Source: Hyphomonadaceae bacterium (lineage in GTDB: Bacteria; Pseudomonadota; Alphaproteobacteria; Caulobacterales; Aquidulcibacteraceae). Taken from it: a stretch of 64,000 nt of DNA. Where the stretch lies: positions 1 through 64,000 of the forward strand of contig JAKFWO010000001.1 of the NCBI GenBank assembly GCA_021731815.1, given 5' to 3'. The position numbers and the translations under genes were made by a program. The notes under the pieces are model-generated. The model had not been told where the DNA came from and did no database searches. It saw nothing but the letters and a program-made list of their open reading frames with translations. Positions 1-64,000 of the stretch are shown in pieces. Each line of letters opens with the position of its first letter. Positions within the stretch are counted from its first letter, which is position 1.

Positions 1-899
1 CGCCCCCTGCCAGCGCTTCGGCGGCGCCTCGCCACTCCATTTTGACCGCGCGCGGTCAATTGGGGGTGCTGATCGTCGACAAGGACCTCACCCTCAAGGA
101 TGTGAAACTCGCCGCACAAACCGGAGATGGAAAGCTGCTGAGCGCTGAATTGTCGGGCATGACACCCGAAGCCAAACCCATGCGCATTTCCATTACCCCG
201 GGCAAGGCCGGGCCGGTGAAGACGGGGCCTGGCAAGGCTGGGCCGACCAATCCGGCCATATCTACGGACATTCGGGATGTGATCATCGAAATCGCCGATG
301 CCGGGGCTGCCGCGGCACCCTTCCTTCCGGACGGCATGATCCGAGGCGGGTCCGGGCGGATTGAGGGTGTATGGAATCTCGACCCGACCAGGACCAGCAA
401 ATTGTCGCTGGTGGTGGACGATGTTCGCCTTGCCAAGGCCCCGGCGCTTGCCCAGCTCTTTTCACTGGCGTCCCTTACGGGCCTTGCCGACACCTTGTCG
501 GGTGATGGGGTCGGGTTCAAACAGATTTCGGGGATCTTCACCATCAAGGACGGGCGATTATTTATCGAGAACGGTCGCGCGGCTGGTGCCGCGATGGGCT
601 TCACCTTGCGCGGGCTGGTGGATTTCTCGAAGGAATCGCTCGATCTGGAAGGGGTGCTGGTGCCGTCCTACGGGCTGAATTCCTTCATCGGCAATGCTCC
701 GGTCGTGGGGAATGTGCTCACATCGCGCAAGGGCGAAGGGGTGTTCGGGATGAATTTCCGGTTGCGCGGTCCGTTCGAAAAAGCGCGCGCCTCGATCAAT
801 CCCCTCTCGGCGCTGACGCCGGGCATCCTGCGCCGCATTTTCCAGCCGGGCAAAAAGACGCCGAAGGAATTTCTGGAGGATGGACCGGCGGCAGAATGA
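1..899 (+). CDS. AsmA/YhdP-like protein, C-terminal part (cut by window start)
   Basis: The frame is open back to base 3 with no stop, so the true start lies upstream and only about the last 298 residues are seen. The end is rich in short beta-strand-like stretches and includes GLRGLVDFSKESLDLEGVLVP-type text followed by a glycine-rich segment, as in the C-terminal region of AsmA/YhdP (DUF3971) proteins. These large envelope proteins are tied to phospholipid traffic between inner and outer membrane. Near base 190-245 the protein carries a duplicated GKAGP motif in a Pro/Gly-rich loop, one of several short repeat expansions in the window. The family call rests on the overall pattern and is moderate; the gene being real is much surer. 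It is convergent with hisF, 30 bases away. Confidence 0.65.
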   Translation, partial: PPASASAAPRHSILTARGQLGVLIVDKDLTLKDVKLAAQTGDGKLLSAELSGMTPEAKPMRISITPGKAGPVKTGPGKAGPTNPAISTDIRDVIIEIADAGAAAAPFLPDGMIRGGSGRIEGVWNLDPTRTSKLSLVVDDVRLAKAPALAQLFSLASLTGLADTLSGDGVGFKQISGIFTIKDGRLFIENGRAAGAAMGFTLRGLVDFSKESLDLEGVLVPSYGLNSFIGNAPVVGNVLTSRKGEGVFGMNFRLRGPFEKARASINPLSALTPGILRRIFQPGKKTPKEFLEDGPAAE

Positions 900-929
900 T
901 CCGCAGTGATTGCCGGCGGGCGGGATGTT

Positions 930-1703
930 TCAGCGCAATCCGGCGGGCGGGCGGATATTTACTCCGGCCGCCGCAAGGAAGCTTTTGGCCTCTGGCAGGC
1001 TGACCTCGCCGAAATGGAAGATCGAGGCAGCGAGCAGGGCATCCGCCCCTCCCTTCAGCGCGCCATCAGCGAGATCCTGAAGCGTTCCTGCCCCGCCCGA
1101 TGCGATCACCGGAACCGAAACCGCCGCGGTCACCGCGCGCAGCAGAGCAATATCGTAGCCATTGCGCGCGCCATCGCGATCCATCGAGGTCAGCAGAATT
1201 TCACCCGCCCCTTTCGCAGCGACCTCGCGCGCGAAATCCACTGCATTGCGGCCGGTTGAAACCCGCCCGCCATGGGTGAAGGCCTCCCAGATTCCGGGGC
1301 CCGTCCGGCGCGCATCGATCGCGACCACGATGCATTGCGCGCCATGCTTGTCGGCCGCACGCGCCACGAGGTCGGGGTCAAGCAGCGCCGCCGTATTGAT
1401 CGACACCTTGTCCGCGCCCGCCAGCAGCAGCGCCCTGATATCGGCAAGGCCTTTCACCCCGCCACCGACAGTCAGCGGGCAGAAGCAGGTTTCTGCGGTG
1501 CGCGATACGGCCTCCAAAAGGGGACCGCGGGCTTCGTTCGAGGCCGAAATATCGAGGAAGCAAATTTCGTCGGCCCCCTCGCGGTCATATTTGCGCGCGA
1601 GTTCGGCCGGATCGCCCGCGTCGCGCAGATTCTCGAACTGAACGCCCTTGACGGTGCGTCCGTCCTTCACATCGAGGCAGGGGATGAGGCGAATGGTGGG
1701 CAT
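930..1703 (-). CDS. hisF: Imidazole glycerol phosphate synthase, cyclase subunit HisF
   Basis: Cyclase subunit of the HisH-HisF glutamine amidotransferase of histidine synthesis, which turns PRFAR plus ammonia into imidazole glycerol phosphate and AICAR. The 257-residue product has the normal length and a complete (beta/alpha)8 barrel. Both catalytic aspartates are at the family positions: D11 in RLIPCLDV and D130 in CIVVAIDAR. The phosphate-binding loops TVGGGV and IASGGAG are present. No other his gene lies beside it, so it is detached here from the hisBHAF-type cluster usual in the class. The ATG start at 1703 is the first good one. Confidence 0.97.
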
Positions 1704-1787
1704 GTTTCTCGATCGGGACGGTTACGTCGCGCTGACGGGATCCAATCCATAAAACGCGCGCCGGCAATACGCCAGCCCCTGGACCGA

Positions 1788-2036
1788 TCAGGTTGCGGCG
1801 AAGGAATGAACGTCGGCGGGCCCCATGATCTCGATGGTCACCCGGTCATTGCGGATGACGATTTCGCCCCGCGCGATCGGGTGATTATTGGCAAGGATCC
1901 AGACCTGGTCTGATTCGCGGGCATCAAGCGTAATTACGGCACCACGGCCCATCCGTAAAAGCTGATGCATGGGAAGGGTCGAGCGCCCCAGCACGACTGC
2001 GATATCAACCTTTACCGCCTCGATCTGCCGGGCCAT
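1788..2036 (-). CDS. FliN-like flagellar motor switch (SpoA-domain) protein
   Basis: An 82-residue protein made almost entirely of one SpoA/FliN domain. It begins with a segment like the FliN pattern (VDIAVVLGRSTLPMHQLLRM), followed by GRGAVITLD and a strand HPIARGEIVI, the usual order in FliN C-terminal domains. FliN forms the lower C-ring that sets flagellar rotation direction. Typical FliN proteins are about 100 or more residues; here the N-terminal extension is missing and the C-terminal FGVRITEI-type strand is altered. No other flagellar gene is in the window. It could be the cell's main FliN or a divergent paralogue; the domain call is good, the exact role less so. Confidence 0.8.
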   Translation of the reverse strand: MARQIEAVKVDIAVVLGRSTLPMHQLLRMGRGAVITLDARESDQVWILANNHPIARGEIVIRNDRVTIEIMGPADVHSFAAT

Positions 2037-2131
2037 TCATCGCGCCTCCTGTTTACGGAAGCTGACCATGAGGTCGCAGGGATCAAGGATGGGTTAACGC
2101 CACGGCGTGATTCCGTGTGGCACTGACACCT

Positions 2132-3031
2132 TCAGAAGCGAATTGGTTCGCCCTCGAGCCCCGGAAGCTTGAGAACGATCAGCAGATCCCGCACTTCCTG
2201 ACGCGCCGCGACATGGCTCATCGTCAATTGGGCACCCGCGCCCGGCTCGGCAATATCGAGCAGGGTCATCCCCATCGGAAAGAGCTCACGATAGATCACG
2301 CGTTCTGACAGGCCGGGCGCGATACGAAAGCCGATGCGCTGGGAGAGATTGCGCAAGGCATCGCCCACCCGCGCCTTGTTGCGGGTGTCGAGCGGCGACA
2401 TGCGGTTGCGCATCACCACCCAATCGATCTGCCGCTTCGTGACGCGCATTTTCTCCCGTCGGGCGCGCCAGACCATTTCGCTGTAATAGCTCGGGCGCAC
2501 CACTTCGAGCGTCTGGGGATTGACATCGCCCAGGAGGTCGAAATCCACGAAACTGTCATTGAGCGGCGTGATCAGGGTGTCGGCGGTTTCATGTGCGAGC
2601 CGGGAGAGGAAACTGTCGCCGCCCGGGCTGTCGATGATGATGAAATCCGTTTTGGCCTTCAATTCGGCGAGGGTCGCATCGAAATGGGCTGCTTCTTCCT
2701 GTTCGGCCTGGTCGAGATGCCGCGCGGGACTGGGGTCGAGCCGCAGGGAGGTCGGAGTGTCGAGTTCGGCCTGCGCGCCATCGCGCCAGCGCGCCCGGTT
2801 CTCGAGATAGCGCGAAAAACTGCGCTGGCGGATGTCGAGATCGAGCACCCCCACCTTGCGGCCCATTTTCATGAGCGCGACCGTGAGATGCATGGCGACG
2901 GTGGATTTGCCCGCCCCACCCTTTTCATTGCCGGTCACGATGACATGCGCGCCGGCACTCCCGGCCAATGGCTCGCGGGGGTTCACCTGCTCGGGCGAAA
3001 GCTCCTGTCCGATAACCGCGCTGTCATACAT
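2132..3031 (-). CDS. mipZ: Division-site ATPase MipZ (ParA/MinD family)
   Basis: MipZ is a ParA-type ATPase that binds ParB near the chromosome origin, forms a polar gradient and inhibits FtsZ so that division occurs at mid-cell. The 299-residue product has the deviant Walker A motif GNEKGGAGKST (residues 34-44), VLDLDIRQRSFSRY with the MipZ-specific text after the second motif, and IIIDSPGGDSFLSR. These signatures separate MipZ from ParA and MinD. It is slightly longer than the Caulobacter protein because of an N-terminal extension of about 28 residues, so the start could be further in. It is divergent from panC with one small gene between them, a neighbourhood I recall from related alphaproteobacteria. 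Confidence 0.95.
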   Translation of the reverse strand: MYDSAVIGQELSPEQVNPREPLAGSAGAHVIVTGNEKGGAGKSTVAMHLTVALMKMGRKVGVLDLDIRQRSFSRYLENRARWRDGAQAELDTPTSLRLDPSPARHLDQAEQEEAAHFDATLAELKAKTDFIIIDSPGGDSFLSRLAHETADTLITPLNDSFVDFDLLGDVNPQTLEVVRPSYYSEMVWRARREKMRVTKRQIDWVVMRNRMSPLDTRNKARVGDALRNLSQRIGFRIAPGLSERVIYRELFPMGMTLLDIAEPGAGAQLTMSHVAARQEVRDLLIVLKLPGLEGEPIRF

Positions 3032-3058
3032 TTTTGCGAAACCTTCTGCTCCCTGAAT

Positions 3059-3574
3059 TCACCGCAAGACGAAACCGGCCTGCGATGTATGCATCGACGC
3101 AAGCGTCATGCGCGCCGCAAAGACAAATGTTGTGTCACCGGAAATCGCCGCGTGAACCGATGCGGCTTCCCGCCTCGATTCCCTCGGATTTGAGCGAATC
3201 GGGGCGGCCACAGACACATTTCCGGCATCTGCCAGAAATTCGATGGAAGCGATTGCGCTGCCGATGCGCTGGCACAAGCCCAGTTCTGCGCGCAATGACG
3301 CGAGTTCCGCCGCCACGGGCTGCATATGGCGTGGCCGCATCGTCTGCGACTGCGCCAGAAGGGCTTCCGAACGCGGCACGATGATCAAAGGCGCGCGCAG
3401 GCAATCACTGCCATCACGACTCACCGGCTCAGGAAAGAGCGCCAATTGCCGTTGCCTCCGCGAATCTGCGGGCACCATCTGCGTCGGGGTCGCTGTGGCC
3501 GAACGACGACCAGGTGCCGACATCCACCGCGCGGCAGCCAGGAAACGCAGAAGCTGTAAGGTTCTGTTCAACAT
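3059..3574 (-). CDS. Hypothetical protein, 171 residues
   Basis: I do not recognise this gene. The frame extends from an ATG at 3574 (a TTG lies 9 bases further up) to a stop 27 bases before the mipZ start, so it could form an operon with mipZ. The product is basic with an arginine-rich N-terminal third and a possible helix around AAELASLRAELGLCQRIGS. There is no signal peptide, membrane segment or known motif. Overlapping plus-strand frames exist but look poorer. Without it the mipZ-panC gap would be over 600 bases, which argues mildly that it is real. Confidence 0.4.
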   Translation of the reverse strand: MLNRTLQLLRFLAAARWMSAPGRRSATATPTQMVPADSRRQRQLALFPEPVSRDGSDCLRAPLIIVPRSEALLAQSQTMRPRHMQPVAAELASLRAELGLCQRIGSAIASIEFLADAGNVSVAAPIRSNPRESRREAASVHAAISGDTTFVFAARMTLASMHTSQAGFVLR

Positions 3575-3598
3575 ACCTGCCAAATTCTCAGGAAAGCT

Positions 3599-3613
3599 TT
3601 AATAAGTCGTTAG
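3599..3613. promoter_or_regulatory. CtrA-box-like site (TTAA-N7-TTAG)
   Basis: TTAA at 3599-3602, seven bases, then TTAG at 3610-3613. This is one mismatch from the TTAA-N7-TTAA consensus bound by the alphaproteobacterial cell-cycle regulator CtrA. It lies in the divergent gap between the 171-residue gene/mipZ side and panC, an apt place for cell-cycle control of mipZ. A single near-match in a short gap can arise by chance. Confidence 0.3.
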
Positions 3614-3703
3614 CGCCGTGGCGGCATCACAATGCCCGGCCAGGGGTTTTGCGCATAAGGGGTCGGGTCACGGATGCAGGATGAGGGCGAAACGCCGGGT
3701 GCC

Positions 3704-4582
3704 ATGGAAATCGCGCGCGACAGGATGATGCTGGTCCATCGCCTGAAGGCGCTGCGGCGTGCGGGGGCGCGTGTCGGCTTCGTGCCGACCATGGGCGCGC
3801 TCCATGACGGGCATGTGTCGCTGGTCGACATTGCGGCCTCAAAAGCGGATTTCACCATCGCATCGATTTTCGTCAATCCCCGGCAATTTGCGCCGGGCGA
3901 GGACCTCGCGACCTATCCCCGGACCGAGGACGAGGATTGCGTCATGCTGGAAAAGGCCGGGTGCAACCTTGTCTATCTGCCGGCGGTGCGGGATATCTAT
4001 CGCGACGATTGCGCGACGGGCCTGCTTATGGGCGGACCGGCCGCGGGGCTCGAATCCCTCGCGCGGCCGCATTTCTTTGGCGGTGTGGCGCTCGTCGTCC
4101 TGAAATTGCTGAACCAGATCCAGCCGGATTTCGCCGTGTTCGGGGAAAAGGATTACCAGCAATTGCTGGTGGTGCGTGCCCTGGTGCGCGATCTCGATCT
4201 GCCGGTCGAGATCCTTGCCGGGCCCACATTGCGGGCAGCGGACGGGCTGGCCTTGTCCTCGCGCAATGCGTTTTTGTCGGTGGATGAGCGTGCCCGAGCT
4301 CCCGCCCTGCACGAAGCCCTCCTCCACGCCGCCAGCATGATCGCCGGCGGGACCATGCCGCAGGAAGCCGAGGATTCCGCCCGCGCGCGCATCCTTGCTG
4401 CGGGCTTTTCAGGGGTGGATTATGTTGCGGTGCGGCGGGCCGGGGATTTGTCCGGATTTGGCGACAAAGGCGTGGACGCCCCGGCCCGCATCCTCGCGGC
4501 GGCGCGTCTCGGCGGGGTGCGACTGATCGATAATGTTGCGGCTTCCGCCCTCCGGCTGCCGCCGGCCCCCCTGACCCATTGA
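3704..4582 (+). CDS. panC: Pantothenate synthetase PanC
   Basis: Joins pantoate and beta-alanine with ATP to make pantothenate, the last step before the CoA pathway. The ATP-binding signature PTMGALHDGHVSL is near the N-terminus with its HxGH-type motif. GEKDYQQLLVVRALVRDL and LALSSRNAFL (the KMSKS-like ALSSRN segment) follow in order. The start at 3704 gives 292 residues, close to the family norm. An ATG at 3674 would add ten residues without a better ribosome site. panB is not beside it. Confidence 0.96.
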   Translation: MEIARDRMMLVHRLKALRRAGARVGFVPTMGALHDGHVSLVDIAASKADFTIASIFVNPRQFAPGEDLATYPRTEDEDCVMLEKAGCNLVYLPAVRDIYRDDCATGLLMGGPAAGLESLARPHFFGGVALVVLKLLNQIQPDFAVFGEKDYQQLLVVRALVRDLDLPVEILAGPTLRAADGLALSSRNAFLSVDERARAPALHEALLHAASMIAGGTMPQEAEDSARARILAAGFSGVDYVAVRRAGDLSGFGDKGVDAPARILAAARLGGVRLIDNVAASALRLPPAPLTH

Positions 4583-4675
4583 CGAAACGGGGCGTTGGGC
4601 GCCACGATGGTCCTTCGTGAGGGGCCGCGGCAAAGACCGCAAGGCCCCGATGCTCAAATCCCGGGGGAGTGGGAA

Positions 4676-6169
4676 TTGTCCAGACCTGTTCGATCGAAAT
4701 CCGTGCGACTGCCGGGGAAAACCGCGCGCCTCCTGGCCTGCGGGATCGGGGCGGGCGCGCTGCTCGCTTTTGCATTCGCTCCGCCAGCTTTTGCAGCAAA
4801 GAAAAAGAAGGATGCCGAGGCGACCAAACCAGCGGCCGACGCCCCGAAGGAGCCGGTCCGCGTCAATGCCAATCCCTATCCTTCGACCTATAAGCCCTTG
4901 CCTTCAGGCGTGACACTCATCCGCAATGCGACGGTGTTCGACGGCGTCAAGGCGGTGCTCAACGGAACCGATGTGCTGATCGAGGGCGGCAAGATCAGCG
5001 CCATCGGCACAAGGCTCGCCGCACCGGCGGGGGCGACGATCGTCGACGGGACCGGTAAATTCCTGACACCGGGCATTATCGACGCCCATTCCCATCTCGG
5101 TGTCTATCCTACGCCTTCGGTGGCGGCCCATTCCGATGGCAATGAGGCCACCGCCCCCAATACGGCGGAAGTCTGGGCCGAGCACTCGCTATGGCCCCAT
5201 GATCCGGGATTCCAGCGCGCGCGGGCCGGTGGGGTGACCGCCATGCAGATCCTGCCGGGCTCGGCAAATCTGTTTGGCGGGCGTGGCGTCACGGTCAAGA
5301 ATGTCCCCGCCCTCACGGCGCAGGGCATGAAATTTCCCGGCGCGCCTTATACCATCAAGATGGCCTGCGGCGAGAATCCCAAGCGCGTCTATGGCCAGAA
5401 GGCCGGCCCCTCGACCCGCATGGGCAATATGGCGGCCTATCGCGCCTCCTGGATCAAGGCGCAGGGTTATGTCCAGAAATGGGATAAATATTACAAGAAA
5501 TTTGCCGACAAGCCGGCCGAGGCCGAGGCCCCCGAGCGTGATCTGGAACTCGAAACCCTGGCCGGCGTGCTGAAGGGGGAAATCCTCGTCCACCAGCATT
5601 GCTATCGCGCCGATGAAATGGCGCAGATCCTCGATATGGCGCGGGAATTCAATTACAAGGTCACCGCGTTCCATCATGCGGTGGAGAGCTACAAGCTCGC
5701 CCCCGTGCTCGCCAAGGAGGGCGTATGCTCCATGATGTGGGCCGATTGGTGGGGCTTCAAGCTCGAATCCTATGACGGCATTCGCGAAAATATCCCCTTT
5801 GTCCATGCGGCGGGGGCCTGCGCGGTGGTCCATTCGGATTCGGAACTCGGCATCCAGCGGCTCAATCAGGAAGCGGCCAAGGCGCTGTCGGATGGCCGCA
5901 AGGCGGGGCTGACGATCAGCGATGGCGAGGCGTGGAGCTGGCTCTCCGCCAATCCGGCAAGATCGCTGGGCATTTTCGACAAGACAGGATCGATTGAACC
6001 CGGCAAGGCGGGCGATGTTACTTTATGGTCGGCCCATCCGTTCTCGGTCTATGCCAAAGCGGAAAAAGTGTTCGTGGACGGTGCGCTGGTCTATGACCAA
6101 ACAGACAGGACCCGTCAGGCCCTGTCGGATTTCGAACTCGGGCAGATCGGCGAAGGGGATGTGAAATGA
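4676..6169 (+). CDS. Exported amidohydrolase (imidazolonepropionase-like)
   Basis: A metal-dependent hydrolase of the amidohydrolase superfamily, substrate unknown. I place the start at the TTG at 4676 because a strong GGGGGAG ribosome site lies about 7 bases before it. It is followed by a signal peptide of about 40 residues ending in FAPPAFA, then a Lys-rich mature N-terminus. The metal-binding HxH is present in DAHSHLGVY (H138, H140). A second histidine pair occurs around HQHCYRADE and FHHAVES, and HSDSE supplies the late aspartate. The amidohydrolase C-terminal strand domain (GSIEPGKAGDVTLW) is complete. It overlaps the next gene by 4 bases (ATGA), so the pair is one transcription and translation unit. 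The mature enzyme should act in the periplasm. Confidence 0.88.
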   Translation: MSRPVRSKSVRLPGKTARLLACGIGAGALLAFAFAPPAFAAKKKKDAEATKPAADAPKEPVRVNANPYPSTYKPLPSGVTLIRNATVFDGVKAVLNGTDVLIEGGKISAIGTRLAAPAGATIVDGTGKFLTPGIIDAHSHLGVYPTPSVAAHSDGNEATAPNTAEVWAEHSLWPHDPGFQRARAGGVTAMQILPGSANLFGGRGVTVKNVPALTAQGMKFPGAPYTIKMACGENPKRVYGQKAGPSTRMGNMAAYRASWIKAQGYVQKWDKYYKKFADKPAEAEAPERDLELETLAGVLKGEILVHQHCYRADEMAQILDMAREFNYKVTAFHHAVESYKLAPVLAKEGVCSMMWADWWGFKLESYDGIRENIPFVHAAGACAVVHSDSELGIQRLNQEAAKALSDGRKAGLTISDGEAWSWLSANPARSLGIFDKTGSIEPGKAGDVTLWSAHPFSVYAKAEKVFVDGALVYDQTDRTRQALSDFELGQIGEGDVK

Positions 6170-7464
6170 TGCGCAAATCCATGATGTCTGGCCTGTTGTG
6201 CGCGACTGCCCTGCTGGCGGCCACAAGCGCGGCAATCGCCGAACCCGTGGCCGTCACCGGCGGGAAAATCGTCTTTGACGGGCGCAAGGCCCCGATCGAC
6301 AATGGCACGGTGGTGTTCGACAATGGCAGGATCCTCGCGGTTGGGCCAACCGGGACCGTGACGATCCCCAAGGGTGCCCGCGTGGTCGATGCCAGTGGCA
6401 AATGGGTGACGCCCGGCCTGTTCGACGCCTTCACCCGGGTCGGCCTCGCCGAAGCCGGGGCGGATGATGCCTCCAACGACACGGTGGCACGCACCGCCAA
6501 ACACTCTGCGGCGCTTGATCTGTCGCTCGGGTTCAATCCGCGCTCGTCCGTACTGCCGATCACCCGGGCCGAGGGCGTGACACGGATCGCCGGCGTGCCG
6601 GAAGCCGGTGCCTCGCTGCTCGGTGGCTATGGCTTCGTGGCCGATATGAGCGGGGCGGGTGCCTCGATCACCAAAGCCAAGGCCTTGTTCCTCGTGGAAT
6701 GGGGCGAAGGCGGGGCGGGGCGTGCCGGCGGCTCGCGCCCGGCGGCCAATGCCTGGCTTGAGGCCGCATTCTCCGACGCCGAGCGTTTTCCCGCCGCCTT
6801 CACGGGCTCGGGCGAGGCCGATGTGCTGCGGCGCGCCGATGCCGAGGCGCTTCAGCCGGTTCTGCGCGGCGAAGTTCCGATCTTCTTCCGGGTCAACCGC
6901 GCGTCCGACATCACGCAAGTGCTCGCCATGGTCGGAAAGAGACCGAAATTGCGGCCGATCATTGTGGGTGGTGCCGAAGCCTGGGTAGTGGCGCGCGAGC
7001 TTGCCGCGGCCAAGGTTCCCGTGCTGCTCGACCCCATTCCCAATCTTCCGGAAGCCTTTGAATCGCTTGGCGCGACCCGGCAAAATGTCACCCGCCTCGC
7101 CGAAGCCGGTGTGACCTTCGCGATCGCCCATGCCACGGGTGCCGATGCCGAATTCCAGGCGCGGCTGCTGCCGCAACTGGCGGGCAATGCGGTCGCCAAT
7201 GGTCTGGGCTGGGGGGCGGCTTTCGCGGCGATCACCAGCGCGCCGGCGGAAATCCTCGGGCTGGGCGGGCAATTGGGCACGCTGGCGGCGGGAAAGATCG
7301 CCGATGTCGTGGTGTGGGACGGAGATCCGCTGGAATTGTCCTCGAGCCCGAGCGCCGTCTTCATCAATGGGGTGGAGACCGGGCTCACCACCCGCCAGAC
7401 CCGCTTGCGCGACCGCTATCACCCGACCCGCGCCAGCGATCCCCTGCCTCAGGCCTTCCGGTAA
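6166..7464 (+). CDS. Exported amidohydrolase-fold protein lacking the HxH metal site
   Basis: A paralogue-like partner of the upstream gene, coupled through a 4-base ATGA overlap. It has a signal peptide ending near residue 25 (TSAAIA) and keeps the amidohydrolase outer strands (GGKIVFDGR, GKWVTPGLFDAF, GTLAAGKIADVVVWDGDP). Where active members have DAHSH, this protein has DAFTR (F89, R91), and the later HSDSE-type segment is also missing. It is therefore probably unable to bind the usual metals. Likely roles are a regulatory or structural partner of the active enzyme in a heteromer, or a diverged enzyme. Identity of the fold is clear; function is inferred. Confidence 0.85.
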   Translation: MMRKSMMSGLLCATALLAATSAAIAEPVAVTGGKIVFDGRKAPIDNGTVVFDNGRILAVGPTGTVTIPKGARVVDASGKWVTPGLFDAFTRVGLAEAGADDASNDTVARTAKHSAALDLSLGFNPRSSVLPITRAEGVTRIAGVPEAGASLLGGYGFVADMSGAGASITKAKALFLVEWGEGGAGRAGGSRPAANAWLEAAFSDAERFPAAFTGSGEADVLRRADAEALQPVLRGEVPIFFRVNRASDITQVLAMVGKRPKLRPIIVGGAEAWVVARELAAAKVPVLLDPIPNLPEAFESLGATRQNVTRLAEAGVTFAIAHATGADAEFQARLLPQLAGNAVANGLGWGAAFAAITSAPAEILGLGGQLGTLAAGKIADVVVWDGDPLELSSSPSAVFINGVETGLTTRQTRLRDRYHPTRASDPLPQAFR

Positions 7465-7516
7465 ACGCTACCGGGTCGGGGCCGGAGCGGATCGAAATCG
7501 GGATTCCTGCCGGCCG

Positions 7517-8539
7517 TCACCCCAGACGGCGCAGGATCTCTGCTGCCGCGCGTGCGCCTTCGCAGAGCGGCGGGAAGGTCCAATGCCGGATCGTTCCATC
7601 AAAAGGGCGTGCAGCACCCTGCTGGGTCAAGGCAGCGTGGAAGCGGTCGAATTTGGCGGATTTCCCTTCCAGCGCAAACAGATGGACCGGCAGGCCGAAA
7701 CTGGCGGCCTCGCAGGCCATATTGACCGAATCCGCGGTCACGATCGCGGCCTCGGCAAAGTTCAAAAAACCCGGATAAGGGTTTTCCCCGGCGGAGGCTT
7801 CGGGGCCCGTGATGCGTATCGCACGGGCTGCCGCGAAAGCACGCAGCATCGCGCCTGCCGATTTGGGCGTGCGGCGCGACAGGGCGATCCACAGGCGAAA
7901 GCCCTCCTGATCGAGATGCTGCAAATGCCGGACAAGCGCTGCGGTACGGGCGTTGCCCAGCCGATGGGTCTTCGAATTCCCGCCCACCAGCACCGCGATC
8001 TTGCGCCCGGGCTCGGTGCCGAGCTGGGCCCAGCGTGCAGCGATCGCCATGCGCTCGGCCCCGGAAAAATGAAGCGGGGGCCCGAGCAGCGGAAACACAT
8101 TCGCACCGACGACCAAATCATGGGCGGGCGGCAGGATGAGGTCATAGACCCCGCGATTGGCGCGCGGATCGAGAATCTGAACGGCGAAAATGTCGCCCTT
8201 GCGCCTGGCCTTCAGACTGGCGACGACCGCCGCAGCCCTTTTGCCGCAGCCGATGACGAGGGTGGGCGGGGCATTGCGCCATTCCGCGCGCGCTTGCGCC
8301 GGCAGGGCATAAAATGCCAGTGGTTGCGCCAGAGGCGCGGCGAAATTGGCCCAGGCCGAGCGGTCGATCACCCAATCGCTGCGTTCGGGGCCCGGCGCAC
8401 CAATGGCCGCAAGGGCTTCGTCCAGCGCCGATCCCAGACATTGTGTCTGGCGGACATCGCCGGCCTTGCCATCGGTCAATGTCCAGAGACGCAAAGCTTT
8501 GTCCTCGCATGCGGGGCAGGCGTCCCCAACGGTGCCCAT
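7517..8539 (-). CDS. ELM1-like (DUF1022) protein
   Basis: Belongs to the family annotated as mitochondrial fission ELM1-like, found in alphaproteobacteria and plant mitochondria. The text LRLWTLTDGKAGDVRQTQCL at the N-terminus, the LILPPAHD segment, AVLVGGNSKTHRLG, the SRRTP motif and VTADSVNMACEAAS are all typical. The fold resembles GT-B glycosyltransferases, and the bacterial function is not established. At 340 residues the length is normal. It is convergent with the amidohydrolase pair and divergent from tldD. Confidence 0.88.
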   Translation of the reverse strand: MGTVGDACPACEDKALRLWTLTDGKAGDVRQTQCLGSALDEALAAIGAPGPERSDWVIDRSAWANFAAPLAQPLAFYALPAQARAEWRNAPPTLVIGCGKRAAAVVASLKARRKGDIFAVQILDPRANRGVYDLILPPAHDLVVGANVFPLLGPPLHFSGAERMAIAARWAQLGTEPGRKIAVLVGGNSKTHRLGNARTAALVRHLQHLDQEGFRLWIALSRRTPKSAGAMLRAFAAARAIRITGPEASAGENPYPGFLNFAEAAIVTADSVNMACEAASFGLPVHLFALEGKSAKFDRFHAALTQQGAARPFDGTIRHWTFPPLCEGARAAAEILRRLG

Positions 8540-8678
8540 CGGTTGAGCCGGGCCAACAAATCGTTATAGTCGGGCATCCCGCCCGGTTCAATCTAACGTA
8601 AGGGCAATGGGGCCATGGTTCCGTGGCAGATGTGTGTCGCGGTATTTTGTCGCCAGCTTGGCGTTGTGTGGATTTTCG

Positions 8679-10094
8679 ATGAATCTCGATCTCGACCTTG
8701 CTTCCGCGGCCTCGCGCGAAGCTGCGACTGAAATCCTGGCCGATGCTGTCATGGGGGGCGATGACGGAGAGATCTTCATCGAACGCACCCGTTCCGAGAG
8801 CTTTCTGTTCGACGACAGCCGGCTGAAATCCGCCTCTTACGACAGCCGTCAGGGCTTCGGCCTGCGGGTCGCGGCGGGCGAGGCGTCGGGTTATTCCTAT
8901 GCCAGCACGCTCGACATGGCGGCCCTCAGGCGGGCGGCGGGGGCGGCCAGTGCGGCGAAATCCGGCTATTCTGGCGTGATGGCCCAAAGCCCCATGCGCA
9001 CCAATCAGACGCTTTATCCTGACCTCGACCCTGTTCTCGCTCCGGAATTTCCGGAAAAGATCGGGCTCCTGCAAACCATCGACGCCTTTGCCCGCGCGCT
9101 CGATCCGCGGGTGGTGCAGGTCTCGGTCTCCTTCGCCGGCAATCGGCGGGAGGTGGAAATTCTGCGGCCCGATGGCGCGATCTATCGCGACCCGCGGCCG
9201 CTGGTGCGGGTCAATGTCGCCGTCACGGTCGAACAGAATGGCCGCCGCGAACAGGGTTCGGCCGGGGCCGGCGGGCGCGATGCCTATGCCAAATGGCTGG
9301 CACCGGCGGCGTGGGAGGCCCTGTCGCGCGAGGCGCTGCGGATCGCTTTGGTCAATCTCGAGGCCCGGCCGGCACCGGCCGGCGAGATGGATGTCGTGCT
9401 CGGCCCGGGCTGGCCGGGCGTTCTGCTGCACGAGGCGGTCGGCCACGGGCTCGAGGGCGATTTCAACCGCAAGGGGATTTCGGCCTTTGCCGGGAAGGTG
9501 GGCGAACGCATTGCCGCGCCGGGCGTAACCGTGGTGGATGACGGAACCCTGCCGGGACGGCGGGGCTCGCTGTCCCATGACGATGAAGGCACGCCGACCG
9601 GGCGGACCGTTCTGATCGAGGACGGGATCCTGAAAGGCTTTCTCCAGGACCGCATGAATGCGCGCCTGACCAATGTCGCGCCGACCGGCAATGGCCGGCG
9701 CGAAAGCTATGCCCATCTGCCCATGCCACGCATGACCAACACTTTCATGCTGGCGGGCGAACGCGACCCCGCCGAGATTCTCGAAAGCCTCGATCGCGGG
9801 CTCTATGCCGTCAATTTCGGTGGCGGGCAGGTGGACATTACATCGGGCAAATTCGTGTTCCAGTGCACCGAGGCCTATTGGGTCGAAGGCGGGAAGATTC
9901 AGTATCCCGTGAAGAATGCGACCCTGATCGGCGACGGGCCCACGGCGCTCACCCGGATTTCGGCGATCGGCAATGATCTCCGGCTCGATGACGGGGTGGG
10001 AACCTGCGGCAAGGGCGGCCAATCGGTGCCGGTCGGCGTCGGCCAGCCGACTCTCAAGCTGGCGGGGCTGACCGTCGGAGGTGCCGCAATCTAG
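8679..10094 (+). CDS. tldD: Metalloprotease TldD
   Basis: TldD works with TldE as a zinc peptidase that degrades unfolded peptides and matures some ribosomal peptides. The start at 8679 (MNLDLDLAS) gives 471 residues, the family size; an earlier in-frame ATG at 8607 would add 24 unlikely residues. The zinc motif HEAVGHGLEGD is present, followed by the typical DDGTLPGRRGSLSHDDEGTP segment and the C-terminal VGVGQPTLKLAGLTVGG. No tldE (pmbA) is in the window. The stop is a TAG four bases before a palindromic repeat element. Confidence 0.96.
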   Translation: MNLDLDLASAASREAATEILADAVMGGDDGEIFIERTRSESFLFDDSRLKSASYDSRQGFGLRVAAGEASGYSYASTLDMAALRRAAGAASAAKSGYSGVMAQSPMRTNQTLYPDLDPVLAPEFPEKIGLLQTIDAFARALDPRVVQVSVSFAGNRREVEILRPDGAIYRDPRPLVRVNVAVTVEQNGRREQGSAGAGGRDAYAKWLAPAAWEALSREALRIALVNLEARPAPAGEMDVVLGPGWPGVLLHEAVGHGLEGDFNRKGISAFAGKVGERIAAPGVTVVDDGTLPGRRGSLSHDDEGTPTGRTVLIEDGILKGFLQDRMNARLTNVAPTGNGRRESYAHLPMPRMTNTFMLAGERDPAEILESLDRGLYAVNFGGGQVDITSGKFVFQCTEAYWVEGGKIQYPVKNATLIGDGPTALTRISAIGNDLRLDDGVGTCGKGGQSVPVGVGQPTLKLAGLTVGGAAI

Positions 10095-10097
10095 ATT

Positions 10098-10202
10098 GCG
10101 TTCAGAAAAAGTGGAATCCGGTTTTTCCCCTGAACGCGCTCCAAATCCTTGAATCCGGGCATTTTCAATTCAGACATTCGGCTCGGATTTCCTTGAAAAT
10201 GC
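10098..10202 (+). repeat. Palindromic intergenic element, copy A
   Basis: A 105-base two-hairpin element. The first arm pair is GCGTTCAG/CTGAACGC around GTGGAATCCGG. The second is GCATTTTCAA/TTGAAAATGC. Nearly the same sequence occurs at 39048-39151 (inverted) and 54158-54261, with a variant at 42175-42285 and a fragment at 39787-39822. It starts 3 bases after the tldD stop, and the flanking text CTAGATTGCG resembles that of copy B. It may act as a 3'-end structure or terminator for tldD. Confidence 0.9.
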
Positions 10203-10241
10203 TCTGGATGAATGTTCTGCCCGAATGATCTGGCTGAGTGA

Positions 10242-11345
10242 ATGAACGCACTGGTACTTGGGATCGAATCGAGCTGCGACGAAACCGCCGCAGCAATCCT
10301 GCGACTGACACGGGATTCCGGGGAGCCGGACCGGATCGAGCTGTTATCGTCCGTCATTGCTGGCCAGGAGCTGCTCCATGCGGCCTATGGCGGGGTGGTG
10401 CCCGAAATCGCGGCGCGTGCCCATGCAGAAATGCTCAATCCCGTGATTTCCGAAGCGCTGGCCGCTGCCGACGTGGAATTTTCCGCGCTCGATGCCATTG
10501 CAGCGACCGCCGGGCCCGGCCTGATCGGCGGGGTCATTGCCGGACTGATGACCGCCAAGGGTCTGGCCTTTGCGCTGGGCAAGCCATTGATCGCCGTCAA
10601 TCATCTCGAAGGACATGCGCTGTCGCCGCTGCTCGCGGGGGAATGCGCCTTTCCTTTTCTGTTGCTGCTGGTATCGGGCGGGCATTGCCAATTGTTGGTG
10701 GTGGAGGGATTGGGCAGCTATCGTCGGCTGGGCGCGACGATCGATGATTCGGCGGGCGAGGCCTTTGACAAGACGGCCAAATTGCTGGGCCTCGGCTTTC
10801 CGGGTGGGCCCGCGATCGAGGCGCTTGCCCGTGAAGGCAATCCACGCGCTTATGCTTTTCCGCGCCCTTTTCCCGATCGGGCTGCGCTCGATTTTTCCTT
10901 TTCGGGCCTCAAAACAGCCGTGCGGCGCGCGGTGGAAGCCGGCGGCGCGTTATCGGCGATTGCGAAATCCGATATCGCGGCCTCTTTCCAGGCGGCCATT
11001 GCCGATATTCTCGGAATGCGGTCGCGCGAGGCCATGGCGCGCATCGGCCCTGAATGGCCCGAAGGCAGCCGGCGCTTCGTGGTGGCCGGCGGTGTGGCCG
11101 CCAATCAGGCGCTGCGCACCCGCCTCGCGACCGAGGCCGCGGCCCAGGGCTTCAGCCTGCATGTGCCACCCCTGCAATTCTGTACCGACAATGCCGCGAT
11201 GATCGCGCTGGCCGGTGCCATGCGCTTTCTGTCCGGCAGCACGGATGGGCTCGATGCCACGGCCCGGCCGCGCTGGCCGCTCGATGCCGAAGCCGCAAAG
11301 CGGGCGCCCATGCATGTTCCCGGCCGCAAGGGCGCGAAGGCGTGA
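10242..11345 (+). CDS. tsaD: tRNA threonylcarbamoyladenosine synthase subunit TsaD
   Basis: TsaD transfers the threonylcarbamoyl group to A37 of tRNAs that read ANN codons, together with TsaB, TsaE and TsaC. The product starts with the ASKHA nucleotide-binding text [13 protein letters not shown]. The metal-binding histidines are in NHLEGHAL (H121, H125). [27 protein letters not shown] and [12 protein letters not shown] follow in order. At 367 residues it is full length. In many alphaproteobacteria tsaD is followed by gpsA and a yciI gene; here those two lie about 3 kb away on the other strand, with cbp3-plsX-fabH between. Confidence 0.97.
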
Positions 11346-11441
11346 GCCCGGCTTTTCCACGTGCGCTTGTCCTCCCGGCGATAAACGCATAAGCCGGGCC
11401 GCGCGGGCCCATAGCCGCGATCACATGGAGCGGACACGACG

Positions 11442-12014
11442 GTGGATTTCGATTTCCTGAAACCGAGAGAGCGCAAGCGTGCCGCCGAAAGCCTGTATAA
11501 TTCGGTGGTTTCCGCGGCGCGCCGGGAGGTCTTTTATCTCGAAGGCGGGATCAGGGATGATCTCGACGGGCGACTCGAGCTGATCTGGATGTTTGCATCC
11601 CTGCTGCTGGGCGAACTGGGCGCGCGCGGCGATGAAGGCACTTTGCCATCACAGGATTTTGTCGACCGCCTGTTCAAGGGGGTGGATCAGGCATTGCGCG
11701 ATGTCGGCGTGGGCGACATGCAGATTGCCCGGCGCGCCCGCAAACGGGCCGAGGATTTTTCCGGCCGGGTGAAGGCCTATCGCGCAGCCCTCGCGCACAA
11801 GGATCATGAAGAGCTCGCCGATGCATTGGGCCGCAACCTGCTGGCGCGTCTTGTACCTGGGCAGGGTCCCGACCGGGACCGGCTGATAAAATCCTATTCC
11901 GAATATTGCTTCCGCTGTCGGGATGCCCTGGCGGCCCATGCGCTTGCGGCGATCAGGGGAGACGGAATCATCATCTGGCCGGAATTCGTGGCTCCCGCAC
12001 CAAATCCCGGCTGA
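11442..12014 (+). CDS. Ubiquinol-cytochrome c chaperone, CBP3/UPF0174 family
   Basis: Bacterial homologue of the mitochondrial CBP3 assembly factor for the cytochrome bc1 complex. The 190-residue product starts at a GTG (11442) and contains the family text LYNSVVSAARREVFYLEGGI, then ELIWMFASLLLGEL. FVDRLFKGVDQALRDVGVGD and KRAEDFSGRVKAYRAAL complete the pattern. No signal peptide is seen, in line with a cytoplasmic chaperone. In related genomes this gene precedes a DUF177 gene and plsX; here the DUF177/rpmF genes are absent and plsX starts about 100 bases downstream. Confidence 0.88.
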   Translation: MDFDFLKPRERKRAAESLYNSVVSAARREVFYLEGGIRDDLDGRLELIWMFASLLLGELGARGDEGTLPSQDFVDRLFKGVDQALRDVGVGDMQIARRARKRAEDFSGRVKAYRAALAHKDHEELADALGRNLLARLVPGQGPDRDRLIKSYSEYCFRCRDALAAHALAAIRGDGIIIWPEFVAPAPNPG

Positions 12015-12111
12015 GAACCCGCCACGCGCAGCCCTCCGCTTTGAATTCCGGAAGGCATTGGCTATGGTCGGCCGCCATGGCCCGCGCGCGCCGCATCAGA
12101 CAAGGCTGACG

Positions 12112-13173
12112 ATGAACCACAAGCCGGTCATTTCCGTGGACGCCATGGGTGGAGACAACGCGCCCGGAATCGTCATCGAAGGTCTGGCGCTGACCGCCCG
12201 TCACGCGGCGGACACCCGGTTTCTGCTGCATGGCGACGAAGCGCAGCTGACCCCTCTGATTGGCCGGTTCCCGGTCCTCAGCGGCCGCGCCGAGATCCGC
12301 CACACCGACAAATCGGTGACCATGGACGCCAAGCCGAGTCAGGCCCTGCGCGCCAGCCGCGGGTCGTCGATGTGGAACGCACTCGAAAGCGTGCGATCGG
12401 GCGAGTCCCATGCCGCCGTGTCGGCCGGCAATACCGGGGCGCTGATGGCGATCTCGAAAATCGTGCTGCGCACCTTTGCGGGAATCCATCGCCCCGCCAT
12501 TGCCGCCACCTGGCCGACCGCGACCGGCAAGGCCGTGGTGCTCGACATGGGAGCCAATGTCGAGGCCGGGGCCCGCCAATTGGTCGAATTCGCCATCATG
12601 GGCGAGGCCTTTGCCCGCGCCGTGCATGGCAAGCCGCGCCCGGTGGTCGGGCTCCTCAATATCGGCTCGGAGGAGCTGAAGGGCCGCGACGAGATCCGCG
12701 AGGCCGCCCGGCTCATTCGGGAATCGGGCGTGGATATCGCCTTTGGCGGTTTCGTCGAGGGCAATGATATTTTCTCAGGAAAATTCGATGTGGTGGCCAC
12801 GGACGGTTTCACCGGCAATGTGGCGCTGAAAACGGCGGAAGGCACCGCCAAGCTGATTTCGGGGGCGCTCAAGGAGGCGCTTTCGGCCTCGCTGCGCACC
12901 AAATTCGGGGCCCTGCTCGCCATGCCGGCGCTCAAATCCCTGCGCGACAAGCTCGATCCCCGCACCGGCAATGGCGGGGTGTTTCTGGGGCTTTCGGGTG
13001 TGGTCGTGAAAAGCCATGGCGGGACGGACGGGCTGGGCTTCTCCACCGCCGTGCGGCTGGCCATCGATATGAGCCGGAGTGATTTTTCTCAGGAAATCGC
13101 GCGCAATCTCGCCCGATTGCCCGGAGAGCACATCACGGCCATGCCGGCCGAAGCCGCGGATGTGCTGTCGTGA
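12112..13173 (+). CDS. plsX: Phosphate acyltransferase PlsX
   Basis: Converts acyl-ACP to acyl-phosphate, the first step of the PlsX-PlsY route to phosphatidic acid. I start it at the ATG at 12112, giving [13 protein letters not shown] at the N-terminus and 353 residues, as expected. [27 protein letters not shown] and [18 protein letters not shown] are family motifs, and the end [17 protein letters not shown] is typical. It overlaps fabH by 4 bases (GTGA), the common plsX-fabH arrangement linking phospholipid and fatty acid synthesis. The ihfA and merR-type genes that often follow fabH are not here. Confidence 0.97.
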
Positions 13174-14150
13174 GCGGCGAACAGCGTTCCCTGATCCGCG
13201 GCCTCGGCGGCTATCTGCCCGAACGCATATTGACCAATGCGGATCTCGCGCAAATGGTCGATACGACCGATTCCTGGATCGTCGAGCGCACCGGCATTCG
13301 CGAGCGCCATATTGCGGCGGATGGCGAAACCACTTCGACCCTCGCCATTCGAGCGGCCGAACGTGCCCTCGCCGCCGCCGGAATGCGTGCCGATGAGATT
13401 GAGCTCATCGTGCTGGCCACCGCGACGCCTGATCAGACCTTTCCGGCCACCGCCGCCCGGGTGCAGGCCGCGCTGGGAACAGCGTCCGGCGGGGCGGCTT
13501 TCGACGTGCAGGCCGTGTGTTCGGGGTTCCTGTTTGCGACGGGGGTCGCCGACAATTTCCTTGCGCGCGGCCAGTTCCGCAGCGCGCTGGTGATCGGGGC
13601 GGAGACCTTTTCGCGCATCCTCGACTGGACCGACCGCACGACCTGCGTCTTGTTCGGCGACGGGGCAGGTGCCATGGTGCTGACCGCCGAGGACCCCAAA
13701 AGCGCCGGCGATCGCGGGATCATGGGGGTCGAACTTCATACGGACGGTTCGAAGCACGATCTGCTGTTTGTCGATGGTGGCCCGTCAAGCACCAAAACGG
13801 TGGGCCATTTGCGAATGCAGGGCAATCAGGTATTCAAACACGCGGTGGTCAATCTCTCCAATTCGATCGAAAGTGTGGCGCGCCGGCATGGCGTGCCTCT
13901 GTCGGAAGTGGACTGGTTCATCCCCCATCAGGCCAATCAGCGGATTCTCGAAGCCGTCGCCCGCCGCATCGGTATCGACGAAAAAAAAGTGATTTCCACT
14001 TTGGCACATCACGCCAACACTTCGGCAGCATCTATTCCGCTGGCCTTTGCCGAGGCCGTGGACGACGGGCGAATCCGGCCGGGCGATCTCGCGCTCATGG
14101 AGGCCATGGGCGGAGGATTTTCCTGGGGCGCCGCGCTCGCGCGGGTTTGA
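13170..14150 (+). CDS. fabH: Beta-ketoacyl-ACP synthase III FabH
   Basis: Condenses acetyl-CoA with malonyl-ACP to start fatty acid synthesis. The 326-residue product starts at a GTG overlapping the plsX stop. The catalytic triad is complete: C117 in [10 protein letters not shown], the histidine in [11 protein letters not shown] and the asparagine in [11 protein letters not shown]. The glycine-rich C-terminus [13 protein letters not shown] is typical. It is the last gene of this plus-strand run and converges on gpsA 25 bases away. Confidence 0.97.
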
Positions 14151-14175
14151 CCTTTGGTACAATTCAGGCCCGCGC

Positions 14176-15180
14176 CTAACGCGCCTCGGCTCTGAACGGG
14201 CGGGCGAGCAGGCGCTCCATAGCCTCGGGCACCGTCATTTCCTCGGTGAGGATCGCATTGACGGCCTGAGCGATCGGCATCTCGATGCCGTGGCGGCGCG
14301 CCAGCTCGATCAGTGCAGGAGCGGTCTCGGCCCCCTCGGTTACCGCCCGGCGGGCGGCGAGGACAGTGCCCGGGGCTTCGCCCGCCGCCAGCGCCAGCCC
14401 GAAGGACATATTGCGCGATTGGGGTGAGGAACAGGTCAATACCAGATCGCCCAGACCCGACAGGCCGGCCAGCGTCTCTGCACGCCCACCCAAAGCAATG
14501 CCCAGCCGGCTCATTTCCGCAAAGCCGCGCGCGATCAGCGCCGCATGGGCCGAGCGGCCGAGGCCCAGCCCCTCCACGATCCCCGCCCCGATGGCGAGCA
14601 CATTTTTAACCGCTCCGCCAATTTCGGCCCCGATCACATCATCGGTCCAATAAGGCCGGAAACCGGGATGGCCGATCGCTTCGGCCGCGCGCCGCCCGAG
14701 TGTTTCATCAGCGCAGGCAAGCGTCACCGCTGTCGGCAGGCCGCGCGCCACATCCGAGGCAAAAGACGGACCCGACAACACGCCCGCCACGGCCCCAGGT
14801 GCCGCTTCGGCTGCAATTTCGGCCATGAATTTCAGGCTGTCGCGCTCGATCCCCTTGGCGCAGATCAGGATCAGCGTATCCGGGCGCAGATTTGGCGACA
14901 GCCGCGCGAGCAATGCGCGCAAATGCCGGGCCGGGGTGACGGCAAGGATGAGATCGCATTGGCCGAGGGGGGCGAGATCCCCGGTCATTCCGATCGCCGC
15001 CGGAATCTCGATGTCGGGCAGGAAAAGCGGATTACCCCGGCCCGCGGCGAGGCTCGCCACCACTTCAGGCTCATGCGCCCATAGTGTCACCTGGCGACCG
15101 GCGCGAAAGGCCGTCAGCGCGAGAGCCGTGCCCCAGGCACCGGCTCCCAGAACGCCGATCCGTGCGAATGTCCCGCTCAT
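14176..15180 (-). CDS. gpsA: Glycerol-3-phosphate dehydrogenase [NAD(P)+] GpsA
   Basis: Reduces dihydroxyacetone phosphate to sn-glycerol 3-phosphate for phospholipid synthesis. The Rossmann motif [13 protein letters not shown] is at the N-terminus. [38 protein letters not shown] and the catalytic-lysine text [20 protein letters not shown] follow, with [19 protein letters not shown] near the end. At 334 residues it is complete. It is preceded on the same strand by a YciI gene whose stop is 27 bases upstream of the gpsA start. Its placement next to plsX-fabH brings three lipid-precursor genes together. Confidence 0.96.
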
Positions 15181-15207
15181 TCGGCTAAACCCGGTTCGGG
15201 CGGGAAT

Positions 15208-15492
15208 TCACGCGAGCCCGCCAAAGGCAGGGCGGAACGCGTCGATCCGCACTTCCTCGAACAGGCCGGCCAATGCATAGGGGTCGGTAGCGGCAAAAGC
15301 TTCGGCCTCCGCCCGGTTGGCGACGTCGAGGATGATCAGGCTGCCGATGAACCGGTCGGAATCATCAAGCATCGGCCCACTGAGGCGAATGATCCCCAGA
15401 CGCTCGCGCATGAAGGCGAGATGAGCCTCCCGCGTGGCCATGCGCAAGGGCAGGCTGTCCTTCTTGTCGCGACAATGAAGTGTGAAAAGCAT
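15208..15492 (-). CDS. YciI-like protein
   Basis: A 94-residue dimeric alpha+beta barrel protein of the YciI family (ferredoxin-like fold). Visible features are FTLHCRDKKDSLPLRMATREAHLAFM, with the family histidine, and FAATDPYALAGLFEEVRIDAF at the end. The biochemical role is unknown for most members. It is probably co-transcribed with gpsA, as in many alphaproteobacteria. Upstream lies a 13-base tandem repeat that fills most of the gap to the MAPEG gene. Confidence 0.88.
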   Translation of the reverse strand: MLFTLHCRDKKDSLPLRMATREAHLAFMRERLGIIRLSGPMLDDSDRFIGSLIILDVANRAEAEAFAATDPYALAGLFEEVRIDAFRPAFGGLA

Positions 15493-15568
15493 GGATTATC
15501 CATTCGCGGGTCTGTGCAGGCGGCCAGCAATCCCTGCTTCCAAAGCCTGCGTCAAGCCGCGGCCTGCG

Positions 15569-15680
15569 CCTCAGGCCAGAACCCAAGGCCAGAACCTCAG
15601 GCCAGAACCTCAGGCCAGAACCTCAGGCCAGAACCTCAGGCCAGAACCTCAGGCCTGCGCCTCAGGCCATGTTATCAGGC
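15569..15680. repeat. 13-bp tandem repeat array (intergenic)
   Basis: Unit CCTCAGGCCAGAA repeated from 15569, with about five near-perfect copies up to 15646 and degenerate copies to about 15680. The last bases run into the stop codon of the minus-strand MAPEG gene (stop at 15688-15690). It lies between that gene and the YciI gene. The 13-base period would shift the frame in a coding region. There are no spacers, so it is not a CRISPR array. Confidence 0.92.
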
Positions 15681-15687
15681 TAGAACC

Positions 15688-16140
15688 TCAGGCAATGGCA
15701 AGCCAGATGGCACCCGCCCCCAGCGCGATCAGCGACGAAAAGGCGAGCACCGTGCCCAGCACGCGCGCGAGCGAGGTCTTGCTCGCATCCTGCCACATGC
15801 TGAACGCGTGCAATACCCGGCTGAGTGTCAGCAGGCTGCCGGTGATATGGATGAAGAGTGGCGCGGCTCCCAGCAAGGCCACCAGGATCAGCACGGCGAT
15901 TCCGACCGGAATATTTTCCGCCGCATTGCCGTGGGCGCGGATGGCATTGCGCAGTGCGGGATGGTCGCCGTCGCCCGTCCCCACCCGCTTGGCCAGGCGC
16001 ACGCGCACCACGCCGAGCGCCAGAACAACCAGCCAGATCGCATTGATGCCCGCATAGAATGCGGCCGCTTTCAGGGCGGTGGAGGGGGCACCCGCCAATT
16101 GCGATGCCAAAACTGCGCCGGAAGATTCCAGAAACACCAT
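15688..16140 (-). CDS. MAPEG-family membrane protein (YecN-like)
   Basis: A small integral membrane protein of the MAPEG (membrane-associated eicosanoid/glutathione metabolism) superfamily. Taking the ATG at 16140 gives 150 residues with four hydrophobic segments, including INAIWLVVLALGVVRV and IPVGIAVLILVALLGAAPLF. The family signature RNAIRAHGNAAENIP lies between the first two. A GTG at 16185 would add 15 residues but has no good ribosome site. The bacterial members are of unknown or glutathione-related function. The stop codon sits at the edge of the 13-bp tandem repeat. Confidence 0.85.
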   Translation of the reverse strand: MVFLESSGAVLASQLAGAPSTALKAAAFYAGINAIWLVVLALGVVRVRLAKRVGTGDGDHPALRNAIRAHGNAAENIPVGIAVLILVALLGAAPLFIHITGSLLTLSRVLHAFSMWQDASKTSLARVLGTVLAFSSLIALGAGAIWLAIA

Positions 16141-16540
16141 TTCTCGCCCGTTCGGTTTTTTGGTTTTGATGTGTTGCGCAGACACGCATCTATGTCCGGC
16201 ACGACCTCGTCAGAGCGCCCGACAATCCCCGGACCGGGAAGAAAGTCAAGTGATCCACAAGGTCATTTCCCATGGCGCGCTCCGGAGGCTCCCGCCGGCC
16301 ATTCCACCCGAGGATTTCCGCGGCCTGAAATCTGCACGCCTTCCAGTCGAATTCTCGGGGTGCTTCACCATCTGTGGCTCACCCGCTGTGGTGCAAATAC
16401 CACAGTTCCGCAATAATCGGCAATTTTGGCAAAACTGCCATCTTTTCGCCTTGTTCAGCCTTTGTTGTATTCGGCGTGATAGTATACAGGCGTTGTGAAT
16501 AATCGCGTGGCAGGCAAGCCATGCAAAAACGGGGTCGGCG
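16141..16540. other. Gap of about 400 bases without a convincing gene
   Basis: Several overlapping frames are open but none has good codon use or a recognisable product. Bases 16380-16500 are distinctly richer in A/T than the surroundings and include TTGTTG and TATACA elements 15 bases apart, a weak promoter candidate for the small gene at 16541. Nothing else is evident. Confidence 0.5.
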
Positions 16541-16780
16541 ATGGGCAAGGGGTTCAAACTTTCGAATTTTATCCGCACATCGCCCGGCGCGGCGCTGTTC
16601 CGGTTCGTAGTGTCGCTTTTGGGTCACGGAAATTCTGCCCGGCGTGGCGTTTCGGGACCGGGTGGCAAGATGCGCACGCGCATGAGTTCCCATGTCAGCG
16701 GCCCCAATGGGATCAGTGATGATCTCTATGTGTTGCCGCCCGCCTTTGCCCGTTATTTGCGGCGCGACCGCAATCGCTGA
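16541..16780 (+). CDS. Small hypothetical protein, 79 residues
   Basis: Not recognised. The product is basic (MGKGFKLSNFIRTSPG at the start, FARYLRRDRNR at the end) with no signal peptide or clear membrane segment. Codon third positions are GC-rich as in the real genes nearby, and an A/T-rich promoter-like stretch precedes it. A longer minus-strand frame overlaps but has poorer composition. It converges with the deacetylase gene. Existence is uncertain. Confidence 0.45.
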   Translation: MGKGFKLSNFIRTSPGAALFRFVVSLLGHGNSARRGVSGPGGKMRTRMSSHVSGPNGISDDLYVLPPAFARYLRRDRNR

Positions 16781-16828
16781 CATTTGGCCCGGGCAGAGCA
16801 GGCGAGGCCCCGCGCGGCGCGGTTCCCG

Positions 16829-17860
16829 TTACCCGGAATTCAGCCCATTCAAAAAGCCGGGGACAATGTCGCCCAGCGCCTCGATCGCATAGCCACCTTC
16901 CATCACCACCAGCGCGGGCAGGCCCAGCCGCGCGATCGCTGCGCCCATGGCCGGGTAATCCTCAAGGGTCAGCCGGAACCGGCCCAGCGGGTCGTCGACA
17001 AAGGTGTCCGCTCCGAACGAGACCACCAGAAAATCCGGCCCGAAGGCCGCGATCGCCTCGCAGGCCGCCTCGAGATGACGCGAATAGGTCGCCCAGTCGC
17101 AGCCCGGAGCCAGTGGCAGATTGAGCGTGTAACCATAGCCCGGTCCCTCGCCGGTCTCGTCCGCATGGCCGAGGAAAAAGGGATATTCATCGCGCGGATC
17201 GGCGTGGAGATTGACGACCAGCACATCCTCGCGCGCATAGAAAATTGCCTGCGTGCCATTGCCGTGATGGTAATCGACATCGAGAACCGCCACTTTTCGC
17301 CCGCTTTGCCGGCACAGCCAATTGGCAGCAACCGCGGCATTATTGATGAAGCAATAGCCGCCATATTGGCCGGGCATGGCGTGATGGCCCGGTGGGCGGG
17401 CACAGGCGAAAGCCAGGCGCTCGCCGCCAAGCAGGGTCTTTGCGGCGCTGAGCGCCAGTTGCGCCCCGTCACAGGCCGCCTGCCAGGTCTGCGCGCCGAT
17501 CGGGGTTCCCGAATCGAAGGCGTAGAGCCCGATCTTGCCGTCGATCGCCACGGGGATCCGGTCGCGACGCATCCCCGGCCCTGGCCAGGCCAGCGGGAAA
17601 ATATCGCCATCCCGGCCGGACGCCCGCCATTCCTGATGTGCCTCCCGCAAAAAGGCGAGATAGCCGGCCTCATGGACATCGAGAATGGGGCCGAGTCCGA
17701 AATCCCCGCTTTTTTCGAGCGGGCCGAGGCGGGCGCGCGCAAGGCCCGCACAAATGGCTTCCAGGCGGCGGGGATTCTCGAAACAGGGGGCGAATTTCCC
17801 GTCCTTGATTTCGCCGGCGCAATCATGGATGGCGTGTCCATGCGCAAAGAAAATCCGCAT
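16829..17860 (-). CDS. HDAC-family deacetylase (acetylpolyamine amidohydrolase-like)
   Basis: A zinc-dependent deacetylase of the arginase/HDAC fold. The start at 17860 (MRIFFAHGHAIHDCAG) has an AAGGA site 8 bases upstream and gives 343 residues, the size of acetylpolyamine amidohydrolases. Catalytic elements are complete: the tandem histidines in RPPGHHAMPG, the zinc ligands in LDVDYHHGNGTQ and SFGADTFVDDP, and the final GGY in VMEGGYAIEAL. Likely substrates are acetylated polyamines or other small amides; protein deacetylation cannot be excluded. It is divergent from mazG. Confidence 0.9.
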   Translation of the reverse strand: MRIFFAHGHAIHDCAGEIKDGKFAPCFENPRRLEAICAGLARARLGPLEKSGDFGLGPILDVHEAGYLAFLREAHQEWRASGRDGDIFPLAWPGPGMRRDRIPVAIDGKIGLYAFDSGTPIGAQTWQAACDGAQLALSAAKTLLGGERLAFACARPPGHHAMPGQYGGYCFINNAAVAANWLCRQSGRKVAVLDVDYHHGNGTQAIFYAREDVLVVNLHADPRDEYPFFLGHADETGEGPGYGYTLNLPLAPGCDWATYSRHLEAACEAIAAFGPDFLVVSFGADTFVDDPLGRFRLTLEDYPAMGAAIARLGLPALVVMEGGYAIEALGDIVPGFLNGLNSG

Positions 17861-18157
17861 CAATTCGTCCTTTTGGGCTTCGGCTCTTGCCTTCATACGA
17901 TCTGGAACGATGTTGCGAAAGACTTCTGTTGCGGACTTCTCTCGCGGGCCTCGCGCCGGAAGCCTCCGTCCAACGGCCGGAGAATTGCATTGTTCTTGTG
18001 AAAAAATGAAATAGAACAATCCATAGCCTCCACAACGGGAGAGAATCCGCGCGGTGCCAGGTCCCCCGGGGTATCCGCCTGAGCAAATTCATTGCCTCCG
18101 CTCCGGATTTGCCCGATCGCTGTAATGGTCAAGCATCCCCGGAATGTCGAATTGAAG

Positions 18158-19018
18158 ATGACCCACACAGACCTGCCCCACGAAAATGACCCGACGCCGC
18201 TCGCGGAATTTGCGCGCATGCGCGACATCATGGCCCGTCTGCGCGACCGGGTCTCGGGCTGCCCATGGGATATCGAACAGAGCTTCGCCACCATTGCCCC
18301 CTACACGATCGAGGAGGCCTATGAAGTCGCGGATGCGGCCTTTCGCGGCGATTATGCCGGGCTCCGGGAGGAATTGGGCGATCTGTGCTTCCAGGTGTTC
18401 TTCCATGCGCAAATGGCAGCCGAGATCGGTGCCTTCACGCTCGGAGACGTGCTCGACGGGCTGGCCGAAAAGATGATCGCCCGCCATCCCCATGTGTTTG
18501 GCGGTTCGGAAACAGGCTCGGAATCAGGCGCGGCCGTCATCGACAGTGCCGCTGCGCAGGTGACGGCGTGGGAGGTTTACAAGGCTGCCGAACGCGCCCG
18601 CAAGGTCCGCTCGTCCAGCCCGAGCGCACTTGACGATGTTCCGCTTACCCTGCCGGCGCTGGCGCGTGGCCAGAAATTGTCCAAACGCGCGGCCAGTACC
18701 GGCTTTGACTGGCCGGATGCCGACCGCGTGCTCGACAAATTGCGCGAGGAGCTGGCCGAACTCGATGAAGCGCGCGCTGGCGGCGATGTCGCGGCGGTCG
18801 AGGAGGAATTGGGCGACATCCTGTTCGTGCTCGCCAATCTGGCCCGCAAACTCGGGGTGGAGGCCGAAGCCGTGCTTGCGAGCGCCAATCGCAAATTCGA
18901 GCGCCGGTTCCGCGCGATGGAGGCGCTGGCCACCGCCCATGGCAAAGCCTTCGCCGCGCTGACCCTCGAGGAACAGGAAGCCCTGTGGGGGAAGGTGAAA
19001 CAGGGTGAGAAGCGTTGA
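18158..19018 (+). CDS. mazG: Nucleoside triphosphate pyrophosphohydrolase MazG
   Basis: Hydrolyses NTPs to NMP plus pyrophosphate, a housecleaning role. The 286-residue protein has two MazG domains. The first has CPWDIEQSF, EEAYEVADA and EELGDLCFQVFFHAQ; the second has LREELAELDEA and EEELGDILFVLANLARKLG. The EExxE-type metal-binding glutamates are visible in both. The ATG at 18158 is preferred over one at 18092 because it gives the usual N-terminus. Its TGA overlaps the TTG of the methyltransferase gene, so the two are coupled. Confidence 0.95.
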   Translation: MTHTDLPHENDPTPLAEFARMRDIMARLRDRVSGCPWDIEQSFATIAPYTIEEAYEVADAAFRGDYAGLREELGDLCFQVFFHAQMAAEIGAFTLGDVLDGLAEKMIARHPHVFGGSETGSESGAAVIDSAAAQVTAWEVYKAAERARKVRSSSPSALDDVPLTLPALARGQKLSKRAASTGFDWPDADRVLDKLREELAELDEARAGGDVAAVEEELGDILFVLANLARKLGVEAEAVLASANRKFERRFRAMEALATAHGKAFAALTLEEQEALWGKVKQGEKR

Positions 19019-20286
19019 CCCTGCTCCCCCCCACCGACGATCATGCGGGTGAGATCATTGCCGAAATCGGTGCCCAGGGCGATGGAATCATCCGCCGGCC
19101 CGACGGGCAGATTCTCTACGCCGCCTTCACCCTGCCGGGGGAGGTCGTCGCCCTCAATGCCGGCGGCACGCCTTCCATCCTCGTCCCGGCTCCTGACCGA
19201 ATCGCCCCGGCCTGCCGTCATTTCGGGCGCTGCGGCAATTGCCGGTTCCAGCATTGGCGCGAAGCCCCTTATCTGGACTGGAAGCGCGCACGGATCGGGG
19301 AGGCATTGGCGCGCGAGGGCGTGGATGCCGAAATCCTGCCGGCTCTGGCCGCCTGGGGCACGGGGCGGCGCCGCACCGCCTTGCATGCGCGGCGCGACCC
19401 GGCCCGCAAGGGCCTCGCGGGTGTGGTGCTCGGCTATGCCGAACGGGCCGCCCATCGCAGCGTGGCGATTTCGGAATGCCCGGTCCTGCATCCGGACCTT
19501 GAGGCCCTTCTGCCGGCTTTGCCGGAACTCGCGGCATTGTTCCTGCGCCATCGTCCCGCCATAGCGCTCCATCTCACCCGGGCGGAAAATGGTATCGATG
19601 TCGATATTCGCGGAGCCGCGCCCAAGGACGGGTTCAAATTATCCGCCGACGAACGCATGGCGATCGGCCGCTTTGCCGAGGCCCATGCGATCCTGCGCAT
19701 CAGTGCCGCCAATGAGCCCCTGATCCTGCGCACGCAGCCTGTGGTGCGGTTCGGCGCGGCTTTGGTCCCTTTGCCGCCCGGGGCCTTCCTGCAGGCCAGC
19801 GAGGCGGGAGAGGCAGCGCTCGCCGCCTTTACCGTGAACGCGTTGTCGGGAACTCGCCGGACGGTCGATCTGTTCGCCGGGTGCGGGGCTTTTGCGCTGC
19901 GTCTGGTGGAATTCGCCGAGACCATTGCCTGCGAACTGGATGCCACGATGTGCGCCGCGATGGTCAAGGGGTTTTCGACCATTCCGGGGCGCCGGCGGCT
20001 CGATGTCGTCAAGCGCGATCTGTTCCGGGCACCGCTGGCGCGGGAGGATCTCAAGGGCGTGGAGGGGGTGGTGCTCGATCCGCCGCGCGCGGGGGCGGAG
20101 GCGCAAATCCGCCTGTTGCCGACCAGCAAGGTGGCGAAAATCGCCTATATCTCCTGCGACGCCCAGAGTTTCGCGCGTGATGCACGCATTCTGCTGGATG
20201 GCGGCTTCCGGCTTCTGGAGGTTCAGCCGGTCGACCAGTTCCGCTGGTCGCATCATGTCGAGCTGGCGGCCCGCTTTGAACGTTAA
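19015..20286 (+). CDS. Class I SAM-dependent RNA m5U methyltransferase (RlmD/TrmA family)
   Basis: Methylates uridine at C5 in RNA. The 423-residue product carries iron-sulfur cluster cysteines in CRHFGRCGNCRFQHW and SECPVLHP. The SAM-binding loop is VDLFAGCGAFALRLVEF, then VVLDPPRAGAE and the catalytic cysteine in IAYISCDAQSFARDA. The N-terminal TRAM-like part is short. Alphaproteobacteria usually have one such enzyme, and whether it acts on 23S rRNA (U747/U1939) or tRNA cannot be told here. It starts at a TTG overlapping mazG by 4 bases. The 62-bp triple repeat begins directly after its TAA. Confidence 0.93.
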   Translation: MTLLPPTDDHAGEIIAEIGAQGDGIIRRPDGQILYAAFTLPGEVVALNAGGTPSILVPAPDRIAPACRHFGRCGNCRFQHWREAPYLDWKRARIGEALAREGVDAEILPALAAWGTGRRRTALHARRDPARKGLAGVVLGYAERAAHRSVAISECPVLHPDLEALLPALPELAALFLRHRPAIALHLTRAENGIDVDIRGAAPKDGFKLSADERMAIGRFAEAHAILRISAANEPLILRTQPVVRFGAALVPLPPGAFLQASEAGEAALAAFTVNALSGTRRTVDLFAGCGAFALRLVEFAETIACELDATMCAAMVKGFSTIPGRRRLDVVKRDLFRAPLAREDLKGVEGVVLDPPRAGAEAQIRLLPTSKVAKIAYISCDAQSFARDARILLDGGFRLLEVQPVDQFRWSHHVELAARFER

Positions 20287-20472
20287 AGCATCGCGCCGAA
20301 AAGTGGGAGCCGGTTTTCGGCAAAGGCGATGCGGCAGCAAGGAAACAGAGCATCGCGCCGAAAAGTGGGAGCCGGTTTTCGGCAAAGGCGATGCGACAGC
20401 AAGGAAACAGAGCATCGCGCCGAAAAGTGGGAACCGGTTTTCGGCAAAAGCGATGCGGCAGCAAGGAAACAG
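20287..20472. repeat. Three tandem 62-bp copies of a palindromic repeat
   Basis: Exactly three head-to-tail copies begin at 20287, 20349 and 20411. Each holds nested inverted repeats, GCATCGC/GCGATGC outside and CCGAAAA/TTTTCGG inside, around GTGGGAGCCGG. The copies differ at only a few bases. The first begins at the base after the methyltransferase stop codon. The core GTGGGA-CCGGTTTTC resembles intergenic palindromes I know from Rhizobiales and other alphaproteobacteria. It is probably a 3'-end stem-loop element that has been tandemly amplified. Confidence 0.95.
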
Positions 20473-20745
20473 ATCAAATCAGATGATTCATATCATCGGC
20501 ATTTTGCTCCAGGTGTCGTGTCCCGACAGGCTGTTCACGGACCGCACCTCGGCCTGTCAACCTCGCATCTGGAACGCTCTCCGCCAACAGACGGAGTAGC
20601 CTTTTGTTTTCACAGGCTCTCGCGCCGCGCGGACAGCGATTTCAGCCTGAAGCGGAGATCCTCACGCTTTGGTGAACTGACGGATTCGTCAACATGCGCT
20701 ACCGCACGCCTTCCTATACCGAACGTTCCAGCCAGCGAGTGCGAC

Positions 20746-21285
20746 ATGCAAAAGCCGATCACCACCCTGACCATTTCCATTCCCATTCGGCCCTCGGATC
20801 TGGAGCAGATTGGCAAAAGCGTGCTGCAATATGGCCTGGCCATTGTATTCTTATGGTTTGGGGGCATGAAATTCACGGCCTATGAGGCGCAGGGCATCGC
20901 CCCCTTCATCGCCAATAGCCCGTTTGTCGGCTGGTGGCACACTTTGTTTGGCGTGCAAGGCGCGTCTTACATGATCGGTTTCGTCGAAATCGCGGCGGGA
21001 TTACTGTTGGCTTCGCGCCGCTTCAACCCATTATTTTCCGTGGCCGGCGGTGCCATTGGAATCGTGACTTATCTGACCACTTTGAGCTTTTTTCTGACGA
21101 CGCCTGGCGTGTTTGAGCCTTCCCTTGGCGGCTTTCCGGCGATTTCAGCGGGGCTTGGCCAGTTTCTCCTGAAAGATGTGGTGCTGCTCGGAGCATCCTT
21201 CACCATTCTGGGCTCGTCTTTGGCCGATGTGCAATCGCGCCAAGCAACGCAAAAGGTTCAAAAAACGCCGGGCAAAAGAAACTGA
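20746..21285 (+). CDS. DUF417 (YkgB-like) membrane protein
   Basis: A 179-residue integral membrane protein of the DUF417/YkgB family, found for example with reactive chlorine stress genes in E. coli. Four membrane segments are visible: YGLAIVFLWFGGMKF, ASYMIGFVEIAAGLLLAS, VAGGAIGIVTYLTTLSFFL and FLLKDVVLLGASFTILG. The family text NSPFVGWWHTLFG is present. The start at 20746 is chosen because the longer frame would run through the 62-bp repeats. No transcriptional regulator is adjacent. It converges on the Nudix gene. Confidence 0.88.
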   Translation: MQKPITTLTISIPIRPSDLEQIGKSVLQYGLAIVFLWFGGMKFTAYEAQGIAPFIANSPFVGWWHTLFGVQGASYMIGFVEIAAGLLLASRRFNPLFSVAGGAIGIVTYLTTLSFFLTTPGVFEPSLGGFPAISAGLGQFLLKDVVLLGASFTILGSSLADVQSRQATQKVQKTPGKRN

Positions 21286-21297
21286 GCGGTGCCCCTG

Positions 21298-21331
21298 AAG
21301 CGCCGCCCTTAAAGCGCCGCCCTTGAAGCCG
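21298..21331. repeat. 14-bp tandem repeat (intergenic)
   Basis: Two full copies of AAGCGCCGCCCTT(A/G) at 21298-21311 and 21312-21325 plus a partial third. They lie just after the DUF417 gene stop, in the convergent gap before the Nudix gene. The period is not a multiple of three. Confidence 0.8.
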
Positions 21332-21374
21332 ATTCCGGCCGGTCCATCCGATGTAACATTCAGGCCCCCGGGTT

Positions 21375-21815
21375 TCAGGTCCGGGCTTCCGGCATCTTTT
21401 GTGCCCTCGCGATCACCCGGCGCGTTTCTTCCCACAAATCCATGGCCTGGATTTCAACCACCCTGAAGAAGCGGGCCTCGGTGGCGTCGTCGCCGGCCCG
21501 GGGCTCGCCTGCGTGCCAGCGGGCGACGAAATCCACCAGCACATAATGCGAGTGCAATTCGCCGGTGCTCCGGCTTCTGAACAGGCCGTCCAGCGTCTCG
21601 ACATGGGCGAAATCCTGCGCCACGATCCCGGTTTCCTCGTGCAATTCGCGGGCGGCCGCGGCGAGCAATGTCTCGCCAAATTCCACCCGGCCCCCCGGGA
21701 TCGACCATTCCCCGGCCCGGGGCGGTTTCCCGCGCCGGATGAGCAGCACTTCGCTGTCACGGAAACAGATGATGCCGACCGCAATAACCGGCTGCCGGAC
21801 CGGCGCGATGGTCAT
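21375..21815 (-). CDS. NUDIX hydrolase
   Basis: A 146-residue pyrophosphohydrolase. The Nudix box is complete from GGRVEFGETLLAAAARELHE onward with EETGI, giving the metal-binding REXXEE core. The strand WSIPGG precedes it. The N-terminal part (VIAVGIICFRDSEVLLIRRG) suits the ADP-ribose/MutT-like branch, but the substrate cannot be set. It overlaps the upstream AbrB-like transporter gene by 4 bases (ATGA) and is co-translated with it. Confidence 0.92.
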   Translation of the reverse strand: MTIAPVRQPVIAVGIICFRDSEVLLIRRGKPPRAGEWSIPGGRVEFGETLLAAAARELHEETGIVAQDFAHVETLDGLFRSRSTGELHSHYVLVDFVARWHAGEPRAGDDATEARFFRVVEIQAMDLWEETRRVIARAQKMPEART

Positions 21816-22978
21816 GCACGGTCCGGATGCAAGCGGGCGCTTCCGCCCTGCAACAGGGCCCGTCCCAGTCCGATCGTACTGGGCGCGAGCAGGATTTTGG
21901 CCCCATGGACCAGAACCACCAGCCCGGGCGACAGGCCGAGACTGACCGACATTGCGATGGCGAATTCAGGTGCCAGCGGCGCGAGCGCCAAAGCCGCCGC
22001 AGGCCAGGCCGCACCGGTCCAATGGCTGGCCGCCAGCCCGAGCCCGACGCAGATACCGGCGGCAATCAGGGCGAGGAACGCGGCCGGGAGCCATAAATGT
22101 CGCAAATCAGCGGGCATCGATTGGCGAGAGTGACCAGAGGCCAATTGGGTCTCGCCATACAGCCGCCCCTCTCCCGCGAACAGGGTCCTGAGGGCTTCGA
22201 GTGCCGCCAGCCCGCCGATCATGGCAAAGGCGATGTCATAGCCCGCTCCCTGATGCCCGGTGGTGAGGATCCCGGTAGCATGCAGCAGGGCGCTGGCGGC
22301 GAAGGGGCCGAAAAACCATGCGGAAGGGATTCTGACCAAACGTGCCCCGATCCCCAATGCACCGGCGGCCATCACAAGAAACAGCCAGTCCGACAGGGGT
22401 GCTGGCTCCACGGCCTCGATCTGGCCCGCTCCCGGCAGTAAAGCGAGCACCGGGGCCGCGGCCGCCAGCAGGAAGATGCGCAAGCCCGCGATGCGTCGCG
22501 CCTCGGCAGCATTGGCCGGTACGGCATTGGTCCCTGGAGAACCGGAAAGATGCCCCGCCTGAAAGGACCGGCCCGCCCCGGTGGACAACGGGACGGCGGC
22601 GATCAGCGCGGTCACAAAATCCAGCCGCAGATGGAACATCAAAAAGCCTGCGCCAAGCAAACCGGCCAAAGGCAGAATGAATGGCAGCAGCCCGAGGCTC
22701 AGTCCTGATCGCGCCAGTTCGGGGACAAATTCCGGCGTGATGTAACCGCCCGCGCCAATACCCACGCAAAACAGTGCAATATCGTGCAAAAACCCGGGCA
22801 GATGCAGCTTTCGTCCGGCGAGGCCGGCGAAAGAAATGATAACCAGCGCCCCGACCAGCGCGCCGCCGGGGACCGGGCTCACCGCCCCAAGGGCTCCGCC
22901 CACTCCGGCCCACATCAGGGTTTCAAGGGGGCGCGGCGTATTGTCAAAAACTCGGAACAGGCCAGGTTTCCCGGTCAT
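21812..22978 (-). CDS. AbrB-family membrane protein (putative transporter/regulator)
   Basis: A 388-residue polytopic membrane protein with two related halves, each with a segment pattern like GALVGALVIISFAGLAG...PGFLHDIALFCVGIGAG, as in the AbrB duplication family (E. coli AbrB, often labelled ammonia monooxygenase-like). The text TALIAAVPLSTGAGRS corresponds to the family VPGGLSEM-like loop. About ten membrane helices are expected. Function is not established. It is coupled to the Nudix gene by overlap and divergent from the NDUFA9-like gene. Confidence 0.8.
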   Translation of the reverse strand: MTGKPGLFRVFDNTPRPLETLMWAGVGGALGAVSPVPGGALVGALVIISFAGLAGRKLHLPGFLHDIALFCVGIGAGGYITPEFVPELARSGLSLGLLPFILPLAGLLGAGFLMFHLRLDFVTALIAAVPLSTGAGRSFQAGHLSGSPGTNAVPANAAEARRIAGLRIFLLAAAAPVLALLPGAGQIEAVEPAPLSDWLFLVMAAGALGIGARLVRIPSAWFFGPFAASALLHATGILTTGHQGAGYDIAFAMIGGLAALEALRTLFAGEGRLYGETQLASGHSRQSMPADLRHLWLPAAFLALIAAGICVGLGLAASHWTGAAWPAAALALAPLAPEFAIAMSVSLGLSPGLVVLVHGAKILLAPSTIGLGRALLQGGSARLHPDRA

Positions 22979-23287
22979 GCGCGCGCACCTTTTCTGTCAG
23001 AAAGCGGCACAAAAATTCCCGTTCGCCACGGCGCGTGCCGTGCGCTGTTCCTGTTCATCGAAAGCCCCATGCCCAATCACTGCGACTCACCCCCAACAGG
23101 TGATTCGCACAGGGAGAATACCCCTGTTCGGGCGTTTCGATAAGTCTGGCCTGCAAGGAAACCGGAATTGCTGATGGAAAGCGGGCGGGATTGGTCCTGC
23201 CGGCTTGAAGCCAGCGCCGCATCGGCTTACACCCCGGAGGGTAAACTGGTTGAGGTGCCGCAAGCACCCGGAACGAAGGAAGCGGCG
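22979..23287. other. Divergent gap of about 310 bases
   Basis: Separates the AbrB-like and NDUFA9-like genes, so it should hold two promoters. I see no strong consensus boxes. A short imperfect hairpin ACAGGG/CCCTGT lies near 23109-23127. A good AAGGA ribosome site for the downstream gene is at about 23276-23281. Confidence 0.5.
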
Positions 23288-24265
23288 ATGATGGATCTGC
23301 GCGGCCGGGTGGTGGTGGTGTTCGGAGGGTCGGGCTTTATCGGCCGTTATGTCGTGCGCGAATTGTGCCGCGCCGGCGCGCGCGTGCGGGTGGCGATGCG
23401 CCAGCCGCATCTGGGGGGCGATGTGCGCCTTGCGGGACATCCCGGCCAGGTACAGCTTTTTCAGGCCAATGTGCGCGACGAAAATTCCGTCGCGCGGGCC
23501 ATTTCCGGCAGCGATGCGGTGATCAATCTCGTGGCGGTGCTCTATGAAAAGGGCAAGCAGGGATTCGAGGCCCTGCATGTGCGTGCGGCTGAAGGCATTG
23601 CGCGCGCCGCCTCCGCCGCGGGTGTTTCGGCACTGGTTCACATCTCGGCGCAGGGGGCCGATCCGGATTCCTCCTCGGCCTATGCCCGGACCAAGGGCGA
23701 AGGCGAACAGGCGGTGCGGCGCGCTTTTCCGCAGGCGACCATCCTGCGCCCCTCGGTGGTGTTCGGGCCAGAGGACCAGTTTCTCAATCGCTTTGCCGCG
23801 ATGGCCGCCGGGTCTTTTGCCCTGCCGCTGATCGGGTTCGGACGCACCCGGTTCCAGCCGGTCTTTGTCGAGGACCTCGCCCGGGCGATTGTCGGCGCGT
23901 TGGCGCGCAAGTCGGCGCAAGGCCGCGTGTTCGAGATCGGCGGGCCGAAAATCTATTCATTCCGCGAGGTCCTCGAACTCATTTTGCGGGTGACCGATCG
24001 TCGTCGCATCCTGGTGCCGCTGCCGTTTTTCGGAGCCTGGATCCTCGGTTCGCTGCTCGATGCTGCAACGCGCATCCTGCCAATCGCCCCGCCATTGACC
24101 GGGGATCAGGTGGAAATGCTGCGTCATGACAATGTGGTCCCGGCCAAACCGGAAGGTGTGATCGGGGATCTGGTCGAGGGGCCGCTGGAGAGCATGGAGG
24201 CAATTGCCCCCAAATATCTGTGGCGGTTCCGCCATCAGGGCCAGTTCCACAAATTCGCCGCCTGA
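23288..24265 (+). CDS. NDUFA9-like NAD-dependent epimerase/dehydratase (complex I-associated)
   Basis: An extended short-chain dehydrogenase of the family related to mitochondrial complex I subunit NDUFA9. The NAD-binding motif is VVVFGGSGFIGRYVVREL. Further hallmarks are NLVAVLYEKGKQGFEALHV, HISAQGADPDSSSAYARTK (the YxxxK replacement region) and FGPEDQFLNRFA. The start at 23288 has an AAGGA site and gives 325 residues; an upstream ATG at 23168 would add 40 poor residues. Alphaproteobacterial members are thought to work in quinone or complex I assembly, which I infer by family only. Confidence 0.92.
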   Translation: MMDLRGRVVVVFGGSGFIGRYVVRELCRAGARVRVAMRQPHLGGDVRLAGHPGQVQLFQANVRDENSVARAISGSDAVINLVAVLYEKGKQGFEALHVRAAEGIARAASAAGVSALVHISAQGADPDSSSAYARTKGEGEQAVRRAFPQATILRPSVVFGPEDQFLNRFAAMAAGSFALPLIGFGRTRFQPVFVEDLARAIVGALARKSAQGRVFEIGGPKIYSFREVLELILRVTDRRRILVPLPFFGAWILGSLLDAATRILPIAPPLTGDQVEMLRHDNVVPAKPEGVIGDLVEGPLESMEAIAPKYLWRFRHQGQFHKFAA

Positions 24266-24310
24266 GATCCAATGGGTCGGGAAACCCGGCGCGGGTCAGA
24301 GCGGCCGGTG

Positions 24311-24328
24311 GCGTCACGAAACTGTCTC
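24311..24328 (+). promoter_or_regulatory. Candidate PHO box upstream of pstC
   Basis: GCGTCAC-GAAA-CTGTCTC: two PhoB half-sites with the 4-base spacer of the PHO box (11-base period). The first matches the CTGTCAC consensus at 5 of 7 positions and the second at 6 of 7. It lies about 150 bases before the pstC start and suggests PhoB control of the pst-pho operon under phosphate limitation. Confidence 0.6.
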
Positions 24329-24474
24329 GAAAACTTTGTAAGAGCCGGAAGGCTGGCGGGCTCCGGGTCCTCAAACAGGGCAGCTGAAAGCGTGGCTGCC
24401 GGGGAAATCCGGCGGGGACGTTCAGGACGGAATTTGAGCCGGTTCAGGCGCAAAATGGCGCGAGGGGCAGGCGC

Positions 24475-25866
24475 TTGGCGGCTTTATCCACATTCCCGGC
24501 TTTTTCCTGGGCCTTTTTGGCGCTGATCGGGTTGGCGATCGCCGGATTTGCTCTTGGCCAGGGCCGCGCGCGGCGGATCGGCAATGCCGCTTTGCACTCG
24601 CTTCCCGAATATCACGGGCAATTGGCCGCGTTGTGGATCGCCGGGCCGGGCCTTGCACTGACCCTGTTTTATGGTCTGTTCTCGGCACCCTTGATTGCGC
24701 TGCTGGTCGCGCGCGATTTGCCGGCGGAATTTGCGGCCCTGCCGCCACTGCTGCGCGACACGCTGATCGCCAATGCGGCTTCTGCCGCGGCCGGGGCACA
24801 ATTGTTGGATCCCTCGCCTCTGTTCGGGGACATTACCGACCGGTTCCGGCATTTGCGCGGGCTCGGGCACCTGTTGCTGGGGCTCGGAATCCTCGCTTGT
24901 GCGCTCGGCGGCATGCTGCTGACGCTGGCACGGCCTGCCGGGCCCCTGCGTGCCCGGCAAAAAGTTGAATCCGCGCTGAAATTCGGCTTGCTGTCCTGTT
25001 CGGGAATTGCCATCGCCACGACCATCGGCATCGTGTTTTCGCTGGTTGGGCCGACCGTCCGGTTTTTTTCCGCTTATTCGCCATGGGATTTCCTGACCGG
25101 GTTGAACTGGAGTCCCCAGACCGCGATCCGCGTCGATCAGGTGGGACAAACGGGCGGATTCGGCGCGGTCAAGCTGTTTTACGGCACTTTGGCCATTTCG
25201 GCGCTGGCGATGCTGGTGGCGGCCCCGATCGGATTGTTCGCGGCAATCTATCTCTCGGAATATGCGAGCCGGAATGTTCGTGCTTTCGTCAAGCCGGCAC
25301 TCGAGGTTCTCGCGGGGATTCCCTCCGTGGTGTACGGGTTCTTTGCGGCTTTCACGGTGGCACCGCTCATTCAGGCAGGAGCAGCGGCGCTCGGGCTCGC
25401 GGCGGCCCCCCAGAACATGCTGGCGGCCGGGATCGTCATGGGGATCATGATCATCCCGCTGGTCTCCTCGCTGTCGGATGATGTGATCAATGCGGTGCCC
25501 CAGGCGCTGCGCGACGGTTCCTATGCGCTCGGTTCCACCAAATCGGAGACCGTGCGAAATGTGATCTTTCCTGCCGCGCTTCCGGGGATTGTGGGGGCGC
25601 TGCTGCTCGCGGTATCGCGGGCGCTGGGCGAGACGATGATCGTGGCCATGGCGGCCGGACAGCGCGCCCAGCTCACCATCAACCCGCTCGATGAAGCCAC
25701 GACCGTCACGGTGTGGATCGTGGCCTTGTTGACCGGCGATCAGGAATTCAACAGCGTGAAGACCCTGTCCGCCTTCGCATTGGGCTTCGTGCTGTTCATC
25801 GTTACACTGATCCTCAACGTCATCGCGCTGCGGATCGTGCAAACCTTCCGGGAAAAATATGACTGA
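24475..25866 (+). CDS. pstC: Phosphate ABC transporter permease PstC (extended form)
   Basis: Inner-membrane permease of the high-affinity phosphate transporter. The C-terminal half (from about residue 215) is a standard PstC permease domain with SEYASRNVRAFVKPALEVLAG, GIPSVVYGFFA and the EAA-loop text GSYALGSTKSETVRNVIFPAA. The first 200 residues add two or three extra membrane segments and a periplasmic loop, the long PstC form I know from alphaproteobacteria. The start is a TTG at 24475 preceded by GAGGGG. It overlaps pstA by 8 bases. A PHO box lies upstream. Confidence 0.94.
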   Translation: MAALSTFPAFSWAFLALIGLAIAGFALGQGRARRIGNAALHSLPEYHGQLAALWIAGPGLALTLFYGLFSAPLIALLVARDLPAEFAALPPLLRDTLIANAASAAAGAQLLDPSPLFGDITDRFRHLRGLGHLLLGLGILACALGGMLLTLARPAGPLRARQKVESALKFGLLSCSGIAIATTIGIVFSLVGPTVRFFSAYSPWDFLTGLNWSPQTAIRVDQVGQTGGFGAVKLFYGTLAISALAMLVAAPIGLFAAIYLSEYASRNVRAFVKPALEVLAGIPSVVYGFFAAFTVAPLIQAGAAALGLAAAPQNMLAAGIVMGIMIIPLVSSLSDDVINAVPQALRDGSYALGSTKSETVRNVIFPAALPGIVGALLLAVSRALGETMIVAMAAGQRAQLTINPLDEATTVTVWIVALLTGDQEFNSVKTLSAFALGFVLFIVTLILNVIALRIVQTFREKYD

Positions 25867-27865
25867 GCCCGCCCGTCCGTCGGCCGAAATGACCGGCGGA
25901 GTTCCTTCCCGCGAGGCCAATGGCGCGCGTATCCGGCGACGGCGGCGGGAGGAGGCGCGCTTTCAGCTTTATGGGCGTCTCGCGGTCCTGACAGCCCTTG
26001 CGGCCCTGGCCGTCCTCGTCGTCTCGATCGCGCTTACTGCACGCACGGCCTTCTGGCAAAACCGTGTGACCCTCGATGTGACCCTCGCCGAATCGGCGGT
26101 CGATCCTTCGGGCAAGCGTGATCCCGAGGAAATCCGCTTTTCGGGCGATGTCATTGGCCCGACCTATGAAGCCCTCGGCCGCGTGCTGGCGGCGGGCGGC
26201 ACCAGCCCCTTGCCGCAGCGCTTTGCCCCGGATGTCGAGGCCCTGGTCACCGATCTGGCGACGACGCCTTTGCTCAAACAGGTGGTGGCCGATCCGGGCC
26301 TGATCGGCAAGACGATCCGGATCCGGGTGCCGATCAATGACGACATCGATCTCTATCTCAAGGGCGCGGGATTCAAGGCACAGCGAATGCGGGGGGATGC
26401 GGCTGCGACGCTGATCCTCACGGCTCCGGACACTGGCGGGGCCGCCGTGAGAATTCCGCCCGCGCCGCCGGAAGCGGCGGAAAGCGGGGAACCCGGGGAG
26501 GAACCCGGGGAGGAACCCGGTCTGGCGGCTGGGGTCGCGCCGGAACCATCGGCAATAACGGGCGGGACAGTCCCGGATGTGGCCGGGGAAGCGGAGGGCC
26601 GGGCGATCATCCTGTTCGAAGGCGATGCCCTGCGGAACTTCATGGGCCAATTGCGCGCGGAAATCGCGCGCGAAATCGCGATCAGGGAGCAGGAAACCGG
26701 TCGGCTCGATCAATTGGTCACGGCCGGGACGGGCGGCGGGACGGGCGTCGGAACGGAAGCAGAGCGCCTTGGCATTGCCGCCCGGATTGAATTGCTACGC
26801 CAGGAATCCGCCCTGTTACAGGCCGGGATCGACCCCGCCGCCAGCGCCGGCAGCAATACGCTCGCGCTCGGTGATGACCGGCCGAGCCTGATGATCGGTT
26901 TGCGGGGCGGCGTGGTGAAGGCCGAACGCGTCTCGGAAACCCGGATCGAAGGCATTATCGTCAAGCCATTCACCGACGCGCCGGCTCTGGATGCGGCCGT
27001 GGAAACCGGCGAATATTGGCTCTTGACCATCGCCTTGCCCCAGAACCAGCGCAAGCTGTCGGACGCGACAATCGTCTATGCCGGGGCCCTGCGCGACCAG
27101 GGCATCATCAAGGCAGGGTTCAATACCGGCTTTTTCACCCGGGCGGACAGCCGCGAGCCGGAGCTTGCGGGCATCCTTGCCGGCCTGATCGGTTCGTTTT
27201 TCACCATCCTTGTCTGCATGGTGGCAGCGGCACCGCTGGCAATCGGGGCGGCGATCTATCTCGAGGAATTTGCGCCCAAAAACCGGGTGACGGATTTTAT
27301 CGAGGTCAATATCAACAATCTCGCGGCGGTCCCGGCCATTGTCTATGGCCTGTTGGGGGCTGCCGTGTTTCTGGATTTCCTTGGCCGGCGCGTCGGGATT
27401 CCCAATCTCGCTCCCGGCCTGCCGCTGGTCGCTGGCCTTGTGCTGGCACTCCGGACATTGCCCACGATCATCATCGCCTCGCGCGCGGCGCTGAAATCCG
27501 TTCCGCCCTCCATCAGGGAAGCTGCACTCGGAATCGGGGCCTCGAAGATGCAGGCGGTGTTTCACCATGTCCTGCCTTTGGCGGCCCCCGGCGTGCTGAC
27601 CGGGGCCATTATCGGCATGGCGGGCGCGCTGGGCGAATCCGCCCCGCTCATTCTCATCGGCATGCAGGCCTTTGTCAGCCAGGCCCCGACCGGCATCGAT
27701 TCAGGCGCAACCGTGCTTCCGGTGCTGATCTATTCGTGGTCGGACCATCCCGAGCGCGCTTTCGCGCCGCTGACATCGGCGACCATTATCGTGCTTCTGG
27801 TCTTTCTGGTGCTGATGAACGGGCTGGCCGCCTTTGTGCGTCGCCGGTTCGAGCGCCGCTGGTAG
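25859..27865 (+). CDS. pstA: Phosphate ABC transporter permease PstA with large N-terminal domain
   Basis: Partner permease of PstC. The C-terminal 230 residues form the permease domain, with GILAGLIGSFFTILVCMVAA, NNLAAVPAIVYGLLG and the EAA loop REAALGIGASKMQAVFHHV. Residues 40-62 are a first membrane helix. Between it and the permease lies a loop of about 370 residues, as in DUF3333-type PstA, but the total of 668 residues is much longer than the roughly 420-450 usual for that form. The loop holds a Pro/Glu-rich repeat (EEPGEEPG, from 26489) and a Gly-rich stretch. The excess looks like repeat expansion in a periplasmic linker. The 8-base overlap with pstC indicates coupling. Confidence 0.93.
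   Translation: MTEPARPSAEMTGGVPSREANGARIRRRRREEARFQLYGRLAVLTALAALAVLVVSIALTARTAFWQNRVTLDVTLAESAVDPSGKRDPEEIRFSGDVIGPTYEALGRVLAAGGTSPLPQRFAPDVEALVTDLATTPLLKQVVADPGLIGKTIRIRVPINDDIDLYLKGAGFKAQRMRGDAAATLILTAPDTGGAAVRIPPAPPEAAESGEPGEEPGEEPGLAAGVAPEPSAITGGTVPDVAGEAEGRAIILFEGDALRNFMGQLRAEIAREIAIREQETGRLDQLVTAGTGGGTGVGTEAERLGIAARIELLRQESALLQAGIDPAASAGSNTLALGDDRPSLMIGLRGGVVKAERVSETRIEGIIVKPFTDAPALDAAVETGEYWLLTIALPQNQRKLSDATIVYAGALRDQGIIKAGFNTGFFTRADSREPELAGILAGLIGSFFTILVCMVAAAPLAIGAAIYLEEFAPKNRVTDFIEVNINNLAAVPAIVYGLLGAAVFLDFLGRRVGIPNLAPGLPLVAGLVLALRTLPTIIIASRAALKSVPPSIREAALGIGASKMQAVFHHVLPLAAPGVLTGAIIGMAGALGESAPLILIGMQAFVSQAPTGIDSGATVLPVLIYSWSDHPERAFAPLTSATIIVLLVFLVLMNGLAAFVRRRFERRW
26489..26520. repeat. 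12-bp in-frame tandem repeat within pstA
   Basis: Unit GAACCCGGGGAG at 26489-26500 and 26501-26512, with a partial third copy. It encodes GEEP repeats in the periplasmic loop of PstA and keeps the frame. Confidence 0.85.
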
Positions 27866-27940
27866 AATCCTGTTCCTGACCAATAATCGCCGCCGATACC
27901 GATATCTCCATTGCCCGAAATCTTCCGTGCCGGAGCCCCG

Positions 27941-28765
27941 ATGACCGCTCAATCCGCTGCCAATCCGAATTCCCCGCCCAATCCGCCGGCCGGTGCCCCG
28001 ATGGGTCCCGAGGTCAAGGTGCAGGCGCGCAATGTCAACGTCTTTTACGGCGACAAGCAGGCGCTGTTCGACGTGACGATGGACGTGCCCGACAAGAGTG
28101 TCACCGCCTTTATCGGTCCCTCGGGCTGCGGGAAATCCACGTTTTTGCGCAGCATCAACCGGATGAACGACACGATCGAGAATTGCCGATTCACCGGCAA
28201 TATCCAGATCAATGCGCGCGATATTTACGATCGCTCGGTGGATCCGGTGGTGTTGCGGGCCAGTGTCGGCATGGTGTTCCAGAAACCCAATCCCTTTCCC
28301 AAATCCATCTATGAGAATGTGGCCTATGGGCCGCGGATCCATAGCCTGGCGCGCACGCGGTCGGAAATGGATGCGATCGTGGAACGGAGCCTGATGCGCG
28401 CCGGCCTGTGGGGCGAGGTCAAGGATCGCCTCCACCAGCCGGGAACGGGCCTGTCGGGCGGGCAGCAGCAACGTCTGGTGATCGCGCGCGCCATCGCGGT
28501 CAGTCCCGAGATCATCCTGATGGACGAGCCCTGTTCGGCGCTCGATCCCATCGCGACCACGCGGGTCGAGGAACTGATCGGCGATCTCGCGCGGAATTTC
28601 TGCATCATCATCGTCACCCATTCCATGGCGCAGGCGGCGCGTGTTTCAAAACGCACGGCGTTTTTCCATCTGGGAAATCTGGTGGAAATGGGCCCGACCG
28701 AGGAAATCTTCACCAATCCGCGCGACAGCCGCACCCAGGATTACATTACCGGCCGATTCGGGTAG
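27941..28765 (+). CDS. pstB: Phosphate ABC transporter ATPase PstB
   Basis: Energises phosphate uptake and takes part in PhoR signalling. The start at 27941 has GGAG 6 bases upstream and gives 274 residues; a TTG at 27911 is less likely. Walker A is GPSGCGKST (59-67), the signature is [12 protein letters not shown], Walker B is [13 protein letters not shown] and the H-loop is [12 protein letters not shown]. The family text RINRMND-like ([13 protein letters not shown]) is present. It follows pstA by about 75 bases and precedes phoU by about 70. Confidence 0.97.
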
Positions 28766-28837
28766 GATATGGGGAAATTCTGACCGGAAGCGGCGCGAAT
28801 TCCCGCCCCGTCAGCGCGGTGGAATACGAAGGAAGCC

Positions 28838-29608
28838 ATGGATCTCACCAGCAAATCCTATGCCCATGACCTTGCGCAATTATCGCAGGCGGTTGCGCGC
28901 ATGGGGGGCCTGGCCGAAAGCCTTGTCGGGGACAGCCTGCACGCGGTGGCGCGCCGGGATTCCGAACTCGCCCAGACCGTGATCGCGCGCGATGCCAAGA
29001 TCGATCAATGCCAGCGCGAGATCGAACGCGAAGTCGTGCGCATCATCGCCTTGCGTCAACCGCTGGCACGCGATTTGCGTCAGACCATCGCCGCGCTGAA
29101 GCTTGCCACCGATCTCGAACGGATCGGCGACCTCGCCAGGAATATTGCGCGCCGGGCATTGTCGCTCAACCAGAGCGAGCCGCTCGTGATCATGCGCGGG
29201 GTCGAGCGCATGGGCCGCCTCGTGACCGCCCAGCTCAAACAAGTGCTGGATGCCTTCGCCTCCGACGAAGCTGCCGGGGCGATGGAGGTCTGGCAGCAGG
29301 ACGAGACTGTCGACGAGCTTTATAATTCCCTGTTCCGCGAGCTTCTGACCTATATGATCGAGGATCCGCGGCTGATCGGCCCTTGCGCGCATTTGCTGTT
29401 TGTTGCAAAGAACCTCGAACGGGTCGGCGATCATTGCACCAATATGGCAGAGGCATTGCATTACGTTATCACCGGCGAGGATTTGCCGGCGCAAAGGCCG
29501 CGATCATCTTCTGACACCGGGCCTGAAACCGGGCCTGAAACCGGCCTGGATTACAGAACGAACAACGGAAACGGGCAATCTCTGCCCGGGGATGCTCCAG
29601 GCGTCTGA
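28838..29608 (+). CDS. phoU: Phosphate signalling protein PhoU
   Basis: PhoU links the Pst transporter to the PhoR-PhoB two-component system and represses it when phosphate is plentiful. The product has two three-helix PhoU domains with metal-binding text of the E/DXXXD type: DAKIDQCQREIEREVVRI in the first and DETVDELYNSLFRELLTYM in the second. RIGDLARNIARRAL and RVGDHCTNMAEAL close each domain. The start has GAAGGA upstream. The last 30 residues after the second domain are unusual, carrying a TGPETGPET repeat encoded by a 12-bp tandem repeat. Confidence 0.96.
   Translation: MDLTSKSYAHDLAQLSQAVARMGGLAESLVGDSLHAVARRDSELAQTVIARDAKIDQCQREIEREVVRIIALRQPLARDLRQTIAALKLATDLERIGDLARNIARRALSLNQSEPLVIMRGVERMGRLVTAQLKQVLDAFASDEAAGAMEVWQQDETVDELYNSLFRELLTYMIEDPRLIGPCAHLLFVAKNLERVGDHCTNMAEALHYVITGEDLPAQRPRSSSDTGPETGPETGLDYRTNNGNGQSLPGDAPGV
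29517..29550. repeat. 12-bp in-frame tandem repeat at the 3' end of phoU
   Basis: Unit CCGGGCCTGAAA at 29517-29528 and 29529-29540, plus a shortened third copy. It encodes the TGPETGPETG tail of PhoU beyond the folded domain. Confidence 0.85.
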
Positions 29609-29678
29609 CTTATCTGCTTTGTTCCGGCCGAATGGAATCATTCGCCGGAAAAAGCGCTGGCGGGAGAGGCTCAACAGC

Positions 29679-30392
29679 ATGGCATCCGCATATGTGCTCA
29701 TCGTCGAGGACGAGGATCCGATCGCCAAAATACTCGAATATAATTTCGAGAAGGAAGGCTATCGTACCGGCATCGCCCATGATGGCGAGGAAGCTCTTGT
29801 CATGGCGGCCGAGCAGCAGCCCGATCTGGTGATTCTCGACTGGACCCTGCCCAAGGTGACGGGGATCGAAGTGTGCCGGCGCCTGCGCGCGCGCCAGGCC
29901 AGCCGCAATATACCGATCATCATGCTCACCGCCCGGGCCGAGGAAGCCGATCTCCTGCGCGGGCTCGATCAGGGCGCGGATGATTACATCACCAAGCCCT
30001 TTTCGGTCGCCGCCGTGGTGGCGCGCGCCCGCGCCGTTTTGCGCCGTATCCGGCCGGGTCTGACCGAGGATCTGGTGACCATTGGCGATATCAGGATCGA
30101 CCGCAACGCCCACCGCGTCAAGCGCGGCGGCAAGGATGTGCATCTGGGGCCGACCGAGTTCCGCCTGCTCGATTATCTCATGCAGCATCCGGGCCGGGTG
30201 TTCTCGCGCGAGCAATTGCTGGACGCCGTCTGGGGTTCGGATGTCTATGTCGAGGTGCGCACCGTCGATGTTCATATCGGGCGCCTGCGCCGCGCGCTCA
30301 ATGTCGATGAAACCGGCCCCGACCCCATCCGCACCGTGCGCGCGGCGGGCTATTCGCTCGACACCGAAAGCATGGAAGCCGCAGCGGAGTGA
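29679..30392 (+). CDS. phoB: Phosphate response regulator PhoB
   Basis: OmpR/PhoB-type response regulator that activates the phosphate-starvation regulon at PHO boxes. The start at 29679 has a GAGAGG site and gives 237 residues. The receiver domain has the acidic pair in VEDEDP, phospho-acceptor D54 in LVILDWTLP, the threonine in MLTARAEE and the lysine in YITKPFS. The C-terminal winged helix has LGPTEFRLLDYLMQHPGRVF and VRTVDVHIGRLRRAL. The sensor kinase phoR is not in the operon here. Its TGA overlaps the GTG of the EAL gene. Confidence 0.96.
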   Translation: MASAYVLIVEDEDPIAKILEYNFEKEGYRTGIAHDGEEALVMAAEQQPDLVILDWTLPKVTGIEVCRRLRARQASRNIPIIMLTARAEEADLLRGLDQGADDYITKPFSVAAVVARARAVLRRIRPGLTEDLVTIGDIRIDRNAHRVKRGGKDVHLGPTEFRLLDYLMQHPGRVFSREQLLDAVWGSDVYVEVRTVDVHIGRLRRALNVDETGPDPIRTVRAAGYSLDTESMEAAAE

Positions 30393-31243
30393 GCACGGAC
30401 GATCTTTGGGCGTTCCCTGCGCGTGCCGGCCCGAGGTTTCCGGTGCCCGGCGATCCGATCGAAGCCTTATGGCCCGCGGGCAGCGAATTCGACCTCCATT
30501 ACCAACCGATTTTCCGGCTGTCCGACGGTGCCATCATCGGCGCAGAGGCGCTGGCCCGCTTTGCCGATGGAAATGGCGGGATGCAGGGGCCAAGCGAGCG
30601 TCAGATCGCCGGCCTGGCGGCGGGCCGAATCGATCCCTGGTATCGCCGCGCGCTCGGGGCCGCCTCCGGCCTCGCCGCCGCCTTGCGCCTTGCGGGGGCA
30701 GAGATTGCCGTGTCGGTCAATCTCGCGGCAGTTGATCTGCGCGACCCCGCTTTGCCGGATCTGGTGGCGCAGGCCTTTGCCGCCCATGAATTGCCGCCCG
30801 GTGCGCTCAAGATCGAGCTATTGGAAAGCGAGGCCATCACCAATCCTGCGGCGATGGCGGCTGTGTTCCGCACGCTTCAGGCGATCGGCGCGCGCATCGC
30901 GCTCGATGATTTCGGGGCCGGCCATTCCGCGCTGGCCTGGCTCGCGCATCTGCCGGCCGATGAGGTGAAGCTCGACCTTGCGTTTGCGCGCGGGCTCGCG
31001 CCGTCGGGCGGACGCCAGCGGCTTGTGGTGGGCGCGATGATCGGGCTCGCGCATGATCTGGGCATGCGCGTGACGGCGGAGGGGGTGGAGGATGCCGCCA
31101 CCGCTGGCGCCTTTGCCGAACTGGGCTGTGATTACGGGCAGGGCTTCCATTTCGCCCGCCCGATGGCAGCTTCGGATCTGCTTGCCCGCGTCACCGGGCC
31201 GCAGCGCGTCGCGGGCCTCGCCCCCGCCGGGCGGGAGGCCTGA
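30389..31243 (+). CDS. EAL-domain cyclic-di-GMP phosphodiesterase
   Basis: A stand-alone EAL protein of 284 residues predicted to hydrolyse c-di-GMP to pGpG. All key motifs are visible: GAEALARF (EAL at 53-55), SVNLAAVDL with the asparagine, IELLESEAI with the glutamate, ALDDFGAGHSAL with the metal-binding aspartate pair, DEVKLDLAF with the lysine, TAEGVED and YGQGFHFARP. There is no GGDEF domain, membrane segment or sensory domain, so it is probably cytoplasmic and active. It starts at a GTG inside the phoB stop (4-base overlap), so its expression is tied to phoB and presumably to phosphate starvation. Confidence 0.93.
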   Translation: MSTDDLWAFPARAGPRFPVPGDPIEALWPAGSEFDLHYQPIFRLSDGAIIGAEALARFADGNGGMQGPSERQIAGLAAGRIDPWYRRALGAASGLAAALRLAGAEIAVSVNLAAVDLRDPALPDLVAQAFAAHELPPGALKIELLESEAITNPAAMAAVFRTLQAIGARIALDDFGAGHSALAWLAHLPADEVKLDLAFARGLAPSGGRQRLVVGAMIGLAHDLGMRVTAEGVEDAATAGAFAELGCDYGQGFHFARPMAASDLLARVTGPQRVAGLAPAGREA

Positions 31244-31247
31244 GGCC

Positions 31248-33047
31248 TCATTCCTCGCCCGGCGGGAGTTTGGCGAGGTTTCGCCGCGCGATCTGCGCAT
31301 TCTGGCTCTCGCCGACCCCCATTTCTTCAAAGAGCGCGATGGCACGCCGATAGTTTTTCCGCGCAAGGGCAAGATCGCCGCGGGTCTCGGCGATCAGTCC
31401 GAGATTGGTGAGGCTCGCGGCCATGCCCTCCTTGCGTCCGAGCTGTTCATTGAGGGCGAAAGCGCGCTTCTGATAATCCTCGGCACCCGCAAGATCGCCG
31501 CGGGTCCGGGCGATCAGTCCGAGATTGCCGAGGGCCGCGGCCATGCCCTCTTTGCTGCCGAGCTGTTCATTGAGGGTGAAAGCGCGCTTGAGATAATCCT
31601 CGGCGCCCGCAAGATCGCCGCGGGTCCGGGCGATATTCCCGAGATTGCCGAGGGCCGCGGCCATGCCCTGTTTGCGTCCGAGCTGTTCATGGAGGGCGAA
31701 AGCGCGCTTCTGATAATCCTCGGCGCCAGCAAGATCGCCGCGGGTCTCGGCGATCACTCCGAGATTGCCGAGGTTTATGGCCATGCCCTCTTTGCGCCCG
31801 AGCTGTTCCTCGAGGGCGAAAGCGCGCTTCTGATAATCCTCGGCGCCCGCAAGATCGCCGCGGGTCCGGGCGATATTCCCGAGATTGCCGAGGTCAGCGG
31901 CCATGCCCTCTTTGCTTCCGAGCTGTTCATGAAGGGCGAAAGCGCGCTTCTGGTAATCCTCGGCGCCAGCAAGATCGCCGCGTGTGAAGGCGATAGTCCC
32001 GAGATTGCCGAGGGCAATGGCCATGCCCTCCTTGCGTCCGAGCTGTTCATGGAGGGCGAAAGCGCGCTTGTAATAATCCTCGGCACCAGCAAGATCGCCG
32101 CGTGTCCTGGCGATATTCCCGAGATTGGTGAGGGCATTGGCCATGCCCTCTCTGCTGCCGAGCTGTTCATTGAGGGCGAAAGCGCGCTTCTGGTAATCCT
32201 CGGCGCCAGCAAGATCGCCGCGTGTCCCGGCGATAATCCCGAGATTGCCGAGGGCAGCGGCCACCCAGCTTTGGTCCCCATTGGCCCCGGCGAGCACGGC
32301 TTTATAGGCATTCTCCGCCGCTGCGAGATCGCCAAGGCGCAGCAGCAAATGGCCGAGCGCATTGCGGGCGGAAAGATCGCCCGGCGCGAGGGCCAGGGCT
32401 TCCTCATAGGCTGCTTTGGCGGCATGGGTGTCGAACGGCGCGGTCAGCGCACCCAGCCGGCTATATTCCGCCGCGGCCTTTGCAGTCTGTTCGCGCGCCG
32501 CCGCCGCCCGGTCGCCGGCCAATTGGCTGAGGGCCTTGATCGCTGCATCGACATCGCCGCGGGCGAGATCTTCCAGCGCTTTTTCTGCCCGCGCATCGCC
32601 GGTTTTCAGGGTGTCGGCGGCGGCCTTTTCGAAGGCCTCCCTGGTGGAGGGGTCGAGCGGCGCGCCGCCCTGACCCTCGCGCGCCGCGAGAAGGGCATCG
32701 AGCTTGGCCTGCGTTTCGGAATGGCGGCGGTCGGCATCGGCCTTATCGCGCGCCGCGCGTTCCGCCGCCGCTTTCTCCTGCGCCGCGGCGCGCTGGTCGG
32801 ACGCTTCCTCTTGCTTTTTCGCCTCTGCCTCAAGATCGCGCCGCGTGGCGGGGTCGTCCTTGAAACGACAGCCAAGAAAACGAAGGATTCGCTTGGCCGT
32901 TTCCCAAATACCCGCCGTCGCGTGCAGCGAAGAGAAGGCGATCAGCGCGACAAAGCCGCAGGGCGCGGCCCAGGCAGGCAGCCATTCCGGCAGCGCTGCT
33001 TCATAGCGCGCCCAATATTCCGCCGCCGTTGTCAGCCACAATTCCAT
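31248..33047 (-). CDS. Tetratricopeptide-repeat protein with eight 40-residue repeats
   Basis: A 599-residue protein. Residues 1-50 hold a hydrophobic helix (PCGFVALIAFSSLHATA) that probably anchors it in the inner membrane. Residues 60-150 are a charged Ala/Glu/Lys-rich stretch likely to form a coiled coil. A few ordinary TPR units follow, then eight 40-residue kinesin-light-chain-type TPRs. Seven of these are almost identical (core TRGDLAGAEDYQKRAFAL) and one is divergent. The near identity extends to DNA, so the array arose by recent tandem duplication. It is probably a protein-binding scaffold with unknown partners. It lies opposite to the pho genes, between the EAL gene and pstS. Confidence 0.85.
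   Translation of the reverse strand: MELWLTTAAEYWARYEAALPEWLPAWAAPCGFVALIAFSSLHATAGIWETAKRILRFLGCRFKDDPATRRDLEAEAKKQEEASDQRAAAQEKAAAERAARDKADADRRHSETQAKLDALLAAREGQGGAPLDPSTREAFEKAAADTLKTGDARAEKALEDLARGDVDAAIKALSQLAGDRAAAAREQTAKAAAEYSRLGALTAPFDTHAAKAAYEEALALAPGDLSARNALGHLLLRLGDLAAAENAYKAVLAGANGDQSWVAAALGNLGIIAGTRGDLAGAEDYQKRAFALNEQLGSREGMANALTNLGNIARTRGDLAGAEDYYKRAFALHEQLGRKEGMAIALGNLGTIAFTRGDLAGAEDYQKRAFALHEQLGSKEGMAADLGNLGNIARTRGDLAGAEDYQKRAFALEEQLGRKEGMAINLGNLGVIAETRGDLAGAEDYQKRAFALHEQLGRKQGMAAALGNLGNIARTRGDLAGAEDYLKRAFTLNEQLGSKEGMAAALGNLGLIARTRGDLAGAEDYQKRAFALNEQLGRKEGMAASLTNLGLIAETRGDLALARKNYRRAIALFEEMGVGESQNAQIARRNLAKLPPGEE
31290..32249 (-). repeat. Array of eight 120-bp tandem repeats in the TPR gene
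   Basis: Eight consecutive 120-base units encode the 40-residue TPRs; the seven upstream ones are nearly identical and the last (31290-31409) is diverged. The period is exact and preserves the frame. Such arrays can change copy number by recombination. Confidence 0.93.
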
Positions 33048-33073
33048 ACCCGCCCCCCGATTCCGGCGATTCC

Positions 33074-33133
33074 AAACTGGTCTGGCCCCAACTGGTCTGG
33101 CCCAAATTAATCCGGCCGAAACTAGCCTGACAT
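33074..33133. repeat. Degenerate 15-bp repeats upstream of the TPR gene
   Basis: Two good copies of AACTGGTCTGGCCC and two decayed ones (AATTAATCCGGCC, AACTAGCCTGAC) run from about 33074. They lie between the divergent TPR and pstS genes. Confidence 0.6.
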
Positions 33134-33187
33134 TACGGTAAATTTATGTCACGCGCCAACTCCCGCGCCGCCGGCATTGTCGCTGAA

Positions 33188-33205
33188 CTGTCATGAAGCC
33201 GTCGC
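33188..33205 (+). promoter_or_regulatory. PHO box upstream of pstS
   Basis: CTGTCAT-GAAG-CCGTCGC: the first half-site is a perfect match to the PhoB consensus CTGTCAT, and the second matches 5 of 7 after the standard 4-base spacer. It is about 77 bases before the pstS start. It supports separate PhoB-activated transcription of pstS. Confidence 0.72.
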
Positions 33206-33281
33206 CAAACCGGGCTAAGCAGGTCGGGGTCCGGTAATCCGGGCCGTTCTTCCATCCGGACGCTCATTCTGGACGCTTTCA

Positions 33282-34328
33282 ATGCGCTGTCGTCTGCCGC
33301 TTTTGCTGCTCGTGCTCGGCCTGATCGGTGTGGCGTTCACGCCTTCGGCTTTCGCGGCACGCAACCAGATCCGGATCGTCGGGTCCTCGACCGTCTATCC
33401 TTTCACCACGTCGGTCGCCGAACATTTCGGGGCGCGATCGGGCCTCAGGGCACCTGTCGTCGATTCCACCGGCACGGGCGGCGGAATGCAGGCCTTTTGC
33501 GCCGGCCTCGGGGAAGCCTTTCCCGACCTCACCAATGCCTCGCGCCGCATGAAGAAATCGGAATTCGAAAATTGCCGCAAAAACGGCGTGCGCGAGATCG
33601 TCGAGATCCAGATCGGCTTTGACGGCGTGGCGATCGCCAATCGCAAGGGTGCGCCGCGCTTCGAGCTGACATTGCCGCAGCTCTTCCTCGCGCTCGGGGC
33701 CGAGGTGCCGGTCGCTGGCAGACTGGTGAAGAACCCCTATCGCAGATGGTCGCAGATCGCGCCCGGCCTGCCCGATATCCCGATCCTCGCTTTCGGGCCG
33801 CCGCCGACCTCCGGCACGCGCGATTCCTTTGTCGAACTGGGCCTCGATGCCGGCGCGCGCAGCTTTCCACTGCTCGCCGAATTGCGCAAGACGGATGAAA
33901 AGGCGTTCGAGGCCATCGCCCGCCGGCTGCGCGAGGACGGCGCCTGGACCGATGCCGGCGAAAACGACAATGCCATCGTCCAGCGTCTGTTGACCAATCC
34001 CAATGCGGTGGGCGTGTTCGGGCATTCGTTTCTGGAGGAAAATCTCGACCGCCTCCAGCCCGTGCCGATCGACGGGGTCAAGCCCGAGACCGATGCCATC
34101 GCGAACGGGGCCTATCCGCTGGCGCGCTCGATGTTCATCTATATGAAGCGCCAGCATGTGGGGGCCATTCCGGGCCTGCAACAATTTTTACGGCTCTATA
34201 CCTCGGACGGGATCATGGGCAGCAAGGGCGTGCTGGCCCGCAAGGGGCTGATCCCGCTTCTGCCGCCTTTGCTGGCGGCGCAGCAGGCGCGCGCCCGCGA
34301 CCTCATCCCGATGCAATCGCCGGAATAG
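33282..34328 (+). CDS. pstS: Phosphate-binding periplasmic protein PstS
   Basis: Periplasmic substrate-binding protein for the PstCAB transporter. A signal peptide ends near residue 26 (FTPSAFA). Phosphate-site segments are IRIVGSSTVYPFTTSVAE, VDSTGTGGGMQAFCAG and PPTSGTRDSFVEL, all standard for this family. It is 348 residues long. Unlike the usual pstSCAB order it is separated from pstCAB by about 5.4 kb, downstream of phoB, the EAL gene and the reverse TPR gene. It has its own PHO box and so its own promoter. Confidence 0.94.
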   Translation: MRCRLPLLLLVLGLIGVAFTPSAFAARNQIRIVGSSTVYPFTTSVAEHFGARSGLRAPVVDSTGTGGGMQAFCAGLGEAFPDLTNASRRMKKSEFENCRKNGVREIVEIQIGFDGVAIANRKGAPRFELTLPQLFLALGAEVPVAGRLVKNPYRRWSQIAPGLPDIPILAFGPPPTSGTRDSFVELGLDAGARSFPLLAELRKTDEKAFEAIARRLREDGAWTDAGENDNAIVQRLLTNPNAVGVFGHSFLEENLDRLQPVPIDGVKPETDAIANGAYPLARSMFIYMKRQHVGAIPGLQQFLRLYTSDGIMGSKGVLARKGLIPLLPPLLAAQQARARDLIPMQSPE

Positions 34329-34476
34329 GCGCAAGGCCGCTTCGCAATCCGGACTTCACGCCGGAGCCCCCGGGGCTCGGATCGATGCTCAGCCGCACCC
34401 GGCTGATCATGCCCGAATCGCTTCGCTGCGATGCAACAATGTCACATCCCTGCCTCCTGCGCCGTGGCATCCGCTC

Positions 34477-34494
34477 GGGTCACCGAAGCTTCAC
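34477..34494 (+). promoter_or_regulatory. Weak PHO-box-like site upstream of the TonB-dependent receptor
   Basis: GGGTCAC-CGAA-GCTTCAC: two TCAC half-site ends 11 bases apart, as in PHO boxes, but only 5 and 4 of 7 positions match CTGTCAC. It is about 104 bases before the receptor start. Suggestive only because of the neighbouring pstS and its better site. Confidence 0.3.
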
Positions 34495-34597
34495 AAAATC
34501 ATTGCGAATCGTTGTCGAGGCCATGTAGGGGGTCTGCGCAGAGAGGGGTCGACTGCACAGGCAGGGTGACCCATTGATCGGGCAACAGGGGATAATC

Positions 34598-37500
34598 ATG
34601 AATATGCGGAATTTCTGGTCCACCGGGGCAGCGGCCCTGGCCATGATGGCGGCCGCGACGCCGGTTCTGGCGCAGCAATCGACGGGCGATATTCGTGGCT
34701 CGGTGCTCGACCAGTCCGGCAATCCGGTTGCCGGCGCGGATGTCGTCATCGTCCATGTCCCCAGCGGCACCCGCAGCCAATTGTCATCGAACAATGCCGG
34801 TGCCTTTGTGGCGTCCGGCCTGCGGGTTGGCGGTCCCTATGAGATTGAGGTTTCCGCACCGAGTTACGAGCGCATCAGCGCCCAGGATCTGTTTGTCAGC
34901 CTTGGTGACGTGTTCCGCGTGAATTTCCAGCTTGTCGAGGAGACCGCGGTCGAGGAAATCGTCGTGGTCGGTGATCGCGCGGGTAGCGCTTCCGGCTTTT
35001 CGGTCGGCAATCGCGTCAATCAGGACCGGATCGAGGGCGTCTCTTCGGTCAACCGCGATTTGCGCGACATCGTGCGCCGCAACCCGCTGGCGACGTTGAA
35101 TGTCGGCGGCGACCGCGGCATTTCGATTGCGGGCTCGATCCCGCGCGCCAACCGCATCACCATTGATGGCGTGCGCGCCCAGGACGATTTCGGCCTCAAT
35201 ACCGGCGGCCTGCCAACGGTTCGCGGCCCGATCTCGCTCGACGCGATCGAGCAGGTTTCGGTGAATGTCGCGGAATTCGACCCCGAACAGGGCGATTTCA
35301 CCGGCGGTTCGATCGCAGTGACCCACAAGAGCGGCACCAACAAGATCGAGGGCTCCGGGTTCTGGCAGACCAACCGGGAATTCCTCGACGGCGACACGGT
35401 CGATGGCCGCCCGGTCAACAACCAGTTCCGCGGCCGCGATTTCGGCGGGTTCATCGGCGCGCCCCTCATCAAGGACCGGTTGTTCATTGCCGGTTCCTAT
35501 GAATCCTTCGAACAAACAGCCGCCGTGGCCGGCGGTCCGGCGGCGACGACCCCGGGCGACATCGCGTTTTCCAATCCCTCGACCCTCAGCGCCACGGCAT
35601 TCAATGCGCTCGGTCAAACCCTGCAATCGCTCTATGGCTTTGCGCCGCTCGGCGTTCCGGCAACCACCCCGATCACGGACCGCAAATGGTCGGCGCGGCT
35701 CGACTGGAACATCACGGATGACCACCACGCCCAGTTCACCTATCGCGCCTCGCGCGGGTCGCAGGCCGCCAATGTGAATGGTGGCGGGCTGAATTTCGGT
35801 GATTCCTCGACCTTTTACGTTCAGGGCGAGCGCGAGAACACCTTTGCCGGCCAGATCAATTCGAACTGGACCAGCGATTTCTCGACCGAATTGCGGATCA
35901 CGCGCCGCAATTATCTGCGCGAACAAAATCCCTTCGGCGACATCAATAATGCGGCAGGCACACCCGAGGCCGATGCCGAGGAATTCGCCGAAGTCCGGGT
36001 CTGCTCGTCGGCGACTTCCGGCTTCAGCGCCACCTCGTGCCAGGCGGTCGGCACCAATGTTGCCGCGCCGCAGGTCATTTTCGGCCCCGACCAGTTCCGC
36101 CATGCCAATCAATTGCGCACAGGCAACACCTCCTATCATTTCAAGGGGCAATATCTCCTCGGCAACCATACGATCAAGGCGGGCTTCCAGCGCCAGGGCA
36201 AGGAGATCGACAATCTCTTCGTCCCGCAATCGGAAGGCGTTTTCTACTTTGACTCGGCGGCGGATTTTGCGGCTGGTCGCGCCAATCAGCTGATCTATCA
36301 GAACACCCTGACCGGCAATCCCGATGCCGATGGCCGCGGGGTCTTTGATTATGCGATCAATTCCTGGTTCGTGAACGACACCTGGGATGTGGCGAGCTGG
36401 CTGACCCTTTCGCTCGGTCTGCGCTATGATCGTTATGCCTCCGGCGATGCGCCGACGGCCAATCAGGCCTTTGCCAATCGCTATGCAGCGCTCGGGCTGA
36501 CCAATACGGAATTTCTCGACGGTCGCGATGTGTTCTCCCCGCGATTCGGCTTCAAGGCAGATCTGCCCTTCGGAATTGATGCGCGCGGCGGGATCGGCAA
36601 ATTCGCCTCGACCGTATCAGACGTGTTCCTGTCGAATGCCTTCTCCAATGACGGTGCGCGCTTCAACACGATCACCATCACCCGCAGCGGTGCGCCGGGC
36701 GCGGCCAATGAGTTTGCGATTTCGCCGGCAACGGCGGGCTTTTCCCAGGCTTTGGGTGCCCAGGCGCTGACGCTGACACGGAATGCACAAGGCCAATTCG
36801 ACCTGTTCAACATCCCGCCGGCGATCCAGACCCTGCTGGCCGGTGGCGGCGCGCCGCTGGCCGCTCCGACCTATTCCTTCGATCCCAATTTCGAGATCCC
36901 TGCGGAATGGAAGGCCAATCTCAACCTGTCGCGAACTTTCAGTCTGCCCTTCGTGGAAAATATCCGCGCCGGTTTCGATCTGGTGTTCGGCGTGACCCAG
37001 CAAGGCTATACGTTCCGGGATCTGCGGGCGAGCCTGGACGGGACCCTGCCCGATGGTCGCCCGCGTTATATCGGTGACAACGCGCTCACGCCGGTTCTCG
37101 ACCGGGCGATCTCGCGTGCGATTGGAAACACCGATGCCAACACAGACATTCAGGCGACCAATACCCAAAGCGGCAATTCGCGTGTCTGGGCGGCAAGCCT
37201 CGGAAAAAGCTGGGATTTCGGGCTGGACATCAATGTGTCCTACGCCCGTCAGGAAGTGAATACGGTAATCGACGGCGCGCGCTTTGGTTCCACCCCCAAC
37301 GGGGTATTTACCGGGACGGCGGCGCGCGACCTCAACAACCCAGAGCTCGGCACCAGCAGTGAAGAAGTCAAGAACGCCCTGAAATATGAGTTCAATTTCG
37401 AGCGCAGCTTCTTCAAGGGCCTCAAGAGCCGCCTCACCATCTTTGGCGAGCGCCGCTCGGGTCGTCCGTTCAGCTATACGTTCAACGACAACACACCCAG

Positions 37501-38068
37501 CCAAACCGGCCGTTCCACAGTGTTTGGCATTACCGGCGGCAATCGGTCGCTGTTCTACGTTCCGAATTTCGCGGGCGACACCAATCCCAACGATCTCCAG
37601 ACCGATTTCGTGTTCTTTGATACCGCCGCAACGCGGGATTCACTGCGCGATTTCGTGCTCAATGGGCCGCTTGCCAATTTCCAGGGACAGATCACGCCGC
37701 GCAATGCCTTCCGCAACCCGGCCGTCAACCGGATCGATCTGAAATTCGCCCAGGAAATTCCGTGGTTCTTCGGCCACAAGCCCGAGGCCTTTATCGAAAT
37801 CGACAATTTCCTGAACTTCCTCAACTCCAATTGGGGTGTGGTGCGGGAATTTGCCACCAATACGCGCGTCGTCGATGTGTTGTGCGCGGACGCAACGGGC
37901 GCGGTGGCGGCCAACACCACGTCGGCGCAGAACAATCTCTGCACCAATTTCCGGTTTCAGAGTGTGAATTTCCAGACCAATCCCCTGACGACCGACCTCG
38001 ATACGGTGGGCGTCAACCCCAACCAGTCGCGCTGGACGGCGCAGATCGGCCTGCGTTACCGCTTCTGA
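34598..38068 (+). CDS. TonB-dependent outer-membrane receptor with carboxypeptidase-like N-terminal domain
   Basis: An outer-membrane active-transport receptor of 1156 residues. The start at 34598 has AGGGG upstream and a signal peptide ending TPVLAQQ (about residue 27). Residues 29-112 form a carboxypeptidase-regulatory-like domain (GDIRGSVLDQSGNPVAGADV). The TonB box is EEIVVVGD (119-126). The plug holds IDGVRAQDDFG, and the large beta-barrel ends in LRYRF with a terminal aromatic. Receptors of this Oar-like type in oligotrophic alphaproteobacteria import varied ligands. Its place behind pstS and a weak PHO box suggests phosphate or phosphorylated compounds, which is inference. A strong terminator follows. 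Confidence 0.9.
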   Translation: MNMRNFWSTGAAALAMMAAATPVLAQQSTGDIRGSVLDQSGNPVAGADVVIVHVPSGTRSQLSSNNAGAFVASGLRVGGPYEIEVSAPSYERISAQDLFVSLGDVFRVNFQLVEETAVEEIVVVGDRAGSASGFSVGNRVNQDRIEGVSSVNRDLRDIVRRNPLATLNVGGDRGISIAGSIPRANRITIDGVRAQDDFGLNTGGLPTVRGPISLDAIEQVSVNVAEFDPEQGDFTGGSIAVTHKSGTNKIEGSGFWQTNREFLDGDTVDGRPVNNQFRGRDFGGFIGAPLIKDRLFIAGSYESFEQTAAVAGGPAATTPGDIAFSNPSTLSATAFNALGQTLQSLYGFAPLGVPATTPITDRKWSARLDWNITDDHHAQFTYRASRGSQAANVNGGGLNFGDSSTFYVQGERENTFAGQINSNWTSDFSTELRITRRNYLREQNPFGDINNAAGTPEADAEEFAEVRVCSSATSGFSATSCQAVGTNVAAPQVIFGPDQFRHANQLRTGNTSYHFKGQYLLGNHTIKAGFQRQGKEIDNLFVPQSEGVFYFDSAADFAAGRANQLIYQNTLTGNPDADGRGVFDYAINSWFVNDTWDVASWLTLSLGLRYDRYASGDAPTANQAFANRYAALGLTNTEFLDGRDVFSPRFGFKADLPFGIDARGGIGKFASTVSDVFLSNAFSNDGARFNTITITRSGAPGAANEFAISPATAGFSQALGAQALTLTRNAQGQFDLFNIPPAIQTLLAGGGAPLAAPTYSFDPNFEIPAEWKANLNLSRTFSLPFVENIRAGFDLVFGVTQQGYTFRDLRASLDGTLPDGRPRYIGDNALTPVLDRAISRAIGNTDANTDIQATNTQSGNSRVWAASLGKSWDFGLDINVSYARQEVNTVIDGARFGSTPNGVFTGTAARDLNNPELGTSSEEVKNALKYEFNFERSFFKGLKSRLTIFGERRSGRPFSYTFNDNTPSQTGRSTVFGITGGNRSLFYVPNFAGDTNPNDLQTDFVFFDTAATRDSLRDFVLNGPLANFQGQITPRNAFRNPAVNRIDLKFAQEIPWFFGHKPEAFIEIDNFLNFLNSNWGVVREFATNTRVVDVLCADATGAVAANTTSAQNNLCTNFRFQSVNFQTNPLTTDLDTVGVNPNQSRWTAQIGLRYRF

Positions 38069-38092
38069 TCGATCGGACCATCCATGAAACGG

Positions 38093-38119
38093 AAGGGCGG
38101 CCCTCGGGTCGCCCTTTTT
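38093..38119 (+). terminator. Rho-independent terminator after the TonB receptor gene
   Basis: Stem AAGGGCGGCCC/GGGTCGCCCTT (one G-T pair) around a tiny loop, followed by TTTTT. It ends the receptor transcript about 25 bases after the stop. It also shows that the ubiE frame upstream of 38162 is not coding. Confidence 0.9.
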
Positions 38120-38161
38120 GTTGGCGCTTGCTTTTGTGCGATAGCCTGGCCAGGAACACGC

Positions 38162-38968
38162 ATGACCCATGATCCACAAGCCGCCGACAGTCCGTTCCTG
38201 GCCGGCACCGACGGCAACACCGCCTCCTTCGGCTTTGCCGATATCCCCGCAGGGGAAAAGGCGGCGCGCGTGCGTGAGGTGTTTGACCGCTCGGCCAAAC
38301 GCTATGATCTCATGAACGACCTGATGTCGCTCGGTGCGCATCGGGCGTGGAAGGCGGCGATGCTGGCCTGGCTCAATCCGCAGCCCGGCGAAATTTTGGC
38401 AGACATTGCCGGCGGCACCGGTGACATCGCGCGAGGTTTTCTGGCCGCAGCACTGCGGGCGGGCAAGCGGCGCCACGACGCGGTGCCCGCGCAGGCCTGT
38501 GTCATCGACATCAATGCCGAAATGCTGGCGGCCGGCCGTGCGCGGGGCACGCCCGCCGGGCTTTACTGGATTTGCGGTGATGCCGAGCGCCTGCCATTGC
38601 CCGATGCCTCGGTCCATTGCCTGACCATTGCCTTCGGGATCCGCAATGTTACCCATATCGACCGCGCGCTCGGCGAAATGCGGCGGGTGCTGGTACCGGG
38701 CGGACGCTTCGCGTGCCTTGAATTCTCAAAGCCCGTCATTGGCGCGTTCGAAGCGATTTATGACCGCTTTTCGTTCGATGTCATCCCGCGGCTCGGCGCG
38801 CTGGCGGCGGGCCAGCGCCAGCCCTATGAATATCTGGTGCAATCGATCCGCCGCTTCCCTCCCCAGGCGGAATTCGCCGCCATGGTGCGGAATGCCGGGT
38901 TTTCCCGGGTCAGATGGGAAAATTTTTCCATGGGGGTCGCCGCCCTTCATACCGGCTGGGCATTGTGA
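38162..38968 (+). CDS. ubiE: Ubiquinone/menaquinone methyltransferase UbiE
   Basis: C-methyltransferase that makes demethoxy-type ubiquinone precursors (COQ5 homologue). Family motifs in order: [20 protein letters not shown], the SAM site [56 protein letters not shown] and CLEFSKPV. The ATG at 38162 (MTHDPQAAD) gives 268 residues. An ATG at 38084 would place its N-terminus in a terminator hairpin. The gene is not with ubiB/ubiJ here and is followed by a repeat element. Confidence 0.96.
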
Positions 38969-39047
38969 ATGGTCGGGTTACCCGTTGCCGTTCCGCTGAA
39001 TCTGCGTCAGAACAACCCATTCCCATATCTTCAAATGATGACCTGGA

Positions 39048-39151
39048 GCATTTTCAGGGAAATCCGAGCCGGATGTCTGAATTGAAAATGCCCGGATTCA
39101 ATGATCTGGAGCGCGCTCAGGCGAGAACCGGATTCCACTTTTTCTGAACGC
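39048..39151 (-). repeat. Palindromic intergenic element, copy B (inverted)
   Basis: Reads on the minus strand like copies A and C: GCGTTCAG/CTGAGCGC first hairpin with GTGGAATCCGG, then GCATTTTCAA paired with the CTGAAAATGC end. The GCGTTCAG end is 3 bases from the TAG of the DUF2147 gene, with flanking CTAGAGTGCG much like copy A. It fills the convergent gap between ubiE and DUF2147. Confidence 0.9.
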
Positions 39152-39154
39152 ACT

Positions 39155-39706
39155 CTAGCACTTCCACGGACCAGCCGGGTCGGCCCGTGTCCAGATTTCC
39201 GTTTGCCCGAACGGGCCGATCGAGCCGCGCACCCGGATGGAATCCGGCCCGGCCAGATCAACCCGCGGATTGACCCGCAGCCCGCGGGTTGCGATATAGG
39301 CCTTGCCGTCACGCCAGCGCCCGGCGCGCTTGTCATCGGCCGTCAGACCCCAGAGCACGGCCGTCCCGCACAGGAGATTGTTGCGCAGAGTGCGGTCGGG
39401 ATTTTTCGTATCCCGCCGGAGCTTGCCGCTGGCGTCGAGGGGATCCCGGATCCAGGCGATCCGCCCGCAGATCGTTCCGGGCGAGCCATCCGCACTTCCG
39501 GTGCAGGTCGAAAGCTCGATCACCGAATCCTTGGCCGCCACAAACCAGAACCCGACCAGTGGAGAGCTCACCGGAGCCGCGGTCGCGCCGGTTGCAAGCG
39601 GTTTAGCGGGGACATCCTCGGCAAAAATGGCGGAAGTGCCGAAGACCAGCGAAGTCAGTACCGAACAGAAAATTATTACCGATCGGCGAATCAGTGATGT
39701 CCACAT
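39155..39706 (-). CDS. Exported DUF2147 protein
   Basis: A 183-residue secreted protein of the DUF2147 family, function unknown. The start at 39706 (MWTSLIRRSVIIF) opens a signal peptide ending near TSAIFA. The domain shows GFWFVAAKDSVIELSTC, ICGRIAWIRDPLD, NLLCGTAVLWGL and ARGRW-like RAGRWRDGKAY with the family cysteines. Members are small periplasmic beta-barrel-like proteins. Its stop codon TAG lies at the edge of repeat copy B. It stands alone, downstream of the WecA-like gene on the same strand. Confidence 0.88.
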   Translation of the reverse strand: MWTSLIRRSVIIFCSVLTSLVFGTSAIFAEDVPAKPLATGATAAPVSSPLVGFWFVAAKDSVIELSTCTGSADGSPGTICGRIAWIRDPLDASGKLRRDTKNPDRTLRNNLLCGTAVLWGLTADDKRAGRWRDGKAYIATRGLRVNPRVDLAGPDSIRVRGSIGPFGQTEIWTRADPAGPWKC

Positions 39707-40122
39707 GGAAAGCGATCCCGCAAGGTGATCGGCCTGCTTGGCCGTCCCGGACAACATGCCCGTATTCAGGAATCTGGTGCGTGTTTGCGTGAACCACCGG
39801 ATTCCACAAGTTTCTCAACGCGCACGAGGGAACCAAATCAACCGCCCCCCGATCCGATCATAGAGGGCGGGATCGGGGGGGGGTGATCCGGGCGTCCGCA
39901 CCCTGCCTGATTCAGGACGAAAGTCCTTGATGCCGGACTTCACAGCGGGGTATCACATTCAATCTTCCGAATGTGACGAAAACCCGACGGGTACTGCGAA
40001 CCAGGCAAACGGATGATTGCGTGTTCCTGCAGCCGTTGAACGGTATTTTCGTGGAACGATAGCGCTTTGGCGAAAGGCGTCAAGGCGGAGCGATGAGAAT
40101 GCGACCGGGTGGTCGCAACGAC
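39707..40122. other. Gap of 416 bases with a repeat fragment and a GC-rich hairpin
   Basis: No gene is convincing here. Bases 39787-39822 are a decayed fragment (E) of the palindromic element, read on the minus strand as GCGTTGAGAAAC..GTGGAATCCGGT. Bases 39845-39880 form a hairpin CCCCCCGATCC/GGATCGGGGGG with a 14-base loop and no T-run; it might help end the WecA-like transcript. Confidence 0.6.
39787..39822 (-). repeat. Fragment E of the palindromic intergenic element
   Basis: On the minus strand this matches the first hairpin of copies A-C (GCGTT..AGAAA..GTGGAATCCGG..TTCACGC) with several substitutions; the second hairpin is lost. Confidence 0.55.
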
Positions 40123-41172
40123 CTATGGGACATCGAGTCCGGTTTCCACCGCCGCCCGCCGCATCGGCCGACTGATCAGTATAGACCCCAGCGCACAGAG
40201 CGCGAGCAAAGCCACGCCCGCTTTGGGGCCGAACAGATTGGCACCGGTCGCCATCAGGCAACAATTGAAAGTCATGCCCCAATAGATTGCGCTGGCGCGC
40301 CAATGCGGCTGTCCGGAACGGATCAGAAGCTGGTAATGGTGGTCGCGATGGGCATGGAGCAGATTGCGGCCCCGCCGGGCCCGGAAGGCAAGGGTCAGCA
40401 GCACATCGGCAAGGGTCGGGAAAAAGAATACAGGCGCCAACCAGACCGATAAAATACCGGCCTCGATCAGGATCAGCGCCAGCGCGGCCGCGAGAAATCC
40501 GATGAACAATGCCCCGCAATCGCCCGCAAACAGCCGCCCCAGGGGGAAATTCCACCAGAGAAATCCCGCGAGAGCCCCGGCCAGTGCCAATGCGATCAGG
40601 CCGGCTTCCGGCGTACCGCCCAGAAGCCCGATCATTCCCAGAAAAGCGAGGCTGATGGCATTGGTGCCGGCGGCCATGCCATTGGCCCCATCCATGAAAT
40701 TCACCGCATTGGTCAGGGTGAACAGCCATAGCACGCTGCCGGCGACGCCGATGGCCAGTCCCGGATGCAGCCCGCCGGATTCACCCTCGAAAAGGATTTC
40801 CACCCGGGCACCCAGCAATGCGAAGGCGAATGCCGCCATCAGCATGAGCGGAAACTTCAACCGTCCGGACAGGGGCTTCAGGTCATCAGCAAGCCCGATG
40901 AGGAAAATCCCGGCGCCGGTCAGCAGCGCCCAGGCGGCTTTGGACGCGATGAGGGTTTCAACCGGGGAAACGGGCCAGAGCTGAATTCCAAGGGCCGCCC
41001 CCATCCCGCTGGCAATGACGATCCCGACGCCCCCACCCCGCGGGGTTGGTGTGGAATGGAGCTTGCGGGCCTGATCCGGAAGATCGGTGATGCCGGCCGC
41101 GATCATCGCCCCGCAGGCCACAAGCGCCATAAAGGCAGCCGCGAGAAAGGCGGAAAATGCGCTGAGGACCAT
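40123..41172 (-). CDS. WecA/MraY-family undecaprenyl-phosphate sugar-1-phosphate transferase
   Basis: An integral membrane glycosyltransferase (family 4) that links a UDP-amino sugar to undecaprenyl phosphate, starting synthesis of a surface polysaccharide. About ten membrane helices are visible. Active-site elements are TPTPRGGGVGI, the metal-binding LIGLADDLKPL, NAVNFMDGANGMAAG, LFAGDCGALFIGF and the loop HAHRDHHYQLL, which in WecA-type enzymes is HxHxxHH-like. At 349 residues it is complete. No other polysaccharide gene is adjacent; it follows ispE by 16 bases. Confidence 0.9.
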   Translation of the reverse strand: MVLSAFSAFLAAAFMALVACGAMIAAGITDLPDQARKLHSTPTPRGGGVGIVIASGMGAALGIQLWPVSPVETLIASKAAWALLTGAGIFLIGLADDLKPLSGRLKFPLMLMAAFAFALLGARVEILFEGESGGLHPGLAIGVAGSVLWLFTLTNAVNFMDGANGMAAGTNAISLAFLGMIGLLGGTPEAGLIALALAGALAGFLWWNFPLGRLFAGDCGALFIGFLAAALALILIEAGILSVWLAPVFFFPTLADVLLTLAFRARRGRNLLHAHRDHHYQLLIRSGQPHWRASAIYWGMTFNCCLMATGANLFGPKAGVALLALCALGSILISRPMRRAAVETGLDVP

Positions 41173-41188
41173 TCTTCACCGTTACCCG

Positions 41189-42160
41189 TCAGGCCTCAAT
41201 GCCGAGCCGACAGGCCACGGCCCACCAGTCGGGCTCCCGCTGCAAGAGCTGCTTTGCTGCAAGCTGCGCCTGTTCCATCGACTCAAACAGGGCAAAACAG
41301 GTCCCCCCGCTGCCCGACATGCGGATGAGGCGGACATCGGTCAGCCGCCGCAGGGCATCGAGACATTGGCCGATCGCGGGTTCGATGGACAAAGCGGCGG
41401 CTTCGAGGTCGTTGCGATAATCATGGAGCGCGGCAATGAAATCGGCGGCATTGCGCGACGAAGGCAGTGGCGCGGGAATGAAAGCATTCCCGGGCGGGAA
41501 TGTGGACGGCTGACCATGGAAGTTCAGCGCATCGAAGCGGCGATAGACCGGCCCGGTCGGGACCGGAACCAGCATATTGGCGAGCACGGCAAACAGCCCC
41601 GGCGCGCGGGCCGGCGCAAGCTTCTCGCCCGTGCCGGTCATATGCGCGGTACGATTGAAGATACAGGCCGGCACATCGGCCCCGAGTGAAGCCGCGATTC
41701 GCGCCAGATCGGGGAGCGAAAATCCGGTTCCCCAGAAATGGTTGAGGGCGCGCAGGGCCGCGGCGGCATCGGCCGAGCCGCCGCCGATGCCCGAGGCGAC
41801 CGGCAGATTTTTTTCGAGATGGAGATGCGCAGGCGCGCATCCGGCAAGGCCGATCTGCCCGGCGGCCGCGCGCAGGGAATTCGCCGCTCGCAGCACCAGA
41901 TTGTCGTCGCCCGTCGACAGGCCGTCAGAAAAAGGTCCCGAAACCGTCAAAGTGAGCGGGCGACCGGGTTCACCGGGCAGCACCGACAGCCTGTCCCCAT
42001 GATCGGCGAACATGACGAGGCTGTCGAGCGGGTGACGCCCATCGGCCTCGGGCGGGCCAACATGGAGATAGAGATTAAGCTTGGCCGGTGCGGGCTCCCA
42101 TGCCGCGGCTTGGTCCAGACCCGCTTGATCCGTAATCATCACCTCCCTGGTCATCTCCAT
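41189..42160 (-). CDS. ispE: 4-diphosphocytidyl-2-C-methyl-D-erythritol kinase IspE
   Basis: GHMP kinase of the non-mevalonate isoprenoid pathway. The N-terminal strand is WEPAPAKLNLYLHV and the ATP-binding GHMP motif is LPVASGIGGGSADAAAAL, followed by LGADVPACIFNRTAHMTGTG and the C-terminal MSGSGGTCFALF. The length is 323 residues. The start at 42160 has a strong AGGTGGAG site. That ribosome site lies directly beside repeat element D, which separates ispE from the upstream TPR lipoprotein gene. Confidence 0.96.
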   Translation of the reverse strand: MEMTREVMITDQAGLDQAAAWEPAPAKLNLYLHVGPPEADGRHPLDSLVMFADHGDRLSVLPGEPGRPLTLTVSGPFSDGLSTGDDNLVLRAANSLRAAAGQIGLAGCAPAHLHLEKNLPVASGIGGGSADAAAALRALNHFWGTGFSLPDLARIAASLGADVPACIFNRTAHMTGTGEKLAPARAPGLFAVLANMLVPVPTGPVYRRFDALNFHGQPSTFPPGNAFIPAPLPSSRNAADFIAALHDYRNDLEAAALSIEPAIGQCLDALRRLTDVRLIRMSGSGGTCFALFESMEQAQLAAKQLLQREPDWWAVACRLGIEA

Positions 42161-42174
42161 GAATGCTCCACCTC

Positions 42175-42285
42175 GCGCATTTTCAACAAAAGTGTCGTCG
42201 CGGTTTTGGTCCGAAAATGCGTCGATTCAAGAACCGGAAGCATCGAACCCGACGAAATCCGGCTCGGATTTCCTTGAAAATACGC
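42175..42285. repeat. Palindromic intergenic element, variant D
   Basis: Ends are GCGCATTTTCAA and TTGAAAATACGC, the same arm as the second hairpin of copies A-C. The right part (GGCTCGGATTTCC) is identical to copy A. The middle differs (AAAAGTGTCGTCGCGGTTTT, a motif like other alphaproteobacterial palindromes), so it looks mosaic. Its right end merges with the stop codon (TAG, 42285-42287) of the minus-strand TPR gene. Confidence 0.75.
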
Positions 42286-44162
42286 TAGCGCGCCACGGCA
42301 GGGGTTTTCTGGCCACCCTCACCCGCCCCCCCCTTGCCCGGTGCATTGACCGCAGCCCTGGCAAGCGTCTCCCGCTCCGGCAGGCCATCTTTCAGTTTCG
42401 CCTCGATCGCGGGTTTTTTTGCCGCGGGGATATTGACCCCCAAAGCGCGCTTCCATTCGAATCGCGCCTCGATCCGACGGCCAAGCCGCCAATAGACATC
42501 GCCGAGATGATCAAGGATCTCCCATTCGCCGGGTTCGATCTCGACCGCGCGTTCGAGGGCATCGAGCGCCTGTTCATATTCCCCGATCTGGTAATGGGCC
42601 CAGCCAAGACTGTCGATGATGTGCCCCGAGCGGGGGTCGAGCGCCACGGCCTGCCGGATCAGCTCGAAAGCCTCCTTGAGATTGCGGCCGCGTTCGGCGA
42701 GGCCATAGCCCAGATAATTGAGCGTGAGCGCCCGGTCGGGGGAAAGCGCAACGGCGCGGCGCAGATCGGCCTCGGCGAGGTCCCATTTGTCCTGACGCTC
42801 GCGCGCCGCCCCGCGCAGGAAAAACAGTCCCCAATGCTGGGGCCCCGGTTCGGCAAGTCCCTCGACCAGCGTTGTGAACACGGCCTCCGCCTCCGCATGG
42901 CGATCCAGCGCCTGCAGGGCTTCCCCGACCATCAGATTGCTGTCGTAAGACGGCGCGAGGCCTTTGGTATCGCGCGCCATGGCCAGCGCCGCGTCGGGTT
43001 TTCCCTCGGTACGAAGTATGGCCACCGCCCGTTGACGTGCCAGCAGGAAATAATCCGAACCAGGCGGAATTTCCCCCAGTTCGAGCCGCGCTTCGGCATA
43101 ATTCCGGGTCTGGGTCAGGGCATCCGCCCGGCTGAGCATGATTGCTTCGGCCCGCGGGTCGAGATGCCGCGCGAGCCCCAGCACCTGAAGCGCAGTGGCC
43201 GGGCCACCCAATTCCTGGATCAGCGCCGCCTGGGCTGTCAGAAATTGCGCCAGCGACCGGGCGGTGGCAGGGCGCGGTGGCTTGGTTGCCCCTTTGGTCG
43301 CAAGCCTTTGTGCGCCCTGGCGAAACCCCACATGATTGGGATTGCGGCCGAGATATTCCTGATAAAAGGCGCGCGCCTCGTCGAAACGTTCGAGCCGTTC
43401 GAGCGCCCGCCCGCGCCCCTCGGCCGCCGCGAACAGGGCAATCGGGCCATTGAGCGCGGATTCGAAATCCAGCGCTGCGCGCGCATCATCGCCCAAGGTT
43501 TCGGCGAGAAAAGCATAGGCATAGGATTCGATCACCGTCGCCAAAGCCGGATTGGCGGGCAGGTCGAAAAACGCCTCCGCGGGATTCCGCTCCGAAGCTG
43601 CCGGGGGCTGAAGGGCGGCAAAGGCCCCCGCCTTGTCGCCGGCTCCCGCCAATGCAAAAGCCTTGACGATGCGCAGCGACAGATCCGCATCCGCGCCCTC
43701 GCCGGCGATTGTTGCGGCCAGTTCGAAATTATTGCGCCGGATGGCCTCGGCCGCCAGCAGCGTTCCGGTCAGCGCAGAAGAAGCGATCTGCGCATTATCC
43801 GATCCCCGCGCAAGGCTCAGCGCCCCGGGCGCGTCATTGGCCGCCAGATGGGCACCGATCGCACGCGACAACAGCGTGGGGTCGGAAGCGCCGGAACGAA
43901 GGGCCTCGTCATAAAACAAGGCGGCACCGGCCGGATCGTCGGATAATTCCGCATAGCGCCCGATCAGGAAGCCGGAATATTCCCGGGCAGCGCGAAATTC
44001 GCGGATCTCCTGCCCATCCCTTTCAGTGCGGACCGGAAAGGACCCATAGGTGGTGCAGCCGGCGAGCATGGCCGCCGTGAAGGCGATCCCCGCGAGATAG
44101 CGGTGTTTCGGTCGGCTGCGGAAGATGGCCGGCGGGGAGTGATGGCACGATTCGTCGATCAT
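42285..44162 (-). CDS. Tetratricopeptide-repeat lipoprotein
   Basis: A 625-residue protein with a lipoprotein signal: AFTAAMLAGC ends in the LAGC lipobox near residue 37. The rest is a helical solenoid of many degenerate TPR units, the clearest near the C-terminus (ALTLNYLGYGLAERGRNLKEA, GHIIDSLGWAHYQIGEYEQA, WEILDHLGDVYWRLGRRIEA). It is likely outer-membrane attached and periplasmic. In alphaproteobacteria this family sits between the ETF-QO gene and ispE, as here. It may help envelope assembly, but no function is proven. It starts 14 bases after the ETF-QO stop. Confidence 0.9.
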   Translation of the reverse strand: MIDESCHHSPPAIFRSRPKHRYLAGIAFTAAMLAGCTTYGSFPVRTERDGQEIREFRAAREYSGFLIGRYAELSDDPAGAALFYDEALRSGASDPTLLSRAIGAHLAANDAPGALSLARGSDNAQIASSALTGTLLAAEAIRRNNFELAATIAGEGADADLSLRIVKAFALAGAGDKAGAFAALQPPAASERNPAEAFFDLPANPALATVIESYAYAFLAETLGDDARAALDFESALNGPIALFAAAEGRGRALERLERFDEARAFYQEYLGRNPNHVGFRQGAQRLATKGATKPPRPATARSLAQFLTAQAALIQELGGPATALQVLGLARHLDPRAEAIMLSRADALTQTRNYAEARLELGEIPPGSDYFLLARQRAVAILRTEGKPDAALAMARDTKGLAPSYDSNLMVGEALQALDRHAEAEAVFTTLVEGLAEPGPQHWGLFFLRGAARERQDKWDLAEADLRRAVALSPDRALTLNYLGYGLAERGRNLKEAFELIRQAVALDPRSGHIIDSLGWAHYQIGEYEQALDALERAVEIEPGEWEILDHLGDVYWRLGRRIEARFEWKRALGVNIPAAKKPAIEAKLKDGLPERETLARAAVNAPGKGGAGEGGQKTPAVAR

Positions 44163-44176
44163 GATGGTCCCGCTCG

Positions 44177-45877
44177 CTACATATTGGGATAATTGGGACC
44201 GCCACCACCTTCGGGCGTCGTCCAGACGATATTCTGGGTCGGGTCCTTGATGTCGCAGGTTTTGCAATGGACGCAATTCTGGGCATTGATCTGGAAGCGC
44301 GGATTGGCCCCCGCCGCATCATAGAGCACTTCATAGACCCCGGCCGGGCAATAACGCTGGGCGGGTTCGGCATATTCGGGCAGATTGTGCCTGATGGGAG
44401 TGTCGGGATCGGTCAGGCGCAGATGGATCGGCTGGTCTTCCTCGTGATTGGTGCTCGACTGAAAGACCGAGGACAATTTGTCGAAACTCAATACGCCATC
44501 CGGCTTCGGATAGGGGATGGGTTTGTGCCGCGACGCGGATTCCGTGGATTCGGCATCGGACTTCTTGTGCCCGAGCGTCCCGAAAAACGAAAAGCCGTTG
44601 AACAATGTATTGGTCCACAGATCGAGCCCGGTCAGCGCAATCGCCCCGAACACGGTCCCGAACCGCGACCACAGGGGCTTGGCGTTGCGGACCTTGCGCA
44701 ATTCCTCATGGACCCATGAATGTTCATACGCGGTCTGGTAGGCATCGAGCGAATCAAGCTGGCGGCCCATGGCGATGGCATCGAACGCCGCCTCGGCGGC
44801 CATCATTCCGGTTTTCATCGCATTATGGCTGCCCTTGATCCGCGGCAGATTGACGAAGCCCGCCGCGCAGCCGATCAACGCACCGCCGGGAAAGACCAGT
44901 TTCGGCACCGACTGGTAACCGCCTTCGGTGATGGCGCGCGCGCCATAGGCGATGCGCTTGCCGCCGGCCAGAAAGCGCCGGATTTCCGGATGATGCTTGA
45001 AGCGCTGGAATTCGTCGAAGGGCGAAATCCAGGGATTGCGGTAATTGAGATGGACCACAAAGCCCACCGAAACGAAATTATCCCCGAAATGATAGAGGAA
45101 CGAGCCCCCGCCCGTCCGGTTGTCGAGCGGCCAGCCAAAGGAATGCTGGACATAGCCCGGGCGGTGATTTTCGGGCGCGATCTTCCATAATTCCTTGATC
45201 CCTATGCCGTATTTCTGCGGCTCGCATTCGTCATCCAGCTTGAATCGCCCGATCACCTGTTTGGCGAGCGATCCGCGAACGCCCTCGGCGATCAGGGTAT
45301 ATTTGGCATGGATTTCGATGCCCGGTGTGAAGGCCCCGGCCCTGGCCTGGCCGTCGCGCCCGATGCCCAGATCGCCAACCTGCACACCCTTGACGGCCCC
45401 CGTCTCGTCATGAATGAGCGCGGCCCCCGCAAAGCCGGGATAGATCTCGACGCCGAGCGCCTCGGCCTCGCGCGCCAGCCAGCGGCAGACCTCGCCCAGC
45501 GAGCCCACAAACATGCCATGATTATGGATCATCGCGGGCATCACGAAGCCGGGCAGCGGCAGCGCCCCCTGTTCGCCGAGAAACAGGAATTTGTCTTCGG
45601 TGACGGGGGTATCGAGCGGTGATCCGCGCTCGCGCCAGTCGGGCAGCAATTCATTGAGCGCGCGCGGGTCGATCACCGCACCCGACAGGATATGCGCCCC
45701 GACCTCCGAGCCCTTTTCCAGCACTGCGACCGAAAGCTCGGCCCCCTTCTCGATCGCGAGCTGCCGGAGCCGGATGGCCGCCGACAGCCCGGCCGGCCCG
45801 GCACCGATGATCACCACATCATAAGGCAGGCTATCGCGCTCAATGGGTTCGGCTGCGGAAGATGATTCGGCGGACAT
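44177..45877 (-). CDS. Electron transfer flavoprotein-ubiquinone oxidoreductase
   Basis: Membrane-associated FAD/4Fe-4S enzyme that passes electrons from electron transfer flavoprotein to ubiquinone during fatty acid and amino acid oxidation. The FAD motif is VVIIGAGPAGLSAAIRL near the N-terminus. Other hallmarks are GAHILSGAVIDPRAL and a C-terminal cluster domain with YCPAGVYEV and CVHCKTCDIKDPTQNIVW, giving four cysteines. The start at 45877 has a GGAGAAG site and gives 566 residues. It is divergent from the uracil-DNA glycosylase gene, a synteny I recall from Caulobacter-like genomes. Confidence 0.97.
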   Translation of the reverse strand: MSAESSSAAEPIERDSLPYDVVIIGAGPAGLSAAIRLRQLAIEKGAELSVAVLEKGSEVGAHILSGAVIDPRALNELLPDWRERGSPLDTPVTEDKFLFLGEQGALPLPGFVMPAMIHNHGMFVGSLGEVCRWLAREAEALGVEIYPGFAGAALIHDETGAVKGVQVGDLGIGRDGQARAGAFTPGIEIHAKYTLIAEGVRGSLAKQVIGRFKLDDECEPQKYGIGIKELWKIAPENHRPGYVQHSFGWPLDNRTGGGSFLYHFGDNFVSVGFVVHLNYRNPWISPFDEFQRFKHHPEIRRFLAGGKRIAYGARAITEGGYQSVPKLVFPGGALIGCAAGFVNLPRIKGSHNAMKTGMMAAEAAFDAIAMGRQLDSLDAYQTAYEHSWVHEELRKVRNAKPLWSRFGTVFGAIALTGLDLWTNTLFNGFSFFGTLGHKKSDAESTESASRHKPIPYPKPDGVLSFDKLSSVFQSSTNHEEDQPIHLRLTDPDTPIRHNLPEYAEPAQRYCPAGVYEVLYDAAGANPRFQINAQNCVHCKTCDIKDPTQNIVWTTPEGGGGPNYPNM

Positions 45878-46217
45878 GGTCTTCTCCGGGGGAATCGGCG
45901 TCCCGTGGCGCGGGGCCATTACGGTTCACACTGGAAATGCTTTTCGCCCGGTGTCAAGCCGGGGCCGCGAATTCGGTCCCGGGGTCGGTCATCCGATGGC
46001 CCGGTCGGAAAGTCGCCACGACAAATCGCGGGACGAATCCGATCCTGTCAGACCGGTTGGATGGCGCACGCAGCATGGCCACATTCCTGCTTTGTTTCGC
46101 TGCTTTAACCGCTTGTCAATGATTTCGCGTGCCTTGCGGCGCAATGCGAATCACGGTGTCATCGATTCGCAGATCCAGGTGATATCGGGGGCGAATCCGC
46201 AAACAAACGGGTGTGTC
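45878..46217. other. Divergent gap of 340 bases between ETF-QO and the glycosylase gene
   Basis: A plus-strand frame runs through it into the glycosylase gene but its product is arginine/serine-rich without domain features, so I read it as non-coding. It should hold two divergent promoters; no strong boxes are visible. Confidence 0.5.
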
Positions 46218-47219
46218 ATGCGCCGGGACGATGAATTCGCGCCGCCTTCGACCGACATAACGGCCCTGTTGCGGGCGGGCACTGCCCTGAACGGGTTCTG
46301 GCGCGAGAGCGGGATCGATGCAGCCGAGCTTTCGGCGCTGGAAAAGATCCTCGCCGGAGGCCCGCAAGGATTTCGCCGGCATCTCGATCGCCCGCTGCAC
46401 GCCTGGCCGAATTCCGGGTCGCCGCCGCAGAAGACGTCCGGGCGCCCGTCGACCCCGCCTCGCCCCGTATCTCCGGCCCGACCGGCACCTCCGTCGGTCC
46501 GGACTCCGCCTGGTACAGCGAATGCCGTCTCGGGGCCCATGTCGCAGGCGCTGGCCGAGGCCGAAGAGCGCGCGCGGTCTGTGTCGGATCTGGACGCCCT
46601 CAATGCGCAAATGCGTCAATTCGATCACTGTTCCCTGAAGCGGACCGCCGCGCACACCATGATTTTCGCGGGTCCGGTCAGCCCGAAACTGATGCTGATC
46701 GGTGGTGCGCCGGGCCGGGAGGACGACGACCAGGGCACGCCATGGTCGGGCAAGGCGGGCGCGCTTCTCGAAGCAATGCTCGGGGCGATCGGCATCGATC
46801 GAAAATCTGAAGTGCTTTGTGGGTACAGTGTTTTCTGGCGTCCCCCCGGTGATCGCGACCCGGTTCCGTCCGAATCTGCGCTTTGCGCGCCCTTCTTGCG
46901 TCGGGCGATTGCGCTTGCCAAACCGCCCTTGATAGTGTTAGCGGGCTCCTTCGCTGCGCAGTTCATGCTGCAACGCAGCGAAACGATCGCGAGGCTGCGC
47001 GGCAAGAGTTTTGCGTATCGTCCCGCAGCATCTGTGAAGAGCGGACCAGGTCCGGAGGCGGGGAATATAGAAAACCCCGCGTTCGAAATCCCCGCTTTCG
47101 TGGTGCTGGAGCCGAAGCATCTTCTGCTGCGGCCTCAGGACAAGGCCCGTGCCTGGGAGGATTTGCTGATCCTCCGTCAGGAACTGGATCGGGCCGGACA
47201 AGAGCGGGCCGGGCACTAG
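46218..47219 (+). CDS. Uracil-DNA glycosylase superfamily protein, family-4-like, divergent
   Basis: Removes uracil from DNA if active. The start at 46218 gives 333 residues. A Pro-rich linker of about 70 residues follows a small N-terminal region, then the glycosylase domain. Motifs compare as follows: LIGGAPGREDDDQGTPWSGK here against GEAPGxxED usually; VFWRPPGDRDPVP against the usual WRPPGNRxP; and LEPKHLLLRPQDKARAWEDL where most members have HPxxLLR. Only one of the usual N-terminal cysteines is seen (FDHCSLKRTA). Activity or cluster binding may be changed. The TAG stop lies inside a 15-bp tandem repeat. Confidence 0.85.
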   Translation: MRRDDEFAPPSTDITALLRAGTALNGFWRESGIDAAELSALEKILAGGPQGFRRHLDRPLHAWPNSGSPPQKTSGRPSTPPRPVSPARPAPPSVRTPPGTANAVSGPMSQALAEAEERARSVSDLDALNAQMRQFDHCSLKRTAAHTMIFAGPVSPKLMLIGGAPGREDDDQGTPWSGKAGALLEAMLGAIGIDRKSEVLCGYSVFWRPPGDRDPVPSESALCAPFLRRAIALAKPPLIVLAGSFAAQFMLQRSETIARLRGKSFAYRPAASVKSGPGPEAGNIENPAFEIPAFVVLEPKHLLLRPQDKARAWEDLLILRQELDRAGQERAGH

Positions 47220-47268
47220 CCGGCCGGGCAAAAGCGGGCCGGGCAAAAGCGGGCCGGGCAAAAGCGGG
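47191..47268. repeat. 15-bp tandem repeat across the end of the glycosylase gene
   Basis: Five units of GGGCCGGGCAAAAGC-type sequence from 47191. The first two are in the coding region (RAGQE, RAGH-stop), and the TAG stop replaces the AAAG seen in units three to five. In frame, the downstream units would encode further RAGQK repeats. Confidence 0.88.
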
Positions 47269-47717
47269 TTGGTGTTGACTTACCCGGAAACAGTCAGGGC
47301 GCGATCCGCAGGGTTTGCGCGCGGGTATGGAAGACCGGATTTGGAATTCTCCGTTCGGGACACCATGCCTTGAGAGAATCGGGTTTGCGTATCTGACCCG
47401 CCGCGTTCCGGTTTGACAAAGGAGAACCGCGCCGGAACGTATCGCGAGCGATTGCACGGAACCGGCCCCGAACAGGGGCTGGACAGAAAATCGGGCGAAC
47501 ATCGCCCAACGGCAATCGCATTGGTGGAGGACAGGCGGTTTCGATTGAACCGACCCGCATGGCGAATGCCATGGCCGATGTGTGAGGGCGCGCCCCCGCA
47601 TCGCAGGTCACCTTCTCCGGGACATCGGAGAATTCAATCGACCCCGCTTCGGGATGCAGGGAATGGTCCCTTCGGGGGCAGCGCCGTGTGAATCCCAGCC
47701 TGGAGAAGCCGAGGCAG
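47269..47717. other. Gap of about 450 bases before the lytic transglycosylase
   Basis: A 92-residue plus-strand frame (47413-47691) and a longer minus-strand frame exist, but both have Arg/Pro-rich products with no features, so I call neither. The lytic transglycosylase ribosome site lies at the end of the gap. Nothing else is seen. Confidence 0.5.
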
Positions 47718-49556
47718 ATGGCGAAAAAAATTTGGATGATGCTGGCGGCTCTGGCGGCGATGCCGCTCATGGCCCACACAGAGGCAAAGGCGCAGGTCCC
47801 GGATCGGGATACAGCCCCCGGTGTGCCCAGCGCCGGGTTTCCGGTGATGACTCTGGGAACCGAGCGCGATTATCGCGCCCATTTTTCGGCTGCGCGCAGC
47901 AATTCGGGGCAATGGGCCGACGAATCCGACATCGCGCGCGAGGATGGGGTGCTGCTCGGCCACGTCCTTTTTGCCCGCTATACGGACAACCCGGAATATA
48001 AGCCGAAATTCAATGAATTGAGCGCCTGGCTCGAACGCTTTTCCGACCATCCGGGGGCCGATCGAATCTATGCGCTGGCGCTGGATGTCATGCCCGCAGG
48101 TGCAATTCCGCCGAAGCCGCCGGAGCTTGCGCCCGAGATCCGGCCTGAATACAGACTTCAGGCCGGACCTCAGGCCGGACCTCAGTCTGGACCTCAGGCC
48201 CGGTCCGGACCTGCCCCACGTCGGCGTGCGCCCTATGATCCGATCGCCCAGCGCTTCGTCGAACGGGCCGAGGCCGCATTCCATGCCGGCGATGATGCGC
48301 GCGCGATTGCGGCAGCAGACGCGGCCGGAGAAACGGTCATGGCGGGCGCGGCCGGCATGTCGGGGGGGCTCGCCGCGTTCCGGCAGAGCGATTTCGAGGC
48401 GGCAAGCGCTTTCTTCACCCGCGCAGCCGAATGGCCATGGGGCGATTCCTGGCGCGAATCGGCGGCCCATTATTGGGCAGCGCGCGCCTTGCTCGCAGCC
48501 GGCCGGTCGGAAGGTGTGATCACCCATTTGCGCGCCGCGGCTTCCCATCCGCTCACCTTTTACGGCGTATTGGCGGAACGCCAATTGGGCCGCGATTCGC
48601 ACGCTGTTATCGCCCCGCGTGGCGGGACAGAGACGCAGCTTTTGCGGGCCTTCGTGGCTTCCACCCCGGCTGCACGGCGGGCGGCGGCGCTGGCCTCGGT
48701 CGACGAAATCGAGCGCGCCTCCGCCGAAATCCGGCAATTGATGGCCCGCGCAGCCAACAAGGAAGAACTCGACCAGGTGCTGGCGCTGGCCGATCGACTG
48801 GGTGTTCCCGCAGTCGATTTTCGCGCCGGCACCAATTCGGCAGACAAGGCGATCGGCCAGTTTCCGATCCCGGGATTTGCGCCGCGCGGCGGCTTCCGGC
48901 TCGACAAGGCACTGATCCTCGCCATCATCCGGCAGGAATCACGGTTCAATCCGCGCGCGGTCAGCCGCTCGAATGCGCGCGGGCTCATGCAATTATTGCC
49001 CTCGACGGCGGCCTGGATTACGGGGGATGCGGGCCTCAGGACCCATCCCAACCGACTGTTCGATCCCGCGACCAATCTGGCCGCCGGGCAGAAATATATG
49101 GAATATCTGCTGGATGAAACCGGAGGCGATCTGCTTCTCGCCCTTGCCGCCTATAATGCCGGGCCGGGGACCATTCTGCGCTGGACGCAGGTCCAGAAGG
49201 CCGGTGCCGATCCGCTGCTGATCGTGGAAAGCCTGCCGCGGGCCGAAACCCGGGATTATGTGGAAAAGGTGCTCGCCAATTATTGGCTCTATCGCCAGCG
49301 TCTGGGCGAGGAGGATGTGAGCCTCGAACAGGCGATTGCCGGGGAACCCCTGCAATATCAGTCGGGAAAGGCAGTGGACATTGCCGCGGCCCGCATCCCG
49401 CCACCGGTGGCGAAGCTCGAAATGCCGGAAATGCCGGTGCTCTCGCTTCCGGTCGTGGCCCTTCCCGAAAGCGCTCCCGGCCTGAACAATGCCGGCGACA
49501 CGCTCGGTCAATTGGTCTCGATGCTCGCCACTCTTCCCGCCCTCCAGCGGCGGTAA
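47718..49556 (+). CDS. Soluble lytic murein transglycosylase (Slt70-like)
   Basis: Periplasmic peptidoglycan-cleaving enzyme. I start it at the ATG at 47718 (MAKKIWMMLAALAA), which begins a signal peptide ending near EAKA; a GTG at 47688 would add 10 residues. The middle is a helical superhelix (U/L-domain-like: SWRESAAHYWAARALLAAGR). The catalytic SLT domain has the active glutamate in AIIRQESRFNPRAVS, then ARGLMQLLPSTA and LALAAYNAGPG. A QAGPQAGPQSGPQ stretch (48156-48203) comes from a 12-bp tandem repeat. The end overlaps the convergent glycosyltransferase gene by 49 bases. Confidence 0.94.
   Translation: MAKKIWMMLAALAAMPLMAHTEAKAQVPDRDTAPGVPSAGFPVMTLGTERDYRAHFSAARSNSGQWADESDIAREDGVLLGHVLFARYTDNPEYKPKFNELSAWLERFSDHPGADRIYALALDVMPAGAIPPKPPELAPEIRPEYRLQAGPQAGPQSGPQARSGPAPRRRAPYDPIAQRFVERAEAAFHAGDDARAIAAADAAGETVMAGAAGMSGGLAAFRQSDFEAASAFFTRAAEWPWGDSWRESAAHYWAARALLAAGRSEGVITHLRAAASHPLTFYGVLAERQLGRDSHAVIAPRGGTETQLLRAFVASTPAARRAAALASVDEIERASAEIRQLMARAANKEELDQVLALADRLGVPAVDFRAGTNSADKAIGQFPIPGFAPRGGFRLDKALILAIIRQESRFNPRAVSRSNARGLMQLLPSTAAWITGDAGLRTHPNRLFDPATNLAAGQKYMEYLLDETGGDLLLALAAYNAGPGTILRWTQVQKAGADPLLIVESLPRAETRDYVEKVLANYWLYRQRLGEEDVSLEQAIAGEPLQYQSGKAVDIAAARIPPPVAKLEMPEMPVLSLPVVALPESAPGLNNAGDTLGQLVSMLATLPALQRR
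48156..48203. repeat. 12-bp in-frame tandem repeat within the lytic transglycosylase gene
   Basis: Four units related to CCTCAGGCCGGA. They encode QAGPQAGPQSGPQA. The unit shares CCTCAGGCC with the intergenic 13-bp repeat at 15569, but here the period is 12 and the frame is kept. Confidence 0.88.
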
Positions 49557-50215
49557 TCCTCGCCGTCATCGACATCGGCGAGGATTGCGATCCGCGCGAT
49601 CCGCGCCACCGGGCCGAGATTGGCGGTGATATCAGCCAGGGTATGGGCGCTCGACCAGCGGACCGCGGCAAAGGCCCGGCGCAAATGGCGGCGCGAATCT
49701 GCGCGCACGCCCATGAACCAGAAGCCCCCATCCGGCGTTGGACCAAAGGCGAAATCGGCTTGCCGCAATGCCCGAAATCCCTCGGAGATCCGTGCCGGAG
49801 TGATCCCCGGGCAATCGGTTCCGATAAAGGCGAAATCCGCGCGCTTTCCGTATGCCATGGATGGCATGGCTGTGGCCGCCGCGTGCAGCAGCTTGCGGGT
49901 CAGCCCCCCGGCGCATTGGGCAAAGCGCGGGATATTTGTCGGCCAGACACCGGGCAGGCTTTGCCGCACCATGCTGGCCGGAGCCGCCGCAATGACGGTC
50001 CTCCACGGCCCCGCCGCCGCTGCCGCGAAGGTGACCCGGTGCAAATGCCGATTGGCGTGCCATGCGGCGACCGGTCCGATGGCGCGCGCCAGCCGCGTCT
50101 TGGCGATGCCCATCATGGGAGCCTTGGCCATGATGATGAGGCAGGGCGCGGGTTGGCCATGCGTCATCGGCCCTGTCACAGGTGCCCCCGCAAAGCGGCG
50201 CGCGCGCTCAGTCAT
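49508..50215 (-). CDS. DUF2064 / TIGR04282-type glycosyltransferase-like protein
   Basis: A nucleotidyl/glycosyltransferase-like protein of 235 residues. The hallmarks are CLIIMAKAPMMGIAKTRLA near the N-terminus, FAFIGTDCPGITPARISE and FGPTPDGGFWFMGV, the pattern of the family named for arsenosugar biosynthesis (TIGR04282). The start at 50215 overlaps the upstream glycosyltransferase stop by 8 bases, so the two are co-translated. Its 3' end overlaps the lytic transglycosylase 3' end by 49 bases. No arsenic gene (arsM, arsS) is nearby, so the arsenosugar role is not supported here. Confidence 0.86.
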   Translation of the reverse strand: MTERARRFAGAPVTGPMTHGQPAPCLIIMAKAPMMGIAKTRLARAIGPVAAWHANRHLHRVTFAAAAAGPWRTVIAAAPASMVRQSLPGVWPTNIPRFAQCAGGLTRKLLHAAATAMPSMAYGKRADFAFIGTDCPGITPARISEGFRALRQADFAFGPTPDGGFWFMGVRADSRRHLRRAFAAVRWSSAHTLADITANLGPVARIARIAILADVDDGEDYRRWRAGRVASIETN

Positions 50216-50915
50216 AAAAGCGGGCCAGATCCTGGGGCCGGGCCCCGAAATAGAACCGGAGCACCAGGCCGAGATTGTGCCAGGTGCGCTTGCGCCAGCC
50301 ATCGCGACGATATTTGGCGGCACTCGTGGTCGCATTGGCCGGAAGCATTCGCATCCGTCTGCGCCCGATTCGGCGGACGAAATCAACATCCTCAAGGAAG
50401 GGGATCTGCGCAAATCCGCCGAGCCGCGCGTACAAATCGCGATGGATGAGCAGGCCCTGATCGCCATAGGGCAGACGGAACAGCCCGCAACGCACGCCAA
50501 CCCAGAATTCGACCCGGCGGGCCTCCGGGCTTGGATCGTCGAAGCGCAACCGGAAGGCGGCCGCGAAATTGCGGGAAGCAGGGGCCGCGATGAAATCCCT
50601 CACATGCTCTGCCCAATCGGGTGCAAGCGCCGTATCGCCATGCAAGAACAACAACCAGTCGCTGCGCGCGACCTCGGCCCCCCGATGCATCTGCGTGCCG
50701 CGGCCGCGCGCATTGCGCAGGATCACCGCTCCGGCATCTTCGGCGATGGCGAGGCTTCGGTCGGTTGAGCCGCCATCGACAATCACCACCTCGCGAACCA
50801 CACCTTCCGCTGCCGCTGGCACGAGCGCGGCGAGCGTTCGCACGAGATCGGCCTCGGCATTGAACACGGGGATGATGACTGAAATCACGACGACAAGCAC
50901 ACCAGGAGCAGACAC
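50208..50915 (-). CDS. Family 2 glycosyltransferase, TIGR04283 type
   Basis: A GT-A glycosyltransferase of 235 residues. Nucleotide-sugar binding is shown by VISVIIPVFNAEADLVRTL, EVVIVDGGSTDRSLAIAE and the DXD-like LLFLHGDTAL. YGDQGLLIHRDLYARLGGF and PFLEDVDFVRRI mark the TIGR04283 subfamily. The start is a GTG at 50915, with a possible later GTG. It is paired by overlap with the DUF2064 gene, the usual partner of this subfamily. The acceptor is unknown. Confidence 0.88.
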   Translation of the reverse strand: MSAPGVLVVVISVIIPVFNAEADLVRTLAALVPAAAEGVVREVVIVDGGSTDRSLAIAEDAGAVILRNARGRGTQMHRGAEVARSDWLLFLHGDTALAPDWAEHVRDFIAAPASRNFAAAFRLRFDDPSPEARRVEFWVGVRCGLFRLPYGDQGLLIHRDLYARLGGFAQIPFLEDVDFVRRIGRRRMRMLPANATTSAAKYRRDGWRKRTWHNLGLVLRFYFGARPQDLARFYD

Positions 50916-51040
50916 ATATCACCCGAGCCCGGTCGGGCGGCGCGCAGAAATGCCCCCGAAGGACTTCCGAAAGCAAGGGCAAGCATGCAGCTTTTCGAAA
51001 AAGTTCTTGCTTTGTTCGGAACCGGTGGCATTATGCGCAG

Positions 51041-52186
51041 ATGAAACCCGCGCCCCGCAAATCACTTTCCGCCGAAGATCCGGCACTCAGGCTGTCGCAA
51101 TGGCGCGGGCGCGGCGCATTGTCCAATGACAGCGGCCGGTTCGAGGCAGAGCAGCGCTTCGCCGCGGATGATGGCTGGGGTGGAGAGCCCCCCGATGGCG
51201 GAGATGATGCGGGTGAAACACCACCCGCCACCGAAATCGCGCGCGAGAAAATTCGCACGATCATTACCCGCAACACATCGCCCGACATTTCCTTCGACCA
51301 ATCGATCAACCCCTATCGCGGCTGCGAGCATGGCTGCATCTATTGCTTCGCCCGGCCGAGCCACGCATTTCTGGGGCTGTCGCCCGGCGTGGATTTCGAG
51401 ACGAAGCTCACCATCAAGCCCGGCGCTGCCGGGATGCTGCGCCGGGAATTGTCAGCGCGGAAATATGTTCCGAATATGATCGCGCTGGGGACCAATACCG
51501 ATCCCTATCAGCCGATCGAGAAGAAATATCAGACCACGCGGGAAATCCTGAAAGTGTTGTGGGAGTTTCGGCATCCGGTCGGGATCGTGACAAAATCGGC
51601 GCTGATCCAGCGCGATCTCGACCTTCTGGTTCCCATGGCGGAAGCGGGGCTCGCCAGGGTCGCGCTGTCGGTGACAACGCTCGATCGCGGTCTTGCGCGA
51701 CGGATGGAACCGCGCGCCGCGGCACCCCATCGGCGGCTTGAGACGATCCGGGCATTGGCAGGGGCCGGCGTGCCGGTGACGGTCATGGCCGCACCCATGA
51801 TCCCGGGGCTGAACGATTCGGAGATGGAAGCCATCCTGACCGAAGCACGGGAAGCTGGTGCCGGGCGGGCAGGCTATATTGTTCTGAGGCTTCCCTATGA
51901 AATCAAGGATCTGTTTCAGGAATGGCTTTCGGCACACGCGCCCGATCGCGCGCGGAGGGTGATGAGCCTCATCCGCTCGATGCGCAAAGGTGCCGATTAC
52001 GATGCCGAATGGGGCAAGCGGATGAAAGGTGAAGGGCCCTTTGCGCGATTACTGGCCGACCGGTTCCGGATCGCCTGCGCAAGGCTGGGATTCGAGGATA
52101 CGCGCATGCCACTCGATCTCAGCCAGTTCCGGCGGCCCTTTTCAGCAGGTGCCGATTCCCGCCAGGGCGCATTGTGGGAGGATTGA
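51041..52186 (+). CDS. Radical SAM protein, PA0069 family
   Basis: A 381-residue radical SAM enzyme. The cluster motif CEHGCIYC (CxxxCxxC) follows SPDISFDQSINPYRG, and ALGTNTDPYQPIEKKYQTTR and IVTKSALIQRDLDLL follow in the SPL/PA0069 pattern (related to spore photoproduct lyase by motif). GVPVTVMAAPMIPGLND is typical. The substrate of this family is not known. It is divergent from the glycosyltransferase pair and followed by rnhB 74 bases on. Confidence 0.92.
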   Translation: MKPAPRKSLSAEDPALRLSQWRGRGALSNDSGRFEAEQRFAADDGWGGEPPDGGDDAGETPPATEIAREKIRTIITRNTSPDISFDQSINPYRGCEHGCIYCFARPSHAFLGLSPGVDFETKLTIKPGAAGMLRRELSARKYVPNMIALGTNTDPYQPIEKKYQTTREILKVLWEFRHPVGIVTKSALIQRDLDLLVPMAEAGLARVALSVTTLDRGLARRMEPRAAAPHRRLETIRALAGAGVPVTVMAAPMIPGLNDSEMEAILTEAREAGAGRAGYIVLRLPYEIKDLFQEWLSAHAPDRARRVMSLIRSMRKGADYDAEWGKRMKGEGPFARLLADRFRIACARLGFEDTRMPLDLSQFRRPFSAGADSRQGALWED

Positions 52187-52260
52187 AATCAGGGCCGGAG
52201 AACAGGAGCCGGGAATCAGGATACGCCATTGGAACATGCAAAAGAGGCAGGAATGGTCCG

Positions 52261-52953
52261 ATGAAAATAAAGTCCGGCCCGGGTCAGTGCGCATTTCAGG
52301 AGAACGCGCAGCACAAAAAGCCGCAAAAACCGCGGCCGATTCTGGAATTTCCTGCCGAATGGCCGGCCCCCTTTTGCGGGGTGGACGAAGCAGGCCGCGG
52401 CCCCTGGGCGGGCCCGGTTGTCGCCGCCGCAGTAATCCTGCCGGCCTCGGCACGAGCGTTGCCGATTGATGATTCCAAGCGGCTGTCACCCGCCGCGCGG
52501 CAGGATCTCGCACACAAAATATATGAATGCGCCGAATGGGGGCTGGGCTTTGCGAGCGTCGAGGAGATCGACAGGCTCAACATCCTGCGCGCCACCGGAC
52601 TTGCGATGCGCCGTGCGGTCGCCGCATTGCCGCGCCCGGTGGTTCTGGCCGTGGTCGATGGAAATTTCGTTCCCGATCTTGGTGTTCCAGCACGCGCGGA
52701 AATAGGGGGTGATGGGCGAATCGCGGCGATCGCGGCCGCCTCGATCCTCGCCAAAACCGCGCGGGACGAATGGATGGTCGCGGCCGACACGCAATTTCCC
52801 TCCTATGGCTTCGATGCCCACAAGGGCTATGGTGTCCCCGCGCATCGAGCGGCGCTGGATCGATTCGGCCCCTGTGCGCTGCACCGACAGAGTTTCCGGC
52901 CCGTCGCCGAAGCCATCCGCAAACGCTCCACGCGCGAGATTGCCGGAAATTAA
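52261..52953 (+). CDS. rnhB: Ribonuclease HII
   Basis: Cuts RNA in RNA-DNA hybrids, notably single ribonucleotides in DNA. The 230-residue product starts at 52261 with AGGA upstream. Catalytic residues are in FCGVDEAGRGPWAGPV (Asp-Glu), with VDGNF-like VVDGNFVPDL and AAASILAKTARDEWM and the C-terminal GYDAHKGYG-like FDAHKGYGVPAH. In many alphaproteobacteria rnhB follows the PA0069 radical SAM gene, and the two are probably co-transcribed here. Confidence 0.95.
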   Translation: MKIKSGPGQCAFQENAQHKKPQKPRPILEFPAEWPAPFCGVDEAGRGPWAGPVVAAAVILPASARALPIDDSKRLSPAARQDLAHKIYECAEWGLGFASVEEIDRLNILRATGLAMRRAVAALPRPVVLAVVDGNFVPDLGVPARAEIGGDGRIAAIAAASILAKTARDEWMVAADTQFPSYGFDAHKGYGVPAHRAALDRFGPCALHRQSFRPVAEAIRKRSTREIAGN

Positions 52954-53257
52954 GCACGGACAGACTATCCCGCGCATCTTACGGCAATTAAGCTCGTCTT
53001 TCTTGAATGCACTGGGTGTGAAACCCCAACGAATATAGGCCGGGGGCATTTGACCGGCATTATCGCCGAAGGGCCTGGAAATCATACAGGCCGCTTTCCT
53101 TTCCGGGTGTCATGCCCGATAATCAGCGAAATCCGCGCGCGGTACCGGAATTGTTCGCTGTTGGGCAAGGAATGGCGGATATCGGGGCTGGGGCGGCCGC
53201 AATTATGGGTGAAGGCGACGGTTCGGCCAATGGCCCTGGGACGCGAGGAGGCGCAGA
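52954..53257. other. Gap of 304 bases before the anchored protein
   Basis: No good gene. The last 20 bases hold an excellent GAGGAGG ribosome site for the TTG at 53258. Otherwise I see nothing in it. Confidence 0.5.
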
Positions 53258-54007
53258 TTGACCCCGAGACTTCGCCACGGAATTGCATTGGGCATAGCTG
53301 TGGCGATTCACGTCCTGTTCGGGGTCGTGTTCACGATTACCGGGCGGATCGTGGTACCGGTGCGACCGTTCGACCCGGTGCCCGGGATCTCTATCCGGGT
53401 GGTGCGTAGCACCGATACGAATGCGGGCGACGAACAATCGGGCGCGCGTGAAGCGGCGGGCCAGCCGCGTGGCGGGAATGGCCCTGCCTTCAGCCGCACC
53501 CCGGATCCCGAACAGACCGCCAGAGTTTCGCCGGTCCTGCGATTCAGGAGCCCGGAAGTGGATCGCATCACCGATGTCGAACCGCTGCCGGCAACGCCGG
53601 AATTCCGGGAATGGGCGGAGCGCAATGGCCCGGCAAATCCATCAAATCCCGTGGCGGCCGGGCCGGGAGGAAATGGCAATGCTGCAAATATTGGAAGCGC
53701 CCGGCCGGGCGGAGCCGGTGATCCCCTCGCCGGCGTGAAGCTCTTTCAATGCCTTGCCGAAGCGCGCCAGGGCAAAAGGGGGCTCGAATGCCTCGCACCG
53801 GGCGGGCGTCTGTTCAATGGGCAGCCCATCGGCAATTTCGATCCGAGGTTCGAGGTCGGCACCCCTGACAAACCGGATTGCCGGTTTGAGTTCTGCGATG
53901 ACGAAGCAAATTTCGACAAGCCACCCCCGCCAACGGTGCAGGACGCTTATGATCCCCGCGCACCCGAGACCCTGCGCGCCCAGCGCCAGCGCATCGAGCG
54001 GCGGTGA
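53258..54007 (+). CDS. TonB-like membrane-anchored periplasmic protein, unknown function
   Basis: A 249-residue protein. The TTG start is fixed by a GAGGAGG site 6 bases upstream. One N-terminal membrane helix (GIALGIAVAIHVLFGVVFTI) contains a histidine (H18), as in the energy-coupling helices of TonB and TolA. The following 100 residues are Pro/Gly/Asn-rich and probably disordered. The C-terminal part has four cysteines (FQCLAE, LECLAP, DCRFEFCDD) that could form disulfides. No TonB C-terminal domain is present, and exbB/exbD are not adjacent. I do not recognise the family. Confidence 0.7.
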   Translation: MTPRLRHGIALGIAVAIHVLFGVVFTITGRIVVPVRPFDPVPGISIRVVRSTDTNAGDEQSGAREAAGQPRGGNGPAFSRTPDPEQTARVSPVLRFRSPEVDRITDVEPLPATPEFREWAERNGPANPSNPVAAGPGGNGNAANIGSARPGGAGDPLAGVKLFQCLAEARQGKRGLECLAPGGRLFNGQPIGNFDPRFEVGTPDKPDCRFEFCDDEANFDKPPPPTVQDAYDPRAPETLRAQRQRIERR

Positions 54008-54157
54008 AGACCAGGCCGTACACAGGATGGTCTGTGAGGGGCTCTCACCTGCGATCGACCTGAATGCAATGAAACTTTCCGGTTACATGGACATTTGAAC
54101 CGGGCTCGGGCGAAAACCGGACCCTGCCTTCGTCTCGACGCTTGCCACGCCGAGAGC

Positions 54158-54261
54158 GCGTTCAGAAAAAGTGGAATCCGGTTCTCGCCTGAACGCGCTC
54201 CAAATCATTGAATCCGAGCATTTTCAATGCAGACATTCGGTTCGGATTTCCTTGAAAATGC
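54158..54261 (+). repeat. Palindromic intergenic element, copy C
   Basis: Same two-hairpin design as copies A and B, with GCGTTCAG/CTGAACGC around GTGGAATCCGG and GCATTTTCAA/TTGAAAATGC. It differs from A at about ten bases. It lies in the convergent gap between the anchored protein and the small YHYH-like gene, about 150 bases after the former's stop. Confidence 0.9.
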
Positions 54262-54326
54262 TCCAGGGGCTGATGCATTCGGTGGCCGCCCGAGCAATCT
54301 CCCGATCCGTCAAATTGTCACCTTAA

Positions 54327-54614
54327 TCAGCGCCAGGGCAATCGACCACCCGCCGCCAGGCATTGGCCGATCGAAGTGAAGCGGGTGAAATGCAGGGTCC
54401 GGGAATAATAGGTTGTCTCTGGCGCGTGACAAATCCCGTTTTGCGACAGTTTTACCGGAGCCTCTGACAGAGCAAATGCGCGCGGACGGGAATGGCAATG
54501 ATAGTCCCCGGTCTTTCGGTTTACATGACAGCCCTCTGCGTTAAGGCCGCCGGAATGCGCAAGGACTGGCGTGTTAATAAATAAGACTGCTGACACTATC
54601 ATTATATATTTCAT
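54327..54614 (-). CDS. Small secreted YHYH/His-Cys motif protein
   Basis: A 95-residue protein with a signal peptide (MKYIMIVSAVLFINTPVLA). The mature start HSGGLNAEGCHVNRKTGDYH followed by CHS matches the small YHYH-type domain found in many short secreted or phage-linked proteins, in which the His and Cys residues may bind metal. The rest has two more cysteines. The gene and its 5' side are markedly richer in A/T than the window as a whole, a sign of possible transfer. No mobile element genes are next to it. Confidence 0.75.
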   Translation of the reverse strand: MKYIMIVSAVLFINTPVLAHSGGLNAEGCHVNRKTGDYHCHSRPRAFALSEAPVKLSQNGICHAPETTYYSRTLHFTRFTSIGQCLAAGGRLPWR

Positions 54615-55058
54615 TCCTGCCCTGCTCTGGCCGATTACGTGAATTGCGAGCGTAGCGGCATGAAGTGAATAATAGCAGAGTGATTTATCTGTGACTTTAT
54701 ACTGTTTGAGTATTTATTTAATTGAAATCGGACGCTTTAAGTTTACATTCTGAATTGGTGCCAGAAGTGCTCTCAGGCATAAGCGAGGTCGTTTGATGGC
54801 TCAACGCGCTCTGTTCGGTCCGATTTTGCTGCAGCGCGGAACGCATGCGACCGATTGCAGGGCGGAGGAATCGCTGGAATCCGAAAACACTGTCCGGCAT
54901 GAGTTCCCTTTCCAGGAAGAGGCGTCTCCTGTCGCGCCCCAACCCCCCTTTTCTCCCGCCACTGTAAAAAACGAATTCTGACAGACCCCTTCAGCCCCGG
55001 TTCAGGCAGCGCGCATCATTATCGGTTTCAAGATCACAGACCCGGAAAGGACCTGATC
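54615..55058. other. Gap of 444 bases, A/T-rich at its left end
   Basis: Bases 54640-54760 are unusually A/T-rich (TTATACTGTTTGAGTATTTA) and are likely the promoter region of the minus-strand small secreted gene. A 62-residue plus frame (54793-54981) and an overlapping 74-residue minus frame exist; neither has a ribosome site or features I can support. An AAAGGA site at the right end serves the His-rich gene. Confidence 0.5.
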
Positions 55059-55559
55059 ATGTTGAACCGAATTCTCCCCCTCACCGCCGCCCTCGCTCTG
55101 GCGGCTTCGCCCGCAGCCTTTGCCCATCATGGCGGCCATCACGGCCAGTCGAACGGCAAGGGCGGCGACGTTCTGGCCGGAGTCATCATCGGCGGCATCG
55201 TCGGTGGCGCGATCGCCTCGAGCGTCGTGAAAAAGCCTGCGCCCTATTGCTATGAGCACCGCGTCAGCCATTTCCATGACGACGACCACCGGGATGACCA
55301 CCGGGATGATCACCGCGACGACCACCGCGGTCACGGCGGTCATGGCGACGACCACCGCGGGCACAGCGACTTTCGTGGCGACGGTTATCGTGGCGGCAAC
55401 GCCTATGGCCAGCGCGATTATTATCAAGGCCGCGGATATTCGGCATCGCAAACCCGGTATTATGGCGGAGAACATGTCCAGAAATGCCATATCGAGTTCC
55501 GTCGCTACCGTGACAGCTACGGTGCCTATGTCTCGAAAAAGGTCAAGGTTTGCTACTGA
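55059..55559 (+). CDS. Histidine-rich secreted glycine-zipper-like protein
   Basis: A 166-residue protein with a signal peptide ending ASPAAFA. A short glycine-zipper segment (LAGVIIGGIVGGAIASSVV) follows, then a His/Asp/Arg-rich tract (DDHRDDHRDDHRDDHRGHGG) encoded by 12-bp tandem repeats, and a Tyr/Gly-rich end with CHIEFRRYRD and KVCY. The His/Asp tract could bind Ni, Zn or Cu ions. The AAAGGA ribosome site and signal peptide make the gene convincing; metal binding is inferred from composition only. Confidence 0.8.
   Translation: MLNRILPLTAALALAASPAAFAHHGGHHGQSNGKGGDVLAGVIIGGIVGGAIASSVVKKPAPYCYEHRVSHFHDDDHRDDHRDDHRDDHRGHGGHGDDHRGHSDFRGDGYRGGNAYGQRDYYQGRGYSASQTRYYGGEHVQKCHIEFRRYRDSYGAYVSKKVKVCY
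55284..55331. repeat. 12-bp in-frame tandem repeat in the His-rich gene
   Basis: Four units related to GACCACCGGGAT encode DHRD repeats; a looser fifth copy lies near 55347. The period is a multiple of three. Confidence 0.85.
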
Positions 55560-55589
55560 TTGATCTGGTCAATTGAGTAAGACCGGCCA

Positions 55590-56399
55590 TCACATCTTCG
55601 CGGCACCGATCAATATCTCCCGATTGCCATCGGTGCCGCGGATGGGACTGGGCACATTCCCCAAACAGCGCCAGCCTCTTGCGCTGAGAAAGTCCAGAAC
55701 CCGGGACAGGGCGGCTTCGGCCGCCCTGTCATTTTCGGGAATGCCGGTTCGCACAATCCCGCCTTTGCCGACAAATCTCCGGCCGAGCTCGAATTGCGGC
55801 TTGAACAAAGCGATGAGCCTTGCCCCGGGCGTCACGAGGTCGAGGGCGGCGGGCAGGATCTTTTCGAGACCAATGAAACTCGCGTCGCAGGTGATGATGT
55901 CCGGCAGCGGATCAAACATCTCCGCCTTAAGGCTTCGGGCGTCGCATCCCTCGCGGCTGACAATCCCCGGATCGACCCGCAGTTCGGGGTGAAGCTGGTT
56001 GTGTCCGACATCCACCCCATAGACCCTGATTGCACCGCGCGCCCGCAGGACCTGTGCAAATCCGCCGGTCGAAGCCCCGATATCGAGGCAGACCAGCCCC
56101 GAGGGATCGATGGCAAAGGCATCGAGCCCAGCTTCCAGTTTCACACCGGCCCGCGACACCCAGGGAAACGCCGGTTGGGCGTCGATTTCGGCATCGATGG
56201 CGCAAAGCGTGGCGGCGCGGAGCATCACGATCCCGTCCACCCTGACCAGCCCCGCCGCGATCGCGGCTTGTGCCCTGGCGCGGGACGGAAAAATGTTTCG
56301 CTCGCACAAAAGCAGATCGAGCCGCAAATTCGGCAGCGCCGGATTCCCGGATTTCGTGGCGGGTTTGGCGGGCCGGTCAGCGGGTCGTTTCCGAATCAT
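55590..56399 (-). CDS. tlyA: TlyA-family rRNA methyltransferase (hemolysin-like)
   Basis: S4-domain plus FtsJ-like methyltransferase; in mycobacteria it 2'-O-methylates C1409 of 16S and C1920 of 23S rRNA. The S4 RNA-binding part is RLDLLLCERNIFPSRARAQA and AAGLVRVDG. The SAM site is CLDIGASTGGFAQVLRARGA, then VGHNQLHPEL, CDASFIGLEKILPAAL and LFKPQFELGRRFVGKGGIV. The ATG at 56399 gives 269 residues; a TTG at 56423 would add eight. It is often next to dxs in the class, which is not here. It converges on the His-rich gene. Confidence 0.93.
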   Translation of the reverse strand: MIRKRPADRPAKPATKSGNPALPNLRLDLLLCERNIFPSRARAQAAIAAGLVRVDGIVMLRAATLCAIDAEIDAQPAFPWVSRAGVKLEAGLDAFAIDPSGLVCLDIGASTGGFAQVLRARGAIRVYGVDVGHNQLHPELRVDPGIVSREGCDARSLKAEMFDPLPDIITCDASFIGLEKILPAALDLVTPGARLIALFKPQFELGRRFVGKGGIVRTGIPENDRAAEAALSRVLDFLSARGWRCLGNVPSPIRGTDGNREILIGAAKM

Positions 56400-56524
56400 C
56401 GAATTGCCGGGATTTTTGAACAAACACAGAACTTACTCTTGCCAGAGCCCACGCAATTCTGTCAGAAGGAAAGATGAGAATTCCGCGACCCGGATGATGG
56501 TAGCTTTGGCGAAGGAGTGGAGCA

Positions 56525-58084
56525 ATGACCGGGAGCGATCAGCCAGGCGAGGACCGACAGACCCGGATCGGACGCAGAAAATTCCTTGTTTCGGTTTCCG
56601 CTTTGACGACAGCAGGGGCGCTCGCTTCCTGTTCTGGTCCCAAGCAGAAGCGTCCGCCGCCACAAGCCCAGACGAGCAAGAGTGCCATCCCGGTGCTCGG
56701 GGCGGTCGATCTCGCCGCAGCGATTGCCAGCGGGGAATTGTCGGCCACCGAAGCCGCGATGCGCGCCATCAGGGCCGCTGCCGCACATAATCCGCAGATC
56801 AACGGGCTGGCATTTGCCGATTTCGAGCGCGCAAGCCTTGCACAGGATTTGCCGGTCGGGCCCTTCACGGGCGTTCCTTTCGCGATCAAGGATCTCAGCG
56901 ATTGGCCGGGTATGCCAACCAGCTTTGGGTCGCGCGCCTTCAAAAATTCCCCGGCCCATGGTCTGCGACTGACCCCCTTTCTTGCGGCCGTGCGCGCGCT
57001 CGGAATCAATCCCATCGGCAAATCGACCACGCCCGAATTCGGCCTTACGGCCACGACCGAGCCCCTGTTGACCGGGCCGACCCGCAATCCGGTCAATCCG
57101 GCCTGCTCGGCGGGCGGATCTTCGGGCGGGGCGGCGGCATTGGTGGCGGCGGGGATTCTGCCTTTCGCCCATGCGACGGATGGTGGTGGCTCCATCCGCA
57201 TCCCCGCTGCCTGTTGCGGACTGGTGGGCCTCAAGCCCTCCTGGGGGCGGTTTCCCACCGAAGGCGGGGCCCGGCGCCCGCGCCGGGTGGAGGAATTGAG
57301 CGTGCCCGGCGTGCTGACGCGCAATGTCCGCGACACCGCCCATTTTTTCGCGGCAATGGAGACCCGCGGCGAGGATGCCGCCTTGCGGCCGGTGGGCCTC
57401 ATTGAGGGTGCCAGCGACGAAAAACTCCGCATCGGCATTGCCTTGCGCTCGCCCGCCGGGGCGTCTCCCGATGCCGAGACGGCCGAAGCCATTCTCGCGC
57501 TCGGCAAGCGTCTCGAAAAAAATGGCCATCGGGTGGATCTGGTGGAGGGCGTGCTCGACGATGCCGATTTGTTCAAATATTTCATGGTGATGTGGGCGGC
57601 GGGGGCGGCGCAGACCCTCGCGGAATGGTCGAGATCGGCGGGGAAGGCCCCGGATGCCAGCGGTTTCGAACCCTGGACCCTGGGGCTCGCTGCCCATTAC
57701 AAAGCCAACAAGACCAAAATGCCGGACGCACATCTGGCATTCGAACGCTTTGAGGCGAGTTGGGAGAGCCGCTTCACTGCCCATCACCTGATTCTCACCC
57801 CGGTTCTGGCCAGTCCGGCCGCACCAATCGGATATTTGTCGCCCGAGCTGCCTTTCGAGACCCATTTGCACCGTGTGACCAATTATGCCGGCTATACCGG
57901 CGGGGCCAATGCCGCCGGCGCGCCGGCGATCGCGGTTCCGGTCGCACGGGCAAAGTCAGGGCTGCCGATTGCCGCGCAATTCCTCGCACCGGTCGGGGGG
58001 GAGAAGCGGCTCATTGAAATGGCCTTTGCGCTCGAAGCGGAAATTGGCTGGGCTGATTGGCGCCCGCAAATCTTTGCCGGCTGA
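56525..58084 (+). CDS. Amidase with Tat-lipoprotein-like signal
   Basis: An amidase-signature hydrolase of 519 residues. The catalytic Ser-cisSer-Lys triad is visible: lysine in FAIKDLSD, cis-serine in SAGGSSGGAAAL and nucleophile in DGGGSIRIPA. The N-terminus has a twin-arginine motif (IGRRKFLVS) and a lipobox-like LASC, suggesting export in folded form and perhaps lipid attachment. Substrate is unknown; 6-aminohexanoate-cyclic-dimer hydrolase-like annotation is common for such proteins but unproven. It has an AAGGAGTGGAG ribosome site and is divergent from tlyA. Confidence 0.92.
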   Translation: MTGSDQPGEDRQTRIGRRKFLVSVSALTTAGALASCSGPKQKRPPPQAQTSKSAIPVLGAVDLAAAIASGELSATEAAMRAIRAAAAHNPQINGLAFADFERASLAQDLPVGPFTGVPFAIKDLSDWPGMPTSFGSRAFKNSPAHGLRLTPFLAAVRALGINPIGKSTTPEFGLTATTEPLLTGPTRNPVNPACSAGGSSGGAAALVAAGILPFAHATDGGGSIRIPAACCGLVGLKPSWGRFPTEGGARRPRRVEELSVPGVLTRNVRDTAHFFAAMETRGEDAALRPVGLIEGASDEKLRIGIALRSPAGASPDAETAEAILALGKRLEKNGHRVDLVEGVLDDADLFKYFMVMWAAGAAQTLAEWSRSAGKAPDASGFEPWTLGLAAHYKANKTKMPDAHLAFERFEASWESRFTAHHLILTPVLASPAAPIGYLSPELPFETHLHRVTNYAGYTGGANAAGAPAIAVPVARAKSGLPIAAQFLAPVGGEKRLIEMAFALEAEIGWADWRPQIFAG

Positions 58085-58254
58085 CATCCGGGCCGGTCAC
58101 GCACTGCCTTGCCCGGCGATGAGGGTGCCTCGCGGGTGACAGAATTCCCGCACTTCATTGCGCTTGCGGATTGCTCTTGGCGGGCGAAATGGGCACAAGC
58201 GGCGGCGGGCCAGGCACATGACTGGCGAAACAATTCTGTCTGCATCCAGTACCG

Positions 58255-60690
58255 ATGAAAATTCCGCTTTCCTGGCTCGCGCGCCATCTTGATCCCCTTC
58301 CATCCGTCGACAGGTTGTCGGCTGCCATGACCATGGCGGGGCTCGAAGTCGAGGGCGTGAGCGTCCTTGCCGATCCGATGGCCGTGTTTTCGGTAGCGAA
58401 GATCCGGGAGACCCGCCGCCATCCCAATGCCGACAAGCTTCAGGTCTGCATCGTCGACACCCGGGACGGAGTGAAGGAAATCGTGTGTGGTGCGCCCAAT
58501 GCGCGCGCCGGGCTGACCACGATCTATGCCCCGACCGGGGCCTTTATCCCGGGCACGGGGATCACGCTCGAACCAAAGCCGGTGCGGGGCGTGGTGTCGA
58601 ATGGGATGTTGTGTTCGGGGGCGGAGCTTCTGGTCGATGCGGAGGCTGACGGCATTCTCGCGCTTCCCGATGAACTGCCGGTGGGTGCGAGCCTGTTCCG
58701 GGCCCTCAACCGCCCGGAACCGGCCAGCGATCCGGTGATCGAGATCGAGGTCACCCCCAACCGCCCCGATTGGCTGGGTGTGGCCGGGGTGGCGCGCGAA
58801 CTCGCGGCCCTTGGCCTCGGGAAATTGCGGAAGACGAAAATTGCCCCGGTCACCGGGCGCTTTCCCTGCCCGGTTCCGATCGTGATCGACGATGAAGGGG
58901 CCTGCCCGGTCTTTGCCGGAAGGCTGGTGCGGGGCGTGAAGAACGGCCCATCGCCGGAATGGCTGGCCGATCTGCTGCGCGCGGCGGGGCAGAAACCCAT
59001 CAATGCATTGGTGGATATCACCAATTTCATGAGCCTCGATCGGGCGCGTCCATTGCATGTCTATGATGCCGACCGGCTTTCGGGGACAATCCGGGCGCGG
59101 CTGGGGCGGGAGGGCGAGAGCTTTCGCTCGCTGGCGGGCAAGGATGTGTCGGTCGGGCCCGCGATGTGCGTCATCGCAGATGACCAGGGCGTGCTCGGCC
59201 TTGGTGGCATCCTGGGCGGCGAAAGCAGCGGCGTGACCGAAGCGACCGTCAATGTCTTCATCGAAAGCGCCTTTTTCGATTCCGCGCGCATTGCACGCAT
59301 CGGCCGCGAGACCGGATTATTCACGGATGCCCAATATCGCTTCGCGCGCGGGGTGGATCCGGAATTCGTCGTCCCGGGGCTGGAAATCGCGACGCGGCTC
59401 GTGCTCGATCTGTGCGGCGGCGCGCCCTCGGCGATCACGATTGCGGGCGATCGGGATGCGCCTGCCCTCCGGAATCGCCCGGCGGTGAAATTCGACCCTG
59501 CGCGCGTAAAGGCCATGACCGGGATGTCGGTGCCGCCGGCGGCGATGAAGAAGATCCTCGCCGATCTCGGCTTTTCGGTAGATGTGACACCGGAGGGCTG
59601 GAATGTCGTCCCGCCCTCCTTCCGCCGGGACCTCGAAGGCCCCGCCGATGTGGTCGAGGAAATCCTGCGCATCCACGGCTTCGACCGCCTGCCGGCGGTC
59701 CCGCTGCGCCGCCCGGAGGGACGGCCCTTGCCGGCGGTGAGCCCGCTTCAGAACAAGGCGCGCATTGCGCGGCGCGTTCTGGCGGCACGCGGCTATGCCG
59801 AGGCCATCACCTGGTCGTTCTGCGCCGCAACCGACGCCCGGGCCTTTGGCGGCGGGAATCCCGCCCTTGTTCTGGCCAATCCGATCGCGGCCGAGCTCGA
59901 TTGTATGCGGCCGAGCATTTTTCCCAGTCTCATCCGCGCGTTGGGCCGCAGCGCCGATCGCGGCCATCCGGGCGAATGTCTGTTCGAAATCGGGCCGGTC
60001 TATCGCGGCGAAGGCGAGGACGACCAGGGACTTTCCGTCTGCGCGGTGCGGCAGATGAAGCCACGTCGCCATTGGCGCGAGGGCGAGACCGCAGGCGATC
60101 TCTATGATCTCAAGGCCGATCTGCTGACGGTTCTGGGGGAATTGGGGATCGCAGAGGAGGCGCTGAACTGGCGCGCGGAGGCGACCCCGATCTGGTTTCA
60201 TCCGGGAAAAAGCGCGACGTTCTCCCTCGCCTCGCCGGAGGATCGCAATCAGGGAATTGCGGGCCTGTTCGGTGAAATTCATCCGAAGACACTTCAGACC
60301 CTCGGGGCCGCCTGGCCATTTATCGGCTTTGAGCTGTGGCTCGATCTTTTCCCCGATACGCAACCGAAACCGGGGAAGGCGCGGACAGCTTTCGTCAGGC
60401 ATGATCTGATGCCGGTCCGTCGCGATTTCGCCTTCATTCTCGACGAAATGATTCCCGCGCTTGCGGTGGAACAGGCGGTACGCGCGGCGGATCGGACACT
60501 TATCCGGTCGGCCAATGTGTTCGATGTCTATTCAGGGCCTGAAATCGGCATGGGAAAACGCTCTTTGGCGCTTGAAGCCATCTTGCAACCCGTGGAAAAA
60601 ACGCTGACTGACCAGGAGATCGAATCGGTGAGTCGCGTCATAATCGACGCGGTTGAACAGGGTTTGGGCGGCGCATTGCGCGGGGCCTGA
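58255..60690 (+). CDS. pheT: Phenylalanyl-tRNA synthetase beta subunit PheT
   Basis: Beta subunit of the alpha2-beta2 PheRS. The 811-residue protein is full length. It has the EMAP-like tRNA-binding domain (RRHPNADKLQVC, VSNGMLCSGAELL), the B3/B4 editing region (IEIEVTPNRPDWLGVAGVAR), the B5 domain (FRRDLEGPADVVEEILRIHG) and the C-terminal anticodon-binding FDX-ACB domain (FVRHDLMPVRRDFAFILDEM). Normally it follows pheS; here the upstream neighbour is the amidase and no pheS is in the window. Confidence 0.97.
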   Translation: MKIPLSWLARHLDPLPSVDRLSAAMTMAGLEVEGVSVLADPMAVFSVAKIRETRRHPNADKLQVCIVDTRDGVKEIVCGAPNARAGLTTIYAPTGAFIPGTGITLEPKPVRGVVSNGMLCSGAELLVDAEADGILALPDELPVGASLFRALNRPEPASDPVIEIEVTPNRPDWLGVAGVARELAALGLGKLRKTKIAPVTGRFPCPVPIVIDDEGACPVFAGRLVRGVKNGPSPEWLADLLRAAGQKPINALVDITNFMSLDRARPLHVYDADRLSGTIRARLGREGESFRSLAGKDVSVGPAMCVIADDQGVLGLGGILGGESSGVTEATVNVFIESAFFDSARIARIGRETGLFTDAQYRFARGVDPEFVVPGLEIATRLVLDLCGGAPSAITIAGDRDAPALRNRPAVKFDPARVKAMTGMSVPPAAMKKILADLGFSVDVTPEGWNVVPPSFRRDLEGPADVVEEILRIHGFDRLPAVPLRRPEGRPLPAVSPLQNKARIARRVLAARGYAEAITWSFCAATDARAFGGGNPALVLANPIAAELDCMRPSIFPSLIRALGRSADRGHPGECLFEIGPVYRGEGEDDQGLSVCAVRQMKPRRHWREGETAGDLYDLKADLLTVLGELGIAEEALNWRAEATPIWFHPGKSATFSLASPEDRNQGIAGLFGEIHPKTLQTLGAAWPFIGFELWLDLFPDTQPKPGKARTAFVRHDLMPVRRDFAFILDEMIPALAVEQAVRAADRTLIRSANVFDVYSGPEIGMGKRSLALEAILQPVEKTLTDQEIESVSRVIIDAVEQGLGGALRGA

Positions 60691-60725
60691 ATGCAGCCCG
60701 GGAGACGTAACCGGAAGGCGGGGCG

Positions 60726-61454
60726 ATGCTGAAAGTTGAAGGCCTTGTCAAAAAATTCGATCGCCGACTGGCAATCGAGGGGATCAGCTTCGAAATCGAG
60801 GCCGGGGATTGTCTTGGCGTGTTAGGGGCCGAAGGGTCGGGAAAAAGCGTCATCCTGCGCATGATCGTTGGTGCGCTCGAAGCCGATGCCGGAGAAATCC
60901 GGGTTCTGGCGGTGGATATCGGGGGGAATCGCAAGGGCGCACAGAACCGGCTGGCTTATGTCCCGGAAATTTGCCCGGCCTGGCCGCAAATGCGCACCCC
61001 GGCGTTTCTGGGCTTTCTCGCGCGGCTGGCGGGCCACGGCACGCAGAAGGCGCGCTTCATTGTCACCGAAGCGGCGCGCGCGGCCGATCTCGGGGATGCC
61101 ATCCGCACCAGCGTGGATGCGCTGGACCGTGGCGCGAGCCGGCGGCTGGCGCTTGCTGCCGCACTGATCCGCGAGCCCGCCGTTCTGGTGTGGGACGAGC
61201 CGCTTTCGGGGCTCGATGCGCTTCAGGCCGAACAGATCCGGGAGGTTTTGCGTCGGGCGGCGGTGCACCGGACCCTCGTCGTTGCGGCGCGCGATCCTCA
61301 TGGCATCGCCGATCTGTGCAGCCATGCGCTGGTGATCGACAAGGGTCGGCCCTTGTTTGTCGGGCGGGTTGATGCCTTGCGCGAACGCGCGCACAAGGCG
61401 GATGTGGCCGAGGCCGTCCGGTCGATGATTGCGGCGGCGAAGGTAGCGGCGTGA
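60726..61454 (+). CDS. ABC transporter ATPase, GldA-like, with altered motifs
   Basis: A 242-residue ABC ATPase that should pair with the permease and GldG-like genes downstream. Walker A is GAEGSGKS (34-41) and Walker B is VLVWDEPLSGLD (153-164). The signature motif is degenerate: LDRGASRRLALAAAL where LSxGxxQR is usual. The H-loop region reads AARDPHGIADLC, with the expected histidine position occupied by arginine. It may be weakly active or regulated differently. The start has GGAAGG upstream and follows pheT by 35 bases. Confidence 0.88.
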   Translation: MLKVEGLVKKFDRRLAIEGISFEIEAGDCLGVLGAEGSGKSVILRMIVGALEADAGEIRVLAVDIGGNRKGAQNRLAYVPEICPAWPQMRTPAFLGFLARLAGHGTQKARFIVTEAARAADLGDAIRTSVDALDRGASRRLALAAALIREPAVLVWDEPLSGLDALQAEQIREVLRRAAVHRTLVVAARDPHGIADLCSHALVIDKGRPLFVGRVDALRERAHKADVAEAVRSMIAAAKVAA

Positions 61455-61496
61455 GCGGAAATCCGGCAGGGTCCGGCACGGAAATGGCGAGGATGT

Positions 61497-62231
61497 ATGG
61501 ACGGGCTTAGCGCGATCATCATTCGCGAGTTTTCGGCGCTGATCGGGCGTCCGCGCGTCCATGCGCTGCTCGCGGGCTTTGTCGTGATCTCGGGGATGTG
61601 CGCGGTCTATGCGGGCGGGTTCTTTCGTGCCGGACGTGCCGATCTCGACGGGTTTTTCCGGTTTCTGCCCTGGCTGCTGGCGGTGCTGGCACCCATGCTG
61701 GCCAATCGTTCCTGGAGCGAGGAAATCCGCACCGGGCGGATCAATTTCCTGCTGTCCTTGCCAATCAGCGTGCATGTTCTGGCACTCGGCAAATTCCTTG
61801 CCTTGTGGCTGATGGGCCTCGTCGCGCTGATCTTCACCATGGGTTTCTGGCTGGCGGCTGCCGAGCTCGGGGATCCGGACCACGGGGCGATCCTTTCGGG
61901 CTATTTCGGTGCGTTTCTTGCGCTCGGCGCGCTGCTGGCGGTGGCCGGGGCCTTTGCGGTATTCAGCGTGCGGCCGATCCTGCCCTTTGTCGGTGCGCTC
62001 TGTGCGTGCCTTGGGCTCACGGCGATCGGCGAACCCGTATTCAACGCCTGGCTTGCGGGGCTGGTCGGCGAAAAGCCGGCCGAAATCCTCGCGCTTCTTG
62101 GATATTGGGATTATTTCGACAGCGCGCAATTGGGCGTAATCGAGGGTCGTTTCCTGTTCTGGACATTGTCAACGATCGTGGCCGCCCTGAGCCTTGCTGC
62201 CCTCTTCGTCGCGCGGCGGAGGGCCGGCTGA
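61497..62231 (+). CDS. ABC-2-type permease, GldF-like
   Basis: A 244-residue integral membrane protein with about six helices, such as VHALLAGFVVISGMCAVYAG, FLPWLLAVLAPMLANRSW and FVGALCACLGLTAIG. SWSEEIRTGRINFLLSLPIS is the family loop after helix two (ABC-2 permease, NosY/GldF group). It lies between the ATPase and the GldG-like gene and overlaps the latter by one base (TGATG). In Bacteroidetes GldAFG is tied to gliding; in proteobacteria the same trio is of unknown substrate, perhaps an envelope or polysaccharide exporter. Confidence 0.88.
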   Translation: MDGLSAIIIREFSALIGRPRVHALLAGFVVISGMCAVYAGGFFRAGRADLDGFFRFLPWLLAVLAPMLANRSWSEEIRTGRINFLLSLPISVHVLALGKFLALWLMGLVALIFTMGFWLAAAELGDPDHGAILSGYFGAFLALGALLAVAGAFAVFSVRPILPFVGALCACLGLTAIGEPVFNAWLAGLVGEKPAEILALLGYWDYFDSAQLGVIEGRFLFWTLSTIVAALSLAALFVARRRAG

Positions 62232-64000
62232 TGCGGATGAATGGCTTCACCTGGATTTCCGGAATTTCCACCGTGCTCTTGTGGGTGAGCGCCAATATTC
62301 TCGGAGCCGGGTTTTTCGAGGGTGCGCGTCTCGATCTGAGCGCGGATCAGGCCTTTTCCCTGCGCCCGGCGACCGGGAAGATGGTCGATCGGCTGGGCGA
62401 ACCAGTGACCCTGACTTTGTATTCGAGTGCCATGGGTGCCGAGGATCGGCCTGAACTCCGCGGATATGCCCGACGGGTCGCCGAATTGCTCGACACTTTC
62501 GCCGCCCGTGCTGGGGGCGACATCATTCTCCGCAAGGTCGACACTTCCCCCGGACTGCCCGGGGCCGCAGAAGCCGAAGCTGCCGGTATCTTCGCCGAGA
62601 GGGCTCCTGATGCCCCGCCTCTGTTCTTTGGGATCGCGGGTGCCAATCGCGTCGATTCGCTTGGGGCCATTCCGCGGCTCGACTGGCGACGCGAAGCCAG
62701 CCTCGAAAGCGAAATCGCTTTGCTGATCGGTCGGCTGGACGATCCATCGCCCAAGCGCCTGGCCATTGTCAGTTCCCTGCCATTTTCCGACGCATCATCT
62801 TCGGGCCTGCGTTCGGGGTCCTCGGCTTCGGCGGCCGGAAACCGGAGCGCGAGGGATGCGGTCTGGGGCGGCGCGTTTTACGGTGCATTGCGCCGGGCCT
62901 ACAAAGTGGAGCGGCTAAGCGAGAGTTTCGACGCCATTTCGCCGGCCACGGACATCTTGCTGGTGATTCATCCATTCCCGCTGAGCGACCGCCAGATCTA
63001 TGTCATCGAGCAATTCATTCTCGCCAAGGGCCGGGCGCTGATCGCGCTCGACCCGCTCGCTCTCTCGCAATTAAGTCCATCGGGGCGCAAACTCTATCCG
63101 GGAGCGCAGGCGGCTTCGGCCCTCCCCGGTCTTCTGAAACGCTGGGGTGTCTCCCTGTCGGAGACGGCGTTACCCGGGCCCGGTTCCGGAATCCGTGCGG
63201 ATTCCATCCGTCCGATCCGGCCGACCGGTCCGGCGAACGAAGGTCCGGCGAACGAAGGCCCGGAAAACGAAGGCCCGGAAAATGAAGGCCCGGCTTTCCT
63301 CGCCCCCGGATTTTTTACCTGGCGGTCGCTCGCCCAGATACGTCATCAGCCGCTGATCCGGGTTTCCGGGGATGCCGAAGAGGTGGCAGCCGACCAAATC
63401 TTTGCACCTGCCGCGAATTCCCCGACCCGTGCCGGTCCCGATCCGCTGGCAGCCCCCCCTCCGGCCGAGCGGATTCTGGCGCTGCGGGTAAGCGGGGTAC
63501 TGCAAACCGCCTTTCCCAATGGTTCGCCGCCACGACCGCGGGTGGATGCCGGCAATCCCGATGCGCGGCAATTATTGCGTTCAGGGAATCTCGCCGATGT
63601 CATTCTGGTTGCAGACAGCGATGTCATCTCCCCCCCGATCTTGCCCGGAGAGGCCGTTTCCGACAAAGATTCCGGTGCCGGAACGGCTTTCATGCTGGAT
63701 TTGCTCGGCTCGCTCTATGCGGAGAGGACCATTCTGCCACCCCGTTCGGGTGCGCCGACTTTGCGCCCGCTGACCCGGCGCCTGATGCTGGCCGGCGAAA
63801 TCACTTCCGAAAATGCCCTCCAGCGCGCGCAATTGCAGGCAGTCGCGGATCTTGCCCGCGCGCGTCTGATCGCGCTTGCAACCGTCGCGGGGGATGAGAA
63901 GATCACGGCCGCGCAAAGCCTTGTCGGTGATTTTGCCGTCGATCGCACGCCCGAGGACAAGGCCGAAATCATCCTCGCGCGGAGCCGTGCCTTTGCGGCC
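62231..64000 (+). CDS. GldG-like ABC auxiliary protein (cut by window end)
   Basis: The frame from the ATG at 62231 stays open for 590 codons to the window end. An N-terminal helix (WISGISTVLLWVSANILGAG) is followed by the GldG/ABC_transp_aux pattern: LDLSADQAFSLRPATGKMVD, LGEPVTLTLYSS, LLDTFAARAGGDIILRKVD and ILLVIHPFPLSDRQIYVIEQ. These proteins are periplasmic partners of GldA/GldF. An expansion of GPANE/GPENE repeats (63227-63293) interrupts the domain. It is translationally linked to the permease by the TGATG overlap. It was not listed among complete frames because it lacks a stop in the window. Confidence 0.88.
   Translation, partial: MRMNGFTWISGISTVLLWVSANILGAGFFEGARLDLSADQAFSLRPATGKMVDRLGEPVTLTLYSSAMGAEDRPELRGYARRVAELLDTFAARAGGDIILRKVDTSPGLPGAAEAEAAGIFAERAPDAPPLFFGIAGANRVDSLGAIPRLDWRREASLESEIALLIGRLDDPSPKRLAIVSSLPFSDASSSGLRSGSSASAAGNRSARDAVWGGAFYGALRRAYKVERLSESFDAISPATDILLVIHPFPLSDRQIYVIEQFILAKGRALIALDPLALSQLSPSGRKLYPGAQAASALPGLLKRWGVSLSETALPGPGSGIRADSIRPIRPTGPANEGPANEGPENEGPENEGPAFLAPGFFTWRSLAQIRHQPLIRVSGDAEEVAADQIFAPAANSPTRAGPDPLAAPPPAERILALRVSGVLQTAFPNGSPPRPRVDAGNPDARQLLRSGNLADVILVADSDVISPPILPGEAVSDKDSGAGTAFMLDLLGSLYAERTILPPRSGAPTLRPLTRRLMLAGEITSENALQRAQLQAVADLARARLIALATVAGDEKITAAQSLVGDFAVDRTPEDKAEIILARSRAFAA
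63227..63293. repeat. 15-bp in-frame tandem repeat within the GldG-like gene
   Basis: Two units GGTCCGGCGAACGAA and two GGCCCGGAAAA(C/T)GAA, plus a partial fifth. They encode GPANEGPANEGPENEGPENE. Confidence 0.92.

Follow-up and report, generated by a model that had tools for sequence, protein, structure and literature searches.

A gene for a presumed c-di-GMP phosphodiesterase, consisting of a complete EAL domain and no other, directly follows phoB in a Hyphomonadaceae bacterium, in a 64,000-nucleotide stretch of DNA referred to here as the window. The protein looks like a member of the clade of PdeA (CC3396) of Caulobacter crescentus, and its gene stands last in a predicted pstC-pstA-pstB-phoU-phoB-EAL operon (Table 1). 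We propose, with about even confidence, that this EAL-only phosphodiesterase of PdeA stock would, by its place in the operon, link phosphate starvation to lower c-di-GMP. That a PdeA-clade enzyme was rewired in this lineage is a better founded reading than a conserved, hard-wired coupling, since EAL follows phoB in none of the 91 relatives read and the arrangement is private to the lineage as far as these genomes go.

Table 1. Features in and around the pst-pho operon of the window
Feature	Position	Strand	Evidence
Pho-box-like direct repeat, weak, upstream of pstC	24311-24328	+	11/14
pstC, phosphate permease, first gene of the operon	24475-25866	+	TIGR02138, 282 bits (cut-off 196.45)
pstA, phosphate permease, 8-base overlap with pstC	25859-27865	+	TIGR00974, 193.4 bits, just below the cut-off of 193.45
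pstB, ATPase	27911-28765	+	ORF, position, ABC signature LSGGQQQR in the translation
phoU	28838-29608	+	PF01895, 164.9 bits
phoB, response regulator	29679-30392	+	ATG 29679, TGA 30390-30392; TIGR02154, 330.6 bits (cut-off 296.2)
GTGA overlap of the EAL start (GTG) with the phoB stop (TGA)	30389-30392	+	sequence
EAL-only presumed c-di-GMP phosphodiesterase, PdeA clade	30389-31243	+	PF00563, PDB matches, tree
TPR-repeat gene, convergent	31248-33047	-	PF13424, 195.5 bits; end 4 bases beyond the EAL stop
Pho-box-like triple repeat, best in the window, upstream of pstS	33177-33205	+	17/21
pstS-like phosphate-binding protein, apart from the operon	33282-34328	+	PF12849, 126.4 bits; TIGR02136, 126.4, below the cut-off of 206.6

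The phoB/EAL junction and the EAL-only protein

The six genes from pstC to the EAL gene are co-directional, with successive gaps of -8, 45, 72, 70, and -4 bases, and their position and overlap support a single operon. An initial sequence-only reading had placed the EAL start within the phoB stop codon, and this was borne out: the earliest start available to the EAL frame is a GTG that shares the four bases GTGA with the end of phoB. The same reading saw in the junction a translational coupling of the two genes. The overlap and the operon by position stand in its favor, but 4-base start/stop overlaps are frequent in bacterial operons, so the GTGA is ordinary operon evidence and no sign of a special coupling. 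At the end of phoB we detected no good Pho-box-like site for an EAL promoter of its own (the best scored 8/14), and no sigma-70-like match was found just upstream of the EAL gene.

The predicted product is 284 aa long and has a single Pfam match, the EAL domain at residues 32-258 (PF00563, 175.7 bits against a cut-off of 31.3), which agrees with the earlier claim that no other domain is present. An AlphaFold2 model has the EAL fold with a mean pLDDT of 81.9, nearly all of residues 1-31 falling below 50, and it superimposes on the PdeA structure 3u2e with a Z-score of 31.2 and an rmsd of 2.3 over 249 residues. Residues E53, R57, N111, E143, E146, D173, D174, K194, E231, E234, and Q251 are each either fully conserved or retained in no less than 90% of rows in two alignments (A1 and A2). 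We take these to be the catalytic residues of the EAL literature, with the metal- and substrate-binding and loop-6 glutamate roles presumably distributed among all of them except R57; the expected catalytic set was complete, as had been claimed. The gene is accordingly annotated as a complete EAL and a presumed c-di-GMP phosphodiesterase.

Several features of the surrounding DNA were observed alongside. The protein of the convergent TPR-repeat gene contains, by eye, seven copies of RGDLAGAEDY and one diverged copy at a spacing of ~40 residues, and a long open frame (31092-33110) runs antisense to this gene. Straight after pstS lies a 1164-aa ORF (34574-38068) that by eye resembles a TonB-type outer-membrane receptor and may have a role in the uptake of a phosphate compound.

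Gene order after phoB and the pdeA locus in relatives

The first reading had regarded the phoB-EAL pair as hard-wired and suggested a survey of phoB neighbors in related genomes. We searched 100 relatives, none of the window's genus, of which 93 gave a phoB match at 1e-60 and 7, including G011 and G025, did not. The region after phoB was read in 91 of the 93, leaving out G049, where phoB is truncated by the contig end, and G062, where the match is 50% identical and probably another regulator. The next ORF after phoB was an EAL in none of the 91, ORFs here being mechanical readings of at least 90 aa and not annotated genes; these readings do not support the order as a general, hard-wired arrangement. 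Searching with the window EAL by tblastn likewise placed no EAL after phoB in 89 relatives, in all of which phoU adjoins phoB upstream, and found no EAL segment longer than 180 residues at the phoB loci of G077 and G082 (L208 and L209). Counting the window's own locus, the next ORF was convergent in 70 of 92 loci and co-directional in 21, the window's own among them, with none in range in one. A co-directional ORF begins within 40 bases of phoB in L041, L165, and L174, none of them an EAL. Less than 1.1 kb follows phoB in five of the regions (L052, 299 bases; L151, 366; L053, 1007; L141, 1028; L061, 1060). In a further named genome, Hirschia (L264), a minus-strand ORF follows phoB. A scan of named genomes, from which the window's own genome was possibly excluded, returned 54 EAL loci of at most 43% identity, and above 35% identity a phoB match accompanied four of these (36-41%) while no phoU match was returned. 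As a separate observation, the convergent ORF after phoB reads as resembling the cell-cycle regulator GcrA in nine relatives (L134, L139, L140, L144, L163, L164, L168, L170, and L181).

The EAL genes that most resemble the window gene are found elsewhere, in a neighborhood of thrC, an M16 peptidase, a GNAT acetyltransferase, the EAL gene, YqgE/AlgH, and a peroxiredoxin (Prx) that is conserved and was seen in five families of the order (f1-f5). We assigned an EAL gene to this pdeA locus if at least one of thrC, M16, GNAT, YqgE, and Prx lay within 3.5 kb. When 398 genomes of the order were searched, the best 30 EAL-match loci were the window's own and 29 from relatives, and all 29 had a locus partner nearby, though many come from one genus (g23) and so do not count as independent cases. 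The earlier search, of 100 relatives, gave 29 best-match loci, 12 of them at the pdeA locus. Among relative loci that were fetched, 7 from the window's family and 11 from other families, at least one locus partner was present in 18 of 18, a set picked as short EAL ORFs or high matches and so not a random sample; a nineteenth pick on the same criterion, G047 (L196), was not at the pdeA locus.

The domain content of the locus gene varies across the order. In the Caulobacter-like genome G200 (L241), whose membership in the window's order suggests that this is the order of Caulobacter, it encodes 555 aa with PAS_PdeA (PF21815), GGDEF, and EAL domains by Pfam, and it is ~93% identical over 318 residues, by a count made by eye, to PDB entry 4hjf, which is titled PdeA, as are 3u2e and 3s83. 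The locus gene of G011, from the window's family, encodes a GGDEF-EAL protein of 618 aa; four f2 genomes have ORFs of 341-443 aa with an EAL and an N-terminal part, the latter without a Pfam match in the two that were scanned; and the ORF of the f5 genome G202 is 702 aa long. EAL-only locus genes were found by Pfam in G008 and the f3 genome G180, and by ORF length in G001, G013, and G025; at the level of loci, the single domain was read by Pfam for L193 and L247 and from ORF length for the others. Arranged side by side, L241, L197, L240, and L193 run from PAS-GGDEF-EAL via GGDEF-EAL and N-terminal part plus EAL to EAL only. This variation suggests that the control domains of PdeA were lost repeatedly across the order. 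The window protein itself is similar to the reduced forms, as represented by the EAL-only genes of G008 (L193) and G013 (L191), which belong to the same clade and encode ~250-280 aa. Those genes, however, adjoin locus genes such as GNAT, whereas the window gene adjoins phoB.

Kinship with PdeA and rival explanations

A sequence search of the PDB with the window protein gave the PdeA EAL structures 3s83, 3u2e, and 4hjf as best matches (E values of 2.1e-41 to 4.7e-41, the next match being at 2.5e-33). In the structure search, 3u2e ranked first, but its Z-score was tied with those for BifA (30.9) and MucR (30.6); PdeA is thus not distinguished on structural grounds. To place the protein, we built trees from tblastn segments that align with more than 195 query residues of the window EAL, one per locus, with identical segments entered once, re-fetched copies omitted, stops converted to X, and the window row trimmed to its EAL part. 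A quick tree of 116 rows separated locus from other EALs with a branch support of 90, but the split was not clean, with the locus rows L080 and L086 outside and the non-locus row L119 inside. A careful tree was then made from 82 rows. The 34 rows removed for it, L119 being one, comprised rows with long branches or an odd composition, near-copies, and a number of distant named ones. Here the split was clean: the smallest well-supported set that contains the window protein has 33 rows, the protein and all 32 locus rows, against 49 others, with support of 96/96, a grouping with PdeA that the first reading had missed. The window branch is long (1.01), and the protein may be either sister to the locus rows or nested among them. 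Identity of the window EAL to pdeA-locus genes is 33-46%, and 44% at best in the careful-tree set. Among eight family genomes with a locus EAL, that EAL is the genome's best match to the window EAL in five (G007, G011, G013, G016, and G025) and is not in G001, G008, and G015.

In the window's own genome, the locus partners are scattered: the M16 peptidase (47% identity) is on contig C25, thrC (48%) on C31, and YqgE (50%) on C18, and no EAL or other locus partner was found near them in the three regions read. Each has other neighbors, and the separation is thus more than an effect of contig breaks. The phoR orthologue is likewise detached from the pst operon, on contig C4 (L201:2282-4052); over 375 residues it shares 45% identity with the kinase preceding pstC in G004. 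Together, the dispersal of thrC, M16, and YqgE and the displacement of phoR indicate that the pdeA cluster was rearranged in this lineage, as was the pho operon, and we infer that the EAL gene was relocated from the pdeA locus rather than lost and gained separately.

The genome has three EAL matches. Besides the window gene, there is a GGDEF-EAL protein encoded on C11 and, on C14 (L207:4237-5484), a protein that we call TipF-like by resemblance, with EGF in place of EAL and a substitution of the second aspartate; this last protein yielded no tblastn segment of the required length and is in neither tree. Two EALs, those of the window gene and C11, are therefore catalytic-looking. No HD-GYP match was found in the genome, with a model that gives a match in 4 of 14 controls. 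With four GGDEF matches, one of them within the C11 protein, and three flagellin matches, c-di-GMP signaling and flagella both seem to be present.

The same rearrangements mean that the placement of the EAL gene may be an accident, an active PdeA-clade phosphodiesterase having landed behind phoB, where basal expression was useful, with no selected link to phosphate. We regard this as a serious rival and a real, if doubtful, possibility. It is favored by the restriction of the phoB-EAL order to one genome, by the scattering of the cluster among other neighbors and the absence of phoR from its place before pstC as in G004, and by the weakness of the Pho box before pstC; the 4-base overlap and the tight packing, on the other hand, suggest a settled operon, and the active site is intact where the genome's phosphodiesterases are few. 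It is unlikely that the gene is instead an unrelated EAL from outside the PdeA clade, gained by transfer. The long end branch, the modest identity, the non-locus best matches in three of the eight family genomes, and the unclean quick tree would fit such a gain, as would a total GC of 0.696, the highest of ten genes compared; but its GC3 of 0.772 resembles that of its nine neighbors (0.715-0.805), the careful tree groups the protein with every pdeA-locus row, and no EAL remains with the scattered locus genes in its own genome. A non-catalytic c-di-GMP receptor is very improbable, for although inactive EAL proteins such as TipF are described in the excerpts available of one report (PMC3764195) and the loop reads AGHSAL where TGYSSL is common, the protein has the loop-6 glutamate together with the expected active-site residues, and the GHS..WL form of the loop recurs in four of the eight locus rows of A1 (L193, L239, L240, and L247).

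A candidate link between phosphate and c-di-GMP

In the proposed link from phosphate starvation to c-di-GMP, the EAL protein would be made together with PhoB through co-transcription and the GTGA overlap; phosphate starvation, acting via PhoR and PhoB on the operon, would raise its amount; more of the protein would lower c-di-GMP; and lower c-di-GMP would favor a motile, unattached state. The weakest links are phosphate induction and the physiological outcome. With 14 Pho-box-like sites scoring 11/14 or better in the whole window, the repeat upstream of pstC is not significant alone; its counterpart before pstC in G004 scores 12/14, and a 13/14 repeat lies ~200 bases upstream of the displaced phoR on C4.

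The PAS domain of PdeA is involved in proteolysis, and the degenerate GGDEF domain of the protein binds GTP. According to the portions available of the reports cited, PdeA keeps c-di-GMP low in Caulobacter swarmer cells and is removed at G1-S by CpdR-dependent ClpXP (PMC3764195, PMC8973945, PMC11519897), and GTP stimulates it (PMC11082216). The window protein shares with PdeA an EAL of the same clade and a presumed hydrolysis of c-di-GMP but lacks both PAS_PdeA and GGDEF in the Pfam scan, and its gene lies behind phoB instead of at the thrC-M16-GNAT-YqgE-Prx locus. Without these domains, it should lack GTP stimulation and domain-dependent cell-cycle proteolysis, and its control would be mainly by the amount made. 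More tentatively, and as a possibility we consider doubtful, a PdeA-type enzyme may have shed the domains that face GTP and the protease and come under the phosphate regulator, so that phosphate sets the motile-to-sessile decision by way of a single operon, where the genome has only two catalytic-looking EALs.

Phosphate control of c-di-GMP breakdown is known in kind. In Pseudomonas fluorescens Pf0-1, excerpts of PMC3032545 describe RapA as a phosphodiesterase that PhoB turns on when phosphate is low and whose action reduces c-di-GMP; rapA has its own upstream Pho box, with no mention there of a tie to a phoB operon, whereas the window EAL sits in the phoB operon, and the two are likened by description, in their proposed working. 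Phosphate limitation and PhoB also modify the c-di-GMP pool in Vibrio cholerae, again a likeness by description from other bacteria, and the part of that report available mentions no phoB-EAL operon (PMC4741415). It is plausible that phosphate shortage would lower c-di-GMP in the window's organism, with effects on motility or biofilm. Starving Caulobacter of phosphate up-regulates a cyclase and favors stalked cells, and the authors of that study state that phosphate starvation had not been firmly tied to c-di-GMP there; the direction of the phosphate effect may thus be opposite to the one proposed here (PMC10723716). We found no report of an EAL downstream of phoB in connection with c-di-GMP in the open-licence literature, where absence is weak evidence; the wiring of an EAL into a phoB operon is new, in one genome.

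Should the placement be a rearrangement accident, it would matter little. If the proposed link holds, a PdeA-clade enzyme in the phoB operon would give the connection between phosphate and c-di-GMP a concrete genetic form, in a direction opposite to the cyclase up-regulation described for Caulobacter in the available part of PMC10723716, and a cell-cycle enzyme governed elsewhere by proteolysis and GTP would have come to be governed by its place in an operon. As a kind of gene it is nothing unusual, and it is its new place that makes a link from phosphate to lifestyle directly testable.
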